This document shows, one piece after another, positions 1 to 64,000 of a stretch of 64,000 nucleotides of DNA. How positions within the stretch are numbered: position 1 is the first letter of the stretch; every line of letters begins with the position of its first letter. The DNA lies in NCBI RefSeq assembly GCF_014202475.1, contig NZ_JACHGV010000004.1, forward strand, positions 248,001 through 312,000. The letters are read 5' to 3'. The DNA is from Streptomyces paradoxus (GTDB lineage Bacteria; Actinomycetota; Actinomycetes; Streptomycetales; Streptomycetaceae). A program made the translations under genes and the position numbers. The notes below the pieces were generated by a model. It saw nothing but the letters and a program-made list of their open reading frames with translations. It did no database searches and had not been told where the DNA came from.

Positions 1-1
1 T

Positions 2-538
2 GATCCGCTCGCCGTGCACGCCCCGGCCCTCACCCACGTCGTCGACGGGCTCTCCAAACGGGTCGCCCCGGGGCTCACCGCCGGGTTCCTCGTGGTGCCG
101 CCGCACCGGGTCGCCGCGGTGGGCGACGCCGTGCGGTCGGGCGGGTGGAGCGCGGGGCGGTTCGCGCTGGAGGCGGCCGTGCGGTGGACCGGGGAAGGGA
201 CGGTGGCCCGGCTGGTGGAGGCCAAGCGGGCGGACGCGGTACGGCGGCAGCGGATCCTCGCCGAGGAACTCGCGGGCTTCGCCGTACGGTCCGACCCGGC
301 CTCCTACTTCGCCTGGTGGGAGCTGCCCGCCCCGTGGCGTGCGGACACCTTCACGGCCGCCGCCGCAGCGCACGGCATCGCCGTCACGCCCGGCCCGGCC
401 TTCGCGGTCGCCCCCGGGCACACGCCCGACGCCGTCAGGCTCGGGCTCGCGTCGGCGCCGGAACCGGATCTGCGACGGGCACTGCGGACCCTCGCGCACG
501 TCGCCGCGCGGCGATCCGGGGACCGTACCGGCCCGTGA
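2..538 (+). CDS. MocR-type PLP aminotransferase-like regulator, C-terminal part
   Basis: The frame is open at the left edge of the window, so only the C-terminal ~178 residues are present. They match the aminotransferase-like half of MocR/GntR regulators (PdxR/GabR type): the segment around LSKRVAPGLTAGFLV carries the lysine that binds pyridoxal phosphate in the family, and the end has the usual small C-terminal domain with an xVRLGLA strand. The missing N-terminus would hold the winged-helix DNA-binding domain. It is inferred to be a transcription factor responding to PLP or an amino compound rather than an enzyme, but a plain class I aminotransferase cannot be excluded without the N-terminus. 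Its 3' end overlaps the convergent membrane-protein gene by about 100 bases. Confidence 0.8.
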   Translation, partial: DPLAVHAPALTHVVDGLSKRVAPGLTAGFLVVPPHRVAAVGDAVRSGGWSAGRFALEAAVRWTGEGTVARLVEAKRADAVRRQRILAEELAGFAVRSDPASYFAWWELPAPWRADTFTAAAAAHGIAVTPGPAFAVAPGHTPDAVRLGLASAPEPDLRRALRTLAHVAARRSGDRTGP

Positions 539-1403
539 GCCAGGCGCCGGCCGCCACCGCCAGGCCCAGCACGCACAGCAGCCAGGACACCGTGCGCAGT
601 GTGGCCGTCAGGGCGTCGTAGACCGCGCCCGCGGCCGGCCGGTGGAGGTCGTCGGGCAGGTCGGCGAGAGTGAGGCGGCGGCCGATCGCGACGGCGAGGA
701 CCAGCAGCACGCCGCCCAGGGCCGTGCCCAGGGCGAGGGCGGTGACCGCGCGGCGGCGGCACGCGGCGACGGTGATCCCGGCGACCGCGAGGACGGCGGC
801 GGCCAGCGGCAGCCAGAGGGCGGCGGTGTCCAGCACGTGGTACCCCTTGCGCAGCCGGTCCACGTCCTCGGCCGGGAGCACCGGGATCCGCGTGTGCGTG
901 ACCGGGATGCGGTGGGCGAACGGCACGTGGTTGTCGGAGAGTTGCTGTTTGACCCGGGCGATGACGGGGGCCGGGTCGACGGTGACCGGGGCGCCCTGCG
1001 CGCCGTCGTCGCGCAGGGCGCGCAGCACCGCGCCGTGCACGGCCCGGTTCGCCGCGTCCCAGGCCGTGCGGTACGCCTCGGTGCGGGTGAAGGAGCGCGC
1101 GGCGTCGTGCACGAAGGGGCCGATCTCCCCGCGCAGCGGACCGGAGCCGGCCGCGGGCGCGGCCTCCCGCAGGACGCCGTCCCCGACGGCCTCCGCCACC
1201 GCGCCCCGCACGTCCGGGTCGGCGGCGAGCGGTGCCATCGTCCGGACCCAGCGGCCGGTGTCGGTGAGCCCGTGGGCCGCCCAGGACGCCAGCGCCCCGA
1301 ACGGCACCAGCAGGCACGCCAGGGTGAGCAGAACGGCCGACAGGACGTTCCGCGCTCGTGGGGGCGCCTTCTCGGCTACGGGCGCCCGGTCGCGCTCGGT
1401 CAC
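435..1403 (-). CDS. four-helix integral membrane protein, unknown function
   Basis: The protein has about 322 residues. One hydrophobic helix near the N-terminus (VLSAVLLTLACLLVPFGALA) is followed by a ~150-residue extracytoplasmic region, then three more helices in the last third and an Arg/Pro-rich cytoplasmic tail. I recognise no named family; similar proteins look common in Streptomyces. The frame is open back to 1484. I prefer the GTG at 1403, where the reading VTERDRAP begins just before the first helix, but the GGAAGG before it is very close to the start codon, so the start is uncertain. It converges on and overlaps the MocR-like gene. Confidence 0.65.
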   Translation of the reverse strand: MTERDRAPVAEKAPPRARNVLSAVLLTLACLLVPFGALASWAAHGLTDTGRWVRTMAPLAADPDVRGAVAEAVGDGVLREAAPAAGSGPLRGEIGPFVHDAARSFTRTEAYRTAWDAANRAVHGAVLRALRDDGAQGAPVTVDPAPVIARVKQQLSDNHVPFAHRIPVTHTRIPVLPAEDVDRLRKGYHVLDTAALWLPLAAAVLAVAGITVAACRRRAVTALALGTALGGVLLVLAVAIGRRLTLADLPDDLHRPAAGAVYDALTATLRTVSWLLCVLGLAVAAGAWLTGRYGPRIAARRRARGSAVPVADPVPAPTRARA

Positions 1404-1552
1404 CCTTCCAGGCAAGGCGCCCGCGGCCCGGCCCGCGAGCGCAACAACGGCGTCCGGCCGTACAGCGGGCGCCCCGCAGCGCACTCCACCTGCGAGAAGC
1501 GGCCGTCACGGGACCCTCGGCGGACTCACCCGAACGGGTGTCCCGGTTCCCG

Positions 1553-1993
1553 TCAGCCGATCCGCCGGCCCGCGGCGTCCTCGTGCGTGTAGTAGCGGTA
1601 GAACACCATCGCCAGGACGGCCGCCCCCACCAGCAGTCCGAGGCCGCTGGAGCTGAACACGGAGGCGCCGGTCTGGCTGTAGAGGAAGCCGACCGCGCAG
1701 CCCGAGAAGACGAACCAGCACAGCGCGTGCAGTTCGCGGGGCAGCCGCGGTGCCAGCGCGCACACGGCGGCGAACAGCACGGCGAACACCAGCGCCGTGA
1801 CGAAGCCGAACAGCACGTTCCAGCCGGTGATGGGCCCGCCGTGGCGCTGGTTGGCCGCCGCCCAGAAGCCGTAGATGAGCCCGAGCACCACGGGCAGGCC
1901 GACCTTCACGGCGGCGTGGACCCGCGGGCCGAACACATCGGGCCTGCGGCGTTGCGTGATCATCCTGCGTGAGGCGGGTGCCGCATGAGCCAT
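1553..1993 (-). CDS. small multi-pass membrane protein
   Basis: The 146-residue protein has four predicted transmembrane helices (VGLPVVLGLIYGFWAA, VLFGFVTALVFAVLFAAVCA, LCWFVFSGCAVGFLY, LGLLVGAAVLAMVFYRYYT) and a basic N-terminus. The start is fixed by a clear Shine-Dalgarno AGAGGAGAG just upstream of ATG 1993. It is divergent from the SpoIIE-type phosphatase gene. No catalytic motif is visible and no function is assigned. Confidence 0.75.
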   Translation of the reverse strand: MAHAAPASRRMITQRRRPDVFGPRVHAAVKVGLPVVLGLIYGFWAAANQRHGGPITGWNVLFGFVTALVFAVLFAAVCALAPRLPRELHALCWFVFSGCAVGFLYSQTGASVFSSSGLGLLVGAAVLAMVFYRYYTHEDAAGRRIG

Positions 1994-2114
1994 GACAGCT
2001 CTCCTCTCTGTCCCTGCCCCTGGATCCAGGGCACACCGGCGGGCACCCGGTGGCAAGTCGGCGGAGCGCACGGAACGGGATGCGGCCGCTGCGACCCCGT
2101 GTTTCGCTGGGGCC

Positions 2115-3320
2115 GTGAGCCGCCACCGCAGGGGGCACGGCCCGCTCGTCCGGCACGCCCGGGCCGGGGGCCGGGACGTCGTGCGGCGGCAGGAACTGCT
2201 GCGGGTGCGGGGCCACAGCGTGGCCTGGGTGCCGCCGCTGCTGCTGCTCGTCGCCATCGCGGTGGCCGACTACCACACCATCGGCGAGTTCCGCATGATC
2301 TCCTGGATCGTGCTGGTGCCGGGCATCGCGGCCGCGCTCTGCGGGGTGTGGGGCACGGCCCTGTTCGCGGTCGTCTCCCTGGTGACGTACGTCGTCGCCG
2401 ACAGCGCCTGGCCGCACGAGTACCGGGCCGGCCGCGGCGACTTCGTCCTCGTCGCCCTGGGCGGCATCCTCGCCGTCCTGGCCTGCGCGATCCGGGTGCG
2501 CGACGAGCACCGGGCGCTGCACATGGGCGACGTCACCGACACCATCCGCCGTACCGTGCTGCGCCCGCTGCCACCGGGCTGGGGCGGCCTCGACCACGCC
2601 GGGGTCTACCTCACCGCCGACGCCCACGCCCGCGTCGGCGGCGACTTCTACGACATCCAGCCCGGCCCGCACGGCACCCGCGTGCTTGTCGGTGACGTGC
2701 AGGGCAAGGGCCTGGGCGCGGTGGAGGCGGCGGCCGCGCTGCTCGGCACGTTCCGTGAGGCCGCGTACCACGAGGCGGACCTGGCGACAGTCGCCGAGCG
2801 GCTGGAGACGCGGATGATCCGGCACCGCGGGCACACCGTCGCCCTGGGCCGCTCCGACGGCGACCGGTTCGCCACCGCAGTCCTGCTCGCCTTCCCCGAC
2901 GACGAGCAGGGGGCGGTGGACGTCCTGCTGTTCGGGCACGAGCCGCCGCTCGCCGTCGGGCCGGGCGGGGTGCGCACCCTGTCGGCCGGGGCCGGACTGC
3001 CGCTCGGCTGCCGGGACCTCGCGCCCGGGCCGCCGGAGACCCGGCGGTGGCGGGTCTCCGGCGACGAGACGCTGCTGCTGGTGACGGACGGCGTGACCGA
3101 GGCCCGGGACGGCACCGGGGCCTTCTACCGGCTCGCCGACGAGGTGTCCCGGGCCGTCGCCGAGGACCCGGGCACCGCCGAACCGGCCCGCCTGGCGGCG
3201 TTCGTACGGGACGGCACGCTGCGGCACGGCGGAGGGCACCTCGCCGACGACACGACCGTGTTCGCCGTCCGACGGAGACCCGGGAGTGAAGCCCCCGAAG
3301 GCGGACGTTTGCGGTCCTGA
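2115..3320 (+). CDS. membrane-bound PP2C/SpoIIE-family protein phosphatase
   Basis: The N-terminal ~110 residues hold three to four hydrophobic helices, followed by a SpoIIE-type PP2C domain. Metal-binding aspartates are visible in VGGDFYD, GDVQGKGLGA and VTDGVTEARDG, the three conserved motifs of the family. Such proteins dephosphorylate STAS/anti-anti-sigma partners or other phosphoproteins; here there is no sensory PAS/GAF domain and no sigma regulator next door, so the target is unknown. The frame is open from an ATG at 1992, but that codon lies inside the ribosome-binding region of the divergent gene at 1993, so GTG 2115 is preferred; its Shine-Dalgarno is weak and the start is not certain. 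Confidence 0.82.
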   Translation: MSRHRRGHGPLVRHARAGGRDVVRRQELLRVRGHSVAWVPPLLLLVAIAVADYHTIGEFRMISWIVLVPGIAAALCGVWGTALFAVVSLVTYVVADSAWPHEYRAGRGDFVLVALGGILAVLACAIRVRDEHRALHMGDVTDTIRRTVLRPLPPGWGGLDHAGVYLTADAHARVGGDFYDIQPGPHGTRVLVGDVQGKGLGAVEAAAALLGTFREAAYHEADLATVAERLETRMIRHRGHTVALGRSDGDRFATAVLLAFPDDEQGAVDVLLFGHEPPLAVGPGGVRTLSAGAGLPLGCRDLAPGPPETRRWRVSGDETLLLVTDGVTEARDGTGAFYRLADEVSRAVAEDPGTAEPARLAAFVRDGTLRHGGGHLADDTTVFAVRRRPGSEAPEGGRLRS

Positions 3321-3385
3321 GACCCACCTTTGCAGCCGCAGCGGCTACGGTGCTGACGTACGTGATCGACACAGGGGGTGGCGCG

Positions 3386-4447
3386 ATGCCCGGAACCGTG
3401 CTGTTGCTGGCGGCCTCGCCGGTGGGCAAGGGGCGCCTGGTGGACGCCGCCTCCGTGCTCCCCGTCCTCGCCGCCGTGGCGCCCGCGGTGCTGTCCGGCA
3501 CCGACACCGCGAACGTCGTCGAACTCGCCGACCCGCTGGAGCCGCAGGCCGTCCTCACCCGGCTGCGCGCCGCCGCCGCGGCCCCCGGCCCCCTCACCGT
3601 GTACGTCACCGGCCAGCTCCAGCTGGACCGCCGACAGCGCCTGCCCCACCTCGCGCTGGCCCGCACCACCGCCTCCACCGCCCGCTACACCGCCTTCCCC
3701 TGGCACTGGTTCCGCGAGGAGCTGCGGCTCAGACCCGCCGGCGCCACGACCCTCCTGCTCGACCTGCACGCCGACGCCGAGACCTGGGAGCTGCTGCGCG
3801 CCACCCCGCTGGACGCGGGCCGCGGCAACGTCGTTCACGGTCGCATCGCGCCACCGCCGTCCCGGCGCACGGTCGCGCAGCCGTCGTACATGAAGGCCGT
3901 CGCGACGATCCTGCGCAGCGGGTTCCGGCCGCCGGCCGAGCAGTTGCACCAGCAGGCGCTGGCCCGGATCGCGCCGGAGAGCGCGGGCACGGACCTGGTG
4001 CTGAGCACGCCTGGCCCGGCGGTCGGCGATCCGCACGCCGCCATCACCGCCGCCGTCCAGTCCGGCCGGCACACCGAGGCCGACGCGCTCGCCGCCCGGC
4101 ACGAGCAGCTCGCCGTCGCCGCGCACGGCCCCGCGTCCGAAGAGGCCCTGCACTGGGCCGAGGTGCGGGCCGACCTGGCGATGTTCGCCGGGGACGCCGC
4201 CCGCAGCTGCCGCACCTGGCTGATGATCGCCACCGCCCGCCTGAACGCCGGGCAGGCCCCGGACGCCCCCGCCGTCGAGTCCGCCGTGGACCGGGCGCAC
4301 CACCAGTGGGGCCAGGTCCGCGACACCGCCCCCGCCCGCGAACTGGGCGCCGCCCTCGCCGCGTTGCGCGGACGGGTGCCCGGGCGGCGCGAAGGCGCGC
4401 TGGACCATGTGCAGCGCCAGCTACGGCAGTTGCAGACCCAGGCCTGA
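3386..4447 (+). CDS. uncharacterised protein upstream of caspase cassette
   Basis: The protein has about 353 residues, no signal peptide and no membrane helix. The first ~170 residues look like an alpha/beta fold (MPGTVLLLAASPVGKG, LTVYVTGQLQLD, TTLLLDLHAD). The C-terminal ~150 residues are Ala-rich helices of TPR-like character (AAVQSGRHTEADALAARHEQ). I do not recognise a named family. ATG 3386 follows the purine-rich stretch AGGGGG and is preferred over earlier codons. It lies upstream of and co-oriented with the EACC1-like and caspase genes with a 124-base gap, so it may be part of the same signalling cassette, but that is inference from position. Confidence 0.65.
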   Translation: MPGTVLLLAASPVGKGRLVDAASVLPVLAAVAPAVLSGTDTANVVELADPLEPQAVLTRLRAAAAAPGPLTVYVTGQLQLDRRQRLPHLALARTTASTARYTAFPWHWFREELRLRPAGATTLLLDLHADAETWELLRATPLDAGRGNVVHGRIAPPPSRRTVAQPSYMKAVATILRSGFRPPAEQLHQQALARIAPESAGTDLVLSTPGPAVGDPHAAITAAVQSGRHTEADALAARHEQLAVAAHGPASEEALHWAEVRADLAMFAGDAARSCRTWLMIATARLNAGQAPDAPAVESAVDRAHHQWGQVRDTAPARELGAALAALRGRVPGRREGALDHVQRQLRQLQTQA

Positions 4448-4571
4448 GACGCGTGCGCCGTGTGCGCGTGGCGTGAAGGGGGCGTGCAATCGCTTTCGCA
4501 GGTCACGTCACAGGTCTGCCGCCGAGGCATGACCCGGTGTCATGATGTCCGGTATGACAGAGGGGGACCGA

Positions 4572-4907
4572 GTGGCTGTCTTAGGCGTGCGCGTCCGGCT
4601 GGGCGCCGGCGCGACCGTGGATGATGTCAGAGCTCTGAAGACGTGGCTGGAGCGCGAGGAGCCGTTGGAGGCGCTGCTCTCCGGGCGTCACCTGCGCATC
4701 GACGAGCGGTCCGGCACGGACGGGACCCCGGGCCGGCTCGGGCCCGACCTGGAACTCGTGCTGACGATCCTCGGCGACGTCGTCACGGTCGCGGCACTGA
4801 CCGAGTACACCGCCCGCGCGGTGAAGACCTGGACGAACAACCGGAGCAGGCTGCAGGGCGGCGATCCGGAGCCGCAGATCCGCCCGCTGGACCCCGACGG
4901 GGAGTAG
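4572..4907 (+). CDS. EACC1-like effector-associated adaptor, TTA-containing
   Basis: A 111-residue protein shows the pattern of the effector-associated constant component EACC1 known from actinobacterial NTP-dependent conflict systems: a short N-terminal strand region, a helix of the type DVRALKTWLEREEPL, a basic strand (GRHLRIDER), and a C-terminal helix pair around VVTVAALTEYTARAVKTW. In the family these proteins sit beside caspases, trypsins or other effectors and are thought to recruit them. GTG 4572 is chosen because GAGGGGG lies six to seven bases before it; ATG codons at 4542 and 4554 lack such a site. The fourth codon is TTA (4581-4583), so translation should depend on the bldA leucyl-tRNA. 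The caspase gene begins four bases after the stop. Confidence 0.75.
   Translation: MAVLGVRVRLGAGATVDDVRALKTWLEREEPLEALLSGRHLRIDERSGTDGTPGRLGPDLELVLTILGDVVTVAALTEYTARAVKTWTNNRSRLQGGDPEPQIRPLDPDGE
4581..4583 (+). promoter_or_regulatory. TTA (bldA) leucine codon near the start of the EACC1-like gene
   Basis: In-frame TTA is very rare in Streptomyces genes and is read only by the developmentally controlled bldA tRNA. Its position at codon four makes it a strong candidate translational checkpoint for this gene, and by coupling possibly for the caspase gene four bases downstream. Confidence 0.7.
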
Positions 4908-4911
4908 GCCG

Positions 4912-7446
4912 GTGAGCCGCTTCGACCCGCGCGGCAAGGTGAACCGGGCGCTGCTGGCCGGTGTGTCCGAGTACGACCACACGGCACCGGACGACTCCCA
5001 GGGCGTGAGCGGTCAGCTCCCGGCCGTACGGCACAACCGGACGGGACTGGAGGACGCGCTGCGCCGGGGCGGGGTGTTCGGCGCGGGCGAGGTGCGGGCC
5101 CTGGCCTCACCGGCCCCGGACGACTTCACGCGCGAGTTGCGCCGCGTCTGCCAGGAGGCCAGAGGGCTGCTGCTGTTCTACTTCGCCGGGCACGCCGTGA
5201 CCTCCACCTCCGGCAGCGAACTGCACCTCCAGATGCGCACCGCGCGGGTGCTCACGGGCAACGGACTGCCCGGCTCGGTGACCTTCACCGAGGTGCTCGG
5301 CGAGCTCGCCGAGAGCAACGCCGAGCAGGTGGTGGTGATCCTCGACTGCTGCTACGCCGGCAACGCGGCGGGAATCTGGCACCGCTTCGACGATCCGAAG
5401 CGCAAGAAGCACAAGATCCTGCTGCTGATGAGCGTGCAGCCCAACCGCTGCATCCTGGGCGGGGACGCCGACATGGCGACACCGTTCACGCGTGAACTCA
5501 CGCACGTCCTCGACGAGGGCGGCGAGGTGTGGCTCTCCGGGCTGTACACCGCGGTGAAGGAGCGGATGGCGGCGGCGAACTACCGGGCGGAGGACGACGA
5601 CTCGCAGCGGCCGCAGGCGCTCGCTCCTCCCTGGAAGCAGGATGCGGATGTCCTGCTCGCGGCAGGTCCGGGGGTCGTGGTGGACCCGTCCGGGCCCGCG
5701 CACATCGGCTGGTTCCCGTGGCTCCGGCCCCTGGTAGCCCGCGCCGGCAAGGCCTTCGCCCGGTCCGGCCGTACCGCGCTGGCGGCTCTGCTCGCCGTGC
5801 TCGCCACCGGCGCCGGCGGCTACGGCATCCTGGCCCTGACCGGCGAATCCGGACCCTGCGCACCGGCTCTGGAACTGCGCGTCCTCGCCGACCCCGACCT
5901 GGAGCCGGTGGTGCGGGCGGCCGCGGACTCCTACGTCACGTCCGACGCCAACACCACCGGCGAGGGTTGCCGGCGCAGCGGCATCACCGTCAACAGCGCG
6001 GGTTCCGCGGCGGTGGTGAACGCCCTGGGTGAGCGGACCGACGCCTGGCAGCAGCCCCGGGAGGACGACAACCCGCAGCGGGACATCGGCCCGCAGCCGG
6101 ACGTGTGGATCCCCGCCACCGGCGCCGACGTCGACCGCGTCTCCTCGGCCGCGGCCAAGGAGGACCGCGTCTTCGCCCGGCTGGAACCGGAGGCCGAGCC
6201 GATCGCGTACTCGCCGGTCGTACTGGCCGTACCGAAGGCACTGGACGCCGGCCTCGAACCCACCGGGCGGTCGCTGTCCCGGCTGCTCGACGACCTCGAA
6301 CGGGCCGATGGCGCAACGGAAGTGCACCGTCCCGACCCGGAGTTCACCGACGCTGCGCTGCTGGCGACGACGGGCCTGTACGGCGGTGACGCCGACGCGC
6401 GCCGTGCCGAGCTGCGCCTCGCCCGGACCGAGCGGCCCGAACCCTCGGCCGTGCGGCTGCTGTGCGCGTTGCCCGGCGGCGGCGACGCCGTGGACGACCA
6501 CGGCGCGGCGCTGGTCCCCGAGTTCCTGCTGAAGAGCGGCACCGGCTGCCACCCGGTCACCCGCGCCGCGCGCGTGGCCGCCTACCCCGACGACGTACCC
6601 GGCCTGGAACCGGCGTTCGTGCGCGTGCGCTGGGAGGACGGTGACCGGGATGCCGCCGCGCGGGACGACGCGGTGGACCGCTTCCACACCTGGCTGACCG
6701 GGGAGGACGGCCGGGCGGTGCTCGGCGAGCACGGCTTCAGGTCCGCGAAGGGTGAACGGGGCCTGCTCGACGCGGCATCGCCCCCCAAGGGCGTCACCGA
6801 GTCCGTCCAACCGGCCAGGGCCGCCGACCCCACGACGATGGACCAGACACTGGAGGACTACGGCAACGCTCACGGGCCCGGCCGGGTGCTGTACCTCCTC
6901 GACAGCTCCGGCTCCATGGCCGGCCGGTGGGACGGCCCCAGCGGAGGCCCGGGCATCCTCAAGCAGACCCTGCCCGGACTCGGCGGGGGGGACGAGTACG
7001 GGGTGTGGGCGGTGCACGGCACCGGCGACCGTACGCACACCGAGCTGCTGGAATTCGGCACGCACGGGCGCCGCGAGGCCGAAGACGCCCTGGACGCCGC
7101 CGAGGTGCGGGACGCGGAGGCCGATCCGCCCGGCGCCCTGCTGGACGCCCTGGCGTTCATGCGGGAGCGCAGCAGCGGCGACGACCGGCCGCAGCTGATC
7201 GTGTACCTGACCGACGGCGAGGACGACGGCCGCCTGACGAGGAAGGCCCTCAAGGAGGTCCTCGACCGGGCCGGCGGCGCGGGCGTCCCGGTGACCATGG
7301 TGTCCCTGAGCAGCGCGGGCTGCGACCAGGGCCGCCCCGCCACGCGCATCGCCGAGGCCGGCCGGGGCCGCTGCCTCGACACGGGTGACGATCTCGTGCC
7401 CGCCCTGCACGACGAGGTCGCCCGCACCGGAACGGGGGAGGAATGA
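4912..7446 (+). CDS. transmembrane caspase (peptidase C14) fused to substrate-binding and vWA domains
   Basis: The 844-residue protein has four parts. Residues ~10-250 form a caspase/metacaspase domain with the catalytic His in LLFYFAGHAV (H94) and Cys in VILDCCYAG (C147). A single membrane helix lies at about 289-310. Residues ~320-640 resemble a periplasmic type 2 solute-binding domain (LRVLADPDLEPVV, PDVWIPATGADVD). Residues ~665-840 are a von Willebrand A domain with the MIDAS motif DSSGSM and a second motif TDGED. The likely topology is a cytoplasmic protease with extracytoplasmic ligand-binding and adhesion-like modules, so it could transmit an outside signal to proteolysis. GTG 4912 follows the EACC1-like gene by four bases. 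The stop overlaps the next start as ATGA, which implies coupling to the solute-binding lipoprotein. Activity and substrate are unknown. Confidence 0.85.
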   Translation: MSRFDPRGKVNRALLAGVSEYDHTAPDDSQGVSGQLPAVRHNRTGLEDALRRGGVFGAGEVRALASPAPDDFTRELRRVCQEARGLLLFYFAGHAVTSTSGSELHLQMRTARVLTGNGLPGSVTFTEVLGELAESNAEQVVVILDCCYAGNAAGIWHRFDDPKRKKHKILLLMSVQPNRCILGGDADMATPFTRELTHVLDEGGEVWLSGLYTAVKERMAAANYRAEDDDSQRPQALAPPWKQDADVLLAAGPGVVVDPSGPAHIGWFPWLRPLVARAGKAFARSGRTALAALLAVLATGAGGYGILALTGESGPCAPALELRVLADPDLEPVVRAAADSYVTSDANTTGEGCRRSGITVNSAGSAAVVNALGERTDAWQQPREDDNPQRDIGPQPDVWIPATGADVDRVSSAAAKEDRVFARLEPEAEPIAYSPVVLAVPKALDAGLEPTGRSLSRLLDDLERADGATEVHRPDPEFTDAALLATTGLYGGDADARRAELRLARTERPEPSAVRLLCALPGGGDAVDDHGAALVPEFLLKSGTGCHPVTRAARVAAYPDDVPGLEPAFVRVRWEDGDRDAAARDDAVDRFHTWLTGEDGRAVLGEHGFRSAKGERGLLDAASPPKGVTESVQPARAADPTTMDQTLEDYGNAHGPGRVLYLLDSSGSMAGRWDGPSGGPGILKQTLPGLGGGDEYGVWAVHGTGDRTHTELLEFGTHGRREAEDALDAAEVRDAEADPPGALLDALAFMRERSSGDDRPQLIVYLTDGEDDGRLTRKALKEVLDRAGGAGVPVTMVSLSSAGCDQGRPATRIAEAGRGRCLDTGDDLVPALHDEVARTGTGEE

Positions 7447-8846
7447 TGGCCCGCCGCCTGACGGCCGCCGCACTGTCCCTGCTGTCCCTGCTCGCGCTCA
7501 CCTCCTGCACCGGCAAGGACGCGCCGGAGCAGCCGCAGGGCGCCGCCGACCCGCCCCGGATCGTGGTGGCCAGCGGCCAGGACGTGACCGGCAAGAACGG
7601 CATCCGCCAGCAGCTCATCGACGCCTGGAACGCCCAGGAGGGCGAACACGGCTACCGCGCCCGCCTGGTGGAGCTCCCCGGCTCCGCCGACCAGCAGCGC
7701 AGCCAGTTGCTCGGCGCGCTCCAGTCGGGCGGCGCCGAGTACGACGTGGTGAACCTGGACGTGACCTGGATCCCGGAGTTCGCCGCCGCCGGCCTGATCC
7801 GCCCGCTGACCGGCGCGGCGGTGAAGTCGCCCGACGACATCATCGAGGCCGTCGACCGGACGTCGTTCTGGGACGGCGAGCGGTACGCCGTTCCCTTCAA
7901 CAGCGATGTGGGCCTGCTGTACTACCGCAAGGACCACCTGCGGGGCGCGGGCACCTCCCGGACCGGACTGGGCCGCGGAGTGACCTGGGACGACCTGCGG
8001 GAACTGATCGACGCCGTCAACGACGACCCCACGAAGCCCGGGAACTACGAGGAGGGGTGGACCACGCAGCTCGCCGCCTACGAGGGCCGTACGGTCAACG
8101 CGATCGAGGCGTTCGCCTCGGCCGTCCCGGACTTCGCGCTCACCGACGAGGACGGCCGGTACACCGCCGACGAGGAGCAGTTGACGGCCGGGGTGACCGA
8201 ACTGCGGGAGCGCACGCAGTCACCGCCGTACATGCTGGACGAGGCCTCCGGCTCCCGCGAGGCCGAGTCGCTCAGCGCCTTCGCGGAGGGCCGCACGACG
8301 TTCTTGCGGCACTGGCCGTACGTCTACCCGGCCCTGTACGAGAGGTTCAAGGGGAATCTCGGTGTGACCCGGCTGCCCGGCAAGGCCGTGCTCGGCGGGC
8401 AGAACCTGGCCGTCACCTCGAACACGTCCGAGCAGCGGGCCGCCAAGGCCGCCGAGCTGATCGCGTTCCTGACCGACCCGGACAGCGAACGCTGCCTGCT
8501 GCGCGCCGGGTTCGCCGCGACCCGCACCTCCGCCTACCGGCACCCCGGCGGCACCCCGGAGTGTCGGCACGCCTCCGCGTACTCCACAGGCGCCTCGGCG
8601 TCCCCCACCGGCGAGAGCGCCGAGGTCAAGGCCCCCGACCAGCTCGCCGGCGGCGTCAGCTACTCCCGCGACATCCTGCTCCCGGCCCTGAGCGAGGCCG
8701 TGCAACGCCCCCGCACACCCCTGTACGGCGCCGTCACCCAGACCCTCATCACCCAACTGGGCGCCCTGTACGGCCCCCGGCCGCCGCGGGACGCGGAGGT
8801 GGCGAAGAACCTCGACGAGGCGCTGAGCGAGGTTCTGCCCGACTGA
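7443..8846 (+). CDS. orphan extracellular solute-binding lipoprotein
   Basis: The 467-residue protein starts with a lipoprotein signal peptide ending in the lipobox LTSC, so it should be anchored to the outer face of the membrane. The body is a family 1 extracellular solute-binding protein of the sugar type (AWNAQEGEHGYRARLVELPG, YDVVNLDVTWIPEFAAAGLI, YAVPFNSDVGLLYYRK). Such proteins normally feed ABC importers, but no permease or ATPase gene is adjacent. Instead it is translationally coupled (ATGA overlap) to the caspase gene, whose product has its own solute-binding-like domain. It is therefore more likely a sensor or ligand presenter for that protein than a transport component; this is inference. 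Confidence 0.85.
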   Translation: MMARRLTAAALSLLSLLALTSCTGKDAPEQPQGAADPPRIVVASGQDVTGKNGIRQQLIDAWNAQEGEHGYRARLVELPGSADQQRSQLLGALQSGGAEYDVVNLDVTWIPEFAAAGLIRPLTGAAVKSPDDIIEAVDRTSFWDGERYAVPFNSDVGLLYYRKDHLRGAGTSRTGLGRGVTWDDLRELIDAVNDDPTKPGNYEEGWTTQLAAYEGRTVNAIEAFASAVPDFALTDEDGRYTADEEQLTAGVTELRERTQSPPYMLDEASGSREAESLSAFAEGRTTFLRHWPYVYPALYERFKGNLGVTRLPGKAVLGGQNLAVTSNTSEQRAAKAAELIAFLTDPDSERCLLRAGFAATRTSAYRHPGGTPECRHASAYSTGASASPTGESAEVKAPDQLAGGVSYSRDILLPALSEAVQRPRTPLYGAVTQTLITQLGALYGPRPPRDAEVAKNLDEALSEVLPD

Positions 8847-8865
8847 CTCGGCCGGATTTCCCGCA

Positions 8866-8880
8866 GCGCGAACGTCGCGC
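8866..8880. terminator. short stem-loop between convergent genes
   Basis: GCGCGA and TCGCGC form a 6-bp stem with a three-base loop between the lipoprotein gene and the convergent peptide gene. It could serve both directions, but it is short and has no T run. Confidence 0.3.
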
Positions 8881-9033
8881 TCAGCGGGAGTCGGCCACCG
8901 CCCGCGGGGCCGGTTCCGGGGTTTCGGCTCTTGCCGGGCCCGCGTTCGCCGCGAGCAGCAGGGTCGCCACCGCGACCAGGGCGGCGGTGAAGCCTCGGGC
9001 GTACCGCTCGGCGGTGCGTGTGCGCATCAGCAC
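8881..9033 (-). CDS. small secreted peptide, candidate signalling peptide
   Basis: This 50-codon gene is too short for usual gene lists. GTG 9033 has GAGG five bases upstream; an internal ATG at 9027 is the alternative. The product has a basic N-terminus (MRTRTAERYARG), a hydrophobic core (FTAALVAVATLLLAANAG) and a cleavage site after ARA, leaving about 14 residues, ETPEPAPRAVADSR. It has no Cys, no lipobox and no bacteriocin features. It is divergent from an XRE-TPR regulator with GTTNAAC boxes between them. That arrangement resembles peptide pheromone-receptor pairs, so the mature peptide may be a ligand of the regulator; this is inferred from layout and not proven. Confidence 0.65.
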   Translation of the reverse strand: MLMRTRTAERYARGFTAALVAVATLLLAANAGPARAETPEPAPRAVADSR

Positions 9034-9073
9034 GGCGACCTCGCAACTGGGGCGGTGACTACGGCGGCAGTGT

Positions 9074-9114
9074 GTTAAACGTGTTCAACAATTCGGCTTA
9101 ACACTCCGTTTAAC
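9074..9114. promoter_or_regulatory. GTTNAAC operator cluster in divergent region
   Basis: GTTAAAC (9074-9080), GTTCAAC (9083-9089) and GTTTAAC (9108-9114) share the palindromic core GTTNAAC. The outer arms GTTAAACG (9074-9081) and CGTTTAAC (9107-9114) form a perfect 8-bp inverted repeat, and a further TTAACAC lies at 9098-9104. The AT-rich block is conspicuous in this GC-rich DNA. Placed between the peptide and regulator starts, it probably overlaps both promoters and is the best candidate for the XRE regulator's binding site. Confidence 0.6.
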
Positions 9115-9161
9115 CTAGGGGCAGTTCAGGTCGAACGGCAAGGGGCACAGGGGGAGTTGGC

Positions 9162-10505
9162 GTGGGGGAGCGTGACGATCCGGGGACCATCGGTCGCCGG
9201 GTGCAGCGGTTGCGTGTGGAACGCGGGCTGACGCAAAGGCAGTTGGCGGAACCCGTGTACACACCGGCCTATATCTCCACCCTGGAGTCGGGCCGGGTGC
9301 GGCCCTCCGACGACGCGCTGCGGCATCTCGCGGACCGGCTCGGCGTCGCCTTCGACGAGCTGGCCAGCGGGCATTCCGCGCGACGGGTGACCGAGCTGCG
9401 GCTGCGGCTGACCGAGGCCCAGCGGATCCTCGCCGTCGGCGAGACGGAGGCGGCGGCCGGGCAGTACGCCGGGCTGCTCGCCGAGGCCGAGACGCACGGG
9501 CTCACCGCGGAGCGGTCCGCCGCCCTGCTGGGCCTCGGCGAGTGCGCCCTGGAGACGGGCGAACTCGTGGCGGGCCGGCAGTACTTCGAGCGGGCCGAGG
9601 AGTGTCTGGCCGGCGCGCCGCTGCCCGCCCGTGTCCCGGCCCTGCGCGGCCGGGCCGTGGCGCACTACCTCGCCGGTGAACTCCGCTACGCGGTCTACCT
9701 GCTGGAGACCGCCCTCGACGAACTGAACCGCGGCGGCCTGCACGACCCGGACGCCCTGCTGCTGCTCTACGCCAGCGCCATCGGCCCGTACATGGACATG
9801 GGCGCGCACGCCCGGGCCGCCCAGGCCGCCGAGTTCGCCCTGGCCCTCGCCCCGCAGTCCGGTGACCCCGCCCTGGTCGCCCGCATGCACCGGTCCGTCG
9901 CCCGCACCCTGGTCGCCGAGGGCCGTCTCGCCGAGGCCGACGCCTCCCTGGCCAAGGCCGCCGAACTGTACCGGGGCCTGCAGATCCGCACCGAACTCGC
10001 CAACTGCCACTGGATGCGCGGCTACGTCTACGCCCAGGACGGACAGCTGGAGCGGGCGGAGGCCGAACTGCGGGAGGCGCTCGGCATGCTGTCGGCCAAG
10101 CGCGCCGCCCTCTACAGCAGCCAGGTAGCCGTCGAGCTGGCCGACGTGCTGCACCGGCGCGGCCGGTCCGACGAGGCGGCGGCCCTGCTGCACGACGTCC
10201 TCGGGCACCTGTCCCCCGAGCGCGGCGCCGTCCACGCCGCCGCCGCGCACCGGCTGCTCGGCATCATCGCCGAGGACGCCCGTCGCACGGAGGAGGCCGA
10301 GGAACACTACGTCCGCGCCCTGAGCCTGCTGGAGCGGGCCGGTGCCGCCGGCGACCTGGCCGACCTGTGCCGCCTGCTCGGTGACCTGCTGCGGCGGACC
10401 GGCCGGGTGGAGGCGGCCCTGGACGCCTACCGGACGGGCCTCGGGCACCGCACGGCCCCGGGCACCACCACCCTCGGGCCCGCGCCCGCCCAGCCCCCTC
10501 TGTGA
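9162..10505 (+). CDS. XRE-family HTH regulator with TPR domain
   Basis: The 447-residue protein begins with a Cro/CI-type helix-turn-helix at about residues 9-65 (IGRRVQRLRVERGLTQRQLA, YISTLESGRVRPSDDALRHLADRLG). The rest is a helical array of tetratricopeptide-like repeats running almost to the C-terminus, with a disordered Pro/Thr tail. HTH plus TPR is the architecture of the RRNPP/Rgg-type peptide receptors of Firmicutes, where a re-imported peptide binds the TPR superhelix, and also of several Streptomyces regulators with unknown ligands. The neighbouring divergent secreted-peptide gene and shared operator boxes suggest a local switch. The start is GTG 9162 with GGGGGAG-like purines upstream. 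Confidence 0.85.
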   Translation: MGERDDPGTIGRRVQRLRVERGLTQRQLAEPVYTPAYISTLESGRVRPSDDALRHLADRLGVAFDELASGHSARRVTELRLRLTEAQRILAVGETEAAAGQYAGLLAEAETHGLTAERSAALLGLGECALETGELVAGRQYFERAEECLAGAPLPARVPALRGRAVAHYLAGELRYAVYLLETALDELNRGGLHDPDALLLLYASAIGPYMDMGAHARAAQAAEFALALAPQSGDPALVARMHRSVARTLVAEGRLAEADASLAKAAELYRGLQIRTELANCHWMRGYVYAQDGQLERAEAELREALGMLSAKRAALYSSQVAVELADVLHRRGRSDEAAALLHDVLGHLSPERGAVHAAAAHRLLGIIAEDARRTEEAEEHYVRALSLLERAGAAGDLADLCRLLGDLLRRTGRVEAALDAYRTGLGHRTAPGTTTLGPAPAQPPL

Positions 10506-10576
10506 GCAACCGGGCGCCTTCGCACTGCCGTGCGGGTTAGCCTCCCTCCGGGGATGTGAACGACCGGGGCGGGCGC

Positions 10577-11584
10577 GTGGAGAACCAACGAACGGTGGCC
10601 GACGGCATACGGCTGGGCCTGCGGGCCCTGGTGTACGCCGTCCTCGGCGGTGCCGCGCTGCTCGCCGTCCTCACGGTGGGGTCGGTGCTCGGGCCCCTGG
10701 TGGCGCTCGGCCTCTACACCCCGCCGGTCGCGGCCTGGTGGACGGTGTTCACCGCGATCACCGTCCAGGGCGTGCCGTTCCTGCTGCTGGGCACTTTCGT
10801 GTCGGCGGCGATCGGCGCGTTCGTGCCCGAGCGGGTGTTCCAGCGGCTGCTGCCCCGCCGTACGGTGCTCGCCGTGCCCGTCGCGGGGGCGGCCGGGGTC
10901 GTGCTGCCCGGCTGCGAGTGCGCGTCCGTGCCGGTGGCCGGGAGCCTGATGCGGCGGGGTGTCGCACCGGCCGCCGCGCTCGCCTTCCTGCTGTCGGCGC
11001 CCGCGATCAACCCCGTCGTCCTGGTGGCGACCTCCATCGCCTTCCCGGGGCAGCCGGAGATGGTCCTCGGCCGGCTTCTCGCCTCGCTCGGCACGGCCGT
11101 GGTGATGGGCTGGCTGTGGGCCCGGTTCGGGCGGGAGGAGTGGCTGCGGCCGCCGAAGCGGCGCGGTGGGCAGGCGCCGGGCGGTGGCCCGCGCGCCTTC
11201 GTCTCCGGGCTGCAGCACGACTTCCTGCACGCGGGCGGCTTCCTCGTCCTCGGGGCGGCGGCCGCGGCGACCTTCGACATCGTCGTACCGCGGTCGCTGC
11301 TGGAGGTGTTCACCGGGTCCGCCTGGCTGTCGGTGCTGCTGCTCGCGCTGCTGGCGGTCGTGCTGTGCGTGTGCAGCGAGGCCGACGCGTTCGTGGCGGC
11401 GTCGCTGAGCGGCTTCTCCCCGACCGCGCGACTGGCGTTCATGGTGGTCGGGCCGATGGTCGACCTGAAGCTGATCGCGCTGCAGACGGGCACGTTCGGC
11501 AGGGCCTTCGCGGTGCGGTTCTCGGCGGCGACGTGGATGGTCGCCGTGACGAGCAGCGTCCTGGTGGGGTGGTGGCTGCTGTGA
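10577..11584 (+). CDS. UPF0718/DUF318 permease
   Basis: A polytopic membrane protein of about 335 residues with eight or so helices and the family hallmark PGCECASVPVAGSLMRRG, a Cys-containing re-entrant motif typical of UPF0718 (YraQ-type) permeases. A second half-repeat carries CVCSEADAF. The substrate of the family is not firmly known; the cysteines suggest a metal or thiol-reactive solute. Two GTG starts are possible, at 10556 and 10577; the latter has GGGG seven bases upstream. The stop overlaps the next gene by GTGA, the usual pairing of this permease with the TIGR03943 subunit. Confidence 0.85.
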   Translation: MENQRTVADGIRLGLRALVYAVLGGAALLAVLTVGSVLGPLVALGLYTPPVAAWWTVFTAITVQGVPFLLLGTFVSAAIGAFVPERVFQRLLPRRTVLAVPVAGAAGVVLPGCECASVPVAGSLMRRGVAPAAALAFLLSAPAINPVVLVATSIAFPGQPEMVLGRLLASLGTAVVMGWLWARFGREEWLRPPKRRGGQAPGGGPRAFVSGLQHDFLHAGGFLVLGAAAAATFDIVVPRSLLEVFTGSAWLSVLLLALLAVVLCVCSEADAFVAASLSGFSPTARLAFMVVGPMVDLKLIALQTGTFGRAFAVRFSAATWMVAVTSSVLVGWWLL

Positions 11585-12309
11585 GGCGCTACGGACCGGC
11601 CGTGCTGCTCGCGCTGCTGGGCGCGGCGATCCTGCGGGTGTCGCTCTTCGGCGAGCTGTATCTCCGCTACGTCCAGGCGGGGCTGCGGCCGTACCTGGTG
11701 GTGTCCGGGGCGGCGCTGGTGCTGCTGGGCGCGGCGGTGGCGGTGGTGACGAACAGGGCGGACCACGACCACGACCACGGGGACGGCGGCGGCCACGCGG
11801 GGCACGGTCACGGCCCCGGCGGGCCCCGGGTCGCCTGGTTCCTCACGGTCCCCGCGCTCGCCCTCCTCCTCTTCCCGCCGCCCGCCCTCGGCTCCTACAG
11901 CGCGGAGCGCGAGGCGGCCCGGAGTGCCGCCCGGGGCGTCGGCACCTTCCCGGCCCTGCCGCCCGGGAACCCCGTCGACCTCACCCTCGGGGAGTTCGGT
12001 TCCCGGGCGGTCTACGACAGCGGCCGCTCCCTGGACGGCCGTACGGTCCGGCTCACCGGCTTCGTCACCCGCGGCGATGGCACCTGGTACGTCACCCGCC
12101 TCCTCGTCTCCTGCTGCGCCGCCGACGCCACGGCCGCCAGGGCCGAGGTACGCGGTGCTCAGGCCCCGCCGGCCGACACGTGGGTGACGGTCACCGGCAG
12201 GTGGCACCCCGAGGGCGGGCTCGGCTCGGACGCCGCCTGGCCGCCGGTCGTCGACGCCGCCTCCGTCCGGCGGGTGCCGCAGCCGGACAACCCGTACGAG
12301 AAACGCTGA
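11581..12309 (+). CDS. TIGR03943-family putative permease subunit, His-rich
   Basis: The 242-residue product has two N-terminal membrane helices, a His/Asp/Gly-rich loop (DHDHDHGDGG, HAGHGHG) that could bind metal ions, a third helix, and a C-terminal extracytoplasmic domain with the CC pair in LLVSCCAADA and a TGFVT-type beta segment. This matches the TIGR03943 proteins that occur next to UPF0718 permeases. Start GTG 11581 lies inside the permease stop (GTGA), implying translational coupling and a joint complex. A role in metal handling is suggested only by the His-rich loop. Confidence 0.85.
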   Translation: MRRYGPAVLLALLGAAILRVSLFGELYLRYVQAGLRPYLVVSGAALVLLGAAVAVVTNRADHDHDHGDGGGHAGHGHGPGGPRVAWFLTVPALALLLFPPPALGSYSAEREAARSAARGVGTFPALPPGNPVDLTLGEFGSRAVYDSGRSLDGRTVRLTGFVTRGDGTWYVTRLLVSCCAADATAARAEVRGAQAPPADTWVTVTGRWHPEGGLGSDAAWPPVVDAASVRRVPQPDNPYEKR

Positions 12310-12442
12310 GGCCACACGCCACGGCGACCGCCCCACCGAGGGGTTTCGCCCCTTCCGCGACGGGTAGTCGGGGCACCTCCGGGAGGGCCCCGGCGGGTGC
12401 CCCGGACAAGGCGACGGTGCAAGCCGCGGTGCGAAGGAGGCG

Positions 12443-13234
12443 GTGATCGTGCGGCCCAGGGACGATCCCGGAGGCGCCCACGACGGCGACCCGGGTCCCG
12501 GCCGCACCGGAGGCGGAGACCCGGACCCGGACGGAGCCCGGGCCGCCGACGTGATCGCCCGAGGCATGCGGGGCGCCGAGCCCGGCGAGGTCCCGGGACG
12601 GCTGTGCGAGGTGGCGGTGGAACTGCTGCCGGTGACCGGCGCGAGCGTGTCCCTGCGCAGCGAGGGCATGCCCGTGCAGCTGAGCGCGAGCAGCGCACAG
12701 GCCGCGCACCTGGCGCAGATCCAGGCGACCCTGGGTGACGGCCCCTGCCAGAGCGCGCTGGAGGACGGCGCGCCGGTCCTCGCCTGCGACCTGACCTCGG
12801 GCCGGGACGCGGGACGCTGGCCGGTCTTCGCCCAGCAGGCGACGGAGGCCGGAGTGCGGGCGGTGTACGCGGTGCCGCTGGGCAGCGGAACGGTGTGCGT
12901 CGGCACGCTCGACCTGTACCGCGACCGCCCGGGCGGGCTCACCGACCGCCAGCTGCACGTGGCCCGGATCGTGGCCGGGGTGATGACCGTGGCCCTGATG
13001 GCACTGCCGCACGGGGACGAGCCCGAGACCCCGGACGGGGAGGACTGGCTGAGCGGCCTGGCCACCGACCACGACGAGGTCTACCGGGCCGTCGGCATGA
13101 TCATGGCGCAGCTCGGCGTGGGCGCGGACGACGCGCTCGCGCGGCTGCGGGCCGACGCCTTCGCGCACGGGCGCACGGCCCTGGACGTGGCACGGGACGT
13201 CATCGCCCACCGCACGCGCTTCGACCGGTCGTGA
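12443..13234 (+). CDS. GAF-ANTAR domain transcription antitermination regulator
   Basis: The 263-residue product has an acidic Gly/Asp-rich N-terminus, a GAF domain (~residues 45-180; TLGDGPCQSALEDGAPVLA, VRAVYAVPLGSGTVCVGTLDLY) and a C-terminal ANTAR domain (LATDHDEVYRAVGMIMAQLG, LARLRADAFAHGRTALDVA). ANTAR binds paired stem-loops in nascent RNA and prevents termination; GAF would sense a small ligand or redox state. GTG 12443 is supported by GAAGGAGGC immediately upstream. It converges on the lipoprotein gene. The RNA target is unknown. Confidence 0.9.
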   Translation: MIVRPRDDPGGAHDGDPGPGRTGGGDPDPDGARAADVIARGMRGAEPGEVPGRLCEVAVELLPVTGASVSLRSEGMPVQLSASSAQAAHLAQIQATLGDGPCQSALEDGAPVLACDLTSGRDAGRWPVFAQQATEAGVRAVYAVPLGSGTVCVGTLDLYRDRPGGLTDRQLHVARIVAGVMTVALMALPHGDEPETPDGEDWLSGLATDHDEVYRAVGMIMAQLGVGADDALARLRADAFAHGRTALDVARDVIAHRTRFDRS

Positions 13235-13252
13235 CTCCCGAGGCCCGGGACG

Positions 13253-14038
13253 TCAGATCTGCGCCCTGCCCTGCTTCCTGATCTCGGCCAGGCGCTGCGC
13301 CCCGAGCTGCACGGCCTGCTGGGTGACCTCCGCGTACACCTCGTCGAGGCCGGCGTTGGTGAGGGTGATCGCCTCCTCGCCCACGCGGACGGCGGCGAGG
13401 TCCATGGTGAGGTACGTCAGCTCCCCCTCCTCCGTCTCGCCGGCCAGCGTGACCCGCAGGGCCTGCCGGGCGTCCCCCACCGGCGGCAGCGGCAGGTCCC
13501 GGACCTCCACGCCCTGGACGACGCCGCGGGTCGTCGTGACCGTGAACTGGCCGCACCGGTCCGGCAGCGACTTCATCCAGTCCAGCGTGCGGTCCACGTC
13601 CGCCGGGGGATACGCGGCGACCCGGTAGCGCAGCTGGGCGTCGGTGTCGCCGTCGTCGAGCGCGGACGTCGCCTCCGGGCCCTTCGGTGTGCCGAAGGGC
13701 TCCTCCAGGTAGAGGGCGTCCAGCAGCCGCTGGCAGTCCCCGTCCTCCGTGGTGCCCTTGAGCAGCCCGTCCCGCCAGGTCCGCGCGCCCCGGGTCGGCC
13801 CCCACGGCTCGCCCAGGTCGGCCTCGGTGACCAGCGCCGCCTGGGCCTGCGCCTCGGTGAGGGCGGCGCCGGAACCGGCGGGCTGCTCGACGGCGGGCGA
13901 CGCGCCGGAGGCGGACGCGGAGGCGGAGAACCACCGGGGGCGCGGCTCGTCGACGACGGAACAGCCGGCCGTGGCCAGCAGGGCGGTCGCGGACAGCGCG
14001 GAGGCGAGGAGGGCGCGGGCGGCCGGAGGATGGGTCAT
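13253..14038 (-). CDS. secreted lipoprotein, unknown function
   Basis: A 261-residue lipoprotein: signal peptide ending with lipobox LATAGC, a short Ser/Ala-rich linker, and a ~190-residue extracellular domain with two Cys (GDCQRLLDALY, LPDRCGQFTV) that may pair. It resembles the widespread actinobacterial LpqN/LppX-like or sensor-like lipoproteins, without clear assignment. The start is fixed by AGGAGG seven bases before ATG 14038. Confidence 0.82.
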   Translation of the reverse strand: MTHPPAARALLASALSATALLATAGCSVVDEPRPRWFSASASASGASPAVEQPAGSGAALTEAQAQAALVTEADLGEPWGPTRGARTWRDGLLKGTTEDGDCQRLLDALYLEEPFGTPKGPEATSALDDGDTDAQLRYRVAAYPPADVDRTLDWMKSLPDRCGQFTVTTTRGVVQGVEVRDLPLPPVGDARQALRVTLAGETEEGELTYLTMDLAAVRVGEEAITLTNAGLDEVYAEVTQQAVQLGAQRLAEIRKQGRAQI

Positions 14039-14224
14039 CGGGGTGCCTCCTGCGAGGGGCTCGTGGAGGCGCCTCCGGACGGAGCGGTCTCTCCGAGAAC
14101 GGGTGGATGCTCTTACGGCACCACCGCGCCCGCCCGCCCACCAGCGATACGTGCCGTCCGGGTGAGCGGACCGGGACCCCGGCCGCCGTCCGAAAACCCG
14201 TGGCCCCGCCCCCAATGCCCTTGT

Positions 14225-14230
14225 TACGGT
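14225..14230 (+). promoter_or_regulatory. -10-like TACGGT before Thr leader peptide
   Basis: TACGGT fits the streptomycete TAnnnT -10 and ends seven bases before the leader ATG at 14238, so the transcript may start at or next to the ATG (leaderless). No convincing -35 is visible. Confidence 0.35.
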
Positions 14231-14237
14231 CCCGCCC

Positions 14238-14300
14238 ATGCAGCGCGCCCAGTCGTACCCGTCCGCCACGACGACGCCGGAGAGTGTCCCGGCGCGCTGA
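14238..14300 (+). CDS. threonine-rich leader peptide for thrS attenuation
   Basis: A 20-residue reading frame, MQRAQSYPSATTTPESVPAR, precedes a terminator hairpin and the short threonyl-tRNA synthetase gene. It contains three consecutive ACG threonine codons (14268-14276). CAGCGCGCC (14241-14249) pairs perfectly with GGCGCGCTG (14291-14299), and CGCCGG (14275-14280) with CCGGCG (14289-14294), so alternative structures are possible. This is the classic layout of translation-coupled transcription attenuation: ribosome stalling at Thr codons when charged tRNA-Thr is low would change RNA folding and allow read-through. Inferred from sequence only. Confidence 0.7.
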   Translation: MQRAQSYPSATTTPESVPAR

Positions 14301-14312
14301 CAGCTGATGTCC

Positions 14313-14342
14313 GAAGCCCCGGGGCGAGTGCCCCGGGGCTTC
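14313..14342 (+). terminator. attenuator terminator upstream of thrS
   Basis: A perfect 12-bp stem (GAAGCCCCGGGG / CCCCGGGGCTTC) with loop CGAGTG starts 13 bases after the leader-peptide stop and ends 38 bases before the synthetase start. There is no long T run, as is usual in Streptomyces. It would terminate transcription unless an alternative leader fold forms. Confidence 0.75.
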
Positions 14343-14380
14343 CTCGCGTGGTGCTCGCCTCCCCACCGCGAGGAGTCACC

Positions 14381-15601
14381 GTGCACGACCACCGCCGACT
14401 CGGCCGTGAACTGGACCTGTTCGACACCGATCCGCTGATGGGCGCCGGGCTGCCGTACTGGCTGCCCGACGGCGCGATCGTGCGGCACACCCTGGAGGAG
14501 TACATCCGCGACGCGGAACGGCGGGCCGGCTACCGGCACGTGTACTCGCCGGTCCTCGGCAAACGCGAGCTGTACGAGATCTCCGGGCACTGGGACCACT
14601 ACGGCGACGACATGTTCCCCCCGATGGACGTGGGCGCCGAACAGGTCCTGCTGCGCCCCAGCCTCTGCCCCCACCACGCCCTGATCTACCGCTCCCGCTC
14701 CCGCAGCTACCGCGAACTACCGCTGCGTATGGCCGAGTTGGGCGGCATGTACCGCTCGGAGCTGTCCGGTGTCCTCGGCGGCCTGACCCGGGTGCGGTCC
14801 ATCACCCTCAACGACGCGCACGTCTTCTGCACCCTGGAGCAGGCCGTCCAGGAGGCCCGTGCCGCGCTGGAGCTGATCGGCCGCGCCTACGCGGACCTGG
14901 GCATCCGCGCGTCCCGGTACCGGCTGTCGCTGCCCGGCGAGGGCGGCAAGTACGTGGCCGACCCGGAGCTGTGGCGGCGCGCCACCGCCCTGCTGCGGGA
15001 GGTCCTGGACGGCTCCGGCGTCCCCTACGAGGCGGCCGGGGGCGAGGCGGCCTTCTACGGCCCCAAGATCGATGTACAGATCACCGACCCGGCGGGCCGG
15101 GAGGCCACCCTGTCCACCGTGCAGATCGACTTCCACCAGCCCGAGCGCTTCGACCTGCACTACATCGGCCCCGACGGGGCGAAGCACCGCCCGGTGATGG
15201 TGCACCGCAGCATCATCGGCAGCGTGGAGCGCGCGGTCGCCCACCTCGTCGAGGAGCACGGCGGCGCGTTCCCGCCGTGGCTGGCACCGGTGCAGCTGGC
15301 GGTCCTGCCCGTCGGCGAGGAGCAGACCGAGGCCGCCGACGCGCTGGCCGGGCACGCCCGGGAGCTCGGTCTGCGCGCCGAGGTCGCGGGCCCCGGACAG
15401 GGCACCCTCGCCGCCCGGATCCGCGCGGCCCGGCTGGTGCCGTACCAGGCGGTGATCGGCGGGCGGGAGGCCGCCGCGGGGCTGGTCGCACCGCGTCTGC
15501 GCGACGGCCGCCGGCCGGACGCCCTGCCCGGCGCCGAACTGCTGCGCCGGATCGGCGACCGGGTGGCGGCCCGCGGACCCGGTCTGTGGGACCCGTCGTA
15601 G
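14381..15601 (+). CDS. thrS: short threonyl-tRNA synthetase paralog lacking the editing domains
   Basis: The 406-residue protein is the class II catalytic core plus anticodon-binding domain of ThrRS; the TGS and SAD editing domains of the ~650-residue enzyme are absent. Zinc ligands are visible at C96 (LRPSLCPHH), H147 (NDAHVFC) and H275 (VMVHRSIIGS). Motif 2 is RMAELGGMYRSE with GLTRVRS, and motif 3 is IIGSVERAVAHL. The C-terminal ~100 residues (LAPVQLAVLPVGEEQ) form the anticodon-binding domain. It charges tRNA-Thr with threonine and, lacking the hydrolytic domain, should not clear Ser-tRNA-Thr in cis. GTG 14381 follows GAGGAG. Streptomycetes usually also carry a full-length thrS elsewhere, so this is likely an inducible second copy under the Thr leader attenuator. 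Confidence 0.88.
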   Translation: MHDHRRLGRELDLFDTDPLMGAGLPYWLPDGAIVRHTLEEYIRDAERRAGYRHVYSPVLGKRELYEISGHWDHYGDDMFPPMDVGAEQVLLRPSLCPHHALIYRSRSRSYRELPLRMAELGGMYRSELSGVLGGLTRVRSITLNDAHVFCTLEQAVQEARAALELIGRAYADLGIRASRYRLSLPGEGGKYVADPELWRRATALLREVLDGSGVPYEAAGGEAAFYGPKIDVQITDPAGREATLSTVQIDFHQPERFDLHYIGPDGAKHRPVMVHRSIIGSVERAVAHLVEEHGGAFPPWLAPVQLAVLPVGEEQTEAADALAGHARELGLRAEVAGPGQGTLAARIRAARLVPYQAVIGGREAAAGLVAPRLRDGRRPDALPGAELLRRIGDRVAARGPGLWDPS

Positions 15602-15629
15602 AACGGGTGCGACCGGGCCGAGGGCGGTC

Positions 15630-16175
15630 TCAGAACGTCCAGCGCGTGTGGCTGTAGACCCCGTTGTCCCGGCCGAAGCCGTACGCCGTGTCCGGGGCCA
15701 CCGCGAACACCACCGCGTCGCCGCTGCGGAACTCGTCCCCGATGCCGTGGAAGGTGCCCTCGGGGGAGGTGATGTGCGGTCCGTACTTCGTCTCGAACGC
15801 CGTGATCACCTCCTCCAGCAGGGCACGGTCGGCGACCGGCTCGGCCGTGCCCTCGACCACGAGGTCGAACCCGTCGGTGAGGGAGTTCGCCCCGGTGGTC
15901 AGGGCGCAGTGCGCGTCGTGCGCGAGGTTCTTCGCCTTCTGCTCCCCGCGGCCGGTGGAGAAGTACAGCGCCCCGCCGTGCCAGGCGGCGATGCAGGGCG
16001 TGACGTGCAGCCGGCCGCCGGGCCGCACCGTGGACACCCAGAAGATCTCGGCGGTCTCCAGCCGCCGTCGGGCTTCGTCCCAGTCGGTGGCCGTCACCGC
16101 CGCGGCGCCCGGGCGGGGGTTGAGCGCGGAGCTGTAACGGGCGTCGAGTTCGGTCGTCGGTCGCTGTGCGGGCAT
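15630..16175 (-). CDS. pyridoxamine 5'-phosphate oxidase-family (flavin-binding split-barrel) protein
   Basis: A 181-residue protein with the split beta-barrel fold of FMN/F420-binding PNPOx-like proteins: IFWVSTVRPGGRLHVTPC, ALYFSTGRGEQKAKNL, CALTTG, DLVVEGTAEPV. It probably binds FMN or F420 and reduces a small molecule; the substrate is not evident and true PdxH function is unlikely given the short length. The start is set by AAGGAG six bases before ATG 16175. It converges on thrS with a 28-base gap. Confidence 0.85.
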   Translation of the reverse strand: MPAQRPTTELDARYSSALNPRPGAAAVTATDWDEARRRLETAEIFWVSTVRPGGRLHVTPCIAAWHGGALYFSTGRGEQKAKNLAHDAHCALTTGANSLTDGFDLVVEGTAEPVADRALLEEVITAFETKYGPHITSPEGTFHGIGDEFRSGDAVVFAVAPDTAYGFGRDNGVYSHTRWTF

Positions 16176-16542
16176 GGCGGACTCCTTCGTCGTCTCCTCC
16201 CCGTAACGACCGTCCGCCGGGGCCGGAATCATCGCCGCGTCCGTTCGGGTCGCCGCGCGGCGCAGGCCGGTGCGCCGTCCAGGGCCGGAGCTCGTCGGGG
16301 TTGAGCGCGGCGGATGCCGGGCACCGCCTCCTGGTCCTCCCACGCCCGCCGGAACGCTCTGACGACCTCCGCGCGCCGGGCCGCCGGTGTCGCGGGAGGC
16401 CGCTGCGCGAGGATGCGGCCACGGGCCGAGGAAGCCGGCCGGCGGCAGGCGGCCGGGGCCACGTGCGGGGCGCGGGCCGCCGGGCAGGCCGTAGGGTCGC
16501 TGCCAGGAAGCTTCCCGCAAAGCCACTGGAAGGAGTCCCGCC
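16176..16542. other. divergent intergenic region, no gene supported
   Basis: This 367-base gap separates the PNPOx-like gene from the nucleoside hydrolase. Open frames exist on both strands, but their codon composition and lack of ribosome-binding sites argue against genes. A -10-like TAGGGT at 16492-16497 could serve the hydrolase gene. Confidence 0.45.
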
Positions 16543-17517
16543 GTGACGGACGGCCGGCGCATCCCGGTGATCATCGACTGCGACACGGGCGTCGACGACG
16601 CCCTCGCCCTGCTGTTCGCCGTACGACACCCGGCGCTCGACGTGCGGGCGATCACCTGCGTGGCCGGGAACACGGACGTGGACGGCGTCGTCCGCAACAC
16701 CCTGACCGTGCTGGAGCAGGCGGGCGCCCCCGGCATCCCCGTCGCCCGGGGCGCCGAGCGGCCGCTCATCGAGGCACCCCGCTCGGCGCAGCACGTGCAC
16801 GGGCACGACGGCATGGGCGACCTGGGCCTGCCGGAACCGTCCCGCAGGCCCGCCGACGTCGACGCGGTGACGCTGCTGCGGAGTGAGATCCTCGCCTCCC
16901 CGCGCCCGGTCACCCTCGTCCCCATGGCCCCCCTCACCAACATCGCGCTGCTGCTGCGCACGCATCCGGAGGTGGTCCGCAACCTCGAGCGGATCGTCTT
17001 CATGGGCGGCGCGGCGGCCGTCGGGAACGCCACTCCCGTCGCGGAGTTCAACGTCTGGCACGACCCGGAGGCGGCCGCGATCCTGCTCACGGCCGGGGTG
17101 CCGATCACGATGTACGGGCTGGACGTGTTCACGCGGGTCGTGGTCCCCGCGGCCGACGTGCGCAGGCTGCGCGGGAGCGGCGAGCCGGGGGCACGGCTGG
17201 CCGGGCAGTTGCTCGCCCACCGTCCGGCCCATCCGGACAGCCGTCCCGGCGATCCCTCCGAGACGTCCGGCGGTCTGGGCGACGCGGGCGCGGTGTGCGC
17301 GGTCGTGGACCCGGAGGGCCTGACGACGCACCGCCTCCCGGTGGACGTCTCCCTCGCGCCGGGACCCACGCGCGGCATGACGATCGTCGACCGCCGCCCC
17401 CGGCCCGGTGAGGCGGAACTCCACGAGGGCACACGCGAACAGCCCCTGGTCGACGTGGGGCTGGACGTGGACGTGGAGCGCTACGTGAAGCTGTACCTGG
17501 CGACCGTCGAGGTGTGA
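16543..17517 (+). CDS. inosine/uridine-preferring nucleoside hydrolase
   Basis: The 324-residue protein has the calcium-binding hallmark DCDTGVDDALALL at residues ~12-24, plus HVHGHDGMGDLGLPE and VPMAPLTNIALLL, typical of IUNH-family enzymes that cleave the N-glycosidic bond of ribonucleosides to base and ribose for salvage. Length and motif order match the family. No signal peptide, so cytoplasmic. GTG 16543 is preceded by GGAAGGAG. Substrate range (purine or pyrimidine) cannot be read from the sequence. Confidence 0.9.
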   Translation: MTDGRRIPVIIDCDTGVDDALALLFAVRHPALDVRAITCVAGNTDVDGVVRNTLTVLEQAGAPGIPVARGAERPLIEAPRSAQHVHGHDGMGDLGLPEPSRRPADVDAVTLLRSEILASPRPVTLVPMAPLTNIALLLRTHPEVVRNLERIVFMGGAAAVGNATPVAEFNVWHDPEAAAILLTAGVPITMYGLDVFTRVVVPAADVRRLRGSGEPGARLAGQLLAHRPAHPDSRPGDPSETSGGLGDAGAVCAVVDPEGLTTHRLPVDVSLAPGPTRGMTIVDRRPRPGEAELHEGTREQPLVDVGLDVDVERYVKLYLATVEV

Positions 17518-17578
17518 CGCCGGCGGCGGTGCGCCGCGATCGTCACGCCGGGGTGGTCCGGCCGCGGGGCGCGGGAAC

Positions 17579-17618
17579 GCCCGGTGTGCTGCCGCCGCCG
17601 GACGGCAGCACACCGGGC
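17579..17618. terminator. bidirectional terminator hairpin
   Basis: A perfect 16-bp stem (17579-17594 with 17603-17618; arm GCCCGGTGTGCTGCCG) with an 8-base loop lies between the convergent nucleoside hydrolase and LAETG protein genes and can stop both. Confidence 0.85.
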
Positions 17619-17637
17619 GTCTTCGGGCTCGGGCGTG

Positions 17638-18573
17638 CTACGCGCCGCGCTTGGCCGAGCGGCGGCGCGTCACGACGACGAGGGCCGCGCCACCCGCCAG
17701 CAGGGCGGCCGCGCCGAGGGCGATCGGGCCGGTGCTGCTGTCGGCGCCCGTCTCGGCGAGGTCACCGCCACCGCCGTTCGGCTTGGGGGCGGCGGGCGTC
17801 GACTCGGAGGCGCTCGGGGTGGGCGTGTCCGTGCCGGAGGACGGCGGCGTCGAGGGCTCGGCCGGCTCCGACGGGCTCGCCGGGGGCGTCGTGCCCTCGG
17901 CCGGCTCGGACGGGCTCGCGGGCGGGGTGGAGGCGGGCGGCTCCTCCTCCGCTGGCGGCGGGGTCGTGCAGTCCTTCGTGCCGCCGTTCCAGGCCGCGAT
18001 CAGTTTGTCCTTGATGACCGGGCGGTCCGGTCCCTTGGGCAGTTCGCCGTGCTCGAAGCCGTCCTTCGCGTCGAGTTCGCCGTCGAACTTCACCGCACCC
18101 CGGTACAGGTCGATCTGCCCGAAGCAGCCCTTGTCCGGGATGGCGATGTCGAGCGAGTCGGTGGCGCCCGGCTTGACCGTCACCGTGTCGAAGTCGACGA
18201 ACACCTGCTCGCCGGAGGTGGCGAACGTCGCGCCGTGCGCGAGGTAGGACGCGAGGGAGGCCGTGCAGGTGGCCGCGCCACCGGCCGTGCGGACCTTGAC
18301 GTGGACCTTGCCGTCCTCGGTCGGCTTCAGGTTCTGGTCGTCGACCTTGACCGAGTCGTAGAAGTTCGTGCCGTCGAGCGAGAACTGGCAGCGGTCGGTC
18401 CCGGTCTCCGTGCCCGCGCCCGTGCCCGGCTTGTAGCTGCCGCCGGACGACCAGCCGTCGCCGCCGGGCGTTCCGGTGGCGAAGGAGGTCGTGGCGGAGG
18501 CGGCGCAGAGGGCGAGGGCCGCGGCGCCCGTCCCCAGCAGGCGTCGCGCGGTGACACGTCTCGCTATGGACAT
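17638..18573 (-). CDS. LAETG-anchored cell-surface protein
   Basis: The 311-residue product has a signal peptide (residues 1-32, ending SFATG), an extracellular ~170-residue domain with several Cys (DRCQFSLDG, AATCTASL, KGCFGQ, KDCTTPP), a ~70-residue Pro/Ser/Glu/Thr wall-spanning stalk, and a C-terminal sorting signal: LAETG, hydrophobic helix and RRRSAKRGA tail. LAxTG is the substrate motif of actinobacterial class E sortase, so it should be linked to the peptidoglycan. The domain resembles streptomycete LAETG proteins of unknown role. No sortase E gene is in the window. Confidence 0.88.
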   Translation of the reverse strand: MSIARRVTARRLLGTGAAALALCAASATTSFATGTPGGDGWSSGGSYKPGTGAGTETGTDRCQFSLDGTNFYDSVKVDDQNLKPTEDGKVHVKVRTAGGAATCTASLASYLAHGATFATSGEQVFVDFDTVTVKPGATDSLDIAIPDKGCFGQIDLYRGAVKFDGELDAKDGFEHGELPKGPDRPVIKDKLIAAWNGGTKDCTTPPPAEEEPPASTPPASPSEPAEGTTPPASPSEPAEPSTPPSSGTDTPTPSASESTPAAPKPNGGGGDLAETGADSSTGPIALGAAALLAGGAALVVVTRRRSAKRGA

Positions 18574-18889
18574 GCGTATCCCATTTCTTGGCGTGTGCAG
18601 GACCCGGGTGACGGCATGCGGGCAGCGCGACGCACGCGGCTGCCGGGGCCGCACCGGGGGATGAGTGGTCTGAGAAATACTGGGCTCATTGGTCACATGC
18701 GCCTCAGTGGCCCCATCGTGGCGGCGCCCGCAGCACACTGTCAACCTGCGGTAATGCAAAGGAAGTTGCTCCGCCATCACACTTCCGTCACAGCGGGAAT
18801 GGATCACTCCGATCAGCGCGATGGTTCCTTTTTCCGGCATTCTGGACAGATTCAATGCTGTCGCCCGTATGCCCTGCGAAGGAGACCGC
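18574..18889. other. divergent intergenic region, no gene supported
   Basis: This 316-base gap lies between the LAETG protein and the GH13 gene. It is more AT-rich than its surroundings, especially at 18660-18850, as expected for two promoters. I see no convincing small gene or symmetric operator. Confidence 0.4.
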
Positions 18890-20551
18890 GTGACCGATCG
18901 CTCGACCCTCGACCTGTCGTCCCGGGACCCCGACTGGTGGCGCCAGGCCGTCGTCTACCAGATCTACCCCCGCAGCTTCGCCGACGCCGACGGCGACGGA
19001 CTCGGTGATCTGCGCGGCATCACCCGCCGCCTCACCCACCTCGCCGGCCTGGGCGTGGACGCCCTGTGGCTGAGCCCCTTCTACCCGTCCGAACTCGCCG
19101 ACGGCGGCTACGACGTCGCCGACCCCCGGGGAGTCGACCCGCGCCTGGGCACCCTCGACGACTTCGACGCCCTGGTCGCCGAGGCCCACCGGCTCGGCCT
19201 GAAGGTCATCGTCGACATCGTGCCCAACCACTCCTCGCACCGGCACGCGTGGTTCCAGGAGGCCCTCTACGCGGGGCCCGGCTCGGCGGCCCGGGACCGC
19301 TACGTCTTCCGCGACGGCCGCGGCGAACACGGCGAACTCCCGCCCACCGACTGGCAGTCCGTCTTCGGCGGCAGCGCCTGGAAGCGGGTGCCCGACGGCC
19401 AGTGGTACCTGCACCTGTTCGCCCCCGAACAGCCGGACCTCAACTGGGAGAACCAGGAGGTCCGCGCCGACTACCGCACCACCCTGCGCTTCTGGTCCGA
19501 CCGCGGGGTCGACGGCTTCCGCATCGACGTCGCCCACGCCCTCGTCAAGGACCTGAGCGAACCCCTGCGCGACCTCGGCCGGCCCGAGCTGAGCCGCGAG
19601 GCGGCACTCACCGCGCTGCCGCCCGGCACCCACCCCTTCTACGACCGTGACGACGTGCACGAGATCTACCGCGACTGGCGCAAGATCCTCGACGCGTACC
19701 GCCCGCCCCGCATGGCCGTCGCCGAGGCGTGGGTGCCCGGCGCCCGGCGTGCGCTGTACGCCCGCCCGGACGAACTCGGCCAGGCCTTCAACTTCGAGTA
19801 CCTGGAGGCCGGCTGGGACGCGGAGGAGTTGCGCCACGTCATCACCGACTCGCTCGCCACCGCCCGGGCGGCGGGGGCGTCGGCCACGTGGGTGCTGTCC
19901 AACCACGACGTGATCCGCCACGCCTCCCGGCTGATGCTCCCGCCGGACACCGACCTCAACGCCTGGCTGCTCTCCGGCGGGCGCGCCCCGGCCGTCGACG
20001 AGGCGGCCGGGCAGCGCCGGGCCCGGGCGGCCACGCTGCTGATGCTGGCGCTGCCCGGGTCGGCGTACGTCTACCAGGGGGAGGAACTCGGTCTGCCCGA
20101 GGTCGCCGACCTGCCCACCGAGGTGCTCCAGGACCCGATCTGGGAGCAGACCGGGCACGTCCGCAAGGGCCGTGACGGCTGCCGGGTGCCGCTGCCGTGG
20201 ACGACGGCCGGGCCGTCGTACGGCTTCGGGCCCGGCGGGGCCTGGCTCCCGCAGCCGCCCGGCTTCGCCGCGTACGCCGTCGAGGCGCAGGACGGGGTGG
20301 AGGGCTCGACCCTGGAGCTGTACCGCACGGCACTGCGGCTGCGCCGCAAGCTGCTCGACGGCGAGGAGCTGACCTGGGCGGCGGACGCCCCGGAGGGCGT
20401 GCTGCGGTTCGACCGCTGCGAGGGGTGGCGCTGCGTCGCGAATCTGTCCGGCGCGGCGGTCGACCTGCCGGCCGGGGAGGTGTTGCTGAGCAGCGCGCCC
20501 CTGGAGGACGGGCGGGTTGGACCGGACACGACGGTGTGGCTCGGCCGCTGA
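18890..20551 (+). CDS. GH13 alpha-glucosidase / alpha-amylase-family enzyme
   Basis: The 553-residue protein is a full-length GH13 hydrolase. The (beta/alpha)8 barrel starts at WWRQAVVYQIYPRSF. Region motifs are VDIVPNHSSHRH, GFRIDVAHAL with nucleophile D213, AVAEAW with acid/base E279, and LSNHDVIRH with D340. There is no signal peptide, so it acts in the cytoplasm, probably on imported alpha-glucosides such as maltose, isomaltose or trehalose-like sugars. GTG 18890 follows GAAGGAG. No transporter or regulator adjoins it, unlike the maltose cluster. Confidence 0.88.
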   Translation: MTDRSTLDLSSRDPDWWRQAVVYQIYPRSFADADGDGLGDLRGITRRLTHLAGLGVDALWLSPFYPSELADGGYDVADPRGVDPRLGTLDDFDALVAEAHRLGLKVIVDIVPNHSSHRHAWFQEALYAGPGSAARDRYVFRDGRGEHGELPPTDWQSVFGGSAWKRVPDGQWYLHLFAPEQPDLNWENQEVRADYRTTLRFWSDRGVDGFRIDVAHALVKDLSEPLRDLGRPELSREAALTALPPGTHPFYDRDDVHEIYRDWRKILDAYRPPRMAVAEAWVPGARRALYARPDELGQAFNFEYLEAGWDAEELRHVITDSLATARAAGASATWVLSNHDVIRHASRLMLPPDTDLNAWLLSGGRAPAVDEAAGQRRARAATLLMLALPGSAYVYQGEELGLPEVADLPTEVLQDPIWEQTGHVRKGRDGCRVPLPWTTAGPSYGFGPGGAWLPQPPGFAAYAVEAQDGVEGSTLELYRTALRLRRKLLDGEELTWAADAPEGVLRFDRCEGWRCVANLSGAAVDLPAGEVLLSSAPLEDGRVGPDTTVWLGR

Positions 20552-20604
20552 GCGCTCCGCGGGTGGCGCGGATTCGGGTCGTCGTGTGTCTGCGGGGGTG
20601 AGGG

Positions 20605-20632
20605 GGCTGGTCGCGCCGTTCCCCGCGCCCCT
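20605..20632 (+). repeat. Streptomyces intergenic GGCTGGTCGCGC repeat, copy 1
   Basis: A 28-base unit, GGCTGGTCGCGCCGTT followed by CCCCGCGCCCCT, identical to copy 2 at 20677. Sequences of this type are widely scattered between genes in Streptomyces. Confidence 0.8.
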
Positions 20633-20676
20633 GGGGGTGTGGGGCTTGGCGTTGTGTGTGTCTGCGGCGCCGTCGT

Positions 20677-20704
20677 GGCTGGTCGCGCCGTTCCCCGCGC
20701 CCCT
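20677..20704 (+). repeat. Streptomyces intergenic GGCTGGTCGCGC repeat, copy 2
   Basis: Second exact copy, 72 bases downstream of the first. Both copies are preceded by TGTGTCTGCGG, so the repeated block is longer than the 28-base core. Confidence 0.8.
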
Positions 20705-20747
20705 TCTGGGGCGTGGGGTGCTCGCGTGGCGTAGTACGGCGTGAGGG

Positions 20748-21236
20748 TCAGTAGCGGACCGCCCGGGCCACCTCGGTGCGGACCTCACCGGACAGGTCGT
20801 GGGTGCTGCGGGCGGTGGCCGTGGCGGAGCTGCCGGCCTGCACGTGGTCCACCGTGACGATGATCGTGTCGACCAGCCGGCCGTCGGCGTTGCGGAAGTC
20901 GACCTGGACGGCGAAGGACCGGGCCGAGTCGTCGGTGTTGCGGGCGGTGACATCCGTGCGGACCCGGCCGTCGGAGCCGGTGACGGGCGCCCCGGTCGTC
21001 ACGTCGCCCTTGACGTCGACGCCGTCCTGGATGTCGTCGAGCCGCTGCTGCGCCTCGGCCGAGGCCGACTCGACCGCCTCGCCGGCCTCCGAGGCGATCG
21101 ACCCCACCGCGGACTCCGCCTTGCTCGCGGCGTCCGCGGGGGTGTCGTCACCGCTGCAGCCCGCGAGCACCGCGGACAGGGCCAGCGCCGTGGCAGCCCC
21201 TGACGTCGCCCAGCGCTTGCGGTGGCGGGCGGACAT
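20748..21236 (-). CDS. small lipoprotein with FxLYD-like domain
   Basis: The 162-residue protein has a lipoprotein signal peptide (LSAVLAGC), an Ala/Glu/Ser-rich helical stalk with coiled-coil character (residues ~35-75), and a C-terminal beta-sandwich-like domain (DVTARNTDDSARSFAVQVDF, VTVDHVQAGSSATATA) reminiscent of FxLYD/extracellular Ig-like modules. It lies 13 bases downstream of the DUF6479 gene, probably one operon. The role is unknown. ATG 21236 follows GGGGG. Confidence 0.78.
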   Translation of the reverse strand: MSARHRKRWATSGAATALALSAVLAGCSGDDTPADAASKAESAVGSIASEAGEAVESASAEAQQRLDDIQDGVDVKGDVTTGAPVTGSDGRVRTDVTARNTDDSARSFAVQVDFRNADGRLVDTIIVTVDHVQAGSSATATARSTHDLSGEVRTEVARAVRY

Positions 21237-21249
21237 GTCGCCCCCGGTC

Positions 21250-21624
21250 TCAGGTGCGGCCGAGTCCGCCGCCGCCGAAGGATCCACTGGATCCGGGCGA
21301 CCAGCGGCGCGGTTTCTGGTCCTTTCCGGTCCTGGTGCTCGAGTGATGGAGCTCATGCGGCATGAGCCGCTGGCCCTCGCGCGTCACGACCGGCATGTCG
21401 TCGGGCTCCCGCATCTCCCGCATCTCGCGGACCGGACCGGTGTCCGGCAGGTGCGGCTGCTCCTCCGGGGCGGGGTGATGGGTGTCCTTGTCCATGACCT
21501 GCATCCCGACCCGCACGGCCCAGATCAGCGCACAGGCCACGATGAGCCCGCCGACGAAGGCGATGGCCACGGCGACCGCGTGATCTGACGAGGCCGCCAG
21601 TTCTGCATACGTTGCCGTATTCAT
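21250..21624 (-). CDS. DUF6479-family membrane protein
   Basis: The 124-residue protein has a short N-terminus, one transmembrane helix (VAVAIAFVGGLIVACALIWAV) and a Pro/Glu/Arg-rich cytoplasmic tail with PEEQPHLPDTGPVREMRE and QRLMPHEL, which is the pattern of the Streptomyces-restricted DUF6479 family. Function unknown. It is the first gene of a two-gene unit with the lipoprotein. Confidence 0.78.
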   Translation of the reverse strand: MNTATYAELAASSDHAVAVAIAFVGGLIVACALIWAVRVGMQVMDKDTHHPAPEEQPHLPDTGPVREMREMREPDDMPVVTREGQRLMPHELHHSSTRTGKDQKPRRWSPGSSGSFGGGGLGRT

Positions 21625-21749
21625 GCCCCAAGTATCGCCGACGGAATGTGATAAAGCGCCCGGAATGCCCTTCGGTGATGGGCGGGCAACCCCGGCCGCG
21701 CCGGTGACGACCTCAGGGTGACATCCCTCTCCCCCACGAGGAGATCACC

Positions 21750-22601
21750 ATGCGCAGACACCTGGCGCGGCTGCTCACCGTGCTCGCCGTGCTGGCGGCG
21801 GCGTTCGCCACCCCCGGCATGGCGTCCGGCAAGGCGCAGGCCGCCGACGAATGGAATCCGCCCGCGCACCTCGCCCAGCCCCTGAACGAGGTGTGGAACC
21901 ACGTCGAGTCGACCTACGGGAACCTGTACGGCTTCCGGAACTACGGCTGGGACCAGGTCATGGCCAACCGGGGCAGCGTCAACTACTGCGTGCGCTGGGA
22001 GTCCGACGCCCCGGTCAGCGCCGCCCTGCGCGACCGGATCCACGCGGCGCTGAAGAAGCAGTTCGGCAAGTGGATGTCCGCGATGGTGGTGAACGGCAAG
22101 GGCCACAACGCCTGGCCGTACACGAACGTCCCGGTCAACATCGTCGGCTGGGCCGTGAAGAACCGCTCCACCCTGCAGTGGACCGACAACTCCGTCGACA
22201 TCTACGCGGGCGTCCTCGACGGCGGCGGCTCCCCGCAGTGCGCCCCGGACTGCGGGCGCTTCTTCCACCAGGACGGCAACTACTCCAAGTGCCCGGGCGG
22301 CGCCGCGCGCCACTACGACCAGTCGCTGTGGCTGACCAAGGGCTTCCAGGGCGGCGCGGGCGGTGACTGGGGCCAGCGCATGGGCCAGGAGTACTTCACC
22401 GGCGCGCTGAACCAGGAGAACATCCACATCTACCTGCACGAGGTCGGCCACACCTTCGGCCTCGACGACTTCTACGACTGGTCGCCGACCGGCCAGTGCT
22501 GCTTCCTGATGAAGGCGGGCAGCGCCACGCAGATCACCGAGTTCGACACGTGGATGCTGCGCGACTTCTGGCGCCATCTGAAGAGCCGCTACGGTCTGTG
22601 A
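21750..22601 (+). CDS. secreted metzincin-like HExxHxxGxxD protein
   Basis: The 283-residue protein has a signal peptide (residues ~1-33, ending KAQA) and a mature domain with HEVGHTFGLDDFYD, the zinc-binding HExxHxxGxx(H/D) of metzincin-type metalloproteases with Asp as third ligand. Six or more Cys in the mature part (NYCVRWES, GSPQCAPDCGRFF, SKCPGG, GQCCFLM) suggest disulfides. The body resembles fungal and streptomycete secreted proteins of unknown function. It is probably an extracellular protease; activity is not shown. Start ATG 21750 has GAGGAG. Confidence 0.78.
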   Translation: MRRHLARLLTVLAVLAAAFATPGMASGKAQAADEWNPPAHLAQPLNEVWNHVESTYGNLYGFRNYGWDQVMANRGSVNYCVRWESDAPVSAALRDRIHAALKKQFGKWMSAMVVNGKGHNAWPYTNVPVNIVGWAVKNRSTLQWTDNSVDIYAGVLDGGGSPQCAPDCGRFFHQDGNYSKCPGGAARHYDQSLWLTKGFQGGAGGDWGQRMGQEYFTGALNQENIHIYLHEVGHTFGLDDFYDWSPTGQCCFLMKAGSATQITEFDTWMLRDFWRHLKSRYGL

Positions 22602-22729
22602 CCGGCGGTGGGCGGTACGGCCGGCCCCGGCCTCCGTACCGCCCCACGGCGTACGGTGGATATGCCGAGGGTATGTCGCAACAGGTGGCCGAACCGGTCT
22701 CGCCGCCCCTCCGCAGCAGGAGTCCCTCG

Positions 22730-23143
22730 ATGACGTCCGCCTCTTCGCCCCCGCCGTCCGTCCCCGCCCCGTCCGAGGTCCGGCTACGGATCGCGGACCA
22801 GGCGCGCCAGGACCGCACGGCCCGCCGCATCGACGGGGCGTGGTGGCCCCGCTCCTACGACCTGGCCGCCGAACTGCCCGGGCTGCTCGGCGGGCTGCCG
22901 GCTGCCTGGGGCCGGATCAGCAGCGTCCTGGTCAACGGGGACACCTGGCCGGAGTGCCCGGAGCGGATGGATGTGGCGGGCCAGGCGGTGCACGTGGGGC
23001 GCACGGACTCGCCGACCGCCCCGCACACCGTGTGCCTGCTCGCCCCCGGCCGGGGGCGCTGGGACCTGCTGGTGGTGCCGCCCGCCACCGACGAGGCGGA
23101 GGCCCGCCGGGTCATGGCACGGGCCGTCACGCAGGGCCTCTGA
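22730..23143 (+). CDS. DUF5994-family protein
   Basis: A 137-residue soluble protein with RRIDGAWWPRSYDLAAELP, a Trp-containing middle section and LLVVPPATDEAEARRVM, the pattern of DUF5994, common and multicopy in Streptomyces and often beside anti-sigma regulators. Function unknown. ATG 22730 has AGGAG seven bases upstream and is preferred over ATG 22673. Confidence 0.8.
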   Translation: MTSASSPPPSVPAPSEVRLRIADQARQDRTARRIDGAWWPRSYDLAAELPGLLGGLPAAWGRISSVLVNGDTWPECPERMDVAGQAVHVGRTDSPTAPHTVCLLAPGRGRWDLLVVPPATDEAEARRVMARAVTQGL

Positions 23144-23144
23144 C

Positions 23145-23513
23145 TCAGCGCGCGAGCAGCACCAGGGCCAGGGCGGCCAGCGCCGGGACGGTCTGGACGA
23201 AGAGGATCTTCCTGCTCGCCGTCGCGGCGCCGTAGAGCCCCGCGACCGCCACGCACACCAGGAAGAACACCGACACCTGGAAGCCGACCGGGTCGGACGC
23301 CACCGCGCCCCACACCAGGCCGGCCGCGAGGAAGCCGTTGTAGAGGCCCTGGTTGGCCGCCAGGGCCTTCGTCGAGGCGGCGAACTCGGCACTGGTACCG
23401 AAGGCGGCCCGGGCCCGTGGCGTGGTCCACAGGAACATCTCCAGCACCAGGATGTAGGCGTGGAGCGCGGCGAGGGCCAGCACCGCGACGGTGGCAAGGG
23501 TCGACATGCGCAC
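23145..23513 (-). CDS. DUF1304 membrane protein
   Basis: A 122-residue protein with four membrane helices; the first contains ALHAYILVLEMFLW, and QGLYNGFLAAGL follows, both typical of DUF1304 (YqjF-type) proteins. Function unknown. It ends one base after the DUF5994 stop, convergent, and its ATG may be 23513 or 23507. Confidence 0.85.
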   Translation of the reverse strand: MRMSTLATVAVLALAALHAYILVLEMFLWTTPRARAAFGTSAEFAASTKALAANQGLYNGFLAAGLVWGAVASDPVGFQVSVFFLVCVAVAGLYGAATASRKILFVQTVPALAALALVLLAR

Positions 23514-23724
23514 ATCATCACAGACCCTGCCACCCCCATCCGCACCGAACCGCTCCCTAACCGGCCGGCGGGCCCTCCCCTCTCCCCGTTCGGGCCCGCC
23601 CCGGAGGCGGCACCGTCGTACGGGTGGCAGATTGCGGCCAGAGGAAGGCCGGGTCCGGCCGTCGCGTCCCCGCGTGTGCCGCTCGGGAGCCGGCCCCGGT
23701 CTTCCCGCCCCCTGGAAAGCGCTC

Positions 23725-24300
23725 CTAGGGCGCGATGGCCTTGCGCAGGGTGTGCAGGCACAGGGTCAGGGCCGAGTGCTTGGGGGTGCCGGTGGTGCGG
23801 GTGTGCTCCCAGGCCGTGTAGAGCAGGGCCCACACCAGGTTGCGGACCCACTCCTCGTGGAGCTCGGCATCGATGCTGCCCTCCGCGTGGCCGCGCCGGA
23901 CCGTGTGCAGGAAGTGCAGATCGGCGGGGGTTTCCTCGTCCCAGTCGGACCAGTTCGTCAACTGCGGCGTGTCGAACATCAGCGTGAGGCCGTCGCCGAG
24001 CTCGAAGTACTCCTGGCACAGCCGCTCCAGCGCCTTGGCGGCCGGGCCGTCGTCGAGCCGGGCGCGCTCGGTCGCCGCCTCGACCTTGTCCAGGACGTCC
24101 GCGCTGATCGCGGCGAGCAGGTCGGACCGCTCGGGGAAGTAGCGGTGGACCGTCGTACGCCCCACACCCGCCGCCGTCGCGACGTCGCCGAGCGACGCGG
24201 TCGGGTCGCCGGCCAGCAGGGCGACGGCGGCGTCGACGATGGCGCGACGCGTGCGTGCCCGGGTTCCGCTCTCGGCCGCCACGGCCCGCTCCTCACCCAT
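23725..24300 (-). CDS. TetR-family repressor
   Basis: The 191-residue protein has an N-terminal HTH (AIVDAAVALLAGDPTASLGD, GVGRTTVHRYFPERSDLLAA) and a helical ligand-binding domain. It is divergent from an ABC exporter gene 75 bases away with a palindrome between them, so it most likely represses that exporter and releases on binding a drug-like ligand. Confidence 0.9.
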   Translation of the reverse strand: MGEERAVAAESGTRARTRRAIVDAAVALLAGDPTASLGDVATAAGVGRTTVHRYFPERSDLLAAISADVLDKVEAATERARLDDGPAAKALERLCQEYFELGDGLTLMFDTPQLTNWSDWDEETPADLHFLHTVRRGHAEGSIDAELHEEWVRNLVWALLYTAWEHTRTTGTPKHSALTLCLHTLRKAIAP

Positions 24301-24348
24301 GCCGCATACGGTAGCGCGCCTTCCATGATGAAAATCGATTGACCGTTA

Positions 24349-24366
24349 TGGAACAACAGTGTTCCA
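24349..24366. promoter_or_regulatory. TetR-type operator candidate
   Basis: TGGAACA-N4-TGTTCCA is a perfect 7-bp inverted repeat in the divergent region, ending nine bases before the exporter start. It would block exporter transcription when bound. Confidence 0.6.
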
Positions 24367-24375
24367 CTCGGCATC

Positions 24376-26160
24376 ATGACTGTTCCGGAAAGCGCGTCCC
24401 CCAAGCTGTCCGTCCCGCGGCTGCGGATCCTCTGGTCGTTCGCCCGCCCACATCGGCGCGCGCTGGTCCTGGCGCTCGCCCTCGCCCTGGTGGGCTCCGG
24501 GATGGGGCTGGCCACGCCGATGGTCACCAAGGGCGTGCTCGACGCGCTCGGCGGATCGGAGTCGCTGCGCGGGCCGATCTGGGCCCTCCTGGTTCTGCTG
24601 GTCGTCGGCAGTGCCGTCATGTACTGGCAGTGGACGCTGCTCGGCGCGCTGGGGGAGCGCGTGGTGCTCGGGGCCCGCGAGTCGATGGTGCGGCGCTTCC
24701 TGACGGCGACGGTCCCGGCCGTCACCCGGCGCCCGCCCGGCGAGCTGGTCACCCGCGTCACCTCCGACACGGTCCTGCTGCACCAGGCCGCCACCGGCGC
24801 CCCGGTCGGCCTGATCAACGCCGTGGTCATGCTCTTCGGGACCCTGATCCTCATGGGCGTCCTCGACCTGGTGCTGCTGGGGACGGTCGCGGCGGCCGTG
24901 GCGGTGGTCGGCGTCCTGTTCGCCGTCCTGATGCCCGGGATCGCGACCGCGCAGCAGCGCGCCCAGGACCACCTCGGACGGCTCGGCGGGAACCTGGAGG
25001 GCGCGCTGCGCGCGATCCGGACCGTGAAGGCCGGCCGGGCCGAGGACCGCACGGCCGAGCGCATCGTGGCCGACGCCCGCGCCTCCGCCGAGCACGGCGT
25101 CCGTGCCGTCCGCCGCGAGGCCCTGGCCTGGACGATCGCGGTCGCCGGCATCCAGCTCGCGATCATCCTCGTGCTGGGCGTGGGCGCCTGGCGGGTCTCG
25201 GAGGGCGCCCTGGAGGTGTCCGGCCTCATCGCGTTCCTGCTCTACGCGTTCGGCCTGATGGACCCGGTCGGCGAGCTCAGCCAGAACATCACGGCGCTCC
25301 AGTCGGGGATCGCCGCCGCGGAGCGGATCCGGGAGACCGACGCCCTGGAGTCGGAAGGACGGGCCGAGGACCACGTCCGCGGACCCGCGCCGGTGCGTGC
25401 GGCGGCCGCCGAGGACACCCCCGTGCTGGAACTGCGGGACGTCAGCGCCGCCTACGGCCCCGGCGCCGACCCGGCGGTGCGCGGCGTCTCCCTGGTGATC
25501 CCCCGGTACGGTCACACGGCGATCGTCGGACCGTCGGGTGCGGGCAAGACGACCCTGTTCTCCCTGGTCCTGCGCTTCCTGGAGCCGACCGGCGGCGAAC
25601 TGCTCCTGGACGGCCGCCCGTACCGCGACCACTCCCACGACGAGATCCGGTCGCGCCTGGCGTACGTCGAGCAGGACACCCCGGTCGTGCCCGGGACGAT
25701 CCGCGACAACCTGCTGCTGGCCCGCCCCGGCGCGACCGACGAGGAACTGCGGCGCGTCCTGCACGAGGTGCGGCTGGCCGAGAAGGTCGACGCCCTGGAC
25801 GAGGGACTCGACACGCCCCTGTCCGGCGCGGCGGTCTCCGGCGGCGAGCGGCAGCGCATCGCCCTGGCCCGGGCCCTGCTGCGCACCCCGGACGTGCTGC
25901 TCCTGGACGAGGCGACGGCCCAGCTCGACGGGCTGACCGAGGCCGCCGTGCAGACCTGCGTGCGCGCCCGCGCGGCGACCGGCGCGGTCGTCACCATCGC
26001 CCACCGCCTGTCGACCGTGATCGACGCGGACACCATCGTGGTGATGGAGGCGGGCCGGGTCCGCGCCCGGGGCGGCCACGCGGAGCTGCTCGCGACGGAC
26101 GCGCTGTACCGGGAGCTGGTGGAGGCGCTGCGCATCACGTCGGACACACAGGCGGCGTGA
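24376..26160 (+). CDS. ABC exporter, fused transmembrane and ATPase domains
   Basis: The 594-residue half-transporter has six helices (residues ~20-300) and a C-terminal nucleotide-binding domain: Walker A GPSGAGKTTLF (~385), signature SGGERQRIALARALL (~487), Walker B VLLLDEATAQLD, H-loop IAHRLST. It is a type IV (MsbA/LmrA-like) exporter probably acting as a homodimer on lipophilic drugs or peptides. No Shine-Dalgarno precedes ATG 24376, and the likely operator ends nine bases upstream, so the message may be leaderless or nearly so. Confidence 0.92.
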   Translation: MTVPESASPKLSVPRLRILWSFARPHRRALVLALALALVGSGMGLATPMVTKGVLDALGGSESLRGPIWALLVLLVVGSAVMYWQWTLLGALGERVVLGARESMVRRFLTATVPAVTRRPPGELVTRVTSDTVLLHQAATGAPVGLINAVVMLFGTLILMGVLDLVLLGTVAAAVAVVGVLFAVLMPGIATAQQRAQDHLGRLGGNLEGALRAIRTVKAGRAEDRTAERIVADARASAEHGVRAVRREALAWTIAVAGIQLAIILVLGVGAWRVSEGALEVSGLIAFLLYAFGLMDPVGELSQNITALQSGIAAAERIRETDALESEGRAEDHVRGPAPVRAAAAEDTPVLELRDVSAAYGPGADPAVRGVSLVIPRYGHTAIVGPSGAGKTTLFSLVLRFLEPTGGELLLDGRPYRDHSHDEIRSRLAYVEQDTPVVPGTIRDNLLLARPGATDEELRRVLHEVRLAEKVDALDEGLDTPLSGAAVSGGERQRIALARALLRTPDVLLLDEATAQLDGLTEAAVQTCVRARAATGAVVTIAHRLSTVIDADTIVVMEAGRVRARGGHAELLATDALYRELVEALRITSDTQAA

Positions 26161-26249
26161 CGGCGCGTCAGCGGGCGGCGGCCGGTTTTCGATCATCCCT
26201 CGGAAGGATGTAAGGACCGTCCGCCGCCCAAGACGATGATCCCGACCTG

Positions 26250-26270
26250 TTCGAACACGACGTGGTCGAA
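26250..26270. promoter_or_regulatory. imperfect inverted repeat upstream of serine hydrolase
   Basis: TTCGA (26250-26254) and TCGAA (26266-26270) flank an 11-base spacer, with another TCGAA nearby at 26282. It is a possible operator for the downstream hydrolase; weak evidence. Confidence 0.25.
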
Positions 26271-26307
26271 AACCGACGTACTCGAACATCAGGGAAGGGA
26301 CAAGCAG

Positions 26308-27564
26308 TTGCGCATCGCCCGGCTCCTCGGAACCGTCCTGGGCACCACCTTGCTGACCACCACCGTCGTACTGACCGCGCCCGCGCAGGCCGGCCCCGCC
26401 GCCTCCCCGGACGCCGTGTCCCTGGACCGGCCCGCCCTGCGCGACTCGCTGGACGCCGTCCACGAGGCGGGCATGTACGGCGTCTTCTCGTCCGTCCGGG
26501 ACGGCGGCGAGCGGTGGACCGGAGCCTCCGGGGTCGCCGACGTGGCCACCGGACGGCCCGTCACGCCGGGCATGCGCCAGCGGGTGGGCAGCATCAGCAA
26601 GACCTTCACCGCCGTGGGTGTGATGCAGCAGGTGGAGCGCGGCCGGATCCGGCTCGACGCACCCGTCGGCGACTACCTCCCGGAGCTGATACCCGGGGAG
26701 CGCGGCCGGGAGATCACCGTCCGCATGCTCCTGAACCACACCAGTGGCATCGGCGACTTCGTCGCGGGCGCCTTCCCCTCCCTCACCCGGAACTCCCCGG
26801 CCAGCCTGGAAGAGGAACGCTTCCGCTCCATACGCCCCGCGGAACTGGTCAGGATGGGCCTCGCGGCCCCCGCGACCGGACGCCCCGGTGCGGTGCCCGG
26901 CTCGTACTCCAACACCAACTACGTCATCGCCGGGCTGCTCCTGGAGAAGGTCACCGGCCAGAAGGCCGGCGCCTACCTCACCCGCCACGTCATCGACCGG
27001 GCCGGGCTGCGCCACACGTACCTGCCGCGTACCCCGTACATCAAGGGCCCGCACCCGCGGATGTACGAGTCGTGGTTCGGCCTGCTCGACCCGCCCCGCG
27101 ACTTCAGCGTCTACGACATGTCGTGGGCGTCCACCGCGGGTTCGGTCGTCTCCACCACCGACGACCTGAACCGCTTCTACCGCGCCCTGCTCGGCGGGAA
27201 GCTGGTCGGCAAGGCCTCCCTCGACCAGATGACGCGCACGGTCCCCGTGTCCGGCGTGGACTACGGCCTCGGCATCTACGCCCTCGAACTGCGCGGCTGC
27301 GGCCGCTTCTGGGGCCATGACGGGGCGGTGTTCGGCGCCGGCACGATCGCGCTGTCCAGCCGTGACGGCAAGCGCCAGGTCGCCCTCGCCCAGAACCTGA
27401 TGAAGTACCAGGAGCTGGACGAGAACGGCCGTCCGAAGCCGCACCCGATCGACGACGCCATCGCCGTGCACGTCGTCCGCGCGCTCTGCCCCGAGGCCTC
27501 CGCGTCCGGAATCAACCATTCTCGGTTGACCGAGAGCCTCAGGTTTGATCAGCTGTCCCACTAG
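26308..27564 (+). CDS. secreted beta-lactamase-fold serine hydrolase (D-Ala-D-Ala carboxypeptidase/esterase type)
   Basis: About 418 residues. I choose TTG 26308, preceded by GGAAGGGAC, because the reading then begins directly with a signal peptide (residues 1-30, ending AQAGPA). The catalytic SxxK is in RVGSISKTF, the YxN in GSYSNTNYVIAG, and the third motif near FWGHDGAV (HxG), as in class C beta-lactamase/EstB/DD-peptidase relatives. It is likely secreted and acts on peptidoglycan peptides or esters; true beta-lactamase activity cannot be predicted. It follows the ABC exporter by 147 bases. Confidence 0.86.
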   Translation: MRIARLLGTVLGTTLLTTTVVLTAPAQAGPAASPDAVSLDRPALRDSLDAVHEAGMYGVFSSVRDGGERWTGASGVADVATGRPVTPGMRQRVGSISKTFTAVGVMQQVERGRIRLDAPVGDYLPELIPGERGREITVRMLLNHTSGIGDFVAGAFPSLTRNSPASLEEERFRSIRPAELVRMGLAAPATGRPGAVPGSYSNTNYVIAGLLLEKVTGQKAGAYLTRHVIDRAGLRHTYLPRTPYIKGPHPRMYESWFGLLDPPRDFSVYDMSWASTAGSVVSTTDDLNRFYRALLGGKLVGKASLDQMTRTVPVSGVDYGLGIYALELRGCGRFWGHDGAVFGAGTIALSSRDGKRQVALAQNLMKYQELDENGRPKPHPIDDAIAVHVVRALCPEASASGINHSRLTESLRFDQLSH

Positions 27565-27637
27565 TCGTGTTCGATTCTGATCGAGCAATTCATGGCTCCC
27601 TGGGGGGGAGCTTGTGACGAGTTGGGGAGTTCCCTTG

Positions 27638-29557
27638 ATGCATCACGGATCCGCCGTGCCGCGCCGCGCCAGATTCCGGCGCGGCGCCGCGGCCCTGACC
27701 TTCGTGGCGCTGACCGCCGGCACCGCCCTGACGGGCGCTCCGGCCGCGACGGCCGCCGGCAGCGCGGTGCTCGCCGGGAAGGCGTGCACACCGACGGAGG
27801 GCTTCTCCGGCTGCCGCCTGTTCGATCCGAAGACGGGGACGCACGAGTTCACGGTGCCGTCCGGCGTGACGGGCCTGGACGTACGGGCCTGGGGAGAGGG
27901 CGGCGCCGGCAACTCCATGACGAGCGGCGGTGCGGGCGGCTTCGTCGCCGGCACCTTGAAGGTCAGCCCCGGAGAGGCGCTGAGCATCGCCGTCGGGGGT
28001 CCGAACGCCGGTGACGCCCTCGGCGGCAAGGGCGGCAGCAGCGGCGCCGACCGCGGCGGCAACAGCAGCGCCATCCGCACCAGCGGCGGCTCGGCGCTGG
28101 TCGTCGCCGGCGGCGGTGGCGGCGGGGGCGGCGACATCGCCCACGGTCGGGCGGGCGCCGCCGGTGGCGAGTCCGGCCAGGACGCCTCGGAGAAGGGGCG
28201 TGGCGGCAAGGGCGCCACCGGCGCCAAGGGCGGTGCGGGTACCGGCAACGGCGCCGCGGGCGCCGACCACGCCAAGGGCGGTGCCGGCGGGGCCGGCGGC
28301 GCGGGCCGCTACGGCGGTGGCGGCGGCGGTGCCGGCTACGCGGGCGGTGGCGGCGGCACGGGTGCCGAGACCGGCTCGTCCACCGGCAGCGACCCCACCA
28401 CCGGCAGCGGTGGCGGCGGCTCCAGCTACGCCGAACCGGCCCGGGTGGACGACGCCCGGCTCGTCGTCGGCAACGGCAACAAGGCACCGGAGAAGAACGA
28501 CCCGTTCTGGGCCCCCTCCGGCGACCCGGTCAACTCCGGTGTGGCCGAGGGCGGCGCCAACGCGCCCGGCGGCCCCGGCCGGATCGTCCTGCAGTGGCGG
28601 GGCCTGCCCGTCGACCGGCTGGCCCAGGTCACCGGCACCGACGTGACGACCCAGCCGGGCACCGACGTCCAGCCGCTGGCCGTGGTGGCCCAGGGCAAGG
28701 ACGGCAAGCCGGTCGCGGACGCCTCCGTGACGTACACCATCGAGGACCCGGACGGCCTGGAGCCGCTCTTCTACCTCACCAACGGCCCCGACGACGACGA
28801 GACGGTCGTGGCGACCGATGCCCAGGGCCGTGCTCAGACCCCGTGGATCAACCTGAGCGGCAGCAAGGAGGGCTCGTTCACCGTCCGGGCGAAGACCCTG
28901 GGCGCGTCGACGGCCTTCACCGTGCGGGTCAAGGAGTCCCCGTACGTCGTGAGCACCGCCGGTGGCGACAAGCAGAAGGCCGAGCAGGGGCAGGACTTCG
29001 CCGACGCGCTGATCGCCGGGGTGGTCAAGTCGGGCAAGACGGCACCGGCCGGCACCGAGGTGGAGTTCCGCGTCGAGGACACCGCCGAGGACGCGCCCCG
29101 CTTCGAGGGCGAGGACCGGGTGGTCCGCGTGAAGACCGACGACTCGGGCAAGGCGACGGCCCCGGCCCTGACCGCCGGTGAGGGCACGGGCACGTACACC
29201 GTGGCCGCCTCGGTCGGAGACGCCATGACCCAGTTCGCGGTCGAGGTCGTCCCCGGTGACGGCTCGCAGGAGCCCGGACCCGGCGACGAGTCCCCCTCCC
29301 CGTCCGGTAGCCCCACGGCCGAGCCGAGCCCGTCCGCCGAGCCGAGCCCGTCGGCGAGCAGCACCTCCGGCACGACCGGCGGCGGCACCTCGACCACGGG
29401 CGGCACGTCGACCGACCTCGACGGCGGCAGCCTCGCCTCCACCGGCGCGGGCGGCGTCGGCCTGCTCCTCGCGGCGGCGGCGGGCCTGGCCGCGGTGGGC
29501 TTCGCGGCGTTCCGCCTCGCCCCCCGCCTGAAGCTCCGCTCACGCGACAACGGTTGA
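27638..29557 (+). CDS. glycine-rich LASTG cell-surface protein with Ig-like repeats
   Basis: The ~639-residue product has a signal peptide ending PAATAAG, a glycine-rich beta region (~residues 50-310; FTVPSGVTGLDVRAWGEGG, long Gly runs such as AGGGGGGGGD, GRYGGGGGGAGYAGGG), two bacterial Ig-like domains (~320-430 and ~430-530), a Ser/Pro stalk and a sorting signal LASTG-hydrophobic helix-RLKLRSRDNG. LAxTG indicates anchoring by class E sortase. The Gly-rich block resembles glycine-rich receptor/adhesin domains. ATG 27638 has GGGGAG eight bases upstream; GTG 27614 is an alternative. A strong terminator follows. Confidence 0.82.
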   Translation: MHHGSAVPRRARFRRGAAALTFVALTAGTALTGAPAATAAGSAVLAGKACTPTEGFSGCRLFDPKTGTHEFTVPSGVTGLDVRAWGEGGAGNSMTSGGAGGFVAGTLKVSPGEALSIAVGGPNAGDALGGKGGSSGADRGGNSSAIRTSGGSALVVAGGGGGGGGDIAHGRAGAAGGESGQDASEKGRGGKGATGAKGGAGTGNGAAGADHAKGGAGGAGGAGRYGGGGGGAGYAGGGGGTGAETGSSTGSDPTTGSGGGGSSYAEPARVDDARLVVGNGNKAPEKNDPFWAPSGDPVNSGVAEGGANAPGGPGRIVLQWRGLPVDRLAQVTGTDVTTQPGTDVQPLAVVAQGKDGKPVADASVTYTIEDPDGLEPLFYLTNGPDDDETVVATDAQGRAQTPWINLSGSKEGSFTVRAKTLGASTAFTVRVKESPYVVSTAGGDKQKAEQGQDFADALIAGVVKSGKTAPAGTEVEFRVEDTAEDAPRFEGEDRVVRVKTDDSGKATAPALTAGEGTGTYTVAASVGDAMTQFAVEVVPGDGSQEPGPGDESPSPSGSPTAEPSPSAEPSPSASSTSGTTGGGTSTTGGTSTDLDGGSLASTGAGGVGLLLAAAAGLAAVGFAAFRLAPRLKLRSRDNG

Positions 29558-29566
29558 CATTCCGTC

Positions 29567-29612
29567 ACGGAGACCGCCCGCACCCCGGCTTCGGGGTGCG
29601 GGCGGTCTCCGT
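29567..29612 (+). terminator. strong intrinsic terminator
   Basis: A perfect 21-bp stem (29567-29587 with 29592-29612) with loop GCTT followed by TTTC lies 10 bases after the LASTG protein stop. Confidence 0.9.
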
Positions 29613-29701
29613 TTCGACCGCGGGTTGAGGGCTGCCGGGGCAGGCCGCCCGGAGGAACGGCACCGTCGGCGAAAAGTCTCCGGGATCCCTTCAACGAAAC
29701 G

Positions 29702-30865
29702 ATGGAATTCATGGATGCCCGAGACATCGAATCGCCCGAGTTACGCCTTTCCCGCTGGTGGACGCTGCCGGTGGTGAGCGCGGCCCAGCTGCTGGTCGTC
29801 CTGGACGGGACCATCGTCAACATCGCGCTGCCCTCGGCGCAGAGCGCGCTCGGCATGTCCGACGGAAGCCGGCCATGGGTGGTCACCGCGTATGCGCTCG
29901 CCTTCGGCGGGCTGCTGCTGATCGGCGGCAGAGTCGGCAGCACGTGGGGCCACAGGCGCGCGTTCGGCATCGGCCTGGCAGGCTTCGCCGTCGCCTCCGC
30001 GCTGGGCGGGGCAGCCGGCAACCAGGAGACGCTCTTCGCGGCCCGGGCCCTGCAAGGAGCCTTTGCCGCTGTTCTCGCCCCCGCGGGGCTGTCGTTGCTG
30101 ACCATGACGTTCACCGGGCCGCGCGAACGGGGGCGCGCGCTGGGGGTGTTCGCGGCGGTCGGCGCCGCGGGGTCGGCGATCGGCCTGATCGCGGGTGGGC
30201 TGCTGGCCGAGTACGCGGGCTGGCGGTGGTGCCTCTACATCAACGTGCCGGTCGCGCTGCTCGCCCTGCTCGGCACGGCGCTCGTGCCGGCCGACCGCCC
30301 GCACCGCGAGGGCGGGCGGCTCGACGTCCTGGGCGCCCTGCTCAGCGCCCTGGGATTCGCCGCCGTGGTGTACGCCCTGCTGGGCTCCACCGTCGCCGGG
30401 AGACTGCACGGACGCCTGGCACCCGGGCTGCTGATCCTTCCCGGGCTGGGGGCCGCGGCGGCGGGGGTGCTGATCCTGACCCGTCTGACGACGCAGAGCA
30501 CGGACGTCCTGCCCCTCCATCTGGTGCCCGCGCTGGTCCTCACCGGCCTCGGTCTCGGCTGTGTCCTGCCCCCGACCGCCTCCCTGGCCACCTCGGACGT
30601 CCGGCCGCAGGACATCGGAGCGGCGTCGGCCGCCTACAACGCCGCCCAGCAGCTCGGTGCCGCGCTCGGCACCGCACTGCTCAACACCGTCGCGGCGGGC
30701 GCCTCGGCGTCGTACGCGGCGTCATCGGCCGGCCGGGTCTCGCGGGACGCCGTGTCCGTCCACGGCTACACGGTCGCCCTGGCCGTCGCCTTCGGCATCC
30801 TGCTCGCCGCGGCGTGCGTCGCCGGGCCGCTGGTCCTGCGCCGGGCCGGGCGGCGGTCCGGGTGA
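29702..30865 (+). CDS. DHA2-type MFS transporter with internal deletion and TTA codon
   Basis: The 387-residue protein starts like a 14-helix DHA2 drug:H+ antiporter: QLLVVLDGTIVNIALPSA, WVVTAYALAFGGLLLIGGRV and the motif-C-like GAAGSAIGLIAGGLLAEYAGWRW are all present. Family members are ~470-520 residues. Here the sequence passes from FAAVVYALLGSTVAGRLHG directly to late helices (LHLVPALVLTGLGLG), so about 90-110 residues covering roughly helices 7-10 are missing without a frameshift. Codon 14 is TTA (29741-29743), predicting bldA dependence. The start could be ATG 29702 or 29711; both lack a strong Shine-Dalgarno. Whether it still transports is doubtful. Confidence 0.75.
   Translation: MEFMDARDIESPELRLSRWWTLPVVSAAQLLVVLDGTIVNIALPSAQSALGMSDGSRPWVVTAYALAFGGLLLIGGRVGSTWGHRRAFGIGLAGFAVASALGGAAGNQETLFAARALQGAFAAVLAPAGLSLLTMTFTGPRERGRALGVFAAVGAAGSAIGLIAGGLLAEYAGWRWCLYINVPVALLALLGTALVPADRPHREGGRLDVLGALLSALGFAAVVYALLGSTVAGRLHGRLAPGLLILPGLGAAAAGVLILTRLTTQSTDVLPLHLVPALVLTGLGLGCVLPPTASLATSDVRPQDIGAASAAYNAAQQLGAALGTALLNTVAAGASASYAASSAGRVSRDAVSVHGYTVALAVAFGILLAAACVAGPLVLRRAGRRSG
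29741..29743 (+). promoter_or_regulatory. TTA (bldA) codon in MFS gene
   Basis: In-frame TTA leucine codon 14 of the MFS gene. It is the second of only two TTA codons I found in accepted genes of the window. Confidence 0.65.
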
Positions 30866-30975
30866 TGAGACGAAGACGCTTTTGCGGAACCTTTGCCCGG
30901 GGGTCGGGCGTTGGGTGGGTGTGCGCGCGTGAGCGGGTGCGCCAGGTGAGGCCTACTAGTACCGAGGTGACGTCA

Positions 30976-31545
30976 ATGGCAGTGTGGGACCGGCTCAAGG
31001 ACCAGGCCAAGGCTCTCCAGCAGGGGCAGGGCGGGCGAGGCGCCGCGACCGGTGGGCACGGCAGCGGTGGGCACGGCAGCGGTGGGGCGAGGTCCGGTGG
31101 TGGCGGCAAGGCCCAGCTGGTCGGTCTGCTGAAGACGCAGCTCGGGTCGTTGAAGAACGAGTTGAAGAGCGGTGCGTACCGGGACGCGAGCATGGCGATG
31201 TGCGCCCTGGTCGCGGCGGCCGACGGGAATGTGGACCCGGCCGAGCGCCAGCAGGTCGAGTCGATGATTCTCAGCAACGACGTCCTGCAGAACTTCCCGC
31301 CGGAGCAGCTGCGCACGCGTTTCAACAAGCATGTGGACCAGCTGACCGCCAACTTCCAGTACGGCAAGTCGGAGGCCATGCAGGAGATCGCCAAGGCCGC
31401 CAAGAAGCCCACCGAGGCCAGGGCAGTGATCCAGACCGGCATGGTCATCGCCGGTGCGGACGGCCACTTCTCCCAGGCCGAGGCGACGGTCCTGCGCGAG
31501 GCCTGTGCGACGTTGGGGGTGAATCCCGCCGAGTTCCAGCTCTGA
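30976..31545 (+). CDS. TerB-family tellurite resistance protein
   Basis: The 189-residue protein has a His/Gly-rich N-terminal linker with tandem GGHGSGGHGSGG and a C-terminal TerB domain (DASMAMCALVAAADGNVDPAE, VIQTGMVIAGADGHFSQAEA) with the two acidic metal-binding helices of the family. TerB belongs to stress systems linked to tellurite, phage or envelope stress; here no terC/D/E neighbours are present. GAGG precedes ATG 30976. Confidence 0.88.
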   Translation: MAVWDRLKDQAKALQQGQGGRGAATGGHGSGGHGSGGARSGGGGKAQLVGLLKTQLGSLKNELKSGAYRDASMAMCALVAAADGNVDPAERQQVESMILSNDVLQNFPPEQLRTRFNKHVDQLTANFQYGKSEAMQEIAKAAKKPTEARAVIQTGMVIAGADGHFSQAEATVLREACATLGVNPAEFQL

Positions 31546-31563
31546 CCGGCGGGAGCCGGCCGC

Positions 31564-31995
31564 TCAGGGAGCGCGCAGGGCGTCCACGGCCAGGCGGGCC
31601 GCCGTGCCGATGACGGCGTCGGCGGCGGGCAGGAGCGCGCAGGTGCGGGCCGTGCGGGTGAAGACGGCGACGGCGTAGCGCCCCCCGTCGGGGTATTCGA
31701 CGACGCGGATGCGGCGGATGGCCGCGCCGTGCTCGGGCGTGCACGCCTCGTCGCGCCAGACGGCGGCGAGCAGCCGGGTCATGTCGCGCGGGTGCTGCGA
31801 TTGGTGCGGGCCGGGTCGAGTGCGCGCAGCCGGGTGACGACGAGCGGGTCGGCCAGGGACCGGGCGCCGCCCGGCCCGGCGTCCTCCTTGACGGTGGCGA
31901 GGAGTTCGCCGAAGGTGTGCACGGCCATCGTGCGGGCCGGGCCGAGACGGGCCGTGGTGCGGTTGACGGCGTCGAGAACGACTCCGCGTGACAGC
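31564..31995 (-). pseudogene. decayed class A beta-lactamase-like serine hydrolase
   Basis: Read in two frames, this strand resembles the C-terminal half of the streptomycete class A beta-lactamase-like hydrolases. One frame gives DAVNRTTARLG and DPARTNRST; after a one-base shift near 31785-31793 the other gives PRDMTRLLAAVWRDEACTPE and RVVEYPDGGRYAVAVFTRT. The SxxK-containing N-terminal half is missing. Between AAIRRI and RVVEYPD the expected ~25-30 residues carrying the K(T/S)G motif are deleted. It therefore cannot make an active enzyme. It abuts, divergently, the intact beta-lactamase gene. If translated piecemeal, ATG 31928 and ATG 31782 overlap as ATGA. Confidence 0.6.
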
Positions 31996-32022
31996 AGCCC
32001 AATCCGTGAAGGAGCCCGCCGT

Positions 32023-33015
32023 ATGACCCCCGACCGGAACGTGACGTCCGACCGCACCACCCCCTCCCGCCGTGCCCTCCTGGCCGCCGCGGCCCTGACG
32101 CCGCTCGCCGCCTGCGGTACGGACGAACGCCCCGCCGACCACGCGAGGCGGCGGAGCGCCGCGCCCACCGGTTCGCCGTCCGGCAGGGCCGCCGTCCACC
32201 GCCCCCGGCTGGCGGACCTGGAGCGCGAGTACGGCGCACGCGTCGGGGTCTACGCCCTCGCGACCGGCACCGGTGCCACGGTCGTGCACCGGGCCGGTGA
32301 ACGCTTCGCGTTCTGCTCGACGTTCAAGGCGCTGGCCGCGGCGGCGGTCCTGCACCACCGCTCCGCGGGCGGGCTTAACCGCCGTGTCACCTACACCGAG
32401 GCCGACCTGCGCTCCACCGCGCCCGTCACCGGCAAGCACGTCGCGACCGGGATGACCCTCCGTGAACTCTGCGACGCCGCCGTCCGCTTCAGCGACGGCA
32501 CGGCGGGCAACCTCCTGATGCGCGACGTCGGCGGCCCCGCCGGACTCACGGCCTACCTGCGCGGGCTCGGCGACACCACGAGCCGGATGGACCACTACGA
32601 GCCCGAACTGCACGACGTGCCGCCGGACGACCCCGCCGACACCACCACCCCGCAGGCGATCGCCAACGACTTCCGCGACCTGATCCTGGGCACCGCCCTG
32701 CCCGTCCGCGAACGCCGGCTCCTCATGGGCTGGCTCTCGCGCAACGCCACCGCCGTCGGCGCCCGCCGCATCCGGGCCGGGCTCCCCGGGGACTGGAAGG
32801 TGGCCGACAAGACCGGCACGGGCGACTACGGCAGGGCCAACGACATCGCCGTCGTCCACCCGCCCCGCACCGGGCCGCTCGTCCTGGCCGTCATGACCGA
32901 CCGGCCCGGCCGCGACGCCGAACCCTCGGACGCCCTGATCGCCGAGGCGACCCGGCGGGCCATCGCCGCCCTGCGGCTCCCGGGGCTCCCGTCGCCGTCT
33001 ATAACGGGGCCATGA
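32023..33015 (+). CDS. bla: class A beta-lactamase lipoprotein
   Basis: The 330-residue protein has a Tat-like signal (SRRALLAAAALTPLAAC) with a lipobox Cys at ~31. Catalytic motifs: STFK (S99, K102), SDG (157-159, as in mycobacterial BlaC rather than SDN), a Glu-containing omega loop (DHYEPELHD) and KTG in VADKTGTGDYG. It should hydrolyse penicillins at the outer membrane face or protect cell-wall synthesis. ATG 32023 has GAAGGAG nine bases upstream. The stop overlaps the DUF952 start as ATGA. Confidence 0.93.
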   Translation: MTPDRNVTSDRTTPSRRALLAAAALTPLAACGTDERPADHARRRSAAPTGSPSGRAAVHRPRLADLEREYGARVGVYALATGTGATVVHRAGERFAFCSTFKALAAAAVLHHRSAGGLNRRVTYTEADLRSTAPVTGKHVATGMTLRELCDAAVRFSDGTAGNLLMRDVGGPAGLTAYLRGLGDTTSRMDHYEPELHDVPPDDPADTTTPQAIANDFRDLILGTALPVRERRLLMGWLSRNATAVGARRIRAGLPGDWKVADKTGTGDYGRANDIAVVHPPRTGPLVLAVMTDRPGRDAEPSDALIAEATRRAIAALRLPGLPSPSITGP

Positions 33016-33374
33016 TCTATCACGTCGTACCGAGCACCGTCTGGGCCGTCGCCCGCGGCCCCGCCTACGCGCCCGACTCCCTCGCCGAGGAGGGTTTCGT
33101 GCACTGCTCCCCGGACGAGGCGACCACACTGGCCGTCGTCGACGCCTTCTACCGGGACGCGCCCCGGCCTCTGCTGGTGCTGGCCCTCGACGAGGCGCGG
33201 CTCACCGCGCGGGTGGAGTGGGAGGCGGCGGCCCCCGCCCCGCCGCCCGGGGTCGCGGGGGACGTCCTGTTCCCGCACGTGTTCGGCCCCCTCGACCGGG
33301 ACGCCGTCGACCACGTCCTGGAAGTGCGCTTCGACGAGGAGGGCCGGGCCTCGGAGCTGCGTACGGCAGGATGA
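33012..33374 (+). CDS. DUF952-family protein
   Basis: A 120-residue soluble protein: MIYHVVPSTVWA, the conserved EEGFVHCSPDEA and a C-terminal FPHVFGPLDRDAV identify DUF952, whose structure resembles glutathione S-transferase-like or ADP-ribosyl-type folds with unknown role. Translationally coupled to bla by a 4-base overlap. Confidence 0.9.
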   Translation: MIYHVVPSTVWAVARGPAYAPDSLAEEGFVHCSPDEATTLAVVDAFYRDAPRPLLVLALDEARLTARVEWEAAAPAPPPGVAGDVLFPHVFGPLDRDAVDHVLEVRFDEEGRASELRTAG

Positions 33375-33378
33375 CCGG

Positions 33379-34047
33379 GTGATCGAACAGAGTCCCGCCC
33401 CGCCCGCCCCCGCCCTGCGGCCCGTCCGGGGAGCGGCCCGCTGCGCGATCGCGGCCCTCGCCCTCGCCGGGGCCGCCTGGGTGGCCCGGGCGGTCTGGCA
33501 CATCCGGCTCGCCGTGGCGGGGCAGCCGGCGTCCGGCCCGCCCGACCAGGGCGACGGCGTGAACCGGCCCCTGAACACCCTGGAGGACTCCTACCACCTG
33601 GTCGCCTCCCTGGGCAGCGCCGTCACGGCCGTCTGCGTGATCGTGTTCCTGCTCTGGCTGGACCGGATGCGGGACAACGCCAAGGCCCTCTCGGGCACGG
33701 ACCCGCGCTACGGCTACTCCTGGCTCTGGGTGGGCTGGATCCTGCCCGTCGTGAACCTGTGGATACCCCGGGGCATCGTCGCGGACGTCCACCACTCGGT
33801 CTTCCCCGAGCGGCGGCTGCCGGCCGTCGTGAACTGGTGGTGGGGCCTGTGGCTGGCCGGCCTGGCCGGCGGCGTGGGGATCATCTACTCCGACGACACG
33901 GACGAGGTCATCGCCCGCGCCTACAGCGGCGTCCTGCCCCTGCTCGCCGCCGACCTGGTGATCGTCGCCGCGGCCGGGGCCGCCGCCCTCATGATCCACA
34001 CGCTCACGACGGCGCAGCAGGAGCACGTCGCCGGCCAGGGCTACTGA
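33379..34047 (+). CDS. DUF4328 membrane protein
   Basis: The 222-residue protein has four or five helices with the DUF4328 signature YSWLWVGWILPVVNLWIPR and FLLWLDRMRDNA. Function unknown. GTG 33379 lies four bases after the DUF952 stop, so bla, DUF952 and DUF4328 genes form one transcription unit. Confidence 0.87.
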   Translation: MIEQSPAPPAPALRPVRGAARCAIAALALAGAAWVARAVWHIRLAVAGQPASGPPDQGDGVNRPLNTLEDSYHLVASLGSAVTAVCVIVFLLWLDRMRDNAKALSGTDPRYGYSWLWVGWILPVVNLWIPRGIVADVHHSVFPERRLPAVVNWWWGLWLAGLAGGVGIIYSDDTDEVIARAYSGVLPLLAADLVIVAAAGAAALMIHTLTTAQQEHVAGQGY

Positions 34048-34164
34048 CCGGGGCGCAGCGGCCGGTGCGCGGACACGGCGAACGAGGCCGTCACCGGCCC
34101 CAGGGACCGGCGACCCGGCCCACCCTGCCGCCGCCCCCTGAACTTCGGCAGTTATCGTCCGCTC

Positions 34165-35151
34165 GTGAGCGAACTGTCGGCTGTGTACCTGCCGGAACCG
34201 ACCGCCGGACGGCTGCTGGGATCGTGGCAGTCGGACGTCCCCGCCCTGCTGCTCGTCGCCGTGCTGGGCGGGCTCTACGGCTGGGGTGTCGTCCGGGTGC
34301 GCCGGCGGGGCGGGCCCTGGCCGCCGGCGCGGCTCGCCGCCTTCGTGCTCCTCGGGCTCGGGACGATCGTCGTGGCCACGATGTCCGGCCTGGCCGTCTA
34401 CGACCATGAGCTGTTCTGGCCCGCCGCCGTGCAGAACGTCGGACTCGATCTGCTCGCTCCGCTGGGCCTCGCCCTCGGGGATCCGCTGCGGCTCGCCGTG
34501 GAGGCGCTGCCGGAGGGCGGCGCCAACCGGGTGCGGCGGGCGCTGACCGGCCGTCTGATCCGGCTGCTGACGTTCCCCCTCGTCAGCACGGTCCTGGTGC
34601 TGGCCACCGAACTGACCGTCTATTTCACGCCGTACTTCGCCACCGCGCTGCGCGTGGGCTGGCTGCACGAGCTGATGTACCTCCATCTGCTGGCGGCCGG
34701 CTGCCTGTTCGTGCTGCCGGTGCTCACCCGCGAGCAGGCCCTGCCCGCCTGGTGCACCCACCCGGTCCGGGCGGCCCTGGTCTTCCTGGACGGGATCGTC
34801 GACGCGCTCCCCGGGCTGGTGGTCATGACGCACGGCACCCTGATCGCGGGCGCCTGGTACCTGCACCACGCACCGCCCTGGTCCCCCGATGTCCACCACG
34901 ACCAGCAGCTCGGCGGTGGCGCCATGCTGGGCATCTCCGAACTGGTCGCGCTCCCCTTCCTGCTGGTGGTCCTCGCGCAGTGGGTGCGGGCCGAGCGGGC
35001 CCGGACGGCCGTACTGGACCGGCGTCTCGACGGGGAACTCGCCCCCGCCGCCCCCGCCGCGCAGGGGCCCGCCGAACTGGTCCGGCCCTGGTGGGAGACC
35101 GAGGACGGCGAGGTGGCGGAGCGGATGCGGCGGCAGGGGCGGGGCGGCTGA
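34165..35151 (+). CDS. cytochrome c oxidase assembly (CtaG/caa3-type) membrane protein
   Basis: The 328-residue protein has about seven to eight helices and matches the actinobacterial CtaG/caa3_CtaG family (YGWGVVRVRRRGGPWPP, LSGLAVYDHELFWPAAV-like region, MTHGTLIAGAWYL, DQQLGGGAMLGISEL). His residues in helices may handle copper for oxidase assembly or copper uptake. No Shine-Dalgarno precedes GTG 34165, while a -10-like TATCGT at 34153-34158 lies six bases upstream, so the transcript may be leaderless. Confidence 0.85.
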   Translation: MSELSAVYLPEPTAGRLLGSWQSDVPALLLVAVLGGLYGWGVVRVRRRGGPWPPARLAAFVLLGLGTIVVATMSGLAVYDHELFWPAAVQNVGLDLLAPLGLALGDPLRLAVEALPEGGANRVRRALTGRLIRLLTFPLVSTVLVLATELTVYFTPYFATALRVGWLHELMYLHLLAAGCLFVLPVLTREQALPAWCTHPVRAALVFLDGIVDALPGLVVMTHGTLIAGAWYLHHAPPWSPDVHHDQQLGGGAMLGISELVALPFLLVVLAQWVRAERARTAVLDRRLDGELAPAAPAAQGPAELVRPWWETEDGEVAERMRRQGRGG

Positions 35152-35161
35152 CGCGGGCCGG

Positions 35162-35683
35162 TCAGCGGCTGCCGGCGCCTGACCGGTCCGTGCTCGGGCG
35201 GGCCGCCGAGGGGACGGGGCGCACCGAGGTGGGGGTGGCCGACGGGGCGCGGGACGCCTCCGCAGGACCGGTCGCCTGCTTCTCGGGGGCGCGGGGGCCC
35301 GCCGCACGGGGGTCGTCGGTGGCCGGGCGGTGTGTGCCCGGGGAGGACGGGCGGGTTTCGGACGGGGACGGTACCGGGGTGGGTGGCGCCGAGGGGGTGG
35401 GCGGCGCCGTACGCGTGGTGGGCGGGGCCATCGGGATCGTCGGGGTCGTGGGGCGTTCGGGTGCCGTGTGACGCAGGGGGACGCTGATGAGGACGGCCGC
35501 GACGCAGCACAGACCCGCCCCGGCCGCGGTGCGCAGCAGGCGGCGGCGGGTCGCCCGGCGGCGGATCGCCCGGTACTGGCCGGGGGGCGCGCCCAGGTAG
35601 TCGGGGGAGGAGGGGCGCAGGATCACGGCGAGCGGGTCGTCGGTGCCCGGCTCCGGGCCGTCGTCGTCAAGGCGTGTGGTCAA
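35162..35683 (-). CDS. small membrane protein in ECF-sortase operon, possible anti-sigma factor
   Basis: The 173-residue protein has a cytoplasmic N-terminal ~55 residues (DDPLAVILRPSSPDYLGAPP), one helix (AGAGLCCVAAVLISVPL) and a long Pro/Thr/Ser-rich extracytoplasmic tail. It is encoded directly after an ECF sigma gene and overlaps it by 17 bases. That is the normal place of a membrane anti-sigma factor, but no zinc-binding ZAS motif (HxxxCxxC) is visible, so the role is inferred. TTG 35683 is preceded by GAGGAG. Confidence 0.75.
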   Translation of the reverse strand: MTTRLDDDGPEPGTDDPLAVILRPSSPDYLGAPPGQYRAIRRRATRRRLLRTAAGAGLCCVAAVLISVPLRHTAPERPTTPTIPMAPPTTRTAPPTPSAPPTPVPSPSETRPSSPGTHRPATDDPRAAGPRAPEKQATGPAEASRAPSATPTSVRPVPSAARPSTDRSGAGSR

Positions 35684-36158
35684 GGCTTCTCCTCAGGTGG
35701 ACGCGGAGCAGTTCCCGGGCCGCGTGCAGGTCGGCCTTGACGGTTCCTTCCTTGCGCCCGGTCAGTGCGGACACCTCCCGGATCGGCATGTCAGCGTAGT
35801 AGTGGAGGAGGATCGGGACGCGCAGTCGCTCCGGCAGCGACTGCACGAGCAGCCGCACCGACGGGTCCGCCTGTTCGGGGTGGGGCCGTACGGCGGCCTC
35901 CGAGGTGACGCGGTGCAGGGCGCGGCGCTCGCGCTCCAGCTTGCGCCAGTGGTCCCGGACGAGGTTGGCCGCGGTGACGTAGAGGAACCCGCGCGGCTCC
36001 TCCACGGACGTCCAGCGGGCCCAGAGCCGGGTGAACGCCTCCGAGGCGATCTCGTGGGCCGTTCCGTCGTCGTCGACGAGCCGGCGGCACCAGCCGGCGA
36101 GGCGCGGGTAGAGGGCGGCGAACAGCTCGGACGCCGCCTTCTCGCGGGACCGTTTCAA
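35667..36158 (-). CDS. ECF-family RNA polymerase sigma factor
   Basis: The 163-residue protein has sigma region 2 (LFAALYPRLAGWCRRLV, GTAHEIASEAFTRLWARW, LYVTAANLVRDHWRK) and region 4 (LPERLRVPILLHYYADMPIRE, LTGRKEGTVKADLHAARELL). TTG 36158 overlaps the sortase stop as TTGA with GGAGAG just upstream, so it is translated by coupling. It probably transcribes its own operon, whose promoter has an ECF-like CAACC-N16-CGTC. Confidence 0.9.
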   Translation of the reverse strand: MKRSREKAASELFAALYPRLAGWCRRLVDDDGTAHEIASEAFTRLWARWTSVEEPRGFLYVTAANLVRDHWRKLERERRALHRVTSEAAVRPHPEQADPSVRLLVQSLPERLRVPILLHYYADMPIREVSALTGRKEGTVKADLHAARELLRVHLRRSLDHTP

Positions 36159-36769
36159 CGCTCTCCAGGGGTGGGGGACTTCGCACCGCTCAGCGCCGCG
36201 AACACGATCACGTTGTCCGCGTAACCGTCGCCGGTCCGCGCTCCGCCGCAGGTGATCAGCCGCAGCTCCGGGCGATCCACGTTCCCGTAGACGTCGTCCG
36301 CCGGGAAGTCGGTTCTGGGGACGGTCCGCACCGCCGTGACGGCGAACTCCGCCGCCGTGCCGTTCTCCAGGCGCGCGGTGATCCGCTCTCCCCGGCGCAG
36401 CCGGGCGAGGTGCCGGAAGACGCCGTCGCCGTACGGGCCGACCGTGACATGGCCGAGGAGCACCGACGGGCCGGTCTCGCCCGGCGTCGGCGAGTGCCGG
36501 TACCAGCCCGCCCGGTCGTGGGCCGTGACCGGCGGCACCTGCACCGTGCCGTCGGCCGCCAGGCCCAGCCGGATGACCGGGGTGTCGACGCCGATCGCCG
36601 GGATCAGCAGCCGCACCGGGACCGAACGGGCCACGGGGCGTGTCCTCCTGGCCGGGACCGGCGAAGCGGTCCTCTTCGGCCGTGGTGGGGTGGCCGAGTG
36701 GCCCGCGCACGCCGTCAGCAGCAACGCCGGCGCCCCGGCCGTGAACGCGCGCCTGGAGAACGGGCTCAT
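36155..36769 (-). CDS. class F sortase
   Basis: The 204-residue protein starts with a signal or membrane anchor with a lipobox-like ALLLTAC, followed by a sortase fold (VPVRLLIPAIGVDTPVIRLG, VLLGHVTVGPYGDGVFRHL, RLITCGG). H107 and C174 are the expected catalytic residues. Class F sortases of actinobacteria transpeptidate or anchor surface proteins. It overlaps both neighbours by four bases (ATGA and TTGA) within an operon with a candidate substrate and an ECF sigma factor. Confidence 0.88.
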   Translation of the reverse strand: MSPFSRRAFTAGAPALLLTACAGHSATPPRPKRTASPVPARRTRPVARSVPVRLLIPAIGVDTPVIRLGLAADGTVQVPPVTAHDRAGWYRHSPTPGETGPSVLLGHVTVGPYGDGVFRHLARLRRGERITARLENGTAAEFAVTAVRTVPRTDFPADDVYGNVDRPELRLITCGGARTGDGYADNVIVFAALSGAKSPTPGER

Positions 36770-37143
36770 GCCCCGGTCGCCCGGCGGCGGCGTACGACGA
36801 AGACCGTGCCGCCGCCCAGGGCGAGCACCGCGGCGGCGCCCGCGCCGAGGGCCGTGCCGTCGCTCCCGGAGGCCGGGGCCGCCGCCACACCGGTGTCGGG
36901 TGCGCCGCTCGGCACGACGGAGACCTGTCCCTCGGCGGGCGCCCGGGTCGGTTCGTCACGGGCCGGCGCCGGGGTCGGCTCGGCCGCCCGGGTCGGTTCG
37001 GCGCTCTTCTCCGGCTGGGTGGTGGGGGCGGCGGACGCCGGGACCGGGCTCGGCGTGGCGGGCCCGTCCGCGAACGCGGGCCCCGTGCCTATCAGTACGG
37101 CGGTGCCCGCGAGGGCCAGGGCGCTGAGGACGGTTCGGCGCAT
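36766..37143 (-). CDS. secreted surface protein with PDTG sorting-like signal
   Basis: The 125-residue protein has a signal peptide ending PAFADG, a Pro/Ala/Thr/Glu-rich stalk, then the pentapeptide-like GAPDTG, a linker, a hydrophobic helix (ALGAGAAAVLALGGGTVFVV) and RRRRATGA. The layout mimics a sortase substrate, though the motif is PDTG rather than LPxTG or LAxTG and the gap to the helix is long. It is encoded immediately before and overlapping the class F sortase, so it is the likely cognate substrate. AAGGAG precedes ATG 37143. Confidence 0.8.
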   Translation of the reverse strand: MRRTVLSALALAGTAVLIGTGPAFADGPATPSPVPASAAPTTQPEKSAEPTRAAEPTPAPARDEPTRAPAEGQVSVVPSGAPDTGVAAAPASGSDGTALGAGAAAVLALGGGTVFVVRRRRATGA

Positions 37144-37202
37144 GGAATCGCTCTCCTTCGGCGGTCCGCCCGACGGCCGGGCGGGGTGACAGATCGTGCG
37201 GA

Positions 37203-37230
37203 GAGACGAGGCGGCGCCGGGACGGGTTGT
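37203..37230 (-). promoter_or_regulatory. candidate ECF sigma promoter
   Basis: On the minus strand ACAACC (37225-37230) and CGTCTC (37203-37208) are separated by 16 bases, the -35/-10 form used by many ECF sigma factors. It would start the surface protein-sortase-sigma operon about 55 bases before the first gene, consistent with autoregulation. Confidence 0.55.
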
Positions 37231-37368
37231 AAAGAGATGGCAAAGCCCGTCGCAGGGGCCCTCGAAATAACCTGTCGCGCACGGGAGTCGGGGGTCGCTA
37301 GCATCCGTCGCGATGACGACTCACTCTGTGAACAGATTGGGGGACCCGTCCGCGCAAGGTGAGTGCTG

Positions 37369-38706
37369 ATGCTCACCGACCTCGCGAACGGGGACTTCCC
37401 GCTTTCCTTCTGGCCGCGCGTGCGCGAGTTCGCCGTGCCGCCCTCCATGATCGAGACCGCGACCGCGCGCCGCCGTGCCGGTGACTGGGCGGGCGCCTGC
37501 GCCGCCGCGAACTTCGACGTCGACCTCCAGCTCCGACTCCTGGCCCGGCGCCACGGACGGGAGTTCGCCGCCCGGCTCCGCGCCGACCTCCGGCACCTCG
37601 CCCCCGACCTGCTGCGCTGGCACATGCCGAGGATCGCCCCCGACGGGCTGCTGCGGCCGGGCCTGACCATCACCCTCGCCCGCTACGGCGCCACCGGCCC
37701 GGGAGCACTGCACCTCGTGGTGCGCACGCCCCCGGCCTGGGCGGACGCCGGGCAGCGGATCAGCCTCGACCTGTGGGACGCCTCCCGCGCCCGGGAGGCC
37801 CACCGGCATCATCCGCACCCGCGCCCCAGCCGGCGCTTCCGGCTCGACCTGCACCGCCACCTGTGGGACGCCCGCCGGGCCGGCGAGCTGCGGGCCCGGT
37901 CCGGCGAGGGCGGTGCGGACCCGGACACCCCCGGGCCGCTGCCGCCCGGACAGCGCTGCGCCGTCGACCGATGGGCGGCCGAGGCGGAGATCCTGCTGCG
38001 GGCCGAACGACGGTCCGGCGGCAAGGTCTCCGTGCGGCTCGGGGCACGCCACCGGGTCGTCCTGGACGTGTCCGACGGCGGGGAGCGGGCGGCGATGTCC
38101 TACGCACGCGCCCCTGACGCCTCGCTCCCCGTCCTGCCCGACGCGGCGACCTGGGTGCTGCCCGACCTGGAGCTGCTGCGGGCCGGGGCGATCGACGCCG
38201 GGCGGCTGCATCCGCTGGTCGCCGCGGCGCTGGGGGCCGAGCGGACCGCTACCCCCGGCGTGCCGGAACGGGCGGGTGATCCCCGGGTGGTGGAGTGCCG
38301 GGGCGCCCGGCACCGGATCGGCCTGGTCGACGGCGCGCTGGCCGCCCTCGACCACGACCCGGCCGAGATCCGGCGGGAGGAACTGCTCGCCGCCTTCGGC
38401 GGTCCGCCGCTGCCCTGCCTGCGGGCCGTCGACGAGGCACACCGCCGGCCCGACTGCCTCCCCGGCGTCCGCGAACGCCTCCACCACGGCGACACCGCCG
38501 GTGCGCTCGCCGCGGTCGAGAGCCTGCTCGGCCCCGAGGCGGTGCTGCGCGACGGCCCGCTGCGGGACGCGCTGGAGACGGCCGCGCGACGGCGCATCGC
38601 CCACGGGCTGTATCGCGCGGGCCTGGAGGGCCCCTCGCCCGGCAGCCTGCGCCCCTGGGACCGCCGCCGCTCCCGCGGCGACGGCCCGCACCCGCGCCAC
38701 ATGTGA
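37369..38706 (+). CDS. uncharacterised protein of MoxR/vWA cassette
   Basis: A ~445-residue soluble protein, Arg- and Ala-rich, largely helical, with no recognised domain. It has a conserved-looking opening (LANGDFPLSFWPRVREFAVPP, TATARRRAGDWAGACAAANF) and a C-terminal helical segment. ATG 37369 is preceded by AAGGTGAG. It lies 106 bases upstream of the AAA ATPase gene in the same direction; three-gene groups of unknown protein, MoxR ATPase and vWA protein recur in actinobacteria. It may be a substrate-recruiting partner, by inference. Confidence 0.7.
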   Translation: MLTDLANGDFPLSFWPRVREFAVPPSMIETATARRRAGDWAGACAAANFDVDLQLRLLARRHGREFAARLRADLRHLAPDLLRWHMPRIAPDGLLRPGLTITLARYGATGPGALHLVVRTPPAWADAGQRISLDLWDASRAREAHRHHPHPRPSRRFRLDLHRHLWDARRAGELRARSGEGGADPDTPGPLPPGQRCAVDRWAAEAEILLRAERRSGGKVSVRLGARHRVVLDVSDGGERAAMSYARAPDASLPVLPDAATWVLPDLELLRAGAIDAGRLHPLVAAALGAERTATPGVPERAGDPRVVECRGARHRIGLVDGALAALDHDPAEIRREELLAAFGGPPLPCLRAVDEAHRRPDCLPGVRERLHHGDTAGALAAVESLLGPEAVLRDGPLRDALETAARRRIAHGLYRAGLEGPSPGSLRPWDRRRSRGDGPHPRHM

Positions 38707-38812
38707 CCCGGCCCGACCCGGCCGACCGGGGCGAACACCCTGCCCCCGCCGCGCCTTCATCCCACCGACATCCCACCGAGACGGCTCACCACCGGCACAC
38801 AGGTGATCACAC

Positions 38813-40060
38813 ATGCGCTCTCACACCTCGTTCCCGCCCGGCACCGCTTCCCAGCTCGACGTGGCCGGCGACCTGCTGGCCCTGCTGCGGGACACCACCA
38901 CCGAACCGCGCCCCGACACCCAGCTGGAGGCCCTCACCCTGGCTGTGGCCGCCGACCTGCCCGTGCTGCTGTGGGGCGAACCGGGCATCGGCAAGACCGC
39001 GGCCCTGACCCAGCTCGCCACGGCCCTGGACCTGCCGCTCACCACGGTGATCGCGAGCGTGCACGAGCCGTCCGACTTCTCGGGGCTGCCGATCGTCGGC
39101 GACGACCCCGCCGAGCAGGGCGTGCCGATGGCCCCGCCGGACTGGGCCGTACGCCTGGTGCGGGCCGGGCGCGGGCTGCTGTTCCTCGACGAACTCTCCA
39201 CCGCGCCGCCCGCCGTGCAGGCCGCCCTGCTCCGGCTCGTGCTGGAGCGGCGGATCGGCGCGCTGCGGCTGCCGCCGGGCGTGCGGATCGTGGCCGCCGC
39301 CAACCCGCGCTCCTCGGCCGCGGACGGCTGGGAACTGAGCCCGCCCCTCGCGAACCGCTTCGTCCACCTGCAGTGGACGCACGACACCGACGTCGTCGTC
39401 CGCGGCCTCGGCGGCACCTGGCCCCGGGCGACCCTGCCCCGGCTCGACCCCGAAAAGCTCCCGGAGGCCGTGGACTTCGCCCGCCGGGCCGTGTGCGGGC
39501 TGCTCACCGCACGCCCCGGGCTCACGCACCGGCTGCCCAGCGGCGAGACGCGCCGGGGCGGGCCGTGGCCGTCCCCGCGCAGCTGGGAGATGACGCTGCA
39601 CCTGATCGCCTTCGCGACCGCGGCCGGCTCCGCCCGTGACGTCCTCTCCCTGCTGGTGCGGGGCACCGTCGGGGACGGGCCCGGGCTCGAACTGCTGGCG
39701 AGCCTGGACCGGATGGACCTCCCGGACCCCGAGACGCTGCTGGCCGACCCGGCCGGTGCGGTGCTGCCGGAGCGGGGGGATCTGCGGCAGGCCGCGCTGG
39801 ACGGCGTCGTGGCCGCGGTGCGCAGCCGCCCGGAGCGGCCCCGCTGGGACGCGGCCTGGGAGCTCCTGGTCAAGGCCCTGGAGACCGGCCCCCCGGACGT
39901 GGTGGTCGTCCCCGCGACCACGCTCGCCGCCCTGCGCCGCGACGACTGGGACGTCCCGGCGTCCATCGAGCGCCTGGCCGGAGTGCTGTCCCTGTCCCGG
40001 CGGGCGGACCGGACCACGGCCGCGGTCGCGGCCGCCGCCGCGGCGAAGGCGGGCCGATGA
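38813..40060 (+). CDS. MoxR-type AAA+ ATPase
   Basis: The 415-residue protein has Walker A WGEPGIGKTAAL (~residues 53-64), Walker B LLFLDELSTAPPAVQAALL, sensor 1 VAAANPRSSAADG and an arginine-finger region LSPPLANRFVHL, as in MoxR/BchI-like ATPases. It probably remodels or loads metal into a partner with the vWA metallopeptidase-like protein encoded next, whose start overlaps its stop (ATGA). Confidence 0.9.
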   Translation: MRSHTSFPPGTASQLDVAGDLLALLRDTTTEPRPDTQLEALTLAVAADLPVLLWGEPGIGKTAALTQLATALDLPLTTVIASVHEPSDFSGLPIVGDDPAEQGVPMAPPDWAVRLVRAGRGLLFLDELSTAPPAVQAALLRLVLERRIGALRLPPGVRIVAAANPRSSAADGWELSPPLANRFVHLQWTHDTDVVVRGLGGTWPRATLPRLDPEKLPEAVDFARRAVCGLLTARPGLTHRLPSGETRRGGPWPSPRSWEMTLHLIAFATAAGSARDVLSLLVRGTVGDGPGLELLASLDRMDLPDPETLLADPAGAVLPERGDLRQAALDGVVAAVRSRPERPRWDAAWELLVKALETGPPDVVVVPATTLAALRRDDWDVPASIERLAGVLSLSRRADRTTAAVAAAAAAKAGR

Positions 40061-41388
40061 CGACGGACAGCCGGGACCGTGGCCGGGGCGGGCCGACGGT
40101 GACCGCTGGGTACGGAGTGACCCCCGGGCCGACGCAGACCGACGCGCCCGCGGCCGCCCCCGGCGCCCTCGACCGGGACAAGCTCTTCACGGCCCGCCTG
40201 CACGCCGCCCGCGTCCGCCCCTACCTCGCCACGGCCCTCTTCGCCCTGCACGTCGTCGAGTCACGGCGGGTGCCGACGATGGCCGTCGACCGGTACTGGC
40301 GGTGCTACGTGTCGCCCGCGTTCGTGGACCGCACGCCCGTCGAGGAACTGGCCGGTGTGTGGGTGCACGAGGTGTCGCACCTGCTGCGCGACCACCACGC
40401 ACGCAGCGACCGGGTCGCCCGCGAGCGCGGCCTGAACGGCCCGGGGGAGCGGCTGCGGATGAACATCGCCGCGGACTTCGAGATCAACGACGACGTCTAC
40501 GGCGACGGCCTGGCCCGCCCGGAGGGAGTCGTCGAGCCGGGCCGTCTCGGCCTGCCCGAGAACGAGCTGATGGAGGAGTACCTGCGGCAGTTCACCCTGG
40601 GCCCGCGCTCACAGGAGCTGGCCTGGCTCGACTGCGGCAGCGGCGCCGACGGCCTGGACCGGGAGTGGGAACTGGGCCCGGACGGCGCGCACGGCCTGAG
40701 CGACCAGGAGCGCGACGCGGTCCGCTTCCGGGTCGCCCAGGGCATCAACGGCCGCCCCGGCAGCGCCCCGCGGGGCTGGCGGCGCTGGGCCGAGGAGGCC
40801 TTCCACCCGCCCCAGCCGTGGCGGCAGCTGCTGGGCGCGGCGGTCCGCTCGGCGGCGTCCGCCCCGGGCGCGGGCGAGGACTACACCTACGGCCGCCCCG
40901 CCCGCCGTTCCACGGCCCTGCCCGGCACGGTCCTGCCGAGTCTGCGCCGCCGCCCGCCCCGCGTGTCCGTCGTCATCGACACCTCCGGGTCGGTCAGCGA
41001 CGCCGAACTGGGCAGCGCCCTCCTGGAGGTGGCCGCGATCGCCCGGGCCGTGGGCGGCCGCCGTGACCTGGTCACCGTCGTGCCCTGCGACGCCTCCGCC
41101 GGCCTCGCCCGCCGCCTGTGCCGCGCCGAGGGCATCCCGCTCACGGGCGGCGGCGGCACCGACCTGCGGGCCGGCTTCACCCGTGCCCTGGGCACCCGCC
41201 CGGCCCCCGACGTCATCGTCGCCCTCACCGACGGCCAGACCCGCTGGCCGGGCACCCGGCCCCCGTGCCGCACGGTGATCGGCCTGTTCCCGCGCGAGTA
41301 CCGGAGTCGCCCCCACGACGAGTCCGACCCCGAGTACGTCCCGGACACACCCCCGGAGTGGGCCCGGGTGGTGGACATCGGCTCCTGA
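40057..41388 (+). CDS. vWA domain protein with putative metallopeptidase domain (DUF2201-like)
   Basis: The 443-residue protein has an N-terminal zincin-like domain with VWVHEVSHLLRDHHARS (HExxH) and an adjoining helical region (MNIAADFEINDDVYGD), then a C-terminal vWA domain with the MIDAS motif VSVVIDTSGSVSDAEL, TGGGGTDLRAGF and ALTDGQTRW. This matches the DUF2201/vWA-like proteins that partner MoxR ATPases. Its stop is five bases from the convergent response regulator gene. Cytoplasmic; the target of proteolysis, if any, is unknown. Confidence 0.9.
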   Translation: MTTDSRDRGRGGPTVTAGYGVTPGPTQTDAPAAAPGALDRDKLFTARLHAARVRPYLATALFALHVVESRRVPTMAVDRYWRCYVSPAFVDRTPVEELAGVWVHEVSHLLRDHHARSDRVARERGLNGPGERLRMNIAADFEINDDVYGDGLARPEGVVEPGRLGLPENELMEEYLRQFTLGPRSQELAWLDCGSGADGLDREWELGPDGAHGLSDQERDAVRFRVAQGINGRPGSAPRGWRRWAEEAFHPPQPWRQLLGAAVRSAASAPGAGEDYTYGRPARRSTALPGTVLPSLRRRPPRVSVVIDTSGSVSDAELGSALLEVAAIARAVGGRRDLVTVVPCDASAGLARRLCRAEGIPLTGGGGTDLRAGFTRALGTRPAPDVIVALTDGQTRWPGTRPPCRTVIGLFPREYRSRPHDESDPEYVPDTPPEWARVVDIGS

Positions 41389-41393
41389 ACGCC

Positions 41394-42032
41394 CTACGGC
41401 CGGTGCAGCAGCCCCCGTTCCATCGCCACCACCACCGCCCTCGTCCGGTCGTTGACGTCGAGCTTGGCGAACAGGCGGAGCAGGTGCGTCTTCACCGTGG
41501 CCTCGGCGATGACGAGGCGGCGGCCGATCTCGGCGTTGGTGAGGCCGTCAGCGACCGCGTTCAGCACGTCCGACTCGCGGGCCGTGAGGGGGACCTGGGC
41601 GGGCTGGCGCATCCGGGCGACCAGGCGCTCGGCGACCCGGGGCGCCAGCACCGTCTCCCCGCGGGCCGCCGCGTGAATCGCGTCGGCCAGCTGCTCACGG
41701 GTGGTGTCCTTGAGGAGGTAGCCGATCGCCCCGGCCTCCACCGCGCGCTCGATCTCCGCGTCCGTGTCGTAGGTGGTCAGGATCAGCACCCGGGTGCGGG
41801 GGAAACGCGCCACGATCTCGGCGGTCGTGGCCACGCCGTCCAGCACGGGCATGCGCAGGTCGACCAGGGCGACATCGGGCTCGTGGCGTTCGACGAGGTC
41901 GAGGGCGGCGCGGCCGTCGCCCGCCTCGCCGACGATCTCGATGCCGGTCCCGGAGGAGAGGAGGGCCACCACCCCGGCGCGCATGACGGTGTGGTCGTCC
42001 ACGACGACGATGCGCAGCGGTCCGTCCGTCAT
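41394..42032 (-). CDS. NarL/LuxR-family response regulator
   Basis: The 212-residue protein has a receiver domain (VVVDDHTVMRAG, phosphorylation Asp in VALVDLRMPVLDG, LILTTYD, GYLLKDT) and a LuxR HTH (PLTARESDVLNAVADGLTNAE, EATVKTHLLRLFAKLDV). ATG 42032 overlaps the upstream kinase stop (ATGA). It probably regulates the MMPL exporter operon. Confidence 0.93.
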   Translation of the reverse strand: MTDGPLRIVVVDDHTVMRAGVVALLSSGTGIEIVGEAGDGRAALDLVERHEPDVALVDLRMPVLDGVATTAEIVARFPRTRVLILTTYDTDAEIERAVEAGAIGYLLKDTTREQLADAIHAAARGETVLAPRVAERLVARMRQPAQVPLTARESDVLNAVADGLTNAEIGRRLVIAEATVKTHLLRLFAKLDVNDRTRAVVVAMERGLLHRP

Positions 42033-43219
42033 GCCGAGGCCCCCAGCGGTATCAGCGCCAGCACCCGGGTCCCGTCCCCCACCGAACTCGTCACCGTCAG
42101 CCTCCCGCCCAGTTCCGCCAGTCGTTTGCGCATGCCGTCCAGACCAAAGCCCGACGACTCCTCCACCGAGAACCCCGCCCCGTCGTCGGTGATCTCCAGC
42201 TCCACCCCGTACGGCAGCCGGGCCAGGACCACGCCGACCGTGGAGGCGCGGGCGTGCTTGCGGACGTTGGCCAGGGACTCCTGGGTGCAGCGCAGCAGCG
42301 CGATCCGGGTCTGCTGGTCGCACTCCAGGTCCTCCAGTTCGGCGTCGACGGTGAGGCCGGTGTCCTCGGCGAAGCGGTCCAGGGTGCGGCGGAGGGTCCG
42401 GGCCACCGAACCGGCCGCGACCTGGCCCGGACGCAGGCCCGAGCCGACCAGCTCGCGCGCCTCGGTGAGGTTCTCCCGTGCGGTGGACTCGATCGACCGC
42501 AACTGCCGGCCACTGCGGGCCGGATCGGTGTCGAGCCCCGTCCGGGCGGCCTCGGCGAGCACGATGATCGAGGCGAAGCCCTGCGCGAGGGTGTCGTGGA
42601 TGTCCCGCGCGATCCGCTCCCGCTCGTCCGCCGCGCCCTGACGCTGGTGTGCCTCGGTCAACTCGGCCTGGGTCTCCTCCAGTTCGGCGAGGAGCCGGGC
42701 CCGTTCGGCGCTCTGCGCGACCACCGAGTGCGCCCACAGCCCGATCAGCGCCCCCACGGCGACGACGAGCAGCGTGGACACGAGCGTCTCGGTGAAGAAC
42801 TCCACCGTCCATCCGCCGTCCCGCAGCACGCTCCCGGCCAGGGTCGCTGCCGTGGCGAGCCCCAGGAACACCATCGAGACCCTCGGTGTCCGCCCGAACA
42901 TCCAGTAGTGCGGCAGCGTCACCATGAACAGGGCCGCGTAGTTGCCGCGCAGATACGCCAGCCCGCCCAGCGCCACCACCAGCACCGACAGGTACACGTC
43001 CGGCCGTACGACGGGGTTGGCGGGGAAGCGGTACAGGACCGCGTAGGACACCACCACCGCGCCCAGCAGGGCCAGCGCCGCGTACTTGCTCCCGCCGGGC
43101 CGGTCGATGGCGGCGAGACCGACGGCCATCACGGCGAACAGCAGCCAGCACACCGCGTTCCAGCGGCGCAGTGTGGTGGTCCAGAAGGCGTCGGAGGCGG
43201 CCCCGGCGAGAGCGGTCAT
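42029..43219 (-). CDS. NarL-type sensor histidine kinase
   Basis: The 396-residue protein has five to six N-terminal helices (AVCWLLFAVMAVGLAAI, LALLGAVVVSYAVLY), a short coiled coil, HisKA_3 with the phospho-His in RERIARDIHDTLAQG, and an ATPase domain (ESLANVRKHARAS, LEITDDGAGFS, GFGLDGMRKRLAELGG). No extracytoplasmic sensor domain is seen, so it likely senses membrane stress or a membrane-active drug. It starts five bases after the MMPL stop. Confidence 0.92.
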   Translation of the reverse strand: MTALAGAASDAFWTTTLRRWNAVCWLLFAVMAVGLAAIDRPGGSKYAALALLGAVVVSYAVLYRFPANPVVRPDVYLSVLVVALGGLAYLRGNYAALFMVTLPHYWMFGRTPRVSMVFLGLATAATLAGSVLRDGGWTVEFFTETLVSTLLVVAVGALIGLWAHSVVAQSAERARLLAELEETQAELTEAHQRQGAADERERIARDIHDTLAQGFASIIVLAEAARTGLDTDPARSGRQLRSIESTARENLTEARELVGSGLRPGQVAAGSVARTLRRTLDRFAEDTGLTVDAELEDLECDQQTRIALLRCTQESLANVRKHARASTVGVVLARLPYGVELEITDDGAGFSVEESSGFGLDGMRKRLAELGGRLTVTSSVGDGTRVLALIPLGASA

Positions 43220-43224
43220 ACCGA

Positions 43225-45429
43225 TCAACGTACGTCGACCGCCGGACGGGAGGAGGGTGTTTTCTCCGGGACGGCGAGCGCCCTGCGCACCGCCCGCGAG
43301 GGCCACCAGCTCGACTCGCCCAGCAGCAGCATCGCCGCCGGCAGCACCATGACGCGCACCACGAACGCGTCGATGAGCACGGCCGCCGCCAGGACGAAGC
43401 CGATCTGCTTCATCTCGATGATGTGCAGGAAGACGAAGCTGGCGAACACGGTCGTCATCACGACCGCGGCGCTGGTCACCACGCTCGCCGAGGACCGGAT
43501 CCCGTCCAGCACCGCCTGCCGCGTGGGCACCCCGGCCAGCGCCGCCTCGCGGATCCGGCTCACCACGAACACCTGGTAGTCCATCGACAGCCCGAAGAGG
43601 ATCACGAACAGGAACAGCGGCACCCGGGAACCGACGGACCCGGTGGAGTCGAAGCCCAGCAGGCCCTCGGCCCAGGTCCCCTGGAAGACCAGCACGAGCA
43701 TCCCGAGCGCCGCCGCCGCGGACAGCAGGTTCAGGGCGACGCCGAGCAGCCCGAGGACCACCGAGCGGAAGGCGTACACGGTCATGGCGAACGTCACCAG
43801 CAGCAACGCGCCCAGCACCAGCGGCAGTTTGCCGTTCTGGTGGGCGGGATAGTCGGCGTAGCGGGCCACGTCCCCGCTCACGCCGTACTCGGCGCCGGCG
43901 ATCCGGCCGACGGTGGCGGGCAGGAAGTCGTCCCGGAGCCGGTCGAGGGAGTCGTACGCCTCGTCGGAGTTGCCGAGGTGGGGCACCCCCAGTTCGAGGG
44001 TGCTGGTGCGGTCGTCGGCGGAGGTCCGGATCCGCGACGCGCCGGTGAACAGCGGGTCGGCCTCCGCCCGCCGGACGACCTCGCGCAGAGCGGCGGTCAC
44101 CTCCGCCGACCGCGCGGCACCGGCCCGCACGACGACCTGGTGGGTCACCCGCTGCCCGGGGAACGCCTCGTTGAGCCGGTCGTACACCTGCATGGCGGGG
44201 ATCTCGCGCGAGTGGGTGTCCCGGCTCATCTCGGTGATCTTCAGTCCGGTCAGCGGGACGACCAGGGCCAGCAGCGCCAGGACCGACACGCACAGGGTGG
44301 CCAGGGGGTGCCGGGCAGCGGGCCGCAGCAACGCGTTCCACATCCGGCCGCCGCCGCCCCCGCCCCGCACCCTGCGGGCGGGCTTCCCGCGCTCCGCCCG
44401 CCGCAGCGCCCGGCGTTCGGCCCGCTGCCCCAGCTTCACCAGCAGCGCGGGCAGGGCCGTCAGCGAGCTGGCCACCGCGACCAGCACGACGACGATGGTG
44501 CCGGTCGCGAGCGACGAGAAGATCACGTCGGCGGCCAGGTACAGCGTCGCCGTGGAGGCGACCACCGCGAACCCGGAGACCACGACCGCCCGCCCCGAGG
44601 TCGCCGCGGCCAGCTCGACCAGGGCCTCGGAGGACAGCCGGCCGCCGGAGCGGGCCCGTTCCTCCCGCTCGCGCTTGAGATGGAAGAGCGTGTAGTCGAC
44701 GCCGACCGCGAGGCCGATCATCAGGATGACGTTGGTGCCGACCCCGGCGTCGGGCGACACGTGCGACACGACCATCGACAGGCCCACCGCGGCCGCGATC
44801 GACGACAGCGCCAGCAGCAACGGGACCCCGGCCATGGTCACCGACCCGAACACCACCAGCAGGGTGAGGAGGGTGACGGGCAGGGTGATCGCCTCGGACA
44901 GCGCGAGATCCTCACCGCGCTGCTTGTCGACACCCTTGCTGACGGAGGGACTTCCGGTCTCCTCCAGCAGCAGCTCGGGGTGGCTCTTCTGCACCGCCGC
45001 CGTCTGCGCCACCAGCGCGTCGACCTTGTCCTTGGCGTCCCGCTCCTCGCCCTTCAGCGTCACCTCGACCATCAGGGTCTCGCGGTCCGGTGACAGCAAC
45101 GGGTCGGCCACACCCGCCACTTCGGGCAGTCGCCGCATCCGGTCGGTCAGGTCCTCCGCGGCGGCCCGGGCGGCGGCCTGGTCCAGGGCACCGCCCGGGC
45201 GGGAGGAGATCAGCACCTGTTCGGCGGACCGCCGTTCCAGATGCGCCTCGGCGGCGAGGGCCTCGGCCCGGCCGGCCTCACCGACCCGGTAGTCCGCCGT
45301 CTTCGCACTGTTCATGCCGACAGCACTGCCGGCGCCCAGGCACAGCACCACGAACACCAGCCAGCCGACGATCGCCCGCCAAGGATGTCGCGCACTCCAG
45401 CGCGCCACGCGCACAGTCAGGGAATTCAT
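43225..45429 (-). CDS. MMPL/RND-family transporter
   Basis: The 734-residue protein has the twofold RND layout: helix 1, a ~130-residue extracytoplasmic loop, five helices (GLAVGVDYTLFHLKRERE with the helix-4/5 GxxxDY motif), a cytoplasmic linker, helix 7, second loop, and five helices (FGLSMDYQVFVVSRIRE). MMPL proteins export lipids, siderophores or drugs using proton flow. Its downstream coupling to a kinase and regulator suggests stress-induced efflux. ATG 45429. Confidence 0.92.
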   Translation of the reverse strand: MNSLTVRVARWSARHPWRAIVGWLVFVVLCLGAGSAVGMNSAKTADYRVGEAGRAEALAAEAHLERRSAEQVLISSRPGGALDQAAARAAAEDLTDRMRRLPEVAGVADPLLSPDRETLMVEVTLKGEERDAKDKVDALVAQTAAVQKSHPELLLEETGSPSVSKGVDKQRGEDLALSEAITLPVTLLTLLVVFGSVTMAGVPLLLALSSIAAAVGLSMVVSHVSPDAGVGTNVILMIGLAVGVDYTLFHLKREREERARSGGRLSSEALVELAAATSGRAVVVSGFAVVASTATLYLAADVIFSSLATGTIVVVLVAVASSLTALPALLVKLGQRAERRALRRAERGKPARRVRGGGGGGRMWNALLRPAARHPLATLCVSVLALLALVVPLTGLKITEMSRDTHSREIPAMQVYDRLNEAFPGQRVTHQVVVRAGAARSAEVTAALREVVRRAEADPLFTGASRIRTSADDRTSTLELGVPHLGNSDEAYDSLDRLRDDFLPATVGRIAGAEYGVSGDVARYADYPAHQNGKLPLVLGALLLVTFAMTVYAFRSVVLGLLGVALNLLSAAAALGMLVLVFQGTWAEGLLGFDSTGSVGSRVPLFLFVILFGLSMDYQVFVVSRIREAALAGVPTRQAVLDGIRSSASVVTSAAVVMTTVFASFVFLHIIEMKQIGFVLAAAVLIDAFVVRVMVLPAAMLLLGESSWWPSRAVRRALAVPEKTPSSRPAVDVR

Positions 45430-45488
45430 GCCCAAAAGCGTTGCTGAACAGGGCAGTTGTGGGACAGAGGCACTCGGTTGAACCTGCC

Positions 45489-45506
45489 GTCCACCGTTCG
45501 GTGGAC
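45489..45506. promoter_or_regulatory. perfect palindrome upstream of MMPL operon
   Basis: GTCCACCG-TT-CGGTGGAC, an 8-bp perfect inverted repeat, sits 60 bases upstream of the MMPL start. It is a candidate regulator binding site. Confidence 0.45.
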
Positions 45507-45572
45507 CCGGGCCCGGGGGGTGTCCCCACCCCGGCGGCGGGTCAAGGCCTCGGAGCTCCCGGGATACGCGAA

Positions 45573-45613
45573 CACCCCGGGCACCGGGCCGTGCCGGCCC
45601 GGCACCCGGGGTG
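45573..45613. terminator. terminator hairpin after secreted hydrolase gene
   Basis: Two 18-base arms (45573-45590 and 45596-45613) pair with two internal mismatches around a 5-base loop. It lies 17 bases downstream of the minus-strand hydrolase stop. Confidence 0.75.
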
Positions 45614-45629
45614 CCGTTCAGGAGGTCGG

Positions 45630-47288
45630 TCAGCGCAGGACGCCGAGACGGTCGAGCCGTTCGTTGACGCCGTTGCGGAGTTCGCCGAGCGTCGTGCCGG
45701 GCGGGGTCGCCTTGGGCGTGGAGGACGGCGGCTGGGTCTCGTCCGCGCAGGTGGTGCCGCGCGCCGGGACCTTCAGGTCCACCAGGTAGTCCGTGACGGC
45801 GTCGGTCGCGCAGGCGCTGCGCCCGAAAGCGGTGTGCCCCTCGGCCTCGAAGGTGAGCAGGCGTCCGTTGTCGAGCTCCCGGGACAGGGCCACCGCGTCC
45901 TGGTACGGGGTGTCCGGGTCGCCGGTGTTGCCGATGACGAGGATCGGCGCGGAGCCCTTCGCCCGGAAGGGACCGCCGTAACGGCTGACCTGTTCGCCCT
46001 TCCACTGCGCGCAGGCCGTGGCGTGCTGGTGGTCGTAGAGCGGCGGGCCGTAGGCGAGGGCCGGGCCGAGCAGCGGCGCGGCCTCGGCGAAGGAGGTCAC
46101 CTTCCGCTTGAGCAGGGCCGGGTCACGCGGGTAGGCCTTGTCGGTGCACTCGACGACGACGTTCGGGTTGAGGAAGTCGTAGCTGGCCGGGGACGGCGGC
46201 CGGAGCAGGAACGAGGTGTTGTCGCGCTGCTGGGCCTTGCGCAGGGCCTCGCCGAGCGAGGGCCAGATGACCTTGCCCTCGTTGATGTTGAACAGGATGC
46301 GGTAGACGAGGGTGTAGCCGTTCGCCTGCCCGCCGTTGGCGGTCGGTACGGGGTCGGCGTCGAGGTCGGACTTGAGCTTGTCGAAGGCGGCCCGGGGGTC
46401 GCCGTCGCCGAAGCCGCAGGTGGCCTGGTCCGCCTCGCACCAGTCGAGGAAGCGGCCCACCGCGCCGTCCAGGGCCAGGTACTGGGGCCGGTCGTAGGCG
46501 TACGGCCGGTTCGCGTAGTGCTCCGGGTCGTAGGCGCCGTCGAGCGCTAGGGCGCGCACCCGGCCGGGGAACATGGCGGCGTAGACCGTGCCGATGAAGC
46601 TGCCGAACGAGCGTCCGTAGTACGTCAGTCGATCCTCGCCGAGTGCCCGGCGCAGCAGGTCGATGTCACGGGCGACGTACCCCGTTCCGACGTACGGCAG
46701 CAGCTCGCCCGCGTTGTCCAGGCAGGCCTGGCCGAACTCGGCGGCCCGGCGCACGGCGGGCTCGTAGGCGTCCGGGCCCGGGACCCCCTTGGCCGCGGTG
46801 ACGGCCCGGGTGTACGTCGGGTCGTCCCAGCACTGGACCTGCGAGCTGCGCCCGACGCCCCGTACGTCGTACCCGAAGACGTCGAAGGAGTCGCGCAGGG
46901 CGGCCGGCAGCTCGGCGTAGTTGCCGCGCACGAAGTCCACGCCCGAGTTGCCGGGCCCGCCGGGCTGCAGGAAGAGGGTGCCCTTCCTCGCGGCGGGGTT
47001 CGCCGCCTTCTTGCGGATGACCGCCAGGGTGATGGTCCTGCCCTGCGGATCCCGGTAGTCCAGCGGCACATCGGCGTTCGCGCACTCGAAGCCGTCCTGG
47101 CAGTCGGACCAGGCGAGGGACGGCACGGCCGGCTGCCGGTCCGTCCCGTCCGGCTGGGCCGCCATCACCTGGGCGGCGGTCCCGGCGACGGCGAAGGAGA
47201 GGGCGGCGGCGAGGGCGATCCTCAGCCGCGGCAGGCGTCTGCGCGCCCGGGTGCCGGACCGGCTCGGTCCGTGGTCTCGTGTAGTCAC
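45630..47288 (-). CDS. secreted alpha/beta hydrolase, tripeptidyl-aminopeptidase (TAP/SlpD) type
   Basis: The 552-residue protein has an Arg-rich signal peptide (residues ~1-44), then LFLQPGGPGNSG (oxyanion), YYGRSFGSFIGTVYAAMFP with the nucleophile Ser, and a C-terminal TAP-like segment with VIGNTGDPDTPYQDA (Asp) and EAEGHTAFGRSACA (His). Several Cys probably form disulfides. Such streptomycete enzymes remove tripeptides or act as mycelial proteinases on secreted proteins. GTG 47288 has GAGGGGAA upstream. Confidence 0.92.
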   Translation of the reverse strand: MTTRDHGPSRSGTRARRRLPRLRIALAAALSFAVAGTAAQVMAAQPDGTDRQPAVPSLAWSDCQDGFECANADVPLDYRDPQGRTITLAVIRKKAANPAARKGTLFLQPGGPGNSGVDFVRGNYAELPAALRDSFDVFGYDVRGVGRSSQVQCWDDPTYTRAVTAAKGVPGPDAYEPAVRRAAEFGQACLDNAGELLPYVGTGYVARDIDLLRRALGEDRLTYYGRSFGSFIGTVYAAMFPGRVRALALDGAYDPEHYANRPYAYDRPQYLALDGAVGRFLDWCEADQATCGFGDGDPRAAFDKLKSDLDADPVPTANGGQANGYTLVYRILFNINEGKVIWPSLGEALRKAQQRDNTSFLLRPPSPASYDFLNPNVVVECTDKAYPRDPALLKRKVTSFAEAAPLLGPALAYGPPLYDHQHATACAQWKGEQVSRYGGPFRAKGSAPILVIGNTGDPDTPYQDAVALSRELDNGRLLTFEAEGHTAFGRSACATDAVTDYLVDLKVPARGTTCADETQPPSSTPKATPPGTTLGELRNGVNERLDRLGVLR

Positions 47289-47434
47289 AGTGCGTTCCCC
47301 TCGGGATGCGAGTGCCGCGGCGCACCCCGGGGTGCGGTCGGGCTTGTTGAAGTTTCTAGCTCAACCGGCAGGGGAAGAGGAGCGGGAACGGCCTCCCGCC
47401 CCCCCTTGTGGGTGTCTTGTCACGTGATCTCCTC

Positions 47435-47450
47435 ACTACCCGGCGGTAGT
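47435..47450. terminator. short stem-loop after amidohydrolase gene
   Basis: ACTACC-CGGC-GGTAGT lies 31-46 bases past the minus-strand amidohydrolase stop. It may be a weak terminator or a protein-binding site. Confidence 0.3.
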
Positions 47451-47480
47451 TGCGGAGTTGTTCATCCCGGGAACCGGGTC

Positions 47481-48368
47481 TCACAGGCCGAAGAGCTTCG
47501 CCGCGTTGTCGTGGCACACGGCCCGCAGCCACTCGTCCCCGAGACCCAGCCGCTCCAGGGCGTGGAGCTGATGCACGTACGGGTAGGGGATGTTGGGGAA
47601 GTCGGAGCCGAGCAGGATGCGGTCGCCGGCGTCCGCCAGCCGGGGCAGGGCGCGTCGAGGGAACGGCGCGAGCCGCTCGCTGAAGTCGGTGAACGCCATC
47701 GTCGTGTCCAGCCGCACCTCCCGGTACCGCTCGGCGAGGCCGAGGAACTCCTCGTACTCGGGCATCCCCATGTGGGCGACGATCAGCCGGAGCCGGGGGT
47801 GCTCCGCCAGCACCCGCGCGATCGGCCCGGGGCCGGTGTGCTTGCCCGGCGCGGGCCCCGACCCGCAGTGGATCACCACGGGGACCCCGGCCTCGGCCAG
47901 CACGCCCCAGGCCGGGCGGAGCAGGTCGTCGGCCGGGTCGTAGGCCCCCACCTGCACATGCGCCTTGAAGACCCGCGCGCCCGCGGCGACGGCTTCCCGG
48001 ACGTACGCCTCGACGCCGGGCTCGGGGAACAGGGTCGCGGTGTGCAGACAGTCGGGGGTGCGGCGCGCGAAGTCGGCCGCCCAGCCGTTCAGCCAGCGGG
48101 CCATGCCGGGCTTGTGCGGATAGAGCATCGCGGTGAAGGCCCGTACGCCGAACCCCCGGAGTATCTCCGCCCGTTCGGCCTCCGCCTCCCGGTAGGTGAT
48201 GGGCCACTCCAGCCCGCCGGTGAGCGGCCCGAGCGCGTCGAAGTACTCCCAGACCCTGTTCAGGACCCGCTCGGGCATGAAGTGCGTGTGCACGTCGACG
48301 AGGCCGGGGAGCCCGAGCCGCCCCCAGAAGCGGCGGATGTCATCGGGCTCGTCACCGTGATCGTTCAT
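47481..48368 (-). CDS. amidohydrolase family 2 protein
   Basis: The 295-residue TIM-barrel metal hydrolase has GLVDVHTHFMP (two His ligands), FKAHVQVGAYDP, VVIHCGSG, IVAHMGMPEYEEFL and LLGSDFPNIPYPY (Asp ligand), typical of the amidohydrolase_2/ACMSD-like family that hydrolyses or decarboxylates aromatic or lactone substrates. The substrate is unknown. ATG 48368 is preferred; GTG 48377 is in frame upstream. Confidence 0.87.
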   Translation of the reverse strand: MNDHGDEPDDIRRFWGRLGLPGLVDVHTHFMPERVLNRVWEYFDALGPLTGGLEWPITYREAEAERAEILRGFGVRAFTAMLYPHKPGMARWLNGWAADFARRTPDCLHTATLFPEPGVEAYVREAVAAGARVFKAHVQVGAYDPADDLLRPAWGVLAEAGVPVVIHCGSGPAPGKHTGPGPIARVLAEHPRLRLIVAHMGMPEYEEFLGLAERYREVRLDTTMAFTDFSERLAPFPRRALPRLADAGDRILLGSDFPNIPYPYVHQLHALERLGLGDEWLRAVCHDNAAKLFGL

Positions 48369-48464
48369 GGTGCCCACGATCGGGTGGGACGGGGCGGTGG
48401 GGCCAGTGCCGTGCGCGGGGGTTGGGTGAGGGATGTGTCACGCCCGCTGCGGCCCCCGCTCACG

Positions 48465-48971
48465 TCAGCCGATGCGGGCGCACAGGTCGTCCGTGCTCCC
48501 GTGGACGAGGTGCACGGACTTGTAGCCGGTGGCGCTGATGTCCATCGTGTAGACGCCGTCGACGATGTACAGGCCGCGCGGCAGGGTGCCCCCGCCCTCC
48601 CCGACGCCGACGAACACCGGCCCGTGCACGGCCCAGCGCTGTGAGCCGTCGCGCCGGTACTCCACGATCGCCGAGCCGCTCGCGTCGGCGTCGTGGGCGG
48701 CACCGGTCAGGGTGTTCGTGACGCGGACGACCAGATCGCCCTTGTAGGCGACCCGCCGCGCGGAACCGTCGGGGTGGGTGCTCAGCACCCGCCGCACCAC
48801 CTCGTCGACGACGGGCTCGCCGTGGACGGGGAAGTCGCACCGCACACCGGCGGCGACGTCCCATGGTGCGGAGGGTGCCGGTTCCCACCCGGGCCCGGTC
48901 GCGGCGGACGCGGGCTGCGTGCCGAGGAGCGCGGCCACAAGTGCCAGTGGGGCGAGGGCGGTTCGGCGCAT
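48465..48971 (-). CDS. small secreted protein
   Basis: A 168-residue secreted protein with a signal peptide ending PASAATG and a beta-rich mature domain with two Cys (VRCDFPVHG, DDLCARIG) that may form a disulfide. Streptomyces-type conserved secreted protein of unknown role. GGGAGAA precedes ATG 48971. Divergent from the SARP-CGNR regulator. Confidence 0.8.
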   Translation of the reverse strand: MRRTALAPLALVAALLGTQPASAATGPGWEPAPSAPWDVAAGVRCDFPVHGEPVVDEVVRRVLSTHPDGSARRVAYKGDLVVRVTNTLTGAAHDADASGSAIVEYRRDGSQRWAVHGPVFVGVGEGGGTLPRGLYIVDGVYTMDISATGYKSVHLVHGSTDDLCARIG

Positions 48972-49089
48972 GGTTCTCCCTGTGCAGAGGGGCGAAAGGA
49001 CGGTGCGCCGAAGTCTCACCCCCGCATCTGACCAAAGCCTCACCACTCCAGGCCCCGGCCCGGCCGCCCGGTTACGCTGCCGGGCAGTC

Positions 49090-50433
49090 ATGGATTTCCA
49101 GCTGCTCGGTCCGTTCGCCGCCCGTCACGAGGGGCGGCCCGTGCTGCTCGGCAGCCGCCGTCAGGAACGGTGCCTGCTGGCGGTCCTGCTGCTGAACGCC
49201 GGCCACTCCGTCCCGACCGGCCGCCTCATCGACCTCCTCTGGGACGACGCCCCGCCCGCCTCGGCCCGCGCCACCGTCCACACCTACGTCGGCCGCCTCC
49301 GGGCCGCACTCCGGCCGTACGAGGTGTCCGTCGAGACCCGGCACGACGGCTACGCCGTGGAGCGGGGCCCGCACCGGATCGACGCGCAGGAGTTCACCGG
49401 CCTCGTCGGGCAGGCGGCCGACGTCCGTGACCCGGTGGAGCGGATCGGCCACTACGACCGCGCCCTCGCGCTCTGGCGCGGCCCCCTGCTCGCGGACGTC
49501 GCCGACGACCGGCTGCGTTCACGGCTGGGCGGCCGGCTCGGCGAACTGCGGCTGTCCGCGGTGGAACGACGGGCGGAGGCCCAGCTCGGCATGGGCCTGC
49601 CCGAGCGGGTCGTCGCGGACCTGACGCCGCTGCTCCAGGAGCATCCGGCCCGCGAACGCCTGGTCGCCGCGCAGATGACCGCCCTGCACCGCACGGGCCG
49701 CCGGGCCGAAGCGCTCCGGCTCTACGACCGTACCCGCGCCCTCCTCGCGACCGACCTCGGCATCGAGCCGAGCCGCGAACTGCGCACCCTGCACAAGCGG
49801 ATGCTGAGCGGAGACCCCCGGCTGGACCGGCCGCCCGGGCCCGTCTACGCGGTACGGGTCGACGACCAGTGGCTCCCCTGGAGCACGAGCGGACACCCGG
49901 CGCTGGAGTTCTGCAACACCTACGCCGGGTGGGGCGGGGACCGGCTGCCCGGGTCGGAGTGGCTGCCCGGCTACGCCACGCTCGCCGTGTGGGCCGGGCA
50001 CCTGGACCTGATCGAGGACCGGCAGACCGCCCGGCTGCGGGAGCATGCCCTGCGCAGGCCGGACGAGGCCGCCGCCGCGCTCGACGAGGCCCGGCGGTTC
50101 CGCACGGACCTGTACGCCTGCCTGACCGACCCGCAGGACGGCCGGGCCTTCAAGGCCGTCGCCCACGTCGTGGAGGAGGCCGCGGGGCTCTCGGTCTTCA
50201 CCCGGGGCGAGGACGGCCTGGGCCGCTGGCGGCCGTCCCCTGCCGCCGGCCTGCGCATGCCCCTGTACGCGGTGGCCCACGCGGCGGGCGAACTCCTCGC
50301 CGGCCCAAGCCGCTTCACCGTCCGCAGCTGCCCCGGCCGGGACTGCGGCTGGCTGTTCCTCGACGAGAGCGGACGGCGCAGGTGGTGCAGCCTGGGGACG
50401 TGCGGGGAGGGGCGGGATTCCGGGAGCGGCTGA
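49090..50433 (+). CDS. SARP-type regulator fused to ABATE/CGNR zinc-finger domain
   Basis: The 447-residue protein has an OmpR-like winged helix (MDFQLLGPFAARHEGRPV, RATVHTYVGRLRAALRP) and BTAD domain (DAQEFTGLVGQAAD, YDRTRALLATDLGIEPSREL) up to ~residue 245, as in SARP activators of antibiotic clusters. The last ~190 residues match the ABATE plus CGNR zinc-finger stress regulators: HPALEFCNTYAGW and the C-terminal CPGRDCGWLFLDESGRRRWC with CGE in place of CGN. It thus carries two DNA-binding modules. No secondary-metabolite cluster lies beside it. ATG 49090 has no strong Shine-Dalgarno. Confidence 0.82.
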   Translation: MDFQLLGPFAARHEGRPVLLGSRRQERCLLAVLLLNAGHSVPTGRLIDLLWDDAPPASARATVHTYVGRLRAALRPYEVSVETRHDGYAVERGPHRIDAQEFTGLVGQAADVRDPVERIGHYDRALALWRGPLLADVADDRLRSRLGGRLGELRLSAVERRAEAQLGMGLPERVVADLTPLLQEHPARERLVAAQMTALHRTGRRAEALRLYDRTRALLATDLGIEPSRELRTLHKRMLSGDPRLDRPPGPVYAVRVDDQWLPWSTSGHPALEFCNTYAGWGGDRLPGSEWLPGYATLAVWAGHLDLIEDRQTARLREHALRRPDEAAAALDEARRFRTDLYACLTDPQDGRAFKAVAHVVEEAAGLSVFTRGEDGLGRWRPSPAAGLRMPLYAVAHAAGELLAGPSRFTVRSCPGRDCGWLFLDESGRRRWCSLGTCGEGRDSGSG

Positions 50434-50458
50434 CGGCGGGCGGCGGGCGGCACAACCT

Positions 50459-51415
50459 TCAGGCCCGGAACCGGTCCGTCGCCGCCACCACGGCCGAGGT
50501 CATGGAGGTCCCCAGCCCGTGCCCCTCACCGCCGATCAGCACGAGCTCCGCGTCCGGCCACACCTGTGCCAGGTGCCAGGCGATGTCCGCGGGCCCGCTG
50601 ATGTCCATCCGGCCGTGGATCAGCACGCCCGGGATGCCGGCCAGCTTCCCGGCGTCGCGCAGCAGCGCCCCGTCCTCCAGGAACGCGGCGTGCCGCCAGT
50701 AGTGCGTGACGAGCCGGGCGAAGCGCATCCGGAAGCGCGGGTCCTCGTAGCGGGGGTCGGGCCGGTGCCCCGGCAGGGTGGAGACGTGCACGTCCTCCCA
50801 CCGGCACCACTCCCGCGCGGCCCGCTCCCGCACGGCGGGATCGGGGTCGGCGAGCATCCGGGCGTAGGCGTCCACCAGACTCCCGTCCCGCTCGGCCTCC
50901 GGCACGGCGCCGCGGAACCGGGCCCACTCCTCGGGGAAGATCCGCCCCATGTCCCGGGTGACCCACTCCACCTCGCGGCGCGTGGTGTTGGTGACGCTGA
51001 AGAGGACCAGCCCGGACACGGACCCGGGGTGCTGCTCGGCGTAGGCCAGGGCGAGGGTCACGCCCCAGGAGCCGCCGACGACCAGCCACTCCTCGATGCC
51101 GAGGTACCGCCTCAACTGCTCGATGTCGGCGATGAGATGGTGCGTGGTGTTGGCGGCGAGCGAGGTCCGCGGATCGGCCGCGTCGGGCGTGCTGCGCCCA
51201 CACCCGCGCTGGTCGAGGAGCACGATGCGGTACGCCGCCGGGTCGAACAGCCGGCGCCAGAAGAGCCCCGCCCCGGACCCGGGCCCGCCGTGCAGCACGA
51301 GGGCGGGCTTGCCCGCGGGATTCCCGCAGGCCTCCCAGTACACGCGGTTGCCGTCGCCGACGTCGAGCATGCCGTGCGCGTACGGCTCGATGCCGGGCGG
51401 ATAGGGCTCGGGCAT
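50459..51415 (-). CDS. pip: proline iminopeptidase (prolyl aminopeptidase)
   Basis: The 318-residue alpha/beta hydrolase of peptidase family S33 has the family stretches LVLHGGPGSGAG (oxyanion), LLDQRGCGRSTP, nucleophile Ser in VVGGSWGVTLALAYAEQHP, GRMDISGPA (Asp) and GGEGHG (His). It releases N-terminal proline from peptides. Divergent from a MarR gene with a perfect palindrome between them, so it is probably controlled by that MarR. Confidence 0.93.
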   Translation of the reverse strand: MPEPYPPGIEPYAHGMLDVGDGNRVYWEACGNPAGKPALVLHGGPGSGAGLFWRRLFDPAAYRIVLLDQRGCGRSTPDAADPRTSLAANTTHHLIADIEQLRRYLGIEEWLVVGGSWGVTLALAYAEQHPGSVSGLVLFSVTNTTRREVEWVTRDMGRIFPEEWARFRGAVPEAERDGSLVDAYARMLADPDPAVRERAAREWCRWEDVHVSTLPGHRPDPRYEDPRFRMRFARLVTHYWRHAAFLEDGALLRDAGKLAGIPGVLIHGRMDISGPADIAWHLAQVWPDAELVLIGGEGHGLGTSMTSAVVAATDRFRA

Positions 51416-51472
51416 GCGTGACGTCCTCTCCTGCCCTGTCTCGGATGACTCGCCTCGGAGGAACCCGTGATG

Positions 51473-51486
51473 TAACAGCGCTGTTA
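51473..51486. promoter_or_regulatory. MarR operator candidate
   Basis: TAACAGCGCTGTTA is a perfect 14-bp palindrome overlapping the start of a -10-like TAGATT (51485-51490) six bases before the marR GTG. It likely governs both divergent genes. Confidence 0.7.
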
Positions 51487-51496
51487 GATTATCAGC

Positions 51497-51976
51497 GTGA
51501 GGAATCAACCGGATCCGGCCGCCGTGGGGACGCTGCTCCGCCACGTCCTGGAACTGCTCGACGGCGACGTGGCCGCGGTCTACGCGGAGCAGGGCATGGC
51601 CGAGTACCGGCCCCGCTTCTCCCCGGTCGTCCGCGCGCTGGTGGCCGAAGGCCCGCTCTCCGTGCGCGATGTGGCCGAGGCCATCGGCGTCACGCACTCG
51701 GCAGCGAGCCAGACCGCGGCCCAGATGGCCCGCGCGGGCCTGGTCACCCACACCCCCGACCCGCTGGACGCCCGCCGCCGGCTGGTCGGCCTCACGGCCG
51801 AGGCGCGGGCGCTGCTGCCGCGGATCGAGGCGGAGTGGGAGGCGACGGCCGCGGCGATGGCGGAGCTGGACGCGGAACTGTCGATGCCGCTGGGCGAGTT
51901 GCTGGCCGAGGTGGCGCAGGCGGTGGGACGGCGGCCGTTCCGGGAACGGGTGGCGGCGGCTCGCCGGACCGCGTGA
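51497..51976 (+). CDS. MarR-family regulator
   Basis: The 159-residue winged-helix regulator shows LSVRDVAEAIGVTHSAASQT (recognition helix) and a wing with DPLDARRRLVGLT. GTG 51497 has no Shine-Dalgarno and sits six bases after a TAGATT -10, so the message is likely leaderless. Probably autorepressing and controlling pip. Confidence 0.88.
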   Translation: MRNQPDPAAVGTLLRHVLELLDGDVAAVYAEQGMAEYRPRFSPVVRALVAEGPLSVRDVAEAIGVTHSAASQTAAQMARAGLVTHTPDPLDARRRLVGLTAEARALLPRIEAEWEATAAAMAELDAELSMPLGELLAEVAQAVGRRPFRERVAAARRTA

Positions 51977-52096
51977 CCGGCCTCCGGGAGTACCCACCTT
52001 TTTGTGGGGACTTGGCAGTGCGCCGGGGCCGCGCGAACCTGGTGGTGGGCGGCCGGTGAGGCACGGGATCCGGAAGGGACGGAGGTGGCACCCGCG

Positions 52097-52447
52097 TCAG
52101 GAGGCCGGCCGGGCGGCCTCGGCCAGATTCTCCAGGTGCCGGTGGCCCCAGTCGGACAACGGCGCCAGTGCCTCGGAGAGTTCACGGCCGAACGCGGTCA
52201 GGGAGTAGACCGTCTTCGGCGGCAGCACGTCGTACACCTCCCGGTGCACCAGCCCGTCCGCGGCCATCTCCCGCAAAGCCTCGGTCAGCACCTTCTCGGA
52301 CAGGCCCGGCAGCTGCCGGCGCAGCTCCGCCGGGCGGTGCGGGCCCGACTCCAGCAGCCAGAGCAGGGCCGTCTTCCACTTGCCGTCGACCACCGCGATC
52401 GCGGCGGTCACCCCGCAGACGTCCGGATCCTGCCGCCGACGCGTCAT
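52097..52447 (-). CDS. HxlR-family regulator
   Basis: The 116-residue winged-helix protein has DGKWKTALLWLLESGPHRPAE and LSEKVLTEALREMAADGLVHR, the HxlR (DUF24) pattern, with one Cys near the N-terminus (DPDVCGV) that can act as thiol sensor in this family. Divergent from an oxidoreductase gene, which it probably controls. AAGGGGCGG precedes ATG 52447. Confidence 0.9.
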   Translation of the reverse strand: MTRRRQDPDVCGVTAAIAVVDGKWKTALLWLLESGPHRPAELRRQLPGLSEKVLTEALREMAADGLVHREVYDVLPPKTVYSLTAFGRELSEALAPLSDWGHRHLENLAEAARPAS

Positions 52448-52474
52448 TTCCGCCCCTTTTCTTACGGATTGTCA

Positions 52475-52494
52475 TGCAGATCAACTGTTCTGCA
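52475..52494. promoter_or_regulatory. HxlR operator candidate
   Basis: TGCAGA-N8-TCTGCA is a perfect 6-bp inverted repeat midway between the divergent hxlR-type gene and the oxidoreductase gene. Confidence 0.5.
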
Positions 52495-52511
52495 CACCAG
52501 AGGAGTTCACG

Positions 52512-53444
52512 ATGACTTCGTACAGCGCTTCCGCCGCCCCGGCGCATTCCGCCCGGCGGCCCGCCGGTCACCCGGCCCCCACGGTCACCGTCCTCGGTCT
52601 CGGCCCGATGGGCCGTGCCCTGGCCGGCGCGTTCGTCGACGCGGGCCTTCGCACCACCGTCTGGAACCGCACCCCCGGCCGGGACCGGGAACTCCTCGAC
52701 CGCGGTGCGGCGGGCGCGGCGTCGGCGGCGGAAGCGGTGGCGGCGAGCGAGGTGACCGTCGTCTGCGTGGTGAACTACGACGCCTCCGACGCCGTGCTGC
52801 GCCAGGACGGGGTCGCGGCCGCCCTCAAGGGCCGTACGGTCGTGAACCTGACCGCCGACACCCCGGCCCGGGCCCGCGACACCGCCGCCTGGGCCGCCGG
52901 GCACGGCGTCCGCTACCTCGACGGCGCGATCATGACGCCGACGACCACCATCGGCACGCCCGACGCGGTGTTCCTCCACAGCGGACCCGAGGACCTCTAC
53001 GAGGAAGTCGCCGCCGTACGACAGGCGTTGGGCGGTACCCACACCCACCTCGGTGCGGATCCGGGCCGGGCCGCCGCCTACGACATCGCGCTGCTCGACA
53101 TCTTCTGGACGGCGATGGCGGGCTACGCGCACGCCCTCGCGGTGGCCCGGGCCGAGGGCGTCACAGCGACCGAACTGGCGCCTTTCGCCCAGGGCATCGG
53201 CGCCATCCTCCCGCCGCTGTTCGCGGAAACCGCCGCGGACACCGACGCCGGGACATACTCCGGCGACGGCAACCCGCTCACCTCGGCCGCGTCGTCCATG
53301 TCCCACATCGTCCACGTCTCCGAGTCGCACGGCATCGACGCCGGTGTCATGCGCGCGGCCGAGGGCATGGCCCGCCGCACCATCGGGCTGGGCCACGGGC
53401 AGGACGGCTTCATCCGCATCGCGGAGGTCATCGGACGGCGCTGA
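52512..53444 (+). CDS. NAD(P)-dependent oxidoreductase, imine-reductase/6PGDH-like
   Basis: The 310-residue protein has an N-terminal Rossmann fold (VTVLGLGPMGRALAGAFVDAG, TTVWNRTPGRD) and a helical C-terminal domain like beta-hydroxyacid dehydrogenases and imine reductases (LDGAIMTPTTTIGTPDAVF). The usual hydroxyacid catalytic Lys context is not evident, and the D in YDIALLDIFW fits imine-reductase-type enzymes. NADPH-dependent reduction of an imine or carbonyl is likely. AGGAG precedes ATG 52512. Confidence 0.87.
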   Translation: MTSYSASAAPAHSARRPAGHPAPTVTVLGLGPMGRALAGAFVDAGLRTTVWNRTPGRDRELLDRGAAGAASAAEAVAASEVTVVCVVNYDASDAVLRQDGVAAALKGRTVVNLTADTPARARDTAAWAAGHGVRYLDGAIMTPTTTIGTPDAVFLHSGPEDLYEEVAAVRQALGGTHTHLGADPGRAAAYDIALLDIFWTAMAGYAHALAVARAEGVTATELAPFAQGIGAILPPLFAETAADTDAGTYSGDGNPLTSAASSMSHIVHVSESHGIDAGVMRAAEGMARRTIGLGHGQDGFIRIAEVIGRR

Positions 53445-53447
53445 CCG

Positions 53448-54338
53448 TCACGCCTGGCCGCCGGGCTCGCCGAACGCCCGCCGGCAGTGCGTGAGGAGCT
53501 CCCGCACCGCGGGGCTCCGCCCGCTCCGCCAGACCAGGGCGAGCAGCGCCGGTGCGTCGACGTCGTCGATGGTGCGGACGACGACCCGGTCGCCCCGGCC
53601 CGCGGCCATCGACTCGCTGAGGACGGCGACGCCGAGCCCGCGGGCCGCGAGGTCCACGACGGCGTCCGCGGCGCCGGCCTGCAACGCGATCCGGGGCCGC
53701 AGGTCCCGCGCGGCGCAGGCACCGTCGAAGACGGTCCGCAGGCCGGTGCCCGGGGGCATGCACACGATCGGATGAGCGGCGATGTCCCGCAGTACCACGC
53801 GCCGCCGCGACGCCAGGGGGTGGCCGTCCGGAACCACCACGACGAGCCGCTCGCTGATGATCGTCAGGCTCTCCAGCCCGTCGGGGGCGGCAGCCGTCCC
53901 GACGAGGGCCACATCCACCGTGCCGAGACGGACCGCTTCGGCGAGCCGGTCCGAGTTGTCCTCCAGCAGGGAGATCTCCACGCCCGGATGAGCCCGGTGG
54001 AACCCGGCGAGGGCGTCGAACAGGGGCGTGACCGTGCAGCCGATGACCATCCCCACCACGAGCGTGCCCCGGATCAGGCCGGTCACCTCACCCACCGCCT
54101 GGCCGACGGCCCCGGCCGCGGCGAGCGTCGCACGGGCGTGGTCGAGCGCCGCCCTGCCCGCGGCGGTGAGCGTCACGGTGCGCGCGGACCGGTCGAAGAG
54201 CTCGGCGCCGAGCTCCCGCTCCAACTGGCGGATCTGGGCGCTGACCCCGGACTGGCTGATGTGCACCCGCTCGGCGGCCCGGGTGAAGTTCCGCTCCTCG
54301 GCGACCGCGACGAAGTACTCCAGCTGCCTCAGTTCCAT
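53448..54338 (-). CDS. LysR-family regulator
   Basis: The 296-residue protein has the LysR winged helix (MELRQLEYFVAVAEERNFTRAA, VSAQIRQLERELGAELFDR) and a two-lobed effector domain (VAVLSESMAAGRGD). It ends three bases from the convergent oxidoreductase stop and is divergent from an NTF2-like gene, its probable target. Confidence 0.93.
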   Translation of the reverse strand: MELRQLEYFVAVAEERNFTRAAERVHISQSGVSAQIRQLERELGAELFDRSARTVTLTAAGRAALDHARATLAAAGAVGQAVGEVTGLIRGTLVVGMVIGCTVTPLFDALAGFHRAHPGVEISLLEDNSDRLAEAVRLGTVDVALVGTAAAPDGLESLTIISERLVVVVPDGHPLASRRRVVLRDIAAHPIVCMPPGTGLRTVFDGACAARDLRPRIALQAGAADAVVDLAARGLGVAVLSESMAAGRGDRVVVRTIDDVDAPALLALVWRSGRSPAVRELLTHCRRAFGEPGGQA

Positions 54339-54353
54339 GACTGCTGATTCTAG

Positions 54354-54387
54354 TTCTGATCAGATTCATCTGTTGGACTTCTGATCA
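54354..54387. promoter_or_regulatory. LysR-type binding region with direct repeats
   Basis: TTCTGATCA occurs at 54354-54362 and 54379-54387, 25 bases apart, in the AT-rich gap between the LysR gene and the NTF2-like gene. TGATCA itself is palindromic. These are likely recognition and activation sites. Confidence 0.5.
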
Positions 54388-54439
54388 CCGCGGGGTGAGG
54401 CTGGAGGCACCGAGGAATCCCGATCCCAGGAGGACCCCC

Positions 54440-54805
54440 GTGCCGGAGTACGAGAAGGCCATGCGCCCCGAGGACATCACGCGCCTGTTCGTCGAACGCT
54501 CCAACGCCGGCGACGCGGCCGGAGTCGCCGCGCTGTACGCCGAGGACGCGGTTCTGGCCTACCCGCCCGGCGAACGCACGGTGGGCCGCGAAGCGATCCG
54601 CACCCTCTGGGAGAAGGTCCTGGCCGACCGCCCCCGATTTGAACCGGAAGAGCCGCTGCCGACCCTGGTCCACGGCGACATCGCCCTCACCTCCACCCCG
54701 CCGAAGGACGGGGCGGGGGCCCGGGCGCAGGTGGTCCGCAGGCAGGCGGACGGAAGCTGGCTGCGGGTGCTGGACCAGCCGGAGTTCACTCCGCCGGCCC
54801 GTTGA
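54440..54805 (+). CDS. NTF2-like (SnoaL/DUF4440-type) protein
   Basis: The 121-residue protein has the cone-shaped NTF2-like fold pattern (LFVERSNAGDAAGVAALYAED, IRTLWEKVLADRP). It may be a small isomerase/cyclase or a ligand-binding protein; no catalytic residues can be assigned. GTG 54440 follows AGGAGG. Divergent from the LysR gene. Confidence 0.85.
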   Translation: MPEYEKAMRPEDITRLFVERSNAGDAAGVAALYAEDAVLAYPPGERTVGREAIRTLWEKVLADRPRFEPEEPLPTLVHGDIALTSTPPKDGAGARAQVVRRQADGSWLRVLDQPEFTPPAR

Positions 54806-54834
54806 CCCGACACCGCAGGGGCAGGACACGACGA

Positions 54835-54875
54835 CGCCCCCGCCCGCCATCGGCATCCGATGACGGGCGGGGGCG
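54835..54875. terminator. bidirectional terminator hairpin
   Basis: CGCCCCCGCCCG pairs with CGGGCGGGGGCG, and inside it CATCGG pairs with CCGATG, giving a long stem between the convergent NTF2-like and GH30 genes. Confidence 0.8.
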
Positions 54876-54905
54876 CGGAGAGAGGGCCGGGCGGGACGCG
54901 AAGCG

Positions 54906-56960
54906 CTAGCCGCCCGTCACCTCGGTGACCCTCCAGCGCTGGTTGGAGCCGGAGTTCGGCTGCCAGACGCCCACGGAGGCGCCGTCGTTCGTGGACTGGC
55001 CCCCGACGTCCGGGAGCTGGCCCGTCGCCGCGTTCACCAGCGTCCAGGTGCCGTCGCCGGTCGTGGACGCGATCCACTGCGCGGCGGCGTCGCGGCGGCC
55101 CTCGTCGGGTTCGGCGACCAGGGCGCCGTCACGGACGGCCAGGCGCTTGTCCGCGCCGGTCTCGGTGAGGACGTAGCGCTTGCGGTTGTCCTCGCCGCGG
55201 ATCTGCTCCACCCGCCACTGCTGACCGCTAGGGTCGGACGCGTTCGGGGTCTTGATGACCAGGCCCGTGCCGTTGCCGGCGATGGTGAGGTCCTTGCCGC
55301 TCTGGACGCCGGTCAGGCGGTAGGTGTGGCCCTTGCGCAGCTCGGCCGCGTCCTTCGCGACGCCGGAGACGCCCTTGACGAGGAAGGACGTCACCGACTG
55401 GGCGGGCACCGTGAGGGTGGCCTGCTTGCCGGTCACGTGGACGGGCTTCTGCTTCTCCAGCTTGCCGTCGGCGCTGGTCACCACCGGGGTGACCGTGGCG
55501 CGGGAGGAGACCCGGCCGAACTTCGACAGGTCGAGCGTGACGTCGTGCGCCTCGGTGGCGCTGTTGACGTGGACGACCGTCGCCGCGTCGCCCTTGCGGG
55601 AGACCGCCGCGGTGCTGGACGTGTCGTTCGTCTTGATCAGCCGGTCGCCGGGCTTGATGAAGTGCGTGAAGTTGCGGGCCGTGTCGAACTTGGTGTTGGT
55701 GTAGATCGGGCAGGACTGCAGGGTGTCCTTCGAGGTGCAGCTGAACGGGAGCTGGATCTCGCCCCAGTTGCCGCCCTTGGCGGACTCGCCGCCCGGCTTC
55801 ATGTTGTCGTAGTCCTCGACGGGCTGCCAGAACACCCAGGCCTTGGGCTCCAGTTCACGCAGGTCGTCCACCATGCGCTGGGCGAGGCCCAGGCCGGGCC
55901 GCATGTCCGTGAAGCTCTGGCCGTCGCCCCAGTCGCCCTCGACCTCGCTCATCCACAGCGGCTTGTCGGCGGCCTTGGCCAGGTCGCGGACGGTGGTGCG
56001 CTGGCCGGTGCCGTAGGTGTGGACGTTCATCTGGGCGACGAGGTCACGGACCTCCTGGGGGTAGGAGTTCCAGTTCGTCGCGAAGGTGCCGGGGTTGGTC
56101 TCGTCCATCGCGGATATCTCCGCGTGCGAACGGGACTTGTCCAGGACCGGGGCCAGCGCGCGGAGCACCTTCTGCTGGAGTTCGGGGCCGATGTGGGCGC
56201 CCTCCTGGCGTCCGCCGACCGGCTCGCCGTCCGGTCCGAGCTTGGTGCCCCAGTAGTTGGTGTTCGGCTCGTTGAACGGGTCGAGGGTGTCGACCTTGAT
56301 GCCGTGCGCCTTCTCCAGCCGCTCGGTCGCGCCCACCAGGTACTTGGCGAAGTCCTCCACGGACTCCGGCTTGAGCTGGTCCTTGCCCGCGTCGAAGTTC
56401 CCGGAGACGTAGCCGCTCTCGGTCATGAACCAGGGCGGGGAGTTGCTGAAGGTCTCCCAGTGGGTGATGTCCTTCTTGATGCGGTCGACCCACCAGCGCT
56501 GCGTCTTGTCGGCGTGTCTGTTCCAGTCGGCCGGGTCGTCCGCGTCCCACCAGTCGACGTCCTCCCGGGTGGTGCCCGCCGGGGCCTTCCACCAGCCCTC
56601 GACGGCGCCGCCGGCCCGCAGGTAGTCCTTGACGTCGGGGGCGTTGCCGCCGCCGATGTTGTAGCGGGCGATGTTCAGGTTGAGACCGTCGTCGCCGAAG
56701 AGGAGCTTGTAGAGCTTCTCGCGGACCGCGGGCGGGTAGTCGCCGGTGGCGTTCGCGAACCAGACCAGGCTCGTGCCCCAGCCCTCGAACTCGTCCCCCG
56801 CGTAGGAGGGGTCGGGCCGGACGGTGACGCCGGCGGCCGCGGCCTGAGCCGGCTCGGCGTGCGCGGCGGGCAGGGTCGTCGTGGCCAGGAGGGTCCCGGT
56901 CGCCACGGCGGTGACGCCGATGGCCCCCAGGAGCCTTCTCTTACGGGTGCGGTGTGCCAT
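54906..56960 (-). CDS. secreted GH30 glycoside hydrolase (endo-beta-1,6-galactanase type) with ricin-type lectin domain
   Basis: The 684-residue protein has a signal peptide (residues ~1-36, ending AHAEP), a GH30 barrel and beta-domain (~45-525) and a C-terminal ricin-B-like lectin domain (~550-684; QxW-type repeats QQWRVEQ, AAQWIAS, NQRWRVTE). Catalytic residues are E231 in DPFNEPN and E339 in WMSEVEG. The start FEGWGTSLVWFANATGDYP matches GH30 galactanases acting on beta-1,6-galactan side chains of arabinogalactan. It degrades plant polysaccharide outside the cell. TGGAG precedes ATG 56960. A divergent LacI regulator with an operator palindrome implies sugar induction. Confidence 0.9.
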   Translation of the reverse strand: MAHRTRKRRLLGAIGVTAVATGTLLATTTLPAAHAEPAQAAAAGVTVRPDPSYAGDEFEGWGTSLVWFANATGDYPPAVREKLYKLLFGDDGLNLNIARYNIGGGNAPDVKDYLRAGGAVEGWWKAPAGTTREDVDWWDADDPADWNRHADKTQRWWVDRIKKDITHWETFSNSPPWFMTESGYVSGNFDAGKDQLKPESVEDFAKYLVGATERLEKAHGIKVDTLDPFNEPNTNYWGTKLGPDGEPVGGRQEGAHIGPELQQKVLRALAPVLDKSRSHAEISAMDETNPGTFATNWNSYPQEVRDLVAQMNVHTYGTGQRTTVRDLAKAADKPLWMSEVEGDWGDGQSFTDMRPGLGLAQRMVDDLRELEPKAWVFWQPVEDYDNMKPGGESAKGGNWGEIQLPFSCTSKDTLQSCPIYTNTKFDTARNFTHFIKPGDRLIKTNDTSSTAAVSRKGDAATVVHVNSATEAHDVTLDLSKFGRVSSRATVTPVVTSADGKLEKQKPVHVTGKQATLTVPAQSVTSFLVKGVSGVAKDAAELRKGHTYRLTGVQSGKDLTIAGNGTGLVIKTPNASDPSGQQWRVEQIRGEDNRKRYVLTETGADKRLAVRDGALVAEPDEGRRDAAAQWIASTTGDGTWTLVNAATGQLPDVGGQSTNDGASVGVWQPNSGSNQRWRVTEVTGG

Positions 56961-57038
56961 TTCGAGTACTCCAGCTCGTGCGACCGGTGCGGGCTTCTGG
57001 TGCGGTTTGACGCCTTCTCGTACGATTCCGACTAGGCA

Positions 57039-57054
57039 ATGTTTACGTAAACAT
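57039..57054. promoter_or_regulatory. LacI operator, perfect 16-bp palindrome
   Basis: ATGTTTACGTAAACAT is a perfect palindrome with the central CG typical of LacI-family operators. It lies between the GH30 gene (start 56960) and the lacI-type gene (start 57163) and probably controls both. Confidence 0.8.
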
Positions 57055-57162
57055 CCACTGGCGGGATGTCTACACTGTCCGAATCTCAGGGGTCAAGGAC
57101 TCGTTCCGGACCGAAAATTGCGCCGGGTGCGCGGCGAGGGGAACGAGGGGCAGGTGGGCGTA

Positions 57163-58233
57163 GTGGACGGGGAGAGCGAACCGGGGGGCACGAGCCGTAC
57201 GAGAAGGCGTGCGGTCCGGCCCCGCCAGGGCGCGTCCATGGCGGACGTCGCCCAGCTCGCCGGGGTCTCCTCCCAGACGGTCTCCCGTGTCTCGAACGGC
57301 TTCCCGGGCGTCACCGAGGACACCCGCGCGCAGGTCCTGGCCGCCATGCGGGAGCTGGGCTACCGCCCCAACAGCGCGGCCCGGGCGCTGCGCCGGGGCG
57401 AGTTCCGCACCCTCGGCGTGATCACCTTCTCCCTCTCCACCATGGGCAACATCCGTACCCTGGAGGCCATCGCCACCTCTGCCGCCGAGCACGGGTACGC
57501 CGTCACCCTGTTGCCGGTGGCCGTCCCCACCCAGGACGAGGTGAACGGCGCCTTCTCCCGGCTGGGCGAACTCGCCGTGGACGCCGTCATCGTCATCATG
57601 GAGATCCACCTGCTCGACGCGGCGACGGTGTCCCTCCCGCCCGGCGTGCAGGTCGTGGTGGCCGATTCCGACGCCGGCGACCGCTACACCGTCGTCGACA
57701 CCGACCAGGCGGGCGGCGCCCGGGACGCCGTACGGCACCTCCTCGATCTCGGCCACGACACGGTGTGGCATCTGGCCGGACCGGAGGGCTCCTTCGCCGC
57801 CCAGCGCCGCGCCAACGCCTGGCGCGGCACACTCACCGAGGCGGGCCGCACCCCACCGCCCCTGGTCCGCGGCGACTGGTCGGCCGAATCCGGCTATCGG
57901 GCGGGACTGCTCCTGGCCGACGAGCCGGAGTGCACGGCGGTCTTCGCGGCCAACGACCAGATGGCCCTGGGCCTGCTCCGCGCCCTGCACGAACGCGGCC
58001 GCCGCGTCCCCGGCGACATCAGCGTCGTCGGCTTCGACGACATCCCCGAGTCCGCGTCCTTCCTCCCGCCGCTGACCACGATCCACCAGGACTTCGCCGA
58101 GGTGGGGCGGCTGTGCGTGGAGGGGGTGCTCAGCAAGATGCGGCGGGACGGGGTGGAGCACGGGACGACGACGCTGGTGCCGACGCGGCTGGTGCGGCGG
58201 GCGAGTACGGCGGCGCCGCGGCGCGAGCGGTGA
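57163..58233 (+). CDS. LacI-family sugar-responsive repressor
   Basis: The ~356-residue protein has an N-terminal extension, a LacI HTH and hinge (ADVAQLAGVSSQTVSRVSN, LGYRPNSAARALRRGEF) and a periplasmic-binding-type sensor domain (LGVITFSLSTMGNIRTLEAI, AVFAANDQMALGLLRALHE, ISVVGFDDIPES). It likely represses the divergent GH30 gene until a galactan-derived sugar binds. GTG 57163 is chosen; GTG 57154 is also possible. Confidence 0.9.
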   Translation: MDGESEPGGTSRTRRRAVRPRQGASMADVAQLAGVSSQTVSRVSNGFPGVTEDTRAQVLAAMRELGYRPNSAARALRRGEFRTLGVITFSLSTMGNIRTLEAIATSAAEHGYAVTLLPVAVPTQDEVNGAFSRLGELAVDAVIVIMEIHLLDAATVSLPPGVQVVVADSDAGDRYTVVDTDQAGGARDAVRHLLDLGHDTVWHLAGPEGSFAAQRRANAWRGTLTEAGRTPPPLVRGDWSAESGYRAGLLLADEPECTAVFAANDQMALGLLRALHERGRRVPGDISVVGFDDIPESASFLPPLTTIHQDFAEVGRLCVEGVLSKMRRDGVEHGTTTLVPTRLVRRASTAAPRRER

Positions 58234-58299
58234 GGCGGCGGCACGCTCTCGGAGGCGACGGGCCAGGCGCCGTCCCGGCGCGTGACCTCGCGGGCCGTG

Positions 58300-58510
58300 T
58301 GGCGCCGGGGCTGCGGGCCGCGTCATCGGCCTTGACGCGGCCGAGGACGTGGCCTTCGACGCGGACGGGCGCTGCTGTGTCAGCGACGACCGGCTCTTCG
58401 CCCCCGGCCTGGCCCCTCGCTTCGCCGGTCTCCCCGCGGCCCCGGACGGCTCCCTGCTCGTGTCGTCGAACGGGGAGGGCACGGCGCCGCGGCTGGCGCC
58501 GAACTCCTGG
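58300..58510 (+). pseudogene. remnant of SMP-30/gluconolactonase-like beta-propeller gene
   Basis: An open stretch reads VIGLDAAEDVAFDADGRCC, then FAGLPAAPDGSLLVSSNGEG, resembling short blades of SMP-30/strictosidine-synthase-like propellers. There is no start, no ribosome site and no room for a complete domain before the convergent helicase gene. I read the 292-base gap as a fragment left by deletion; weak evidence. Confidence 0.35.
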
Positions 58511-58525
58511 ACCCGGAGCGCCGGT

Positions 58526-59974
58526 TCAGCGGCGGCGGCCCCGGGACGGCCTGCCCCGCCGCCCGTTCGAGGCGGAACCCGTGCGCGCGGGCGGCTTCTC
58601 GGCGGCCGGCGGGGTGAGGACGACAGGCACGCCCGAAGGCTCCTGCGCCCCGGTGATGCGGCTCAGTTCGGCCTCGTCCGAGCGGACCCGGGTGACCTGC
58701 GGGGTGATGCCGGCGTCGGACATCAGCCGGGTCATCTCGCGCCGCTGATGGGGCAGGACCAGCGTGACGACGGTGCCGGACTCACCGGCGCGCGCGGTAC
58801 GGCCGCCGCGGTGCAGGTAGTCCTTGTGGTCACCGGGCGGGTCCACGTTGACGACGAGGTCGAGGTTGTCCACGTGGATGCCGCGGGCGGCGACGTTGGT
58901 GGCCACCAGGACCGTGACCTGGCCGTCCTTGAAGCGGGCCAGGGTCCTGGTCCGCTGCGACTGGGACTTGCCGCCGTGCAGGGCCATGGCGCGCACGCCG
59001 ACGGCCAGCAGCTTCTTGGCGAGCCGGTCCGCGGCGTGCTTGGTGTCCAGGAACATGATCACGCGTCCGTCGCGGGCGGCGATCCGGGTCGTGGTGGCGT
59101 GCTTGTCGTCGTCCTCCACGTGCAGCAGGTGGTGCTCCATCGTGGTGACGGCGCCCGCGGACGGGTCGACGGAGTGGACCACCGGGTCGTGCAGGTAGGT
59201 GCGGACCAGCCGGTCGACGTTGCGGTCCAGGGTGGCCGAGAACAGCATCCGCTGCCCGCCGGGCCGCACCTGGTCGAGCAGGGCGGTGACCTGCGGCATG
59301 AAGCCCATGTCGGTCATCTGGTCGGCCTCGTCGAGGACGGTGATGTCGACGTGGTCCAGGCGGCAGTCGCCTCGGTCTATGAGGTCCTTGAGGCGGCCGG
59401 GCGTGGCGACGACGACCTCGGCGCCGGTGCGCAGCGCGTTCGCCTGCCGGCCGATCGGCAGGCCGCCGACCACCGTGGTGAGCCGCAGCCGCAGCGCGCG
59501 GGCGAAGGGGGTGAGGGCGTCGGTGACCTGCTGGGCCAGCTCGCGGGTGGGCACGAGGACGAGGGCCAGGGGCTGCCGGGCCTCGGCCTTCTGCCCGTCG
59601 ACGCGGGCCAGCAGGGCGAGCCCGAAGGCGAGCGTCTTGCCCGAGCCGGTGCGCCCGCGGCCCAGGACGTCGCGGCCGGCCAGCGAGTTGGGCAGCGTCG
59701 CGGCCTGGATCGGGAACGGCGCGGTCAGGCCCTCGGACCGCAGCGCGGCCTTGAGCCGCTCGGGCAGATCGAGGGCGTCGAACGCCTCGACGGCGGGCAG
59801 CGCCGGGGTGACCGTGGCGGGCGGTGTGAACTCCCGGCTGGGGGAGGGGCGGCGTCCGCCGCGTCCGCCGCCCGCGGGCCGGGCGGCACCACCGGCGCCG
59901 CCGGACTTGCGGGGCCGGTACCCGTTGCCGCGGGAATGGGGGGAGCCGTTGTTCTTGCGAGCTGTGCGGTCCAT
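58526..59974 (-). CDS. DEAD-box RNA helicase
   Basis: The 482-residue protein has a basic Gly/Arg-rich N-terminus, Q motif (FPIQAATLPNSLAGRDVLG), motif I GRTGSGKT, motif Ia VPTRELAQQV, motif II VLDEADQM (DEAD), motif III FSATL, and in the second RecA domain VATNVAARGIHV and HRGGRTARAG. The Arg-rich C-terminus probably binds RNA. It unwinds structured RNA in ribosome assembly or cold adaptation; the cold-shock gene is 153 bases upstream on the same strand. GAGGAAAGG precedes ATG 59974. Confidence 0.94.
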   Translation of the reverse strand: MDRTARKNNGSPHSRGNGYRPRKSGGAGGAARPAGGGRGGRRPSPSREFTPPATVTPALPAVEAFDALDLPERLKAALRSEGLTAPFPIQAATLPNSLAGRDVLGRGRTGSGKTLAFGLALLARVDGQKAEARQPLALVLVPTRELAQQVTDALTPFARALRLRLTTVVGGLPIGRQANALRTGAEVVVATPGRLKDLIDRGDCRLDHVDITVLDEADQMTDMGFMPQVTALLDQVRPGGQRMLFSATLDRNVDRLVRTYLHDPVVHSVDPSAGAVTTMEHHLLHVEDDDKHATTTRIAARDGRVIMFLDTKHAADRLAKKLLAVGVRAMALHGGKSQSQRTRTLARFKDGQVTVLVATNVAARGIHVDNLDLVVNVDPPGDHKDYLHRGGRTARAGESGTVVTLVLPHQRREMTRLMSDAGITPQVTRVRSDEAELSRITGAQEPSGVPVVLTPPAAEKPPARTGSASNGRRGRPSRGRRR

Positions 59975-60073
59975 GGGGAACCTTTCCTCGATGCGGCACG
60001 CGTCGAGGAATGCGCGGCGGCGCCGGAGGGCCGCAGGATTCGCAAGAGTTGAGCCGGAGAAGTGCAAAACGAG

Positions 60074-60106
60074 CCGGGGCCCGCACCGCGAGGGTGCGGG
60101 CCCCGG
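60074..60106 (-). terminator. cspA terminator
   Basis: A perfect 14-bp stem (60074-60087 with 60093-60106), loop of five bases, then CTCGTTTTG on the minus strand, 22 bases past the cold-shock gene stop. It would limit read-through from cspA to the helicase. Confidence 0.85.
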
Positions 60107-60127
60107 TTCAGGGCGTTCGCGTACGCG

Positions 60128-60331
60128 TCAGGCGGGAACGATGTTCTCGGCCTGCGGGCCCTTCTGGCCCTGCGTGACGTCGAAGGTGACCTTCTGGCCT
60201 TCCTGGAGCTCACGGAAGCCAGAGGTGGCGATGTTCGAGTAGTGGGCGAAGACGTCCGGGCCGCCACCCTCCTGCTCGATGAAGCCGAAGCCCTTTTCCG
60301 AGTTGAACCACTTCACGGTGCCGGTAGCCAT
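60128..60331 (-). CDS. cspA: cold-shock protein (CspA family)
   Basis: A 67-residue OB-fold protein with RNP1 KGFGFIEQ and RNP2 DVFAHYSNI, binding single-stranded RNA/DNA as chaperone and antiterminator. ATG 60331 has AGGGAGA upstream. A hairpin (60359-60379) lies in the leader and a promoter-like pair upstream. Confidence 0.97.
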
Positions 60332-60358
60332 ATGAATCTCCCTTGAGGGCAGTACTCA

Positions 60359-60379
60359 GGGCCCGCACCTTGCGGGCCC
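60359..60379 (-). promoter_or_regulatory. cspA leader hairpin
   Basis: GGGCCCGC-N5-GCGGGCCC, an 8-bp perfect stem 28 bases upstream of the cspA ATG. It may affect mRNA stability or translation with temperature. Confidence 0.45.
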
Positions 60380-60397
60380 GTAGTCGCCGATCTGATC

Positions 60398-60426
60398 ACC
60401 CTAAGGAGATCCGAGAATCCTCGGAA
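60398..60426 (-). promoter_or_regulatory. cspA promoter candidate
   Basis: On the minus strand TTCCGA (60421-60426) and TAGGGT (60398-60403) are 17 bases apart. An inverted repeat CCGAG-AATC-CTCGG (60411-60424) overlaps the spacer and -35 and could be an operator. The predicted leader is about 60 bases. Confidence 0.45.
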
Positions 60427-60427
60427 A

Positions 60428-60496
60428 CAAAAAAGAGTGCTCGTCGACAAAAGGTCGATAGAGCACTCGAAGTCTCTGGGAACCAAAACTGCAACG
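60428..60496 (-). ncRNA. possible ~70-nt small RNA upstream of cspA
   Basis: A -10-like TACCTT (60503-60508, minus strand) followed by ~70 bases ending in a terminator hairpin with a T run suggests a short independent transcript. No good -35 is visible and no homolog is known to me; hypothesis only. Confidence 0.25.
60435..60468 (-). terminator. intrinsic terminator with T run upstream of cspA
   Basis: GAGTGCTC (60461-60468 read on the minus strand) pairs with GAGCACTC, extended by an inner GTCGA-type stem, loop of five, followed on the minus strand by six T, G, three T. It is upstream of the cspA promoter, so it ends some other minus-strand transcript. Confidence 0.75.
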
Positions 60497-60679
60497 CCAG
60501 CCAAGGTAGCACAGGCCCGGCCGGATGGCTCGGCAATCTCGTACCCGGGGTGGAGTGGCCCGCCCGTTCGTACTGCGTTTCGAGTACCGGAGATTGTCGG
60601 CAGGCGCACGACGACGGGACGACCCGCTCACGGACAGGCTTGGCCCCACGTCCGACACCAGATGTGGAGACCTCCTGCC

Positions 60680-62887
60680 GTGGCTGCTTTCCTGTATCGA
60701 CTGGGCCGTATGGCCTTCCGGCGGCGCTGGTACGTCGCCCTGGTCTGGGCGGCCGTCCTGGCCGCCGTGGGGCTGGGCGCCCTCAAGGCGCCGGGGGCCG
60801 CCGACGAGGAGTTCTCGATGCCCGGCATCGAGTCCCAGAAGGCGTTCGACCTGATGGAGCAGCGCTTCCCCGGCGCCACGGCCGACAGTGCGACGGCCAG
60901 GGTCGTCTTCATCGCGCCGGGCGGCGAGAAGGTCACGGCCGCCGGGAACAAGAAGTCCATCGAGAAGGCCGTGGCCGGGCTCGGCGACGGCACGCAGGTC
61001 GCGACCGCCGTCGACCCGTTCGCGGCGAAGACGATCAGCAAGGACGGCACGACGGCCTTCGCGACGGTCACCTACAAGGTCGGTGCCAACGACCTCACCG
61101 ACGCCAGCCGCGGCCACCTGGAGCGGACCATCGACCAGGCCCGGGACTCCGGGCTGACCGTCGAGGCGGGCGGTACCGCGCTGGCCGCCGAGGGCGGGCC
61201 GGGCGGCATGGCCGAGGTGATCGGCGTCGCGATCGCCGCGGTCGTGCTCCTGATCACCTTCGGTTCGCTGGCCGCCGCCGGGCTGCCCCTGCTGACGGCC
61301 GTGATCGGGGTCGGCGTGAGCATGGCCACGATCCTCGCCCTGTCCAGCGCACTTGGTCTGTCCACGACCACCGGCACCCTCGCGATGATGCTGGGCCTTG
61401 CCGTCGGCATCGACTACGCCCTGTTCGTCGTCTCCCGCTACCGCGAGGAGCGCGCCAAGGGCCGCACGCCGCAGGAGGCGACCGGGATGGCCGTCGGTAC
61501 GGCCGGTTCCGCGGTCGTGTTCGCCGGGCTCACCGTCGTGATCGCGCTGGCCGGCCTCGCCGTGGTCGGCATCCCGATGCTCACCAAGATGGGGCTGGCC
61601 GCGGCGGGAGCGGTCGTCGTCGGCGTGCTGATCGCCCTCACCCTCGTCCCGGCGCTTCTCGGCTTCTGGCCGAACGCCGTGCTCACCCGCAAGGCCCGCA
61701 GGAGCGGCCGGATCGAGGACAGCACGGGGGCCAACGCCGGCACCCGCTGGGCGCGGTTCGTGCTGCGCCGCCCCCTACCCGTCCTGCTCCTCGGCGTCGT
61801 CGGCCTCGGCGCCCTCGCCCTGCCCGCCGCCGATCTCCAGCTGGGCATGCCCGGGGACGAGGCCAAGCCGACCTCCACCACCGAGCGCCGGGCCTACGAC
61901 GCGCTCGCCGAGGGCTTCGGGCCGGGCTTCAACGGGCCGCTGACCATCGTCGTGGACGCCAAGGGCGCCGCCGACCCGAAGGCCGCCGCCGACACGATCG
62001 CAAAGGAGATCGGCGGCACCGAGGGCGTCGTGTCCGTCTCCCCGGCCCGCTTCAACGACGCCGGCGACACCGCCGTCTTCTCGGCCGTGCCCGCCACCGC
62101 GCCGACCGACGAGAAGACCAAGAACCTGGTGACCACCATCCGGGACGAGCGCCCAGGCATCGAGTCCGGCACCGGCGCGAGCTACGAGGTCACCGGCACC
62201 ACCGCGATGAACATCGACATCGCCGAGAAGGTCCAGGCCGCGCTGATCCCGTACCTGGTGGTCGTGGTCGGCCTGGCGATCGTGCTGCTGCTGGTGGTCT
62301 TCCGGTCCCTGCTCGTCCCGCTCAAGGCGGCCCTCGGCTTCCTGCTGTCGGTGCTGGCCTCCCTCGGCGCGGTCGTCGTGGTCTTCCAGCAGGGCCACGG
62401 CGCCGAACTCCTCGGCGTGGAGCAGACCGGCCCGATCATGAGCCTGATGCCGATCTTCCTGGTGGGCATCGTCTTCGGCCTCGCGATGGACTACGAGGTG
62501 TTCCTCGTCTCCCGGATGCGGGAGGCCTACGTCCACGGTGAGTCGCCCTCCCAGGCGATCACCTCCGGCTTCCACCACAGCGCCCGGGTGGTCGTGGCCG
62601 CCGCCCTCATCATGATCGCGGTGTTCGCCGGGTTCATCGGCGAGAGCGACTCCATGATCAAGATGATCGGCTTCGGGCTCGCCTCGGCCGTCCTGTTCGA
62701 CGCCTTCGTCGTACGGATGGCGATCGTGCCGGCCGTCCTCGCCCTGCTCGGCGACAAGGCCTGGTGGCTGCCGAAGTGGCTGGACCGGGCGCTGCCCCGC
62801 GTCGACGTGGAGGGCGAGGCCCTCAGCCGGCCGGAGCGGGAACAGGCCCCGGACACCGCACCCGATCTGGAGCCGGCCCGCACCTGA
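60680..62887 (+). CDS. MMPL/RND-family transporter
   Basis: A 735-residue RND-type exporter with the repeated fold: helix 1, a ~150-residue outer loop, helices with GLAVGIDYALFVVSRYREE, a second outer loop and helices with GLAMDYEVFLVSRMRE. It likely exports lipids or drugs by proton antiport. It is about as long as the MMPL protein encoded at 43225 but shares only family motifs with it. GTG 60680 is preferred; ATG 60710 is possible. Confidence 0.92.
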   Translation: MAAFLYRLGRMAFRRRWYVALVWAAVLAAVGLGALKAPGAADEEFSMPGIESQKAFDLMEQRFPGATADSATARVVFIAPGGEKVTAAGNKKSIEKAVAGLGDGTQVATAVDPFAAKTISKDGTTAFATVTYKVGANDLTDASRGHLERTIDQARDSGLTVEAGGTALAAEGGPGGMAEVIGVAIAAVVLLITFGSLAAAGLPLLTAVIGVGVSMATILALSSALGLSTTTGTLAMMLGLAVGIDYALFVVSRYREERAKGRTPQEATGMAVGTAGSAVVFAGLTVVIALAGLAVVGIPMLTKMGLAAAGAVVVGVLIALTLVPALLGFWPNAVLTRKARRSGRIEDSTGANAGTRWARFVLRRPLPVLLLGVVGLGALALPAADLQLGMPGDEAKPTSTTERRAYDALAEGFGPGFNGPLTIVVDAKGAADPKAAADTIAKEIGGTEGVVSVSPARFNDAGDTAVFSAVPATAPTDEKTKNLVTTIRDERPGIESGTGASYEVTGTTAMNIDIAEKVQAALIPYLVVVVGLAIVLLLVVFRSLLVPLKAALGFLLSVLASLGAVVVVFQQGHGAELLGVEQTGPIMSLMPIFLVGIVFGLAMDYEVFLVSRMREAYVHGESPSQAITSGFHHSARVVVAAALIMIAVFAGFIGESDSMIKMIGFGLASAVLFDAFVVRMAIVPAVLALLGDKAWWLPKWLDRALPRVDVEGEALSRPEREQAPDTAPDLEPART

Positions 62888-62904
62888 GGAACCCCCCTCG
62901 CACA

Positions 62905-62936
62905 GGGCCGCCCGTGGCGAAGGACACGGGCGGCCC
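62905..62936 (+). terminator. terminator after MMPL gene
   Basis: GGGCCGCCCGTG and CACGGGCGGCCC form a perfect 12-bp stem with an 8-base loop, 18 bases past the MMPL stop. Confidence 0.85.
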
Positions 62937-62997
62937 CTCGGGCGTTCCGGCCCGAGGTCGACCACGATGGTTCCAGCCCCACCGACCGGAGAGCCCC

Positions 62998-64000
62998 ATG
63001 AGCATCCCCCTGGAGCGCCGCTACGCGGACCGCCTGGAGGAATTCGCCGAGCAGCACCCCTTCCTCGTCGACCTGGCGATGGTCCTGGGACTGATGGGCT
63101 GCGCGACCTTCGGCACGTCCCTCTCCCTGCCCAGCGCCGACCCGCCGGCCCAGGACAAGGCGGGCGTCGTCCTCATGGGTGTGGCCTGCCTCGCCCTGCT
63201 CAGGCACCGCGCGAACCCGCGCACCGCCGTCGTGATCACGGCGGGCTGCACCGTCACGGCCGTCGCGATGGGCTACCTGCTCACGCCCCTGCTGCTGGCA
63301 CCGGTCATGGCGGCGCTGTACTGGCTCGCCACCCTCACCGACCGCAGGACCACCCGCGTCTACGGCGTCGTCACCATGATCGCCGTGATCGTCGCGGCCG
63401 TGTTCACCGACTCCATGGACCACCTCTCGCTGCTGCTGAGGACGATCGGCCCGTTCTTCTGGCTGATGCTGCCCCTCGCCGCCGGCAACATGACGCGCCT
63501 GCGGCGCGCCTACCTCCAGGCCGTGCAGGCCCGGGCCGAACACGCCGAGCGCACCCGGGAGGAGGAGGCCCGGCTGCGCGTCACCGAGGAGCGGATGCGC
63601 ATCGCCCGGGAGCTCCACGACGTCGTGGCCCACCACATGGCCCTGGCCAACGCCCAGGCCGGCACGGCCGCGCACCTCGCCCTCACCCGTCCCGAGCAGA
63701 CCCAGAAGATCCTCAACGACCTGACCGGCACCACGTCCTCCGCGCTGCGGGAGCTGAAGGCCGCCCTCGGTCTGCTCCGCCAGGACGGCGAGATCCCCGG
63801 TTCGGGGCCGCTGGACCCGTCCCCGGGCCTGTCCCGGCTGCCCGAGCTGGTCTCGGCGTGCGAGTCGGCGGGCCTGGAGGTCACCGTCCACACGGAAGGG
63901 GAGCCGCAGCCGCTGTCGCCCGGCGTCGACCTGACCGCGTACCGGATCGTGCAGGAAGCCCTCACCAACGTCACCAAGCACGCCACGGCCGAGGCCGCGC
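62998..64000 (+). CDS. NarL-type sensor histidine kinase, truncated by window end
   Basis: The frame is open to the window edge (334 complete codons). An N-terminal cytoplasmic segment (SIPLERRYADRLEEFAEQHP) leads into four to five helices, then a coiled coil (AEHAERTREEEARLRVTEER), HisKA_3 with phospho-His H207 in RIARELHDVVAHH, and the N-box QEALTNVTKHA of the ATPase domain. The rest of that domain and any paired LuxR regulator lie beyond the window. GGAGAG precedes ATG 62998. Confidence 0.92.
   Translation, partial: MSIPLERRYADRLEEFAEQHPFLVDLAMVLGLMGCATFGTSLSLPSADPPAQDKAGVVLMGVACLALLRHRANPRTAVVITAGCTVTAVAMGYLLTPLLLAPVMAALYWLATLTDRRTTRVYGVVTMIAVIVAAVFTDSMDHLSLLLRTIGPFFWLMLPLAAGNMTRLRRAYLQAVQARAEHAERTREEEARLRVTEERMRIARELHDVVAHHMALANAQAGTAAHLALTRPEQTQKILNDLTGTTSSALRELKAALGLLRQDGEIPGSGPLDPSPGLSRLPELVSACESAGLEVTVHTEGEPQPLSPGVDLTAYRIVQEALTNVTKHATAEAA

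Follow-up and report, generated by a model that had tools for sequence, protein, structure and literature searches.

A 50-codon gene of Streptomyces paradoxus, whose product resembles a signal peptide standing nearly on its own, is very probably the dedicated target of the HTH-TPR regulator encoded divergently beside it, with the conserved hydrophobic core of the small product as its working part. Four patterns read from genome comparison carry this view: purifying selection on the core, constant linkage of the two genes, a conserved and genome-rare predicted operator between them, and the exchange of the small gene for an M64-type peptidase gene in related loci. More tentatively, and with slightly less than even confidence, we propose a complete chain in which the pair forms a dedicated module, the regulator controls a signal-peptide-only microprotein, and the core of this microprotein feeds back on the TPR domain.

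A small gene divergent from an HTH-TPR regulator

The window analysed here is a stretch of 64,000 nucleotides (contig NZ_JACHGV010000004.1, positions 248,001 to 312,000). Its relevant features are as follows.

8881-9033, minus strand: microprotein gene of 50 codons, with a basic N-terminus, a hydrophobic core, an AANAGPARA end and a 14-residue variable tail
8926-9006, minus strand: conserved core RYARG...AANAGPARA, residues 10-36, from the alignment and dN/dS
8884-8925, minus strand: 14-residue C-terminal tail ETPEPAPRAVADSR, the candidate pheromone of the sequence-only reading
9039-9042, minus strand: ribosome-binding site GAGG of the small gene; the leader GCGAGGTCGCC or a similar one is kept in most loci
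9075-9113: predicted operator with TTAA half-sites at 9075, 9098 and 9110; relatives keep the TTAA sites
9162-10505, plus strand: XRE-type HTH-TPR regulator of 447 aa (Pfam HTH_3, E 2e-9; TPR_12, E 4.1e-15)

The sequence-only reading had described a 50-codon gene with a ribosome site, divergent from an HTH-TPR gene. This gene is real, with a GTG frame preceded by GAGG at 9039-9042. Translation from the GTG start gives MLMRTRTAERYARGFTAALVAVATLLLAANAGPARA-ETPEPAPRAVADSR, which, judged by eye, suggests a Sec signal (basic N-terminus, uncharged stretch, A-x-A). The small frame had no match in Pfam or NCBIfam. The GTG start and the GAGG leader were retained in most of the 110 loci compared; the start codon is ATG in L107 and a shifted ATG in six L030-type loci, and L040 has no start codon around the aligned position. 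One related peptide reads 109 aa (L041). Core residues R13, A17, A18, L25, A28 and P33 were invariant among 36 aligned peptides. Across 68 distinct cores, the Asn of AANAGP was 97% conserved, while its Pro reached 100% only because the cores were cut there, and none had a Cys in the last six core positions, where an enterococcal-type lipobox would need one.

The regulator gene lies 128 bp from the small gene. With 447 aa, an HTH and TPR repeats, its product has the layout of RRNPP receptors (250-500 aa). The structure model of the regulator had a mean pLDDT of 80.7 and a pTM of 0.57. In comparisons with Foldseek and VIA-align many TPR proteins ranked similarly, and RRNPP receptors were present, not at the top. 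The TPR part of the model aligned with NprR (Z 24.9) and RapI (Z 24.3), and LGN structures scored higher (Z up to 28.3), so the fold alone indicates a TPR superhelix. Sequence resemblance to PlcR was confined to the HTH (residues 10-62, E 8.9e-6). A search for paralogues in the same genome gave a single further place, an HTH-sized stretch (E 3.7e-7).

Linkage of the small gene and the regulator

We collected 80 relatives by the regulator, the best 80 of at least 351 confirmed, all of them Streptomyces. Together with 30 genus loci, including the S. paradoxus locus, they make up the 110 loci, which hold 98 distinct regulator sequences since twelve were fetched twice. A tblastn search with the 50-aa peptide matched in 110 of 110 loci, always on the strand opposite to the regulator.

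Linkage was counted in a separate sample of 295 Streptomyces genomes, 192 of which have the regulator at E up to 1e-60. Among the matches listed, 118 of the 119 regulators with at least 79% identity have the small gene within 3 kb (117 listed peptide-profile matches plus G254, a tail-less peptide that the profile missed). The sole exception, G238, has a secreted M64 peptidase instead of the small gene. The co-conservation expected by the sequence-only reading is thus borne out, and the neighbour is a divergent gene of 50 aa, inside the 10-100 aa range of adjacent RRNPP propeptide genes.

Conversely, 110 of the 117 strongest peptide matches (down to E 7.4e-7) adjoin such a regulator. The seven others are G022, where the regulator is deleted except for 22 residues; G124, where it is broken by an insert resembling a transposase fragment; three genomes (G293, G176 and G206) with the peptide beside regulators without an HTH; G013, with a peptide match and no regulator match in the stretch; and G062, with a regulator of 70% identity. 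Among the numbered loci the peptide outlives the regulator in L141 (regulator deleted), L142 (broken by an insert) and L143 (regulator absent, peptide apparently degraded). In L142 the interrupting stretch at 3640-3988 is transposase-fragment-like and carries Cys pairs, and the small gene is intact.

The other neighbours vary. In the 80 fetched loci we counted a permease in at least 30, an SBP in at least 21 and a GAF-ANTAR gene in at least 59; these counts are lower bounds because several of the loci have short flanks. The GAF-ANTAR gene (window 12443-13234) lies behind the regulator and the permease and is more constant than the intervening permease. At 4912-8846 the window encodes a caspase-like Peptidase_C14 protein fused to an SBP_bac_11 domain; this gene overlaps a second solute-binding protein gene by 4 bases, and both occur in at least 21 of the 80 fetched loci.

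When 150 family-level genomes were searched with the profile, convincing peptide matches came from the genus alone. Three weak matches from other genera (E 9e-6 to 7e-5), in frames of 214-670 aa, were regarded as chance.

Purifying selection on the core

We measured dN/dS (omega) as Nei-Gojobori sums over pairs that share ancestry, so the values are comparative and carry no error bars. The core was taken as the 24 codons ending at P33, the Pro of AANAGP, with 87 distinct sequences. The analysis covered 102 of the 110 loci, leaving out L076, where the motif is absent, and seven loci without an assigned start.

The core had a dN/dS of 0.265 in frame 0. The two shifted sense frames gave 1.42 and 2.91, and the three antisense frames 1.35, 0.50 and 3.85. 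On this frame-specific pattern we rejected a non-coding or chance frame. Within three close groups, core values of 0.054, 0.205 and 0.039 compare with tail values, from the same genes, of 0.386 (10 distinct tails), 0.521 and 0.521. The small frame is therefore under purifying selection, as the sequence-only reading required, with core omega of 0.04-0.27 in frame 0. The tail is not neutral (0.39-0.52), and its constraint is weaker than that of the core.

Two other signal peptides served as controls. Among 20 genomes that carry the small gene and the SBP gene, omega was 0.286 for the peptide core, 0.507 for the SBP signal peptide and 0.596 for the rest of the SBP; in the same genomes the HTH of the regulator had 0.132 and its TPR part 0.164. 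In eight M64 loci the signal peptide had 0.488 and the remainder 0.355. Both control signal peptides are looser than the microprotein core, and the SBP is a lenient control since it evolves fast throughout.

A predicted operator between the two genes

The intergenic TTAA sites recur at set spacings in relatives. Within the 230 nt before the small gene, three TTAA are present in 100 of the 110 loci, two in nine and none in L047. A conserved candidate operator with three TTAA sites kept in relatives thus lies within 9074-9114, where regulator binding had been predicted.

We then examined how rare strict forms of the site are; degenerate sites fall outside these counts. Of 15 chosen genomes, 11 contain the palindrome TTAARCNNGYTTAA, each a single time and in every case in the DNA that separates the small gene from the regulator; its exact form is absent from the other four, S. 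paradoxus among them. A reversed control of the palindrome was present in three of the 15 genomes. The pattern TTAARCN6TTAARC has a single occurrence in the S. paradoxus genome, at window 9096-9113. In 13 genomes it gave four matches. Three of them fall in the intergenic DNA of this gene pair, and the fourth is in G002, a genome in which the regulator search had found none. The reversed control of this pattern gave six matches in the 13 genomes, which places it at background outside this locus.

In seven loci (L030, L034, L035, L038, L042, L052 and L158) an insert separates the small gene from the regulator. The palindrome adjoins the small gene in all seven and lies 0.57 to 1.8 kb from the regulator, which indicates that the site belongs to the promoter of the small gene. 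Those of the seven that are in the tree share one branch, so the insertion was probably a single event. The insert of L034, L035, L038, L042 and L052 contains a frame, about 285-320 aa long, resembling an XRE regulator by eye.

The orthologues without an HTH in L144, L145 and L146 have one, one and no TTAA, compared with the usual three. Fewer TTAA where the HTH is lost suggests that the site is tied to the HTH. L047 is a counter-example, as its regulator has the HTH and its intergenic region holds only a degenerate version of the site.

Proposed control and feedback

From these patterns we infer DNA binding, the direction of control, membrane insertion and feedback as follows. The HTH-TPR protein would bind the intergenic TTAA palindromes and control both itself and the small gene, the latter probably being its main target. 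The microprotein, essentially a free-standing signal peptide, would be inserted into the membrane by Sec and either cleaved or left uncleaved. Its working part would be the conserved hydrophobic core ending in AANAGP, and the core or a fragment released from it probably acts back on the TPR domain, as a ligand or as a membrane partner. Rgg-SHP and ComR-ComS are autoregulatory loops, and the loop proposed here would be of their kind; a conserved, genome-rare predicted operator lies at what would be the promoter of the small gene.

Feedback is suggested chiefly by loci where the regulator has lost its HTH. In L144, L145 and L146 Pfam finds no HTH family in the TPR protein, and the peptide is still present. 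The TPR proteins of L144 and L145, the one pair compared, had an omega of 0.224. These two are sisters in the tree, and together with L146 they place HTH loss at two positions. Retention of the TPR protein beside the peptide after loss of the HTH suggests a relation of its own between TPR and peptide, as judged from these two places in the tree. In L199-L203, from another genus of the family, the HTH part found no match in the orthologous TPR protein (frames of about 420-450 aa), and the search for a neighbouring peptide gave nothing.

The module is supported by sequence comparison through linkage that stays constant while other neighbours vary, selection on the core, the tail-less forms described below and the rare operator. 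Against it count the persistence of the peptide without the regulator, the locus without TTAA (L047), a tail-less group with a weak core omega of 0.486, a tail that is itself not neutral, the better match of TPR folds such as LGN that have no tie to peptide sensing, and the presence of M64 in only 6 of 25 genomes with weaker regulator matches.

A serious competing explanation, which we consider possible although doubtful, is that the microprotein is an effector only. It would act at the membrane, for example on protein export or the state of the envelope, and the TPR domain would sense imported oligopeptides or a protein. Many deeper relatives encode an enzyme, an output, in the same place, the operator belongs to the small gene, and the peptide has been kept for some time without the regulator in L141 and L142. 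The loss of the HTH with the TPR-peptide pair kept (L144-L146) is easier to understand if TPR and peptide interact, and we know of no effector role for so short a core.

The tail and tail-less forms

The sequence-only reading had suggested a possible peptide pheromone, with the 14-residue tail as the candidate. Among the 14 nearest of the fetched relatives (L002-L015, regulators 93-99% identical), 8 have a tail of the window type and the other 6 a different, longer one. Certain C-termini are common to species groups, VADSR in the group of the window and VEAAVR in another. Twelve loci (L147-L155, L157, L221 and L076) are tail-less, with at most two residues after the Pro at the end of the core. 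Their frames have 32-48 aa in L147-L155 and L157, which were mostly picked for weak or stop-crossing profile matches and are not a random sample, 32 aa in L221 and 33 aa in L076. Core omega in two tail-less groups was 0.198 and 0.486 (without L147 and L155).

Since the tail is variable, less constrained than the core and missing in twelve loci, it cannot be the general signal, and we rejected a conserved tail pheromone as a general rule. A group-specific role of the tail is possible. The proposal of ETPEPAPRAVADSR as the pheromone lacks support on the same three grounds. Of the earlier reading, then, the peptide-regulator pair finds support and the tail pheromone does not. Canonical Sec-exported RRNPP members have the mature pheromone after the signal sequence, an arrangement not found here.

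These data also bear on a classical RRNPP pair. In such a pair the C-terminal tail would be cleaved and exported, then taken up again as a ligand of the TPR domain, and pherotypes would differ between species. The size, adjacency and TPR layout of the locus fit the search criteria given in the RRNPP_detector paper (PMC10075063), the tail omega is below 1, and the C-termini are common within species groups. With a different tail in six of the 14 nearest loci, twelve loci overall that are tail-less, and selection stronger on the core than on the tail, we consider such a pair improbable.

An M64 peptidase gene in the same place

The place of the small gene is taken by another gene in more distant relatives. 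Of 20 sampled loci with regulators 68-74% identical, a divergent M64-type peptidase gene adjoins the regulator in 14; in L167, L168 and L169 the M64 lies at the edge of the locus, about 1.5-2 kb away; L163 has the peptide, and L165 and L166 showed neither peptide nor M64. Another 25 genomes had weaker or partial regulator matches; with flanks of 1.5 kb, six of them showed M64 (L198, L204, L208, L213, L216 and L217). PF09471 confirms M64 at L173, L156, G019 and G018. M64 matches were found in 25 loci, and the peptide in none of those 25. The S. paradoxus genome gave no M64, and in 11 peptide-bearing genomes searched, two have M64, on contigs other than that of the regulator. In L214 a regulator of 55% identity faces yet another frame with a signal peptide (278 aa), so genes for further secreted proteins may also occupy the position next to regulators of this family.

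M64 rows take basal, paraphyletic positions in the tree of regulators, interspersed with rows showing neither gene. A clade of 60 rows with 100/100 support contains 45 rows with the peptide, 11 tail-less, 3 with HTH-less regulators and one with M64 (L156). These positions suggest an origin in which an HTH-TPR regulator faced a secreted M64 peptidase that was later lost or trimmed to its 5' end.

We compared leaders over 45 bases, a length that takes in the last part of the final TTAA site, the ribosome site and 12 coding bases. Over this length the M64 gene of L156 matched the small-gene leaders with a mean score of 33.1, and 300 unrelated leaders reached at most 25.6; an earlier comparison against shuffled sequence only had given L156 a z of 5.5. 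This likeness indicates that the M64 gene of L156 sits behind the leader of the small gene. None of 18 other M64 leaders stands out, the best scoring 19.9, which 6% of the unrelated leaders reach. Outside L156, M64 and the small gene have place, orientation and TTAA sites in common.

At the protein level the comparison gave no support for descent from the M64 signal sequence, as 20 M64 N-termini scored no closer than 61 control signal peptides. The best M64 scores against the core profile were 5.3 and 3.4, reached by 20-21% of the controls; the controls are partly near-redundant lipoproteins, which weakens this test. The M64 N-termini do not include L168, L224, L208 and L204, whose starts were uncertain or duplicated, or L180, for which we found no start preceded by a ribosome site. 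A search of the 80 fetched loci with five M64 queries (E up to 0.5) for M64 remnants near the small gene gave one weak match, in L066 (E 0.039). The unremarkable 18 leaders and 20 signal peptides count against descent from the M64 signal sequence. The microprotein may be a cut-down M64 signal sequence, or M64 may have been regained in L156.

It is very improbable that the small frame is a mere remnant, the surviving 5' end of an M64 gene that was lost, retained solely for the adjoining operator and promoter DNA. The replacement of one gene by the other at this position would fit such a remnant, as would the leader common to the L156 M64 gene. However, codon-level purifying selection is strongest in frame 0 and exceeds that of a control signal peptide, the six listed profile matches that cross stop codons are intact shorter frames (L082 and L147-L151), and the operator lies outside the frame. 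Least probable of all is a small-toxin module repressed by the HTH-TPR protein, which a small hydrophobic peptide and an apparently dedicated regulator would suit, because L141 and L142 still have the peptide although their regulator is deleted or broken.

Comparison with known systems

The proposed module can be set beside three other arrangements. As in the RRNPP pairs PlcR-PapR, NprR-NprX and Rgg-SHP, a 447-aa HTH and TPR regulator stands beside a gene for a short secretory-looking peptide. Unlike those pairs, this one is found in an actinomycete host, has a conserved signal-like hydrophobic core with a variable or missing tail, and, in the 11 genomes with a strict palindrome, shows just a single copy of it. 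The M64-paired Streptomyces HTH-TPR regulators resemble this regulator in sequence (68-74% identity), orientation and intergenic TTAA sites, whereas they face an M64 peptidase of about 450 aa with a signal-like N-terminus rather than a microprotein.

The third arrangement is that of the enterococcal pheromones. According to a review of pheromone plasmids (PMC7117660), cCF10 corresponds to the seven residues that end a lipoprotein signal peptide, and the functional sequence here would likewise be the end of a signal peptide. Here, in contrast, there is no lipobox cysteine, and no lipoprotein follows the signal peptide. The more specific idea of a free-standing signal peptide serving as an actinomycete pheromone, with the M64 peptidase lost and the end of its signal sequence kept for the same regulator, is unlikely in our view. 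If true, it would be an enterococcal-style signal, independently evolved and stripped of its carrier protein.

The RRNPP_detector paper describes a survey of Firmicutes and viruses, notes that signals in Actinomycetota are typically small molecules, and names the SHP and PrgQ propeptides as belonging to known RRNPP members without the canonical Sec layout (PMC10075063). A search of open-licence PMC articles, covering titles and the starts of abstracts, found no published description of this peptide-regulator pair.

Sensing of short peptides by HTH-TPR proteins has been described mainly from Firmicutes, and here a candidate system occurs in a large clade of Streptomyces. With a defined predicted operator, a defined core and natural variants (tail-less, HTH-less, regulator-deleted and M64 forms), the module is directly testable. 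A secreted enzyme whose place is taken by a bare signal peptide under selection would point to a possible route for the origin of pheromone genes. This tiny signal-peptide gene and its regulator may represent a new kind of bacterial peptide signal or switch.
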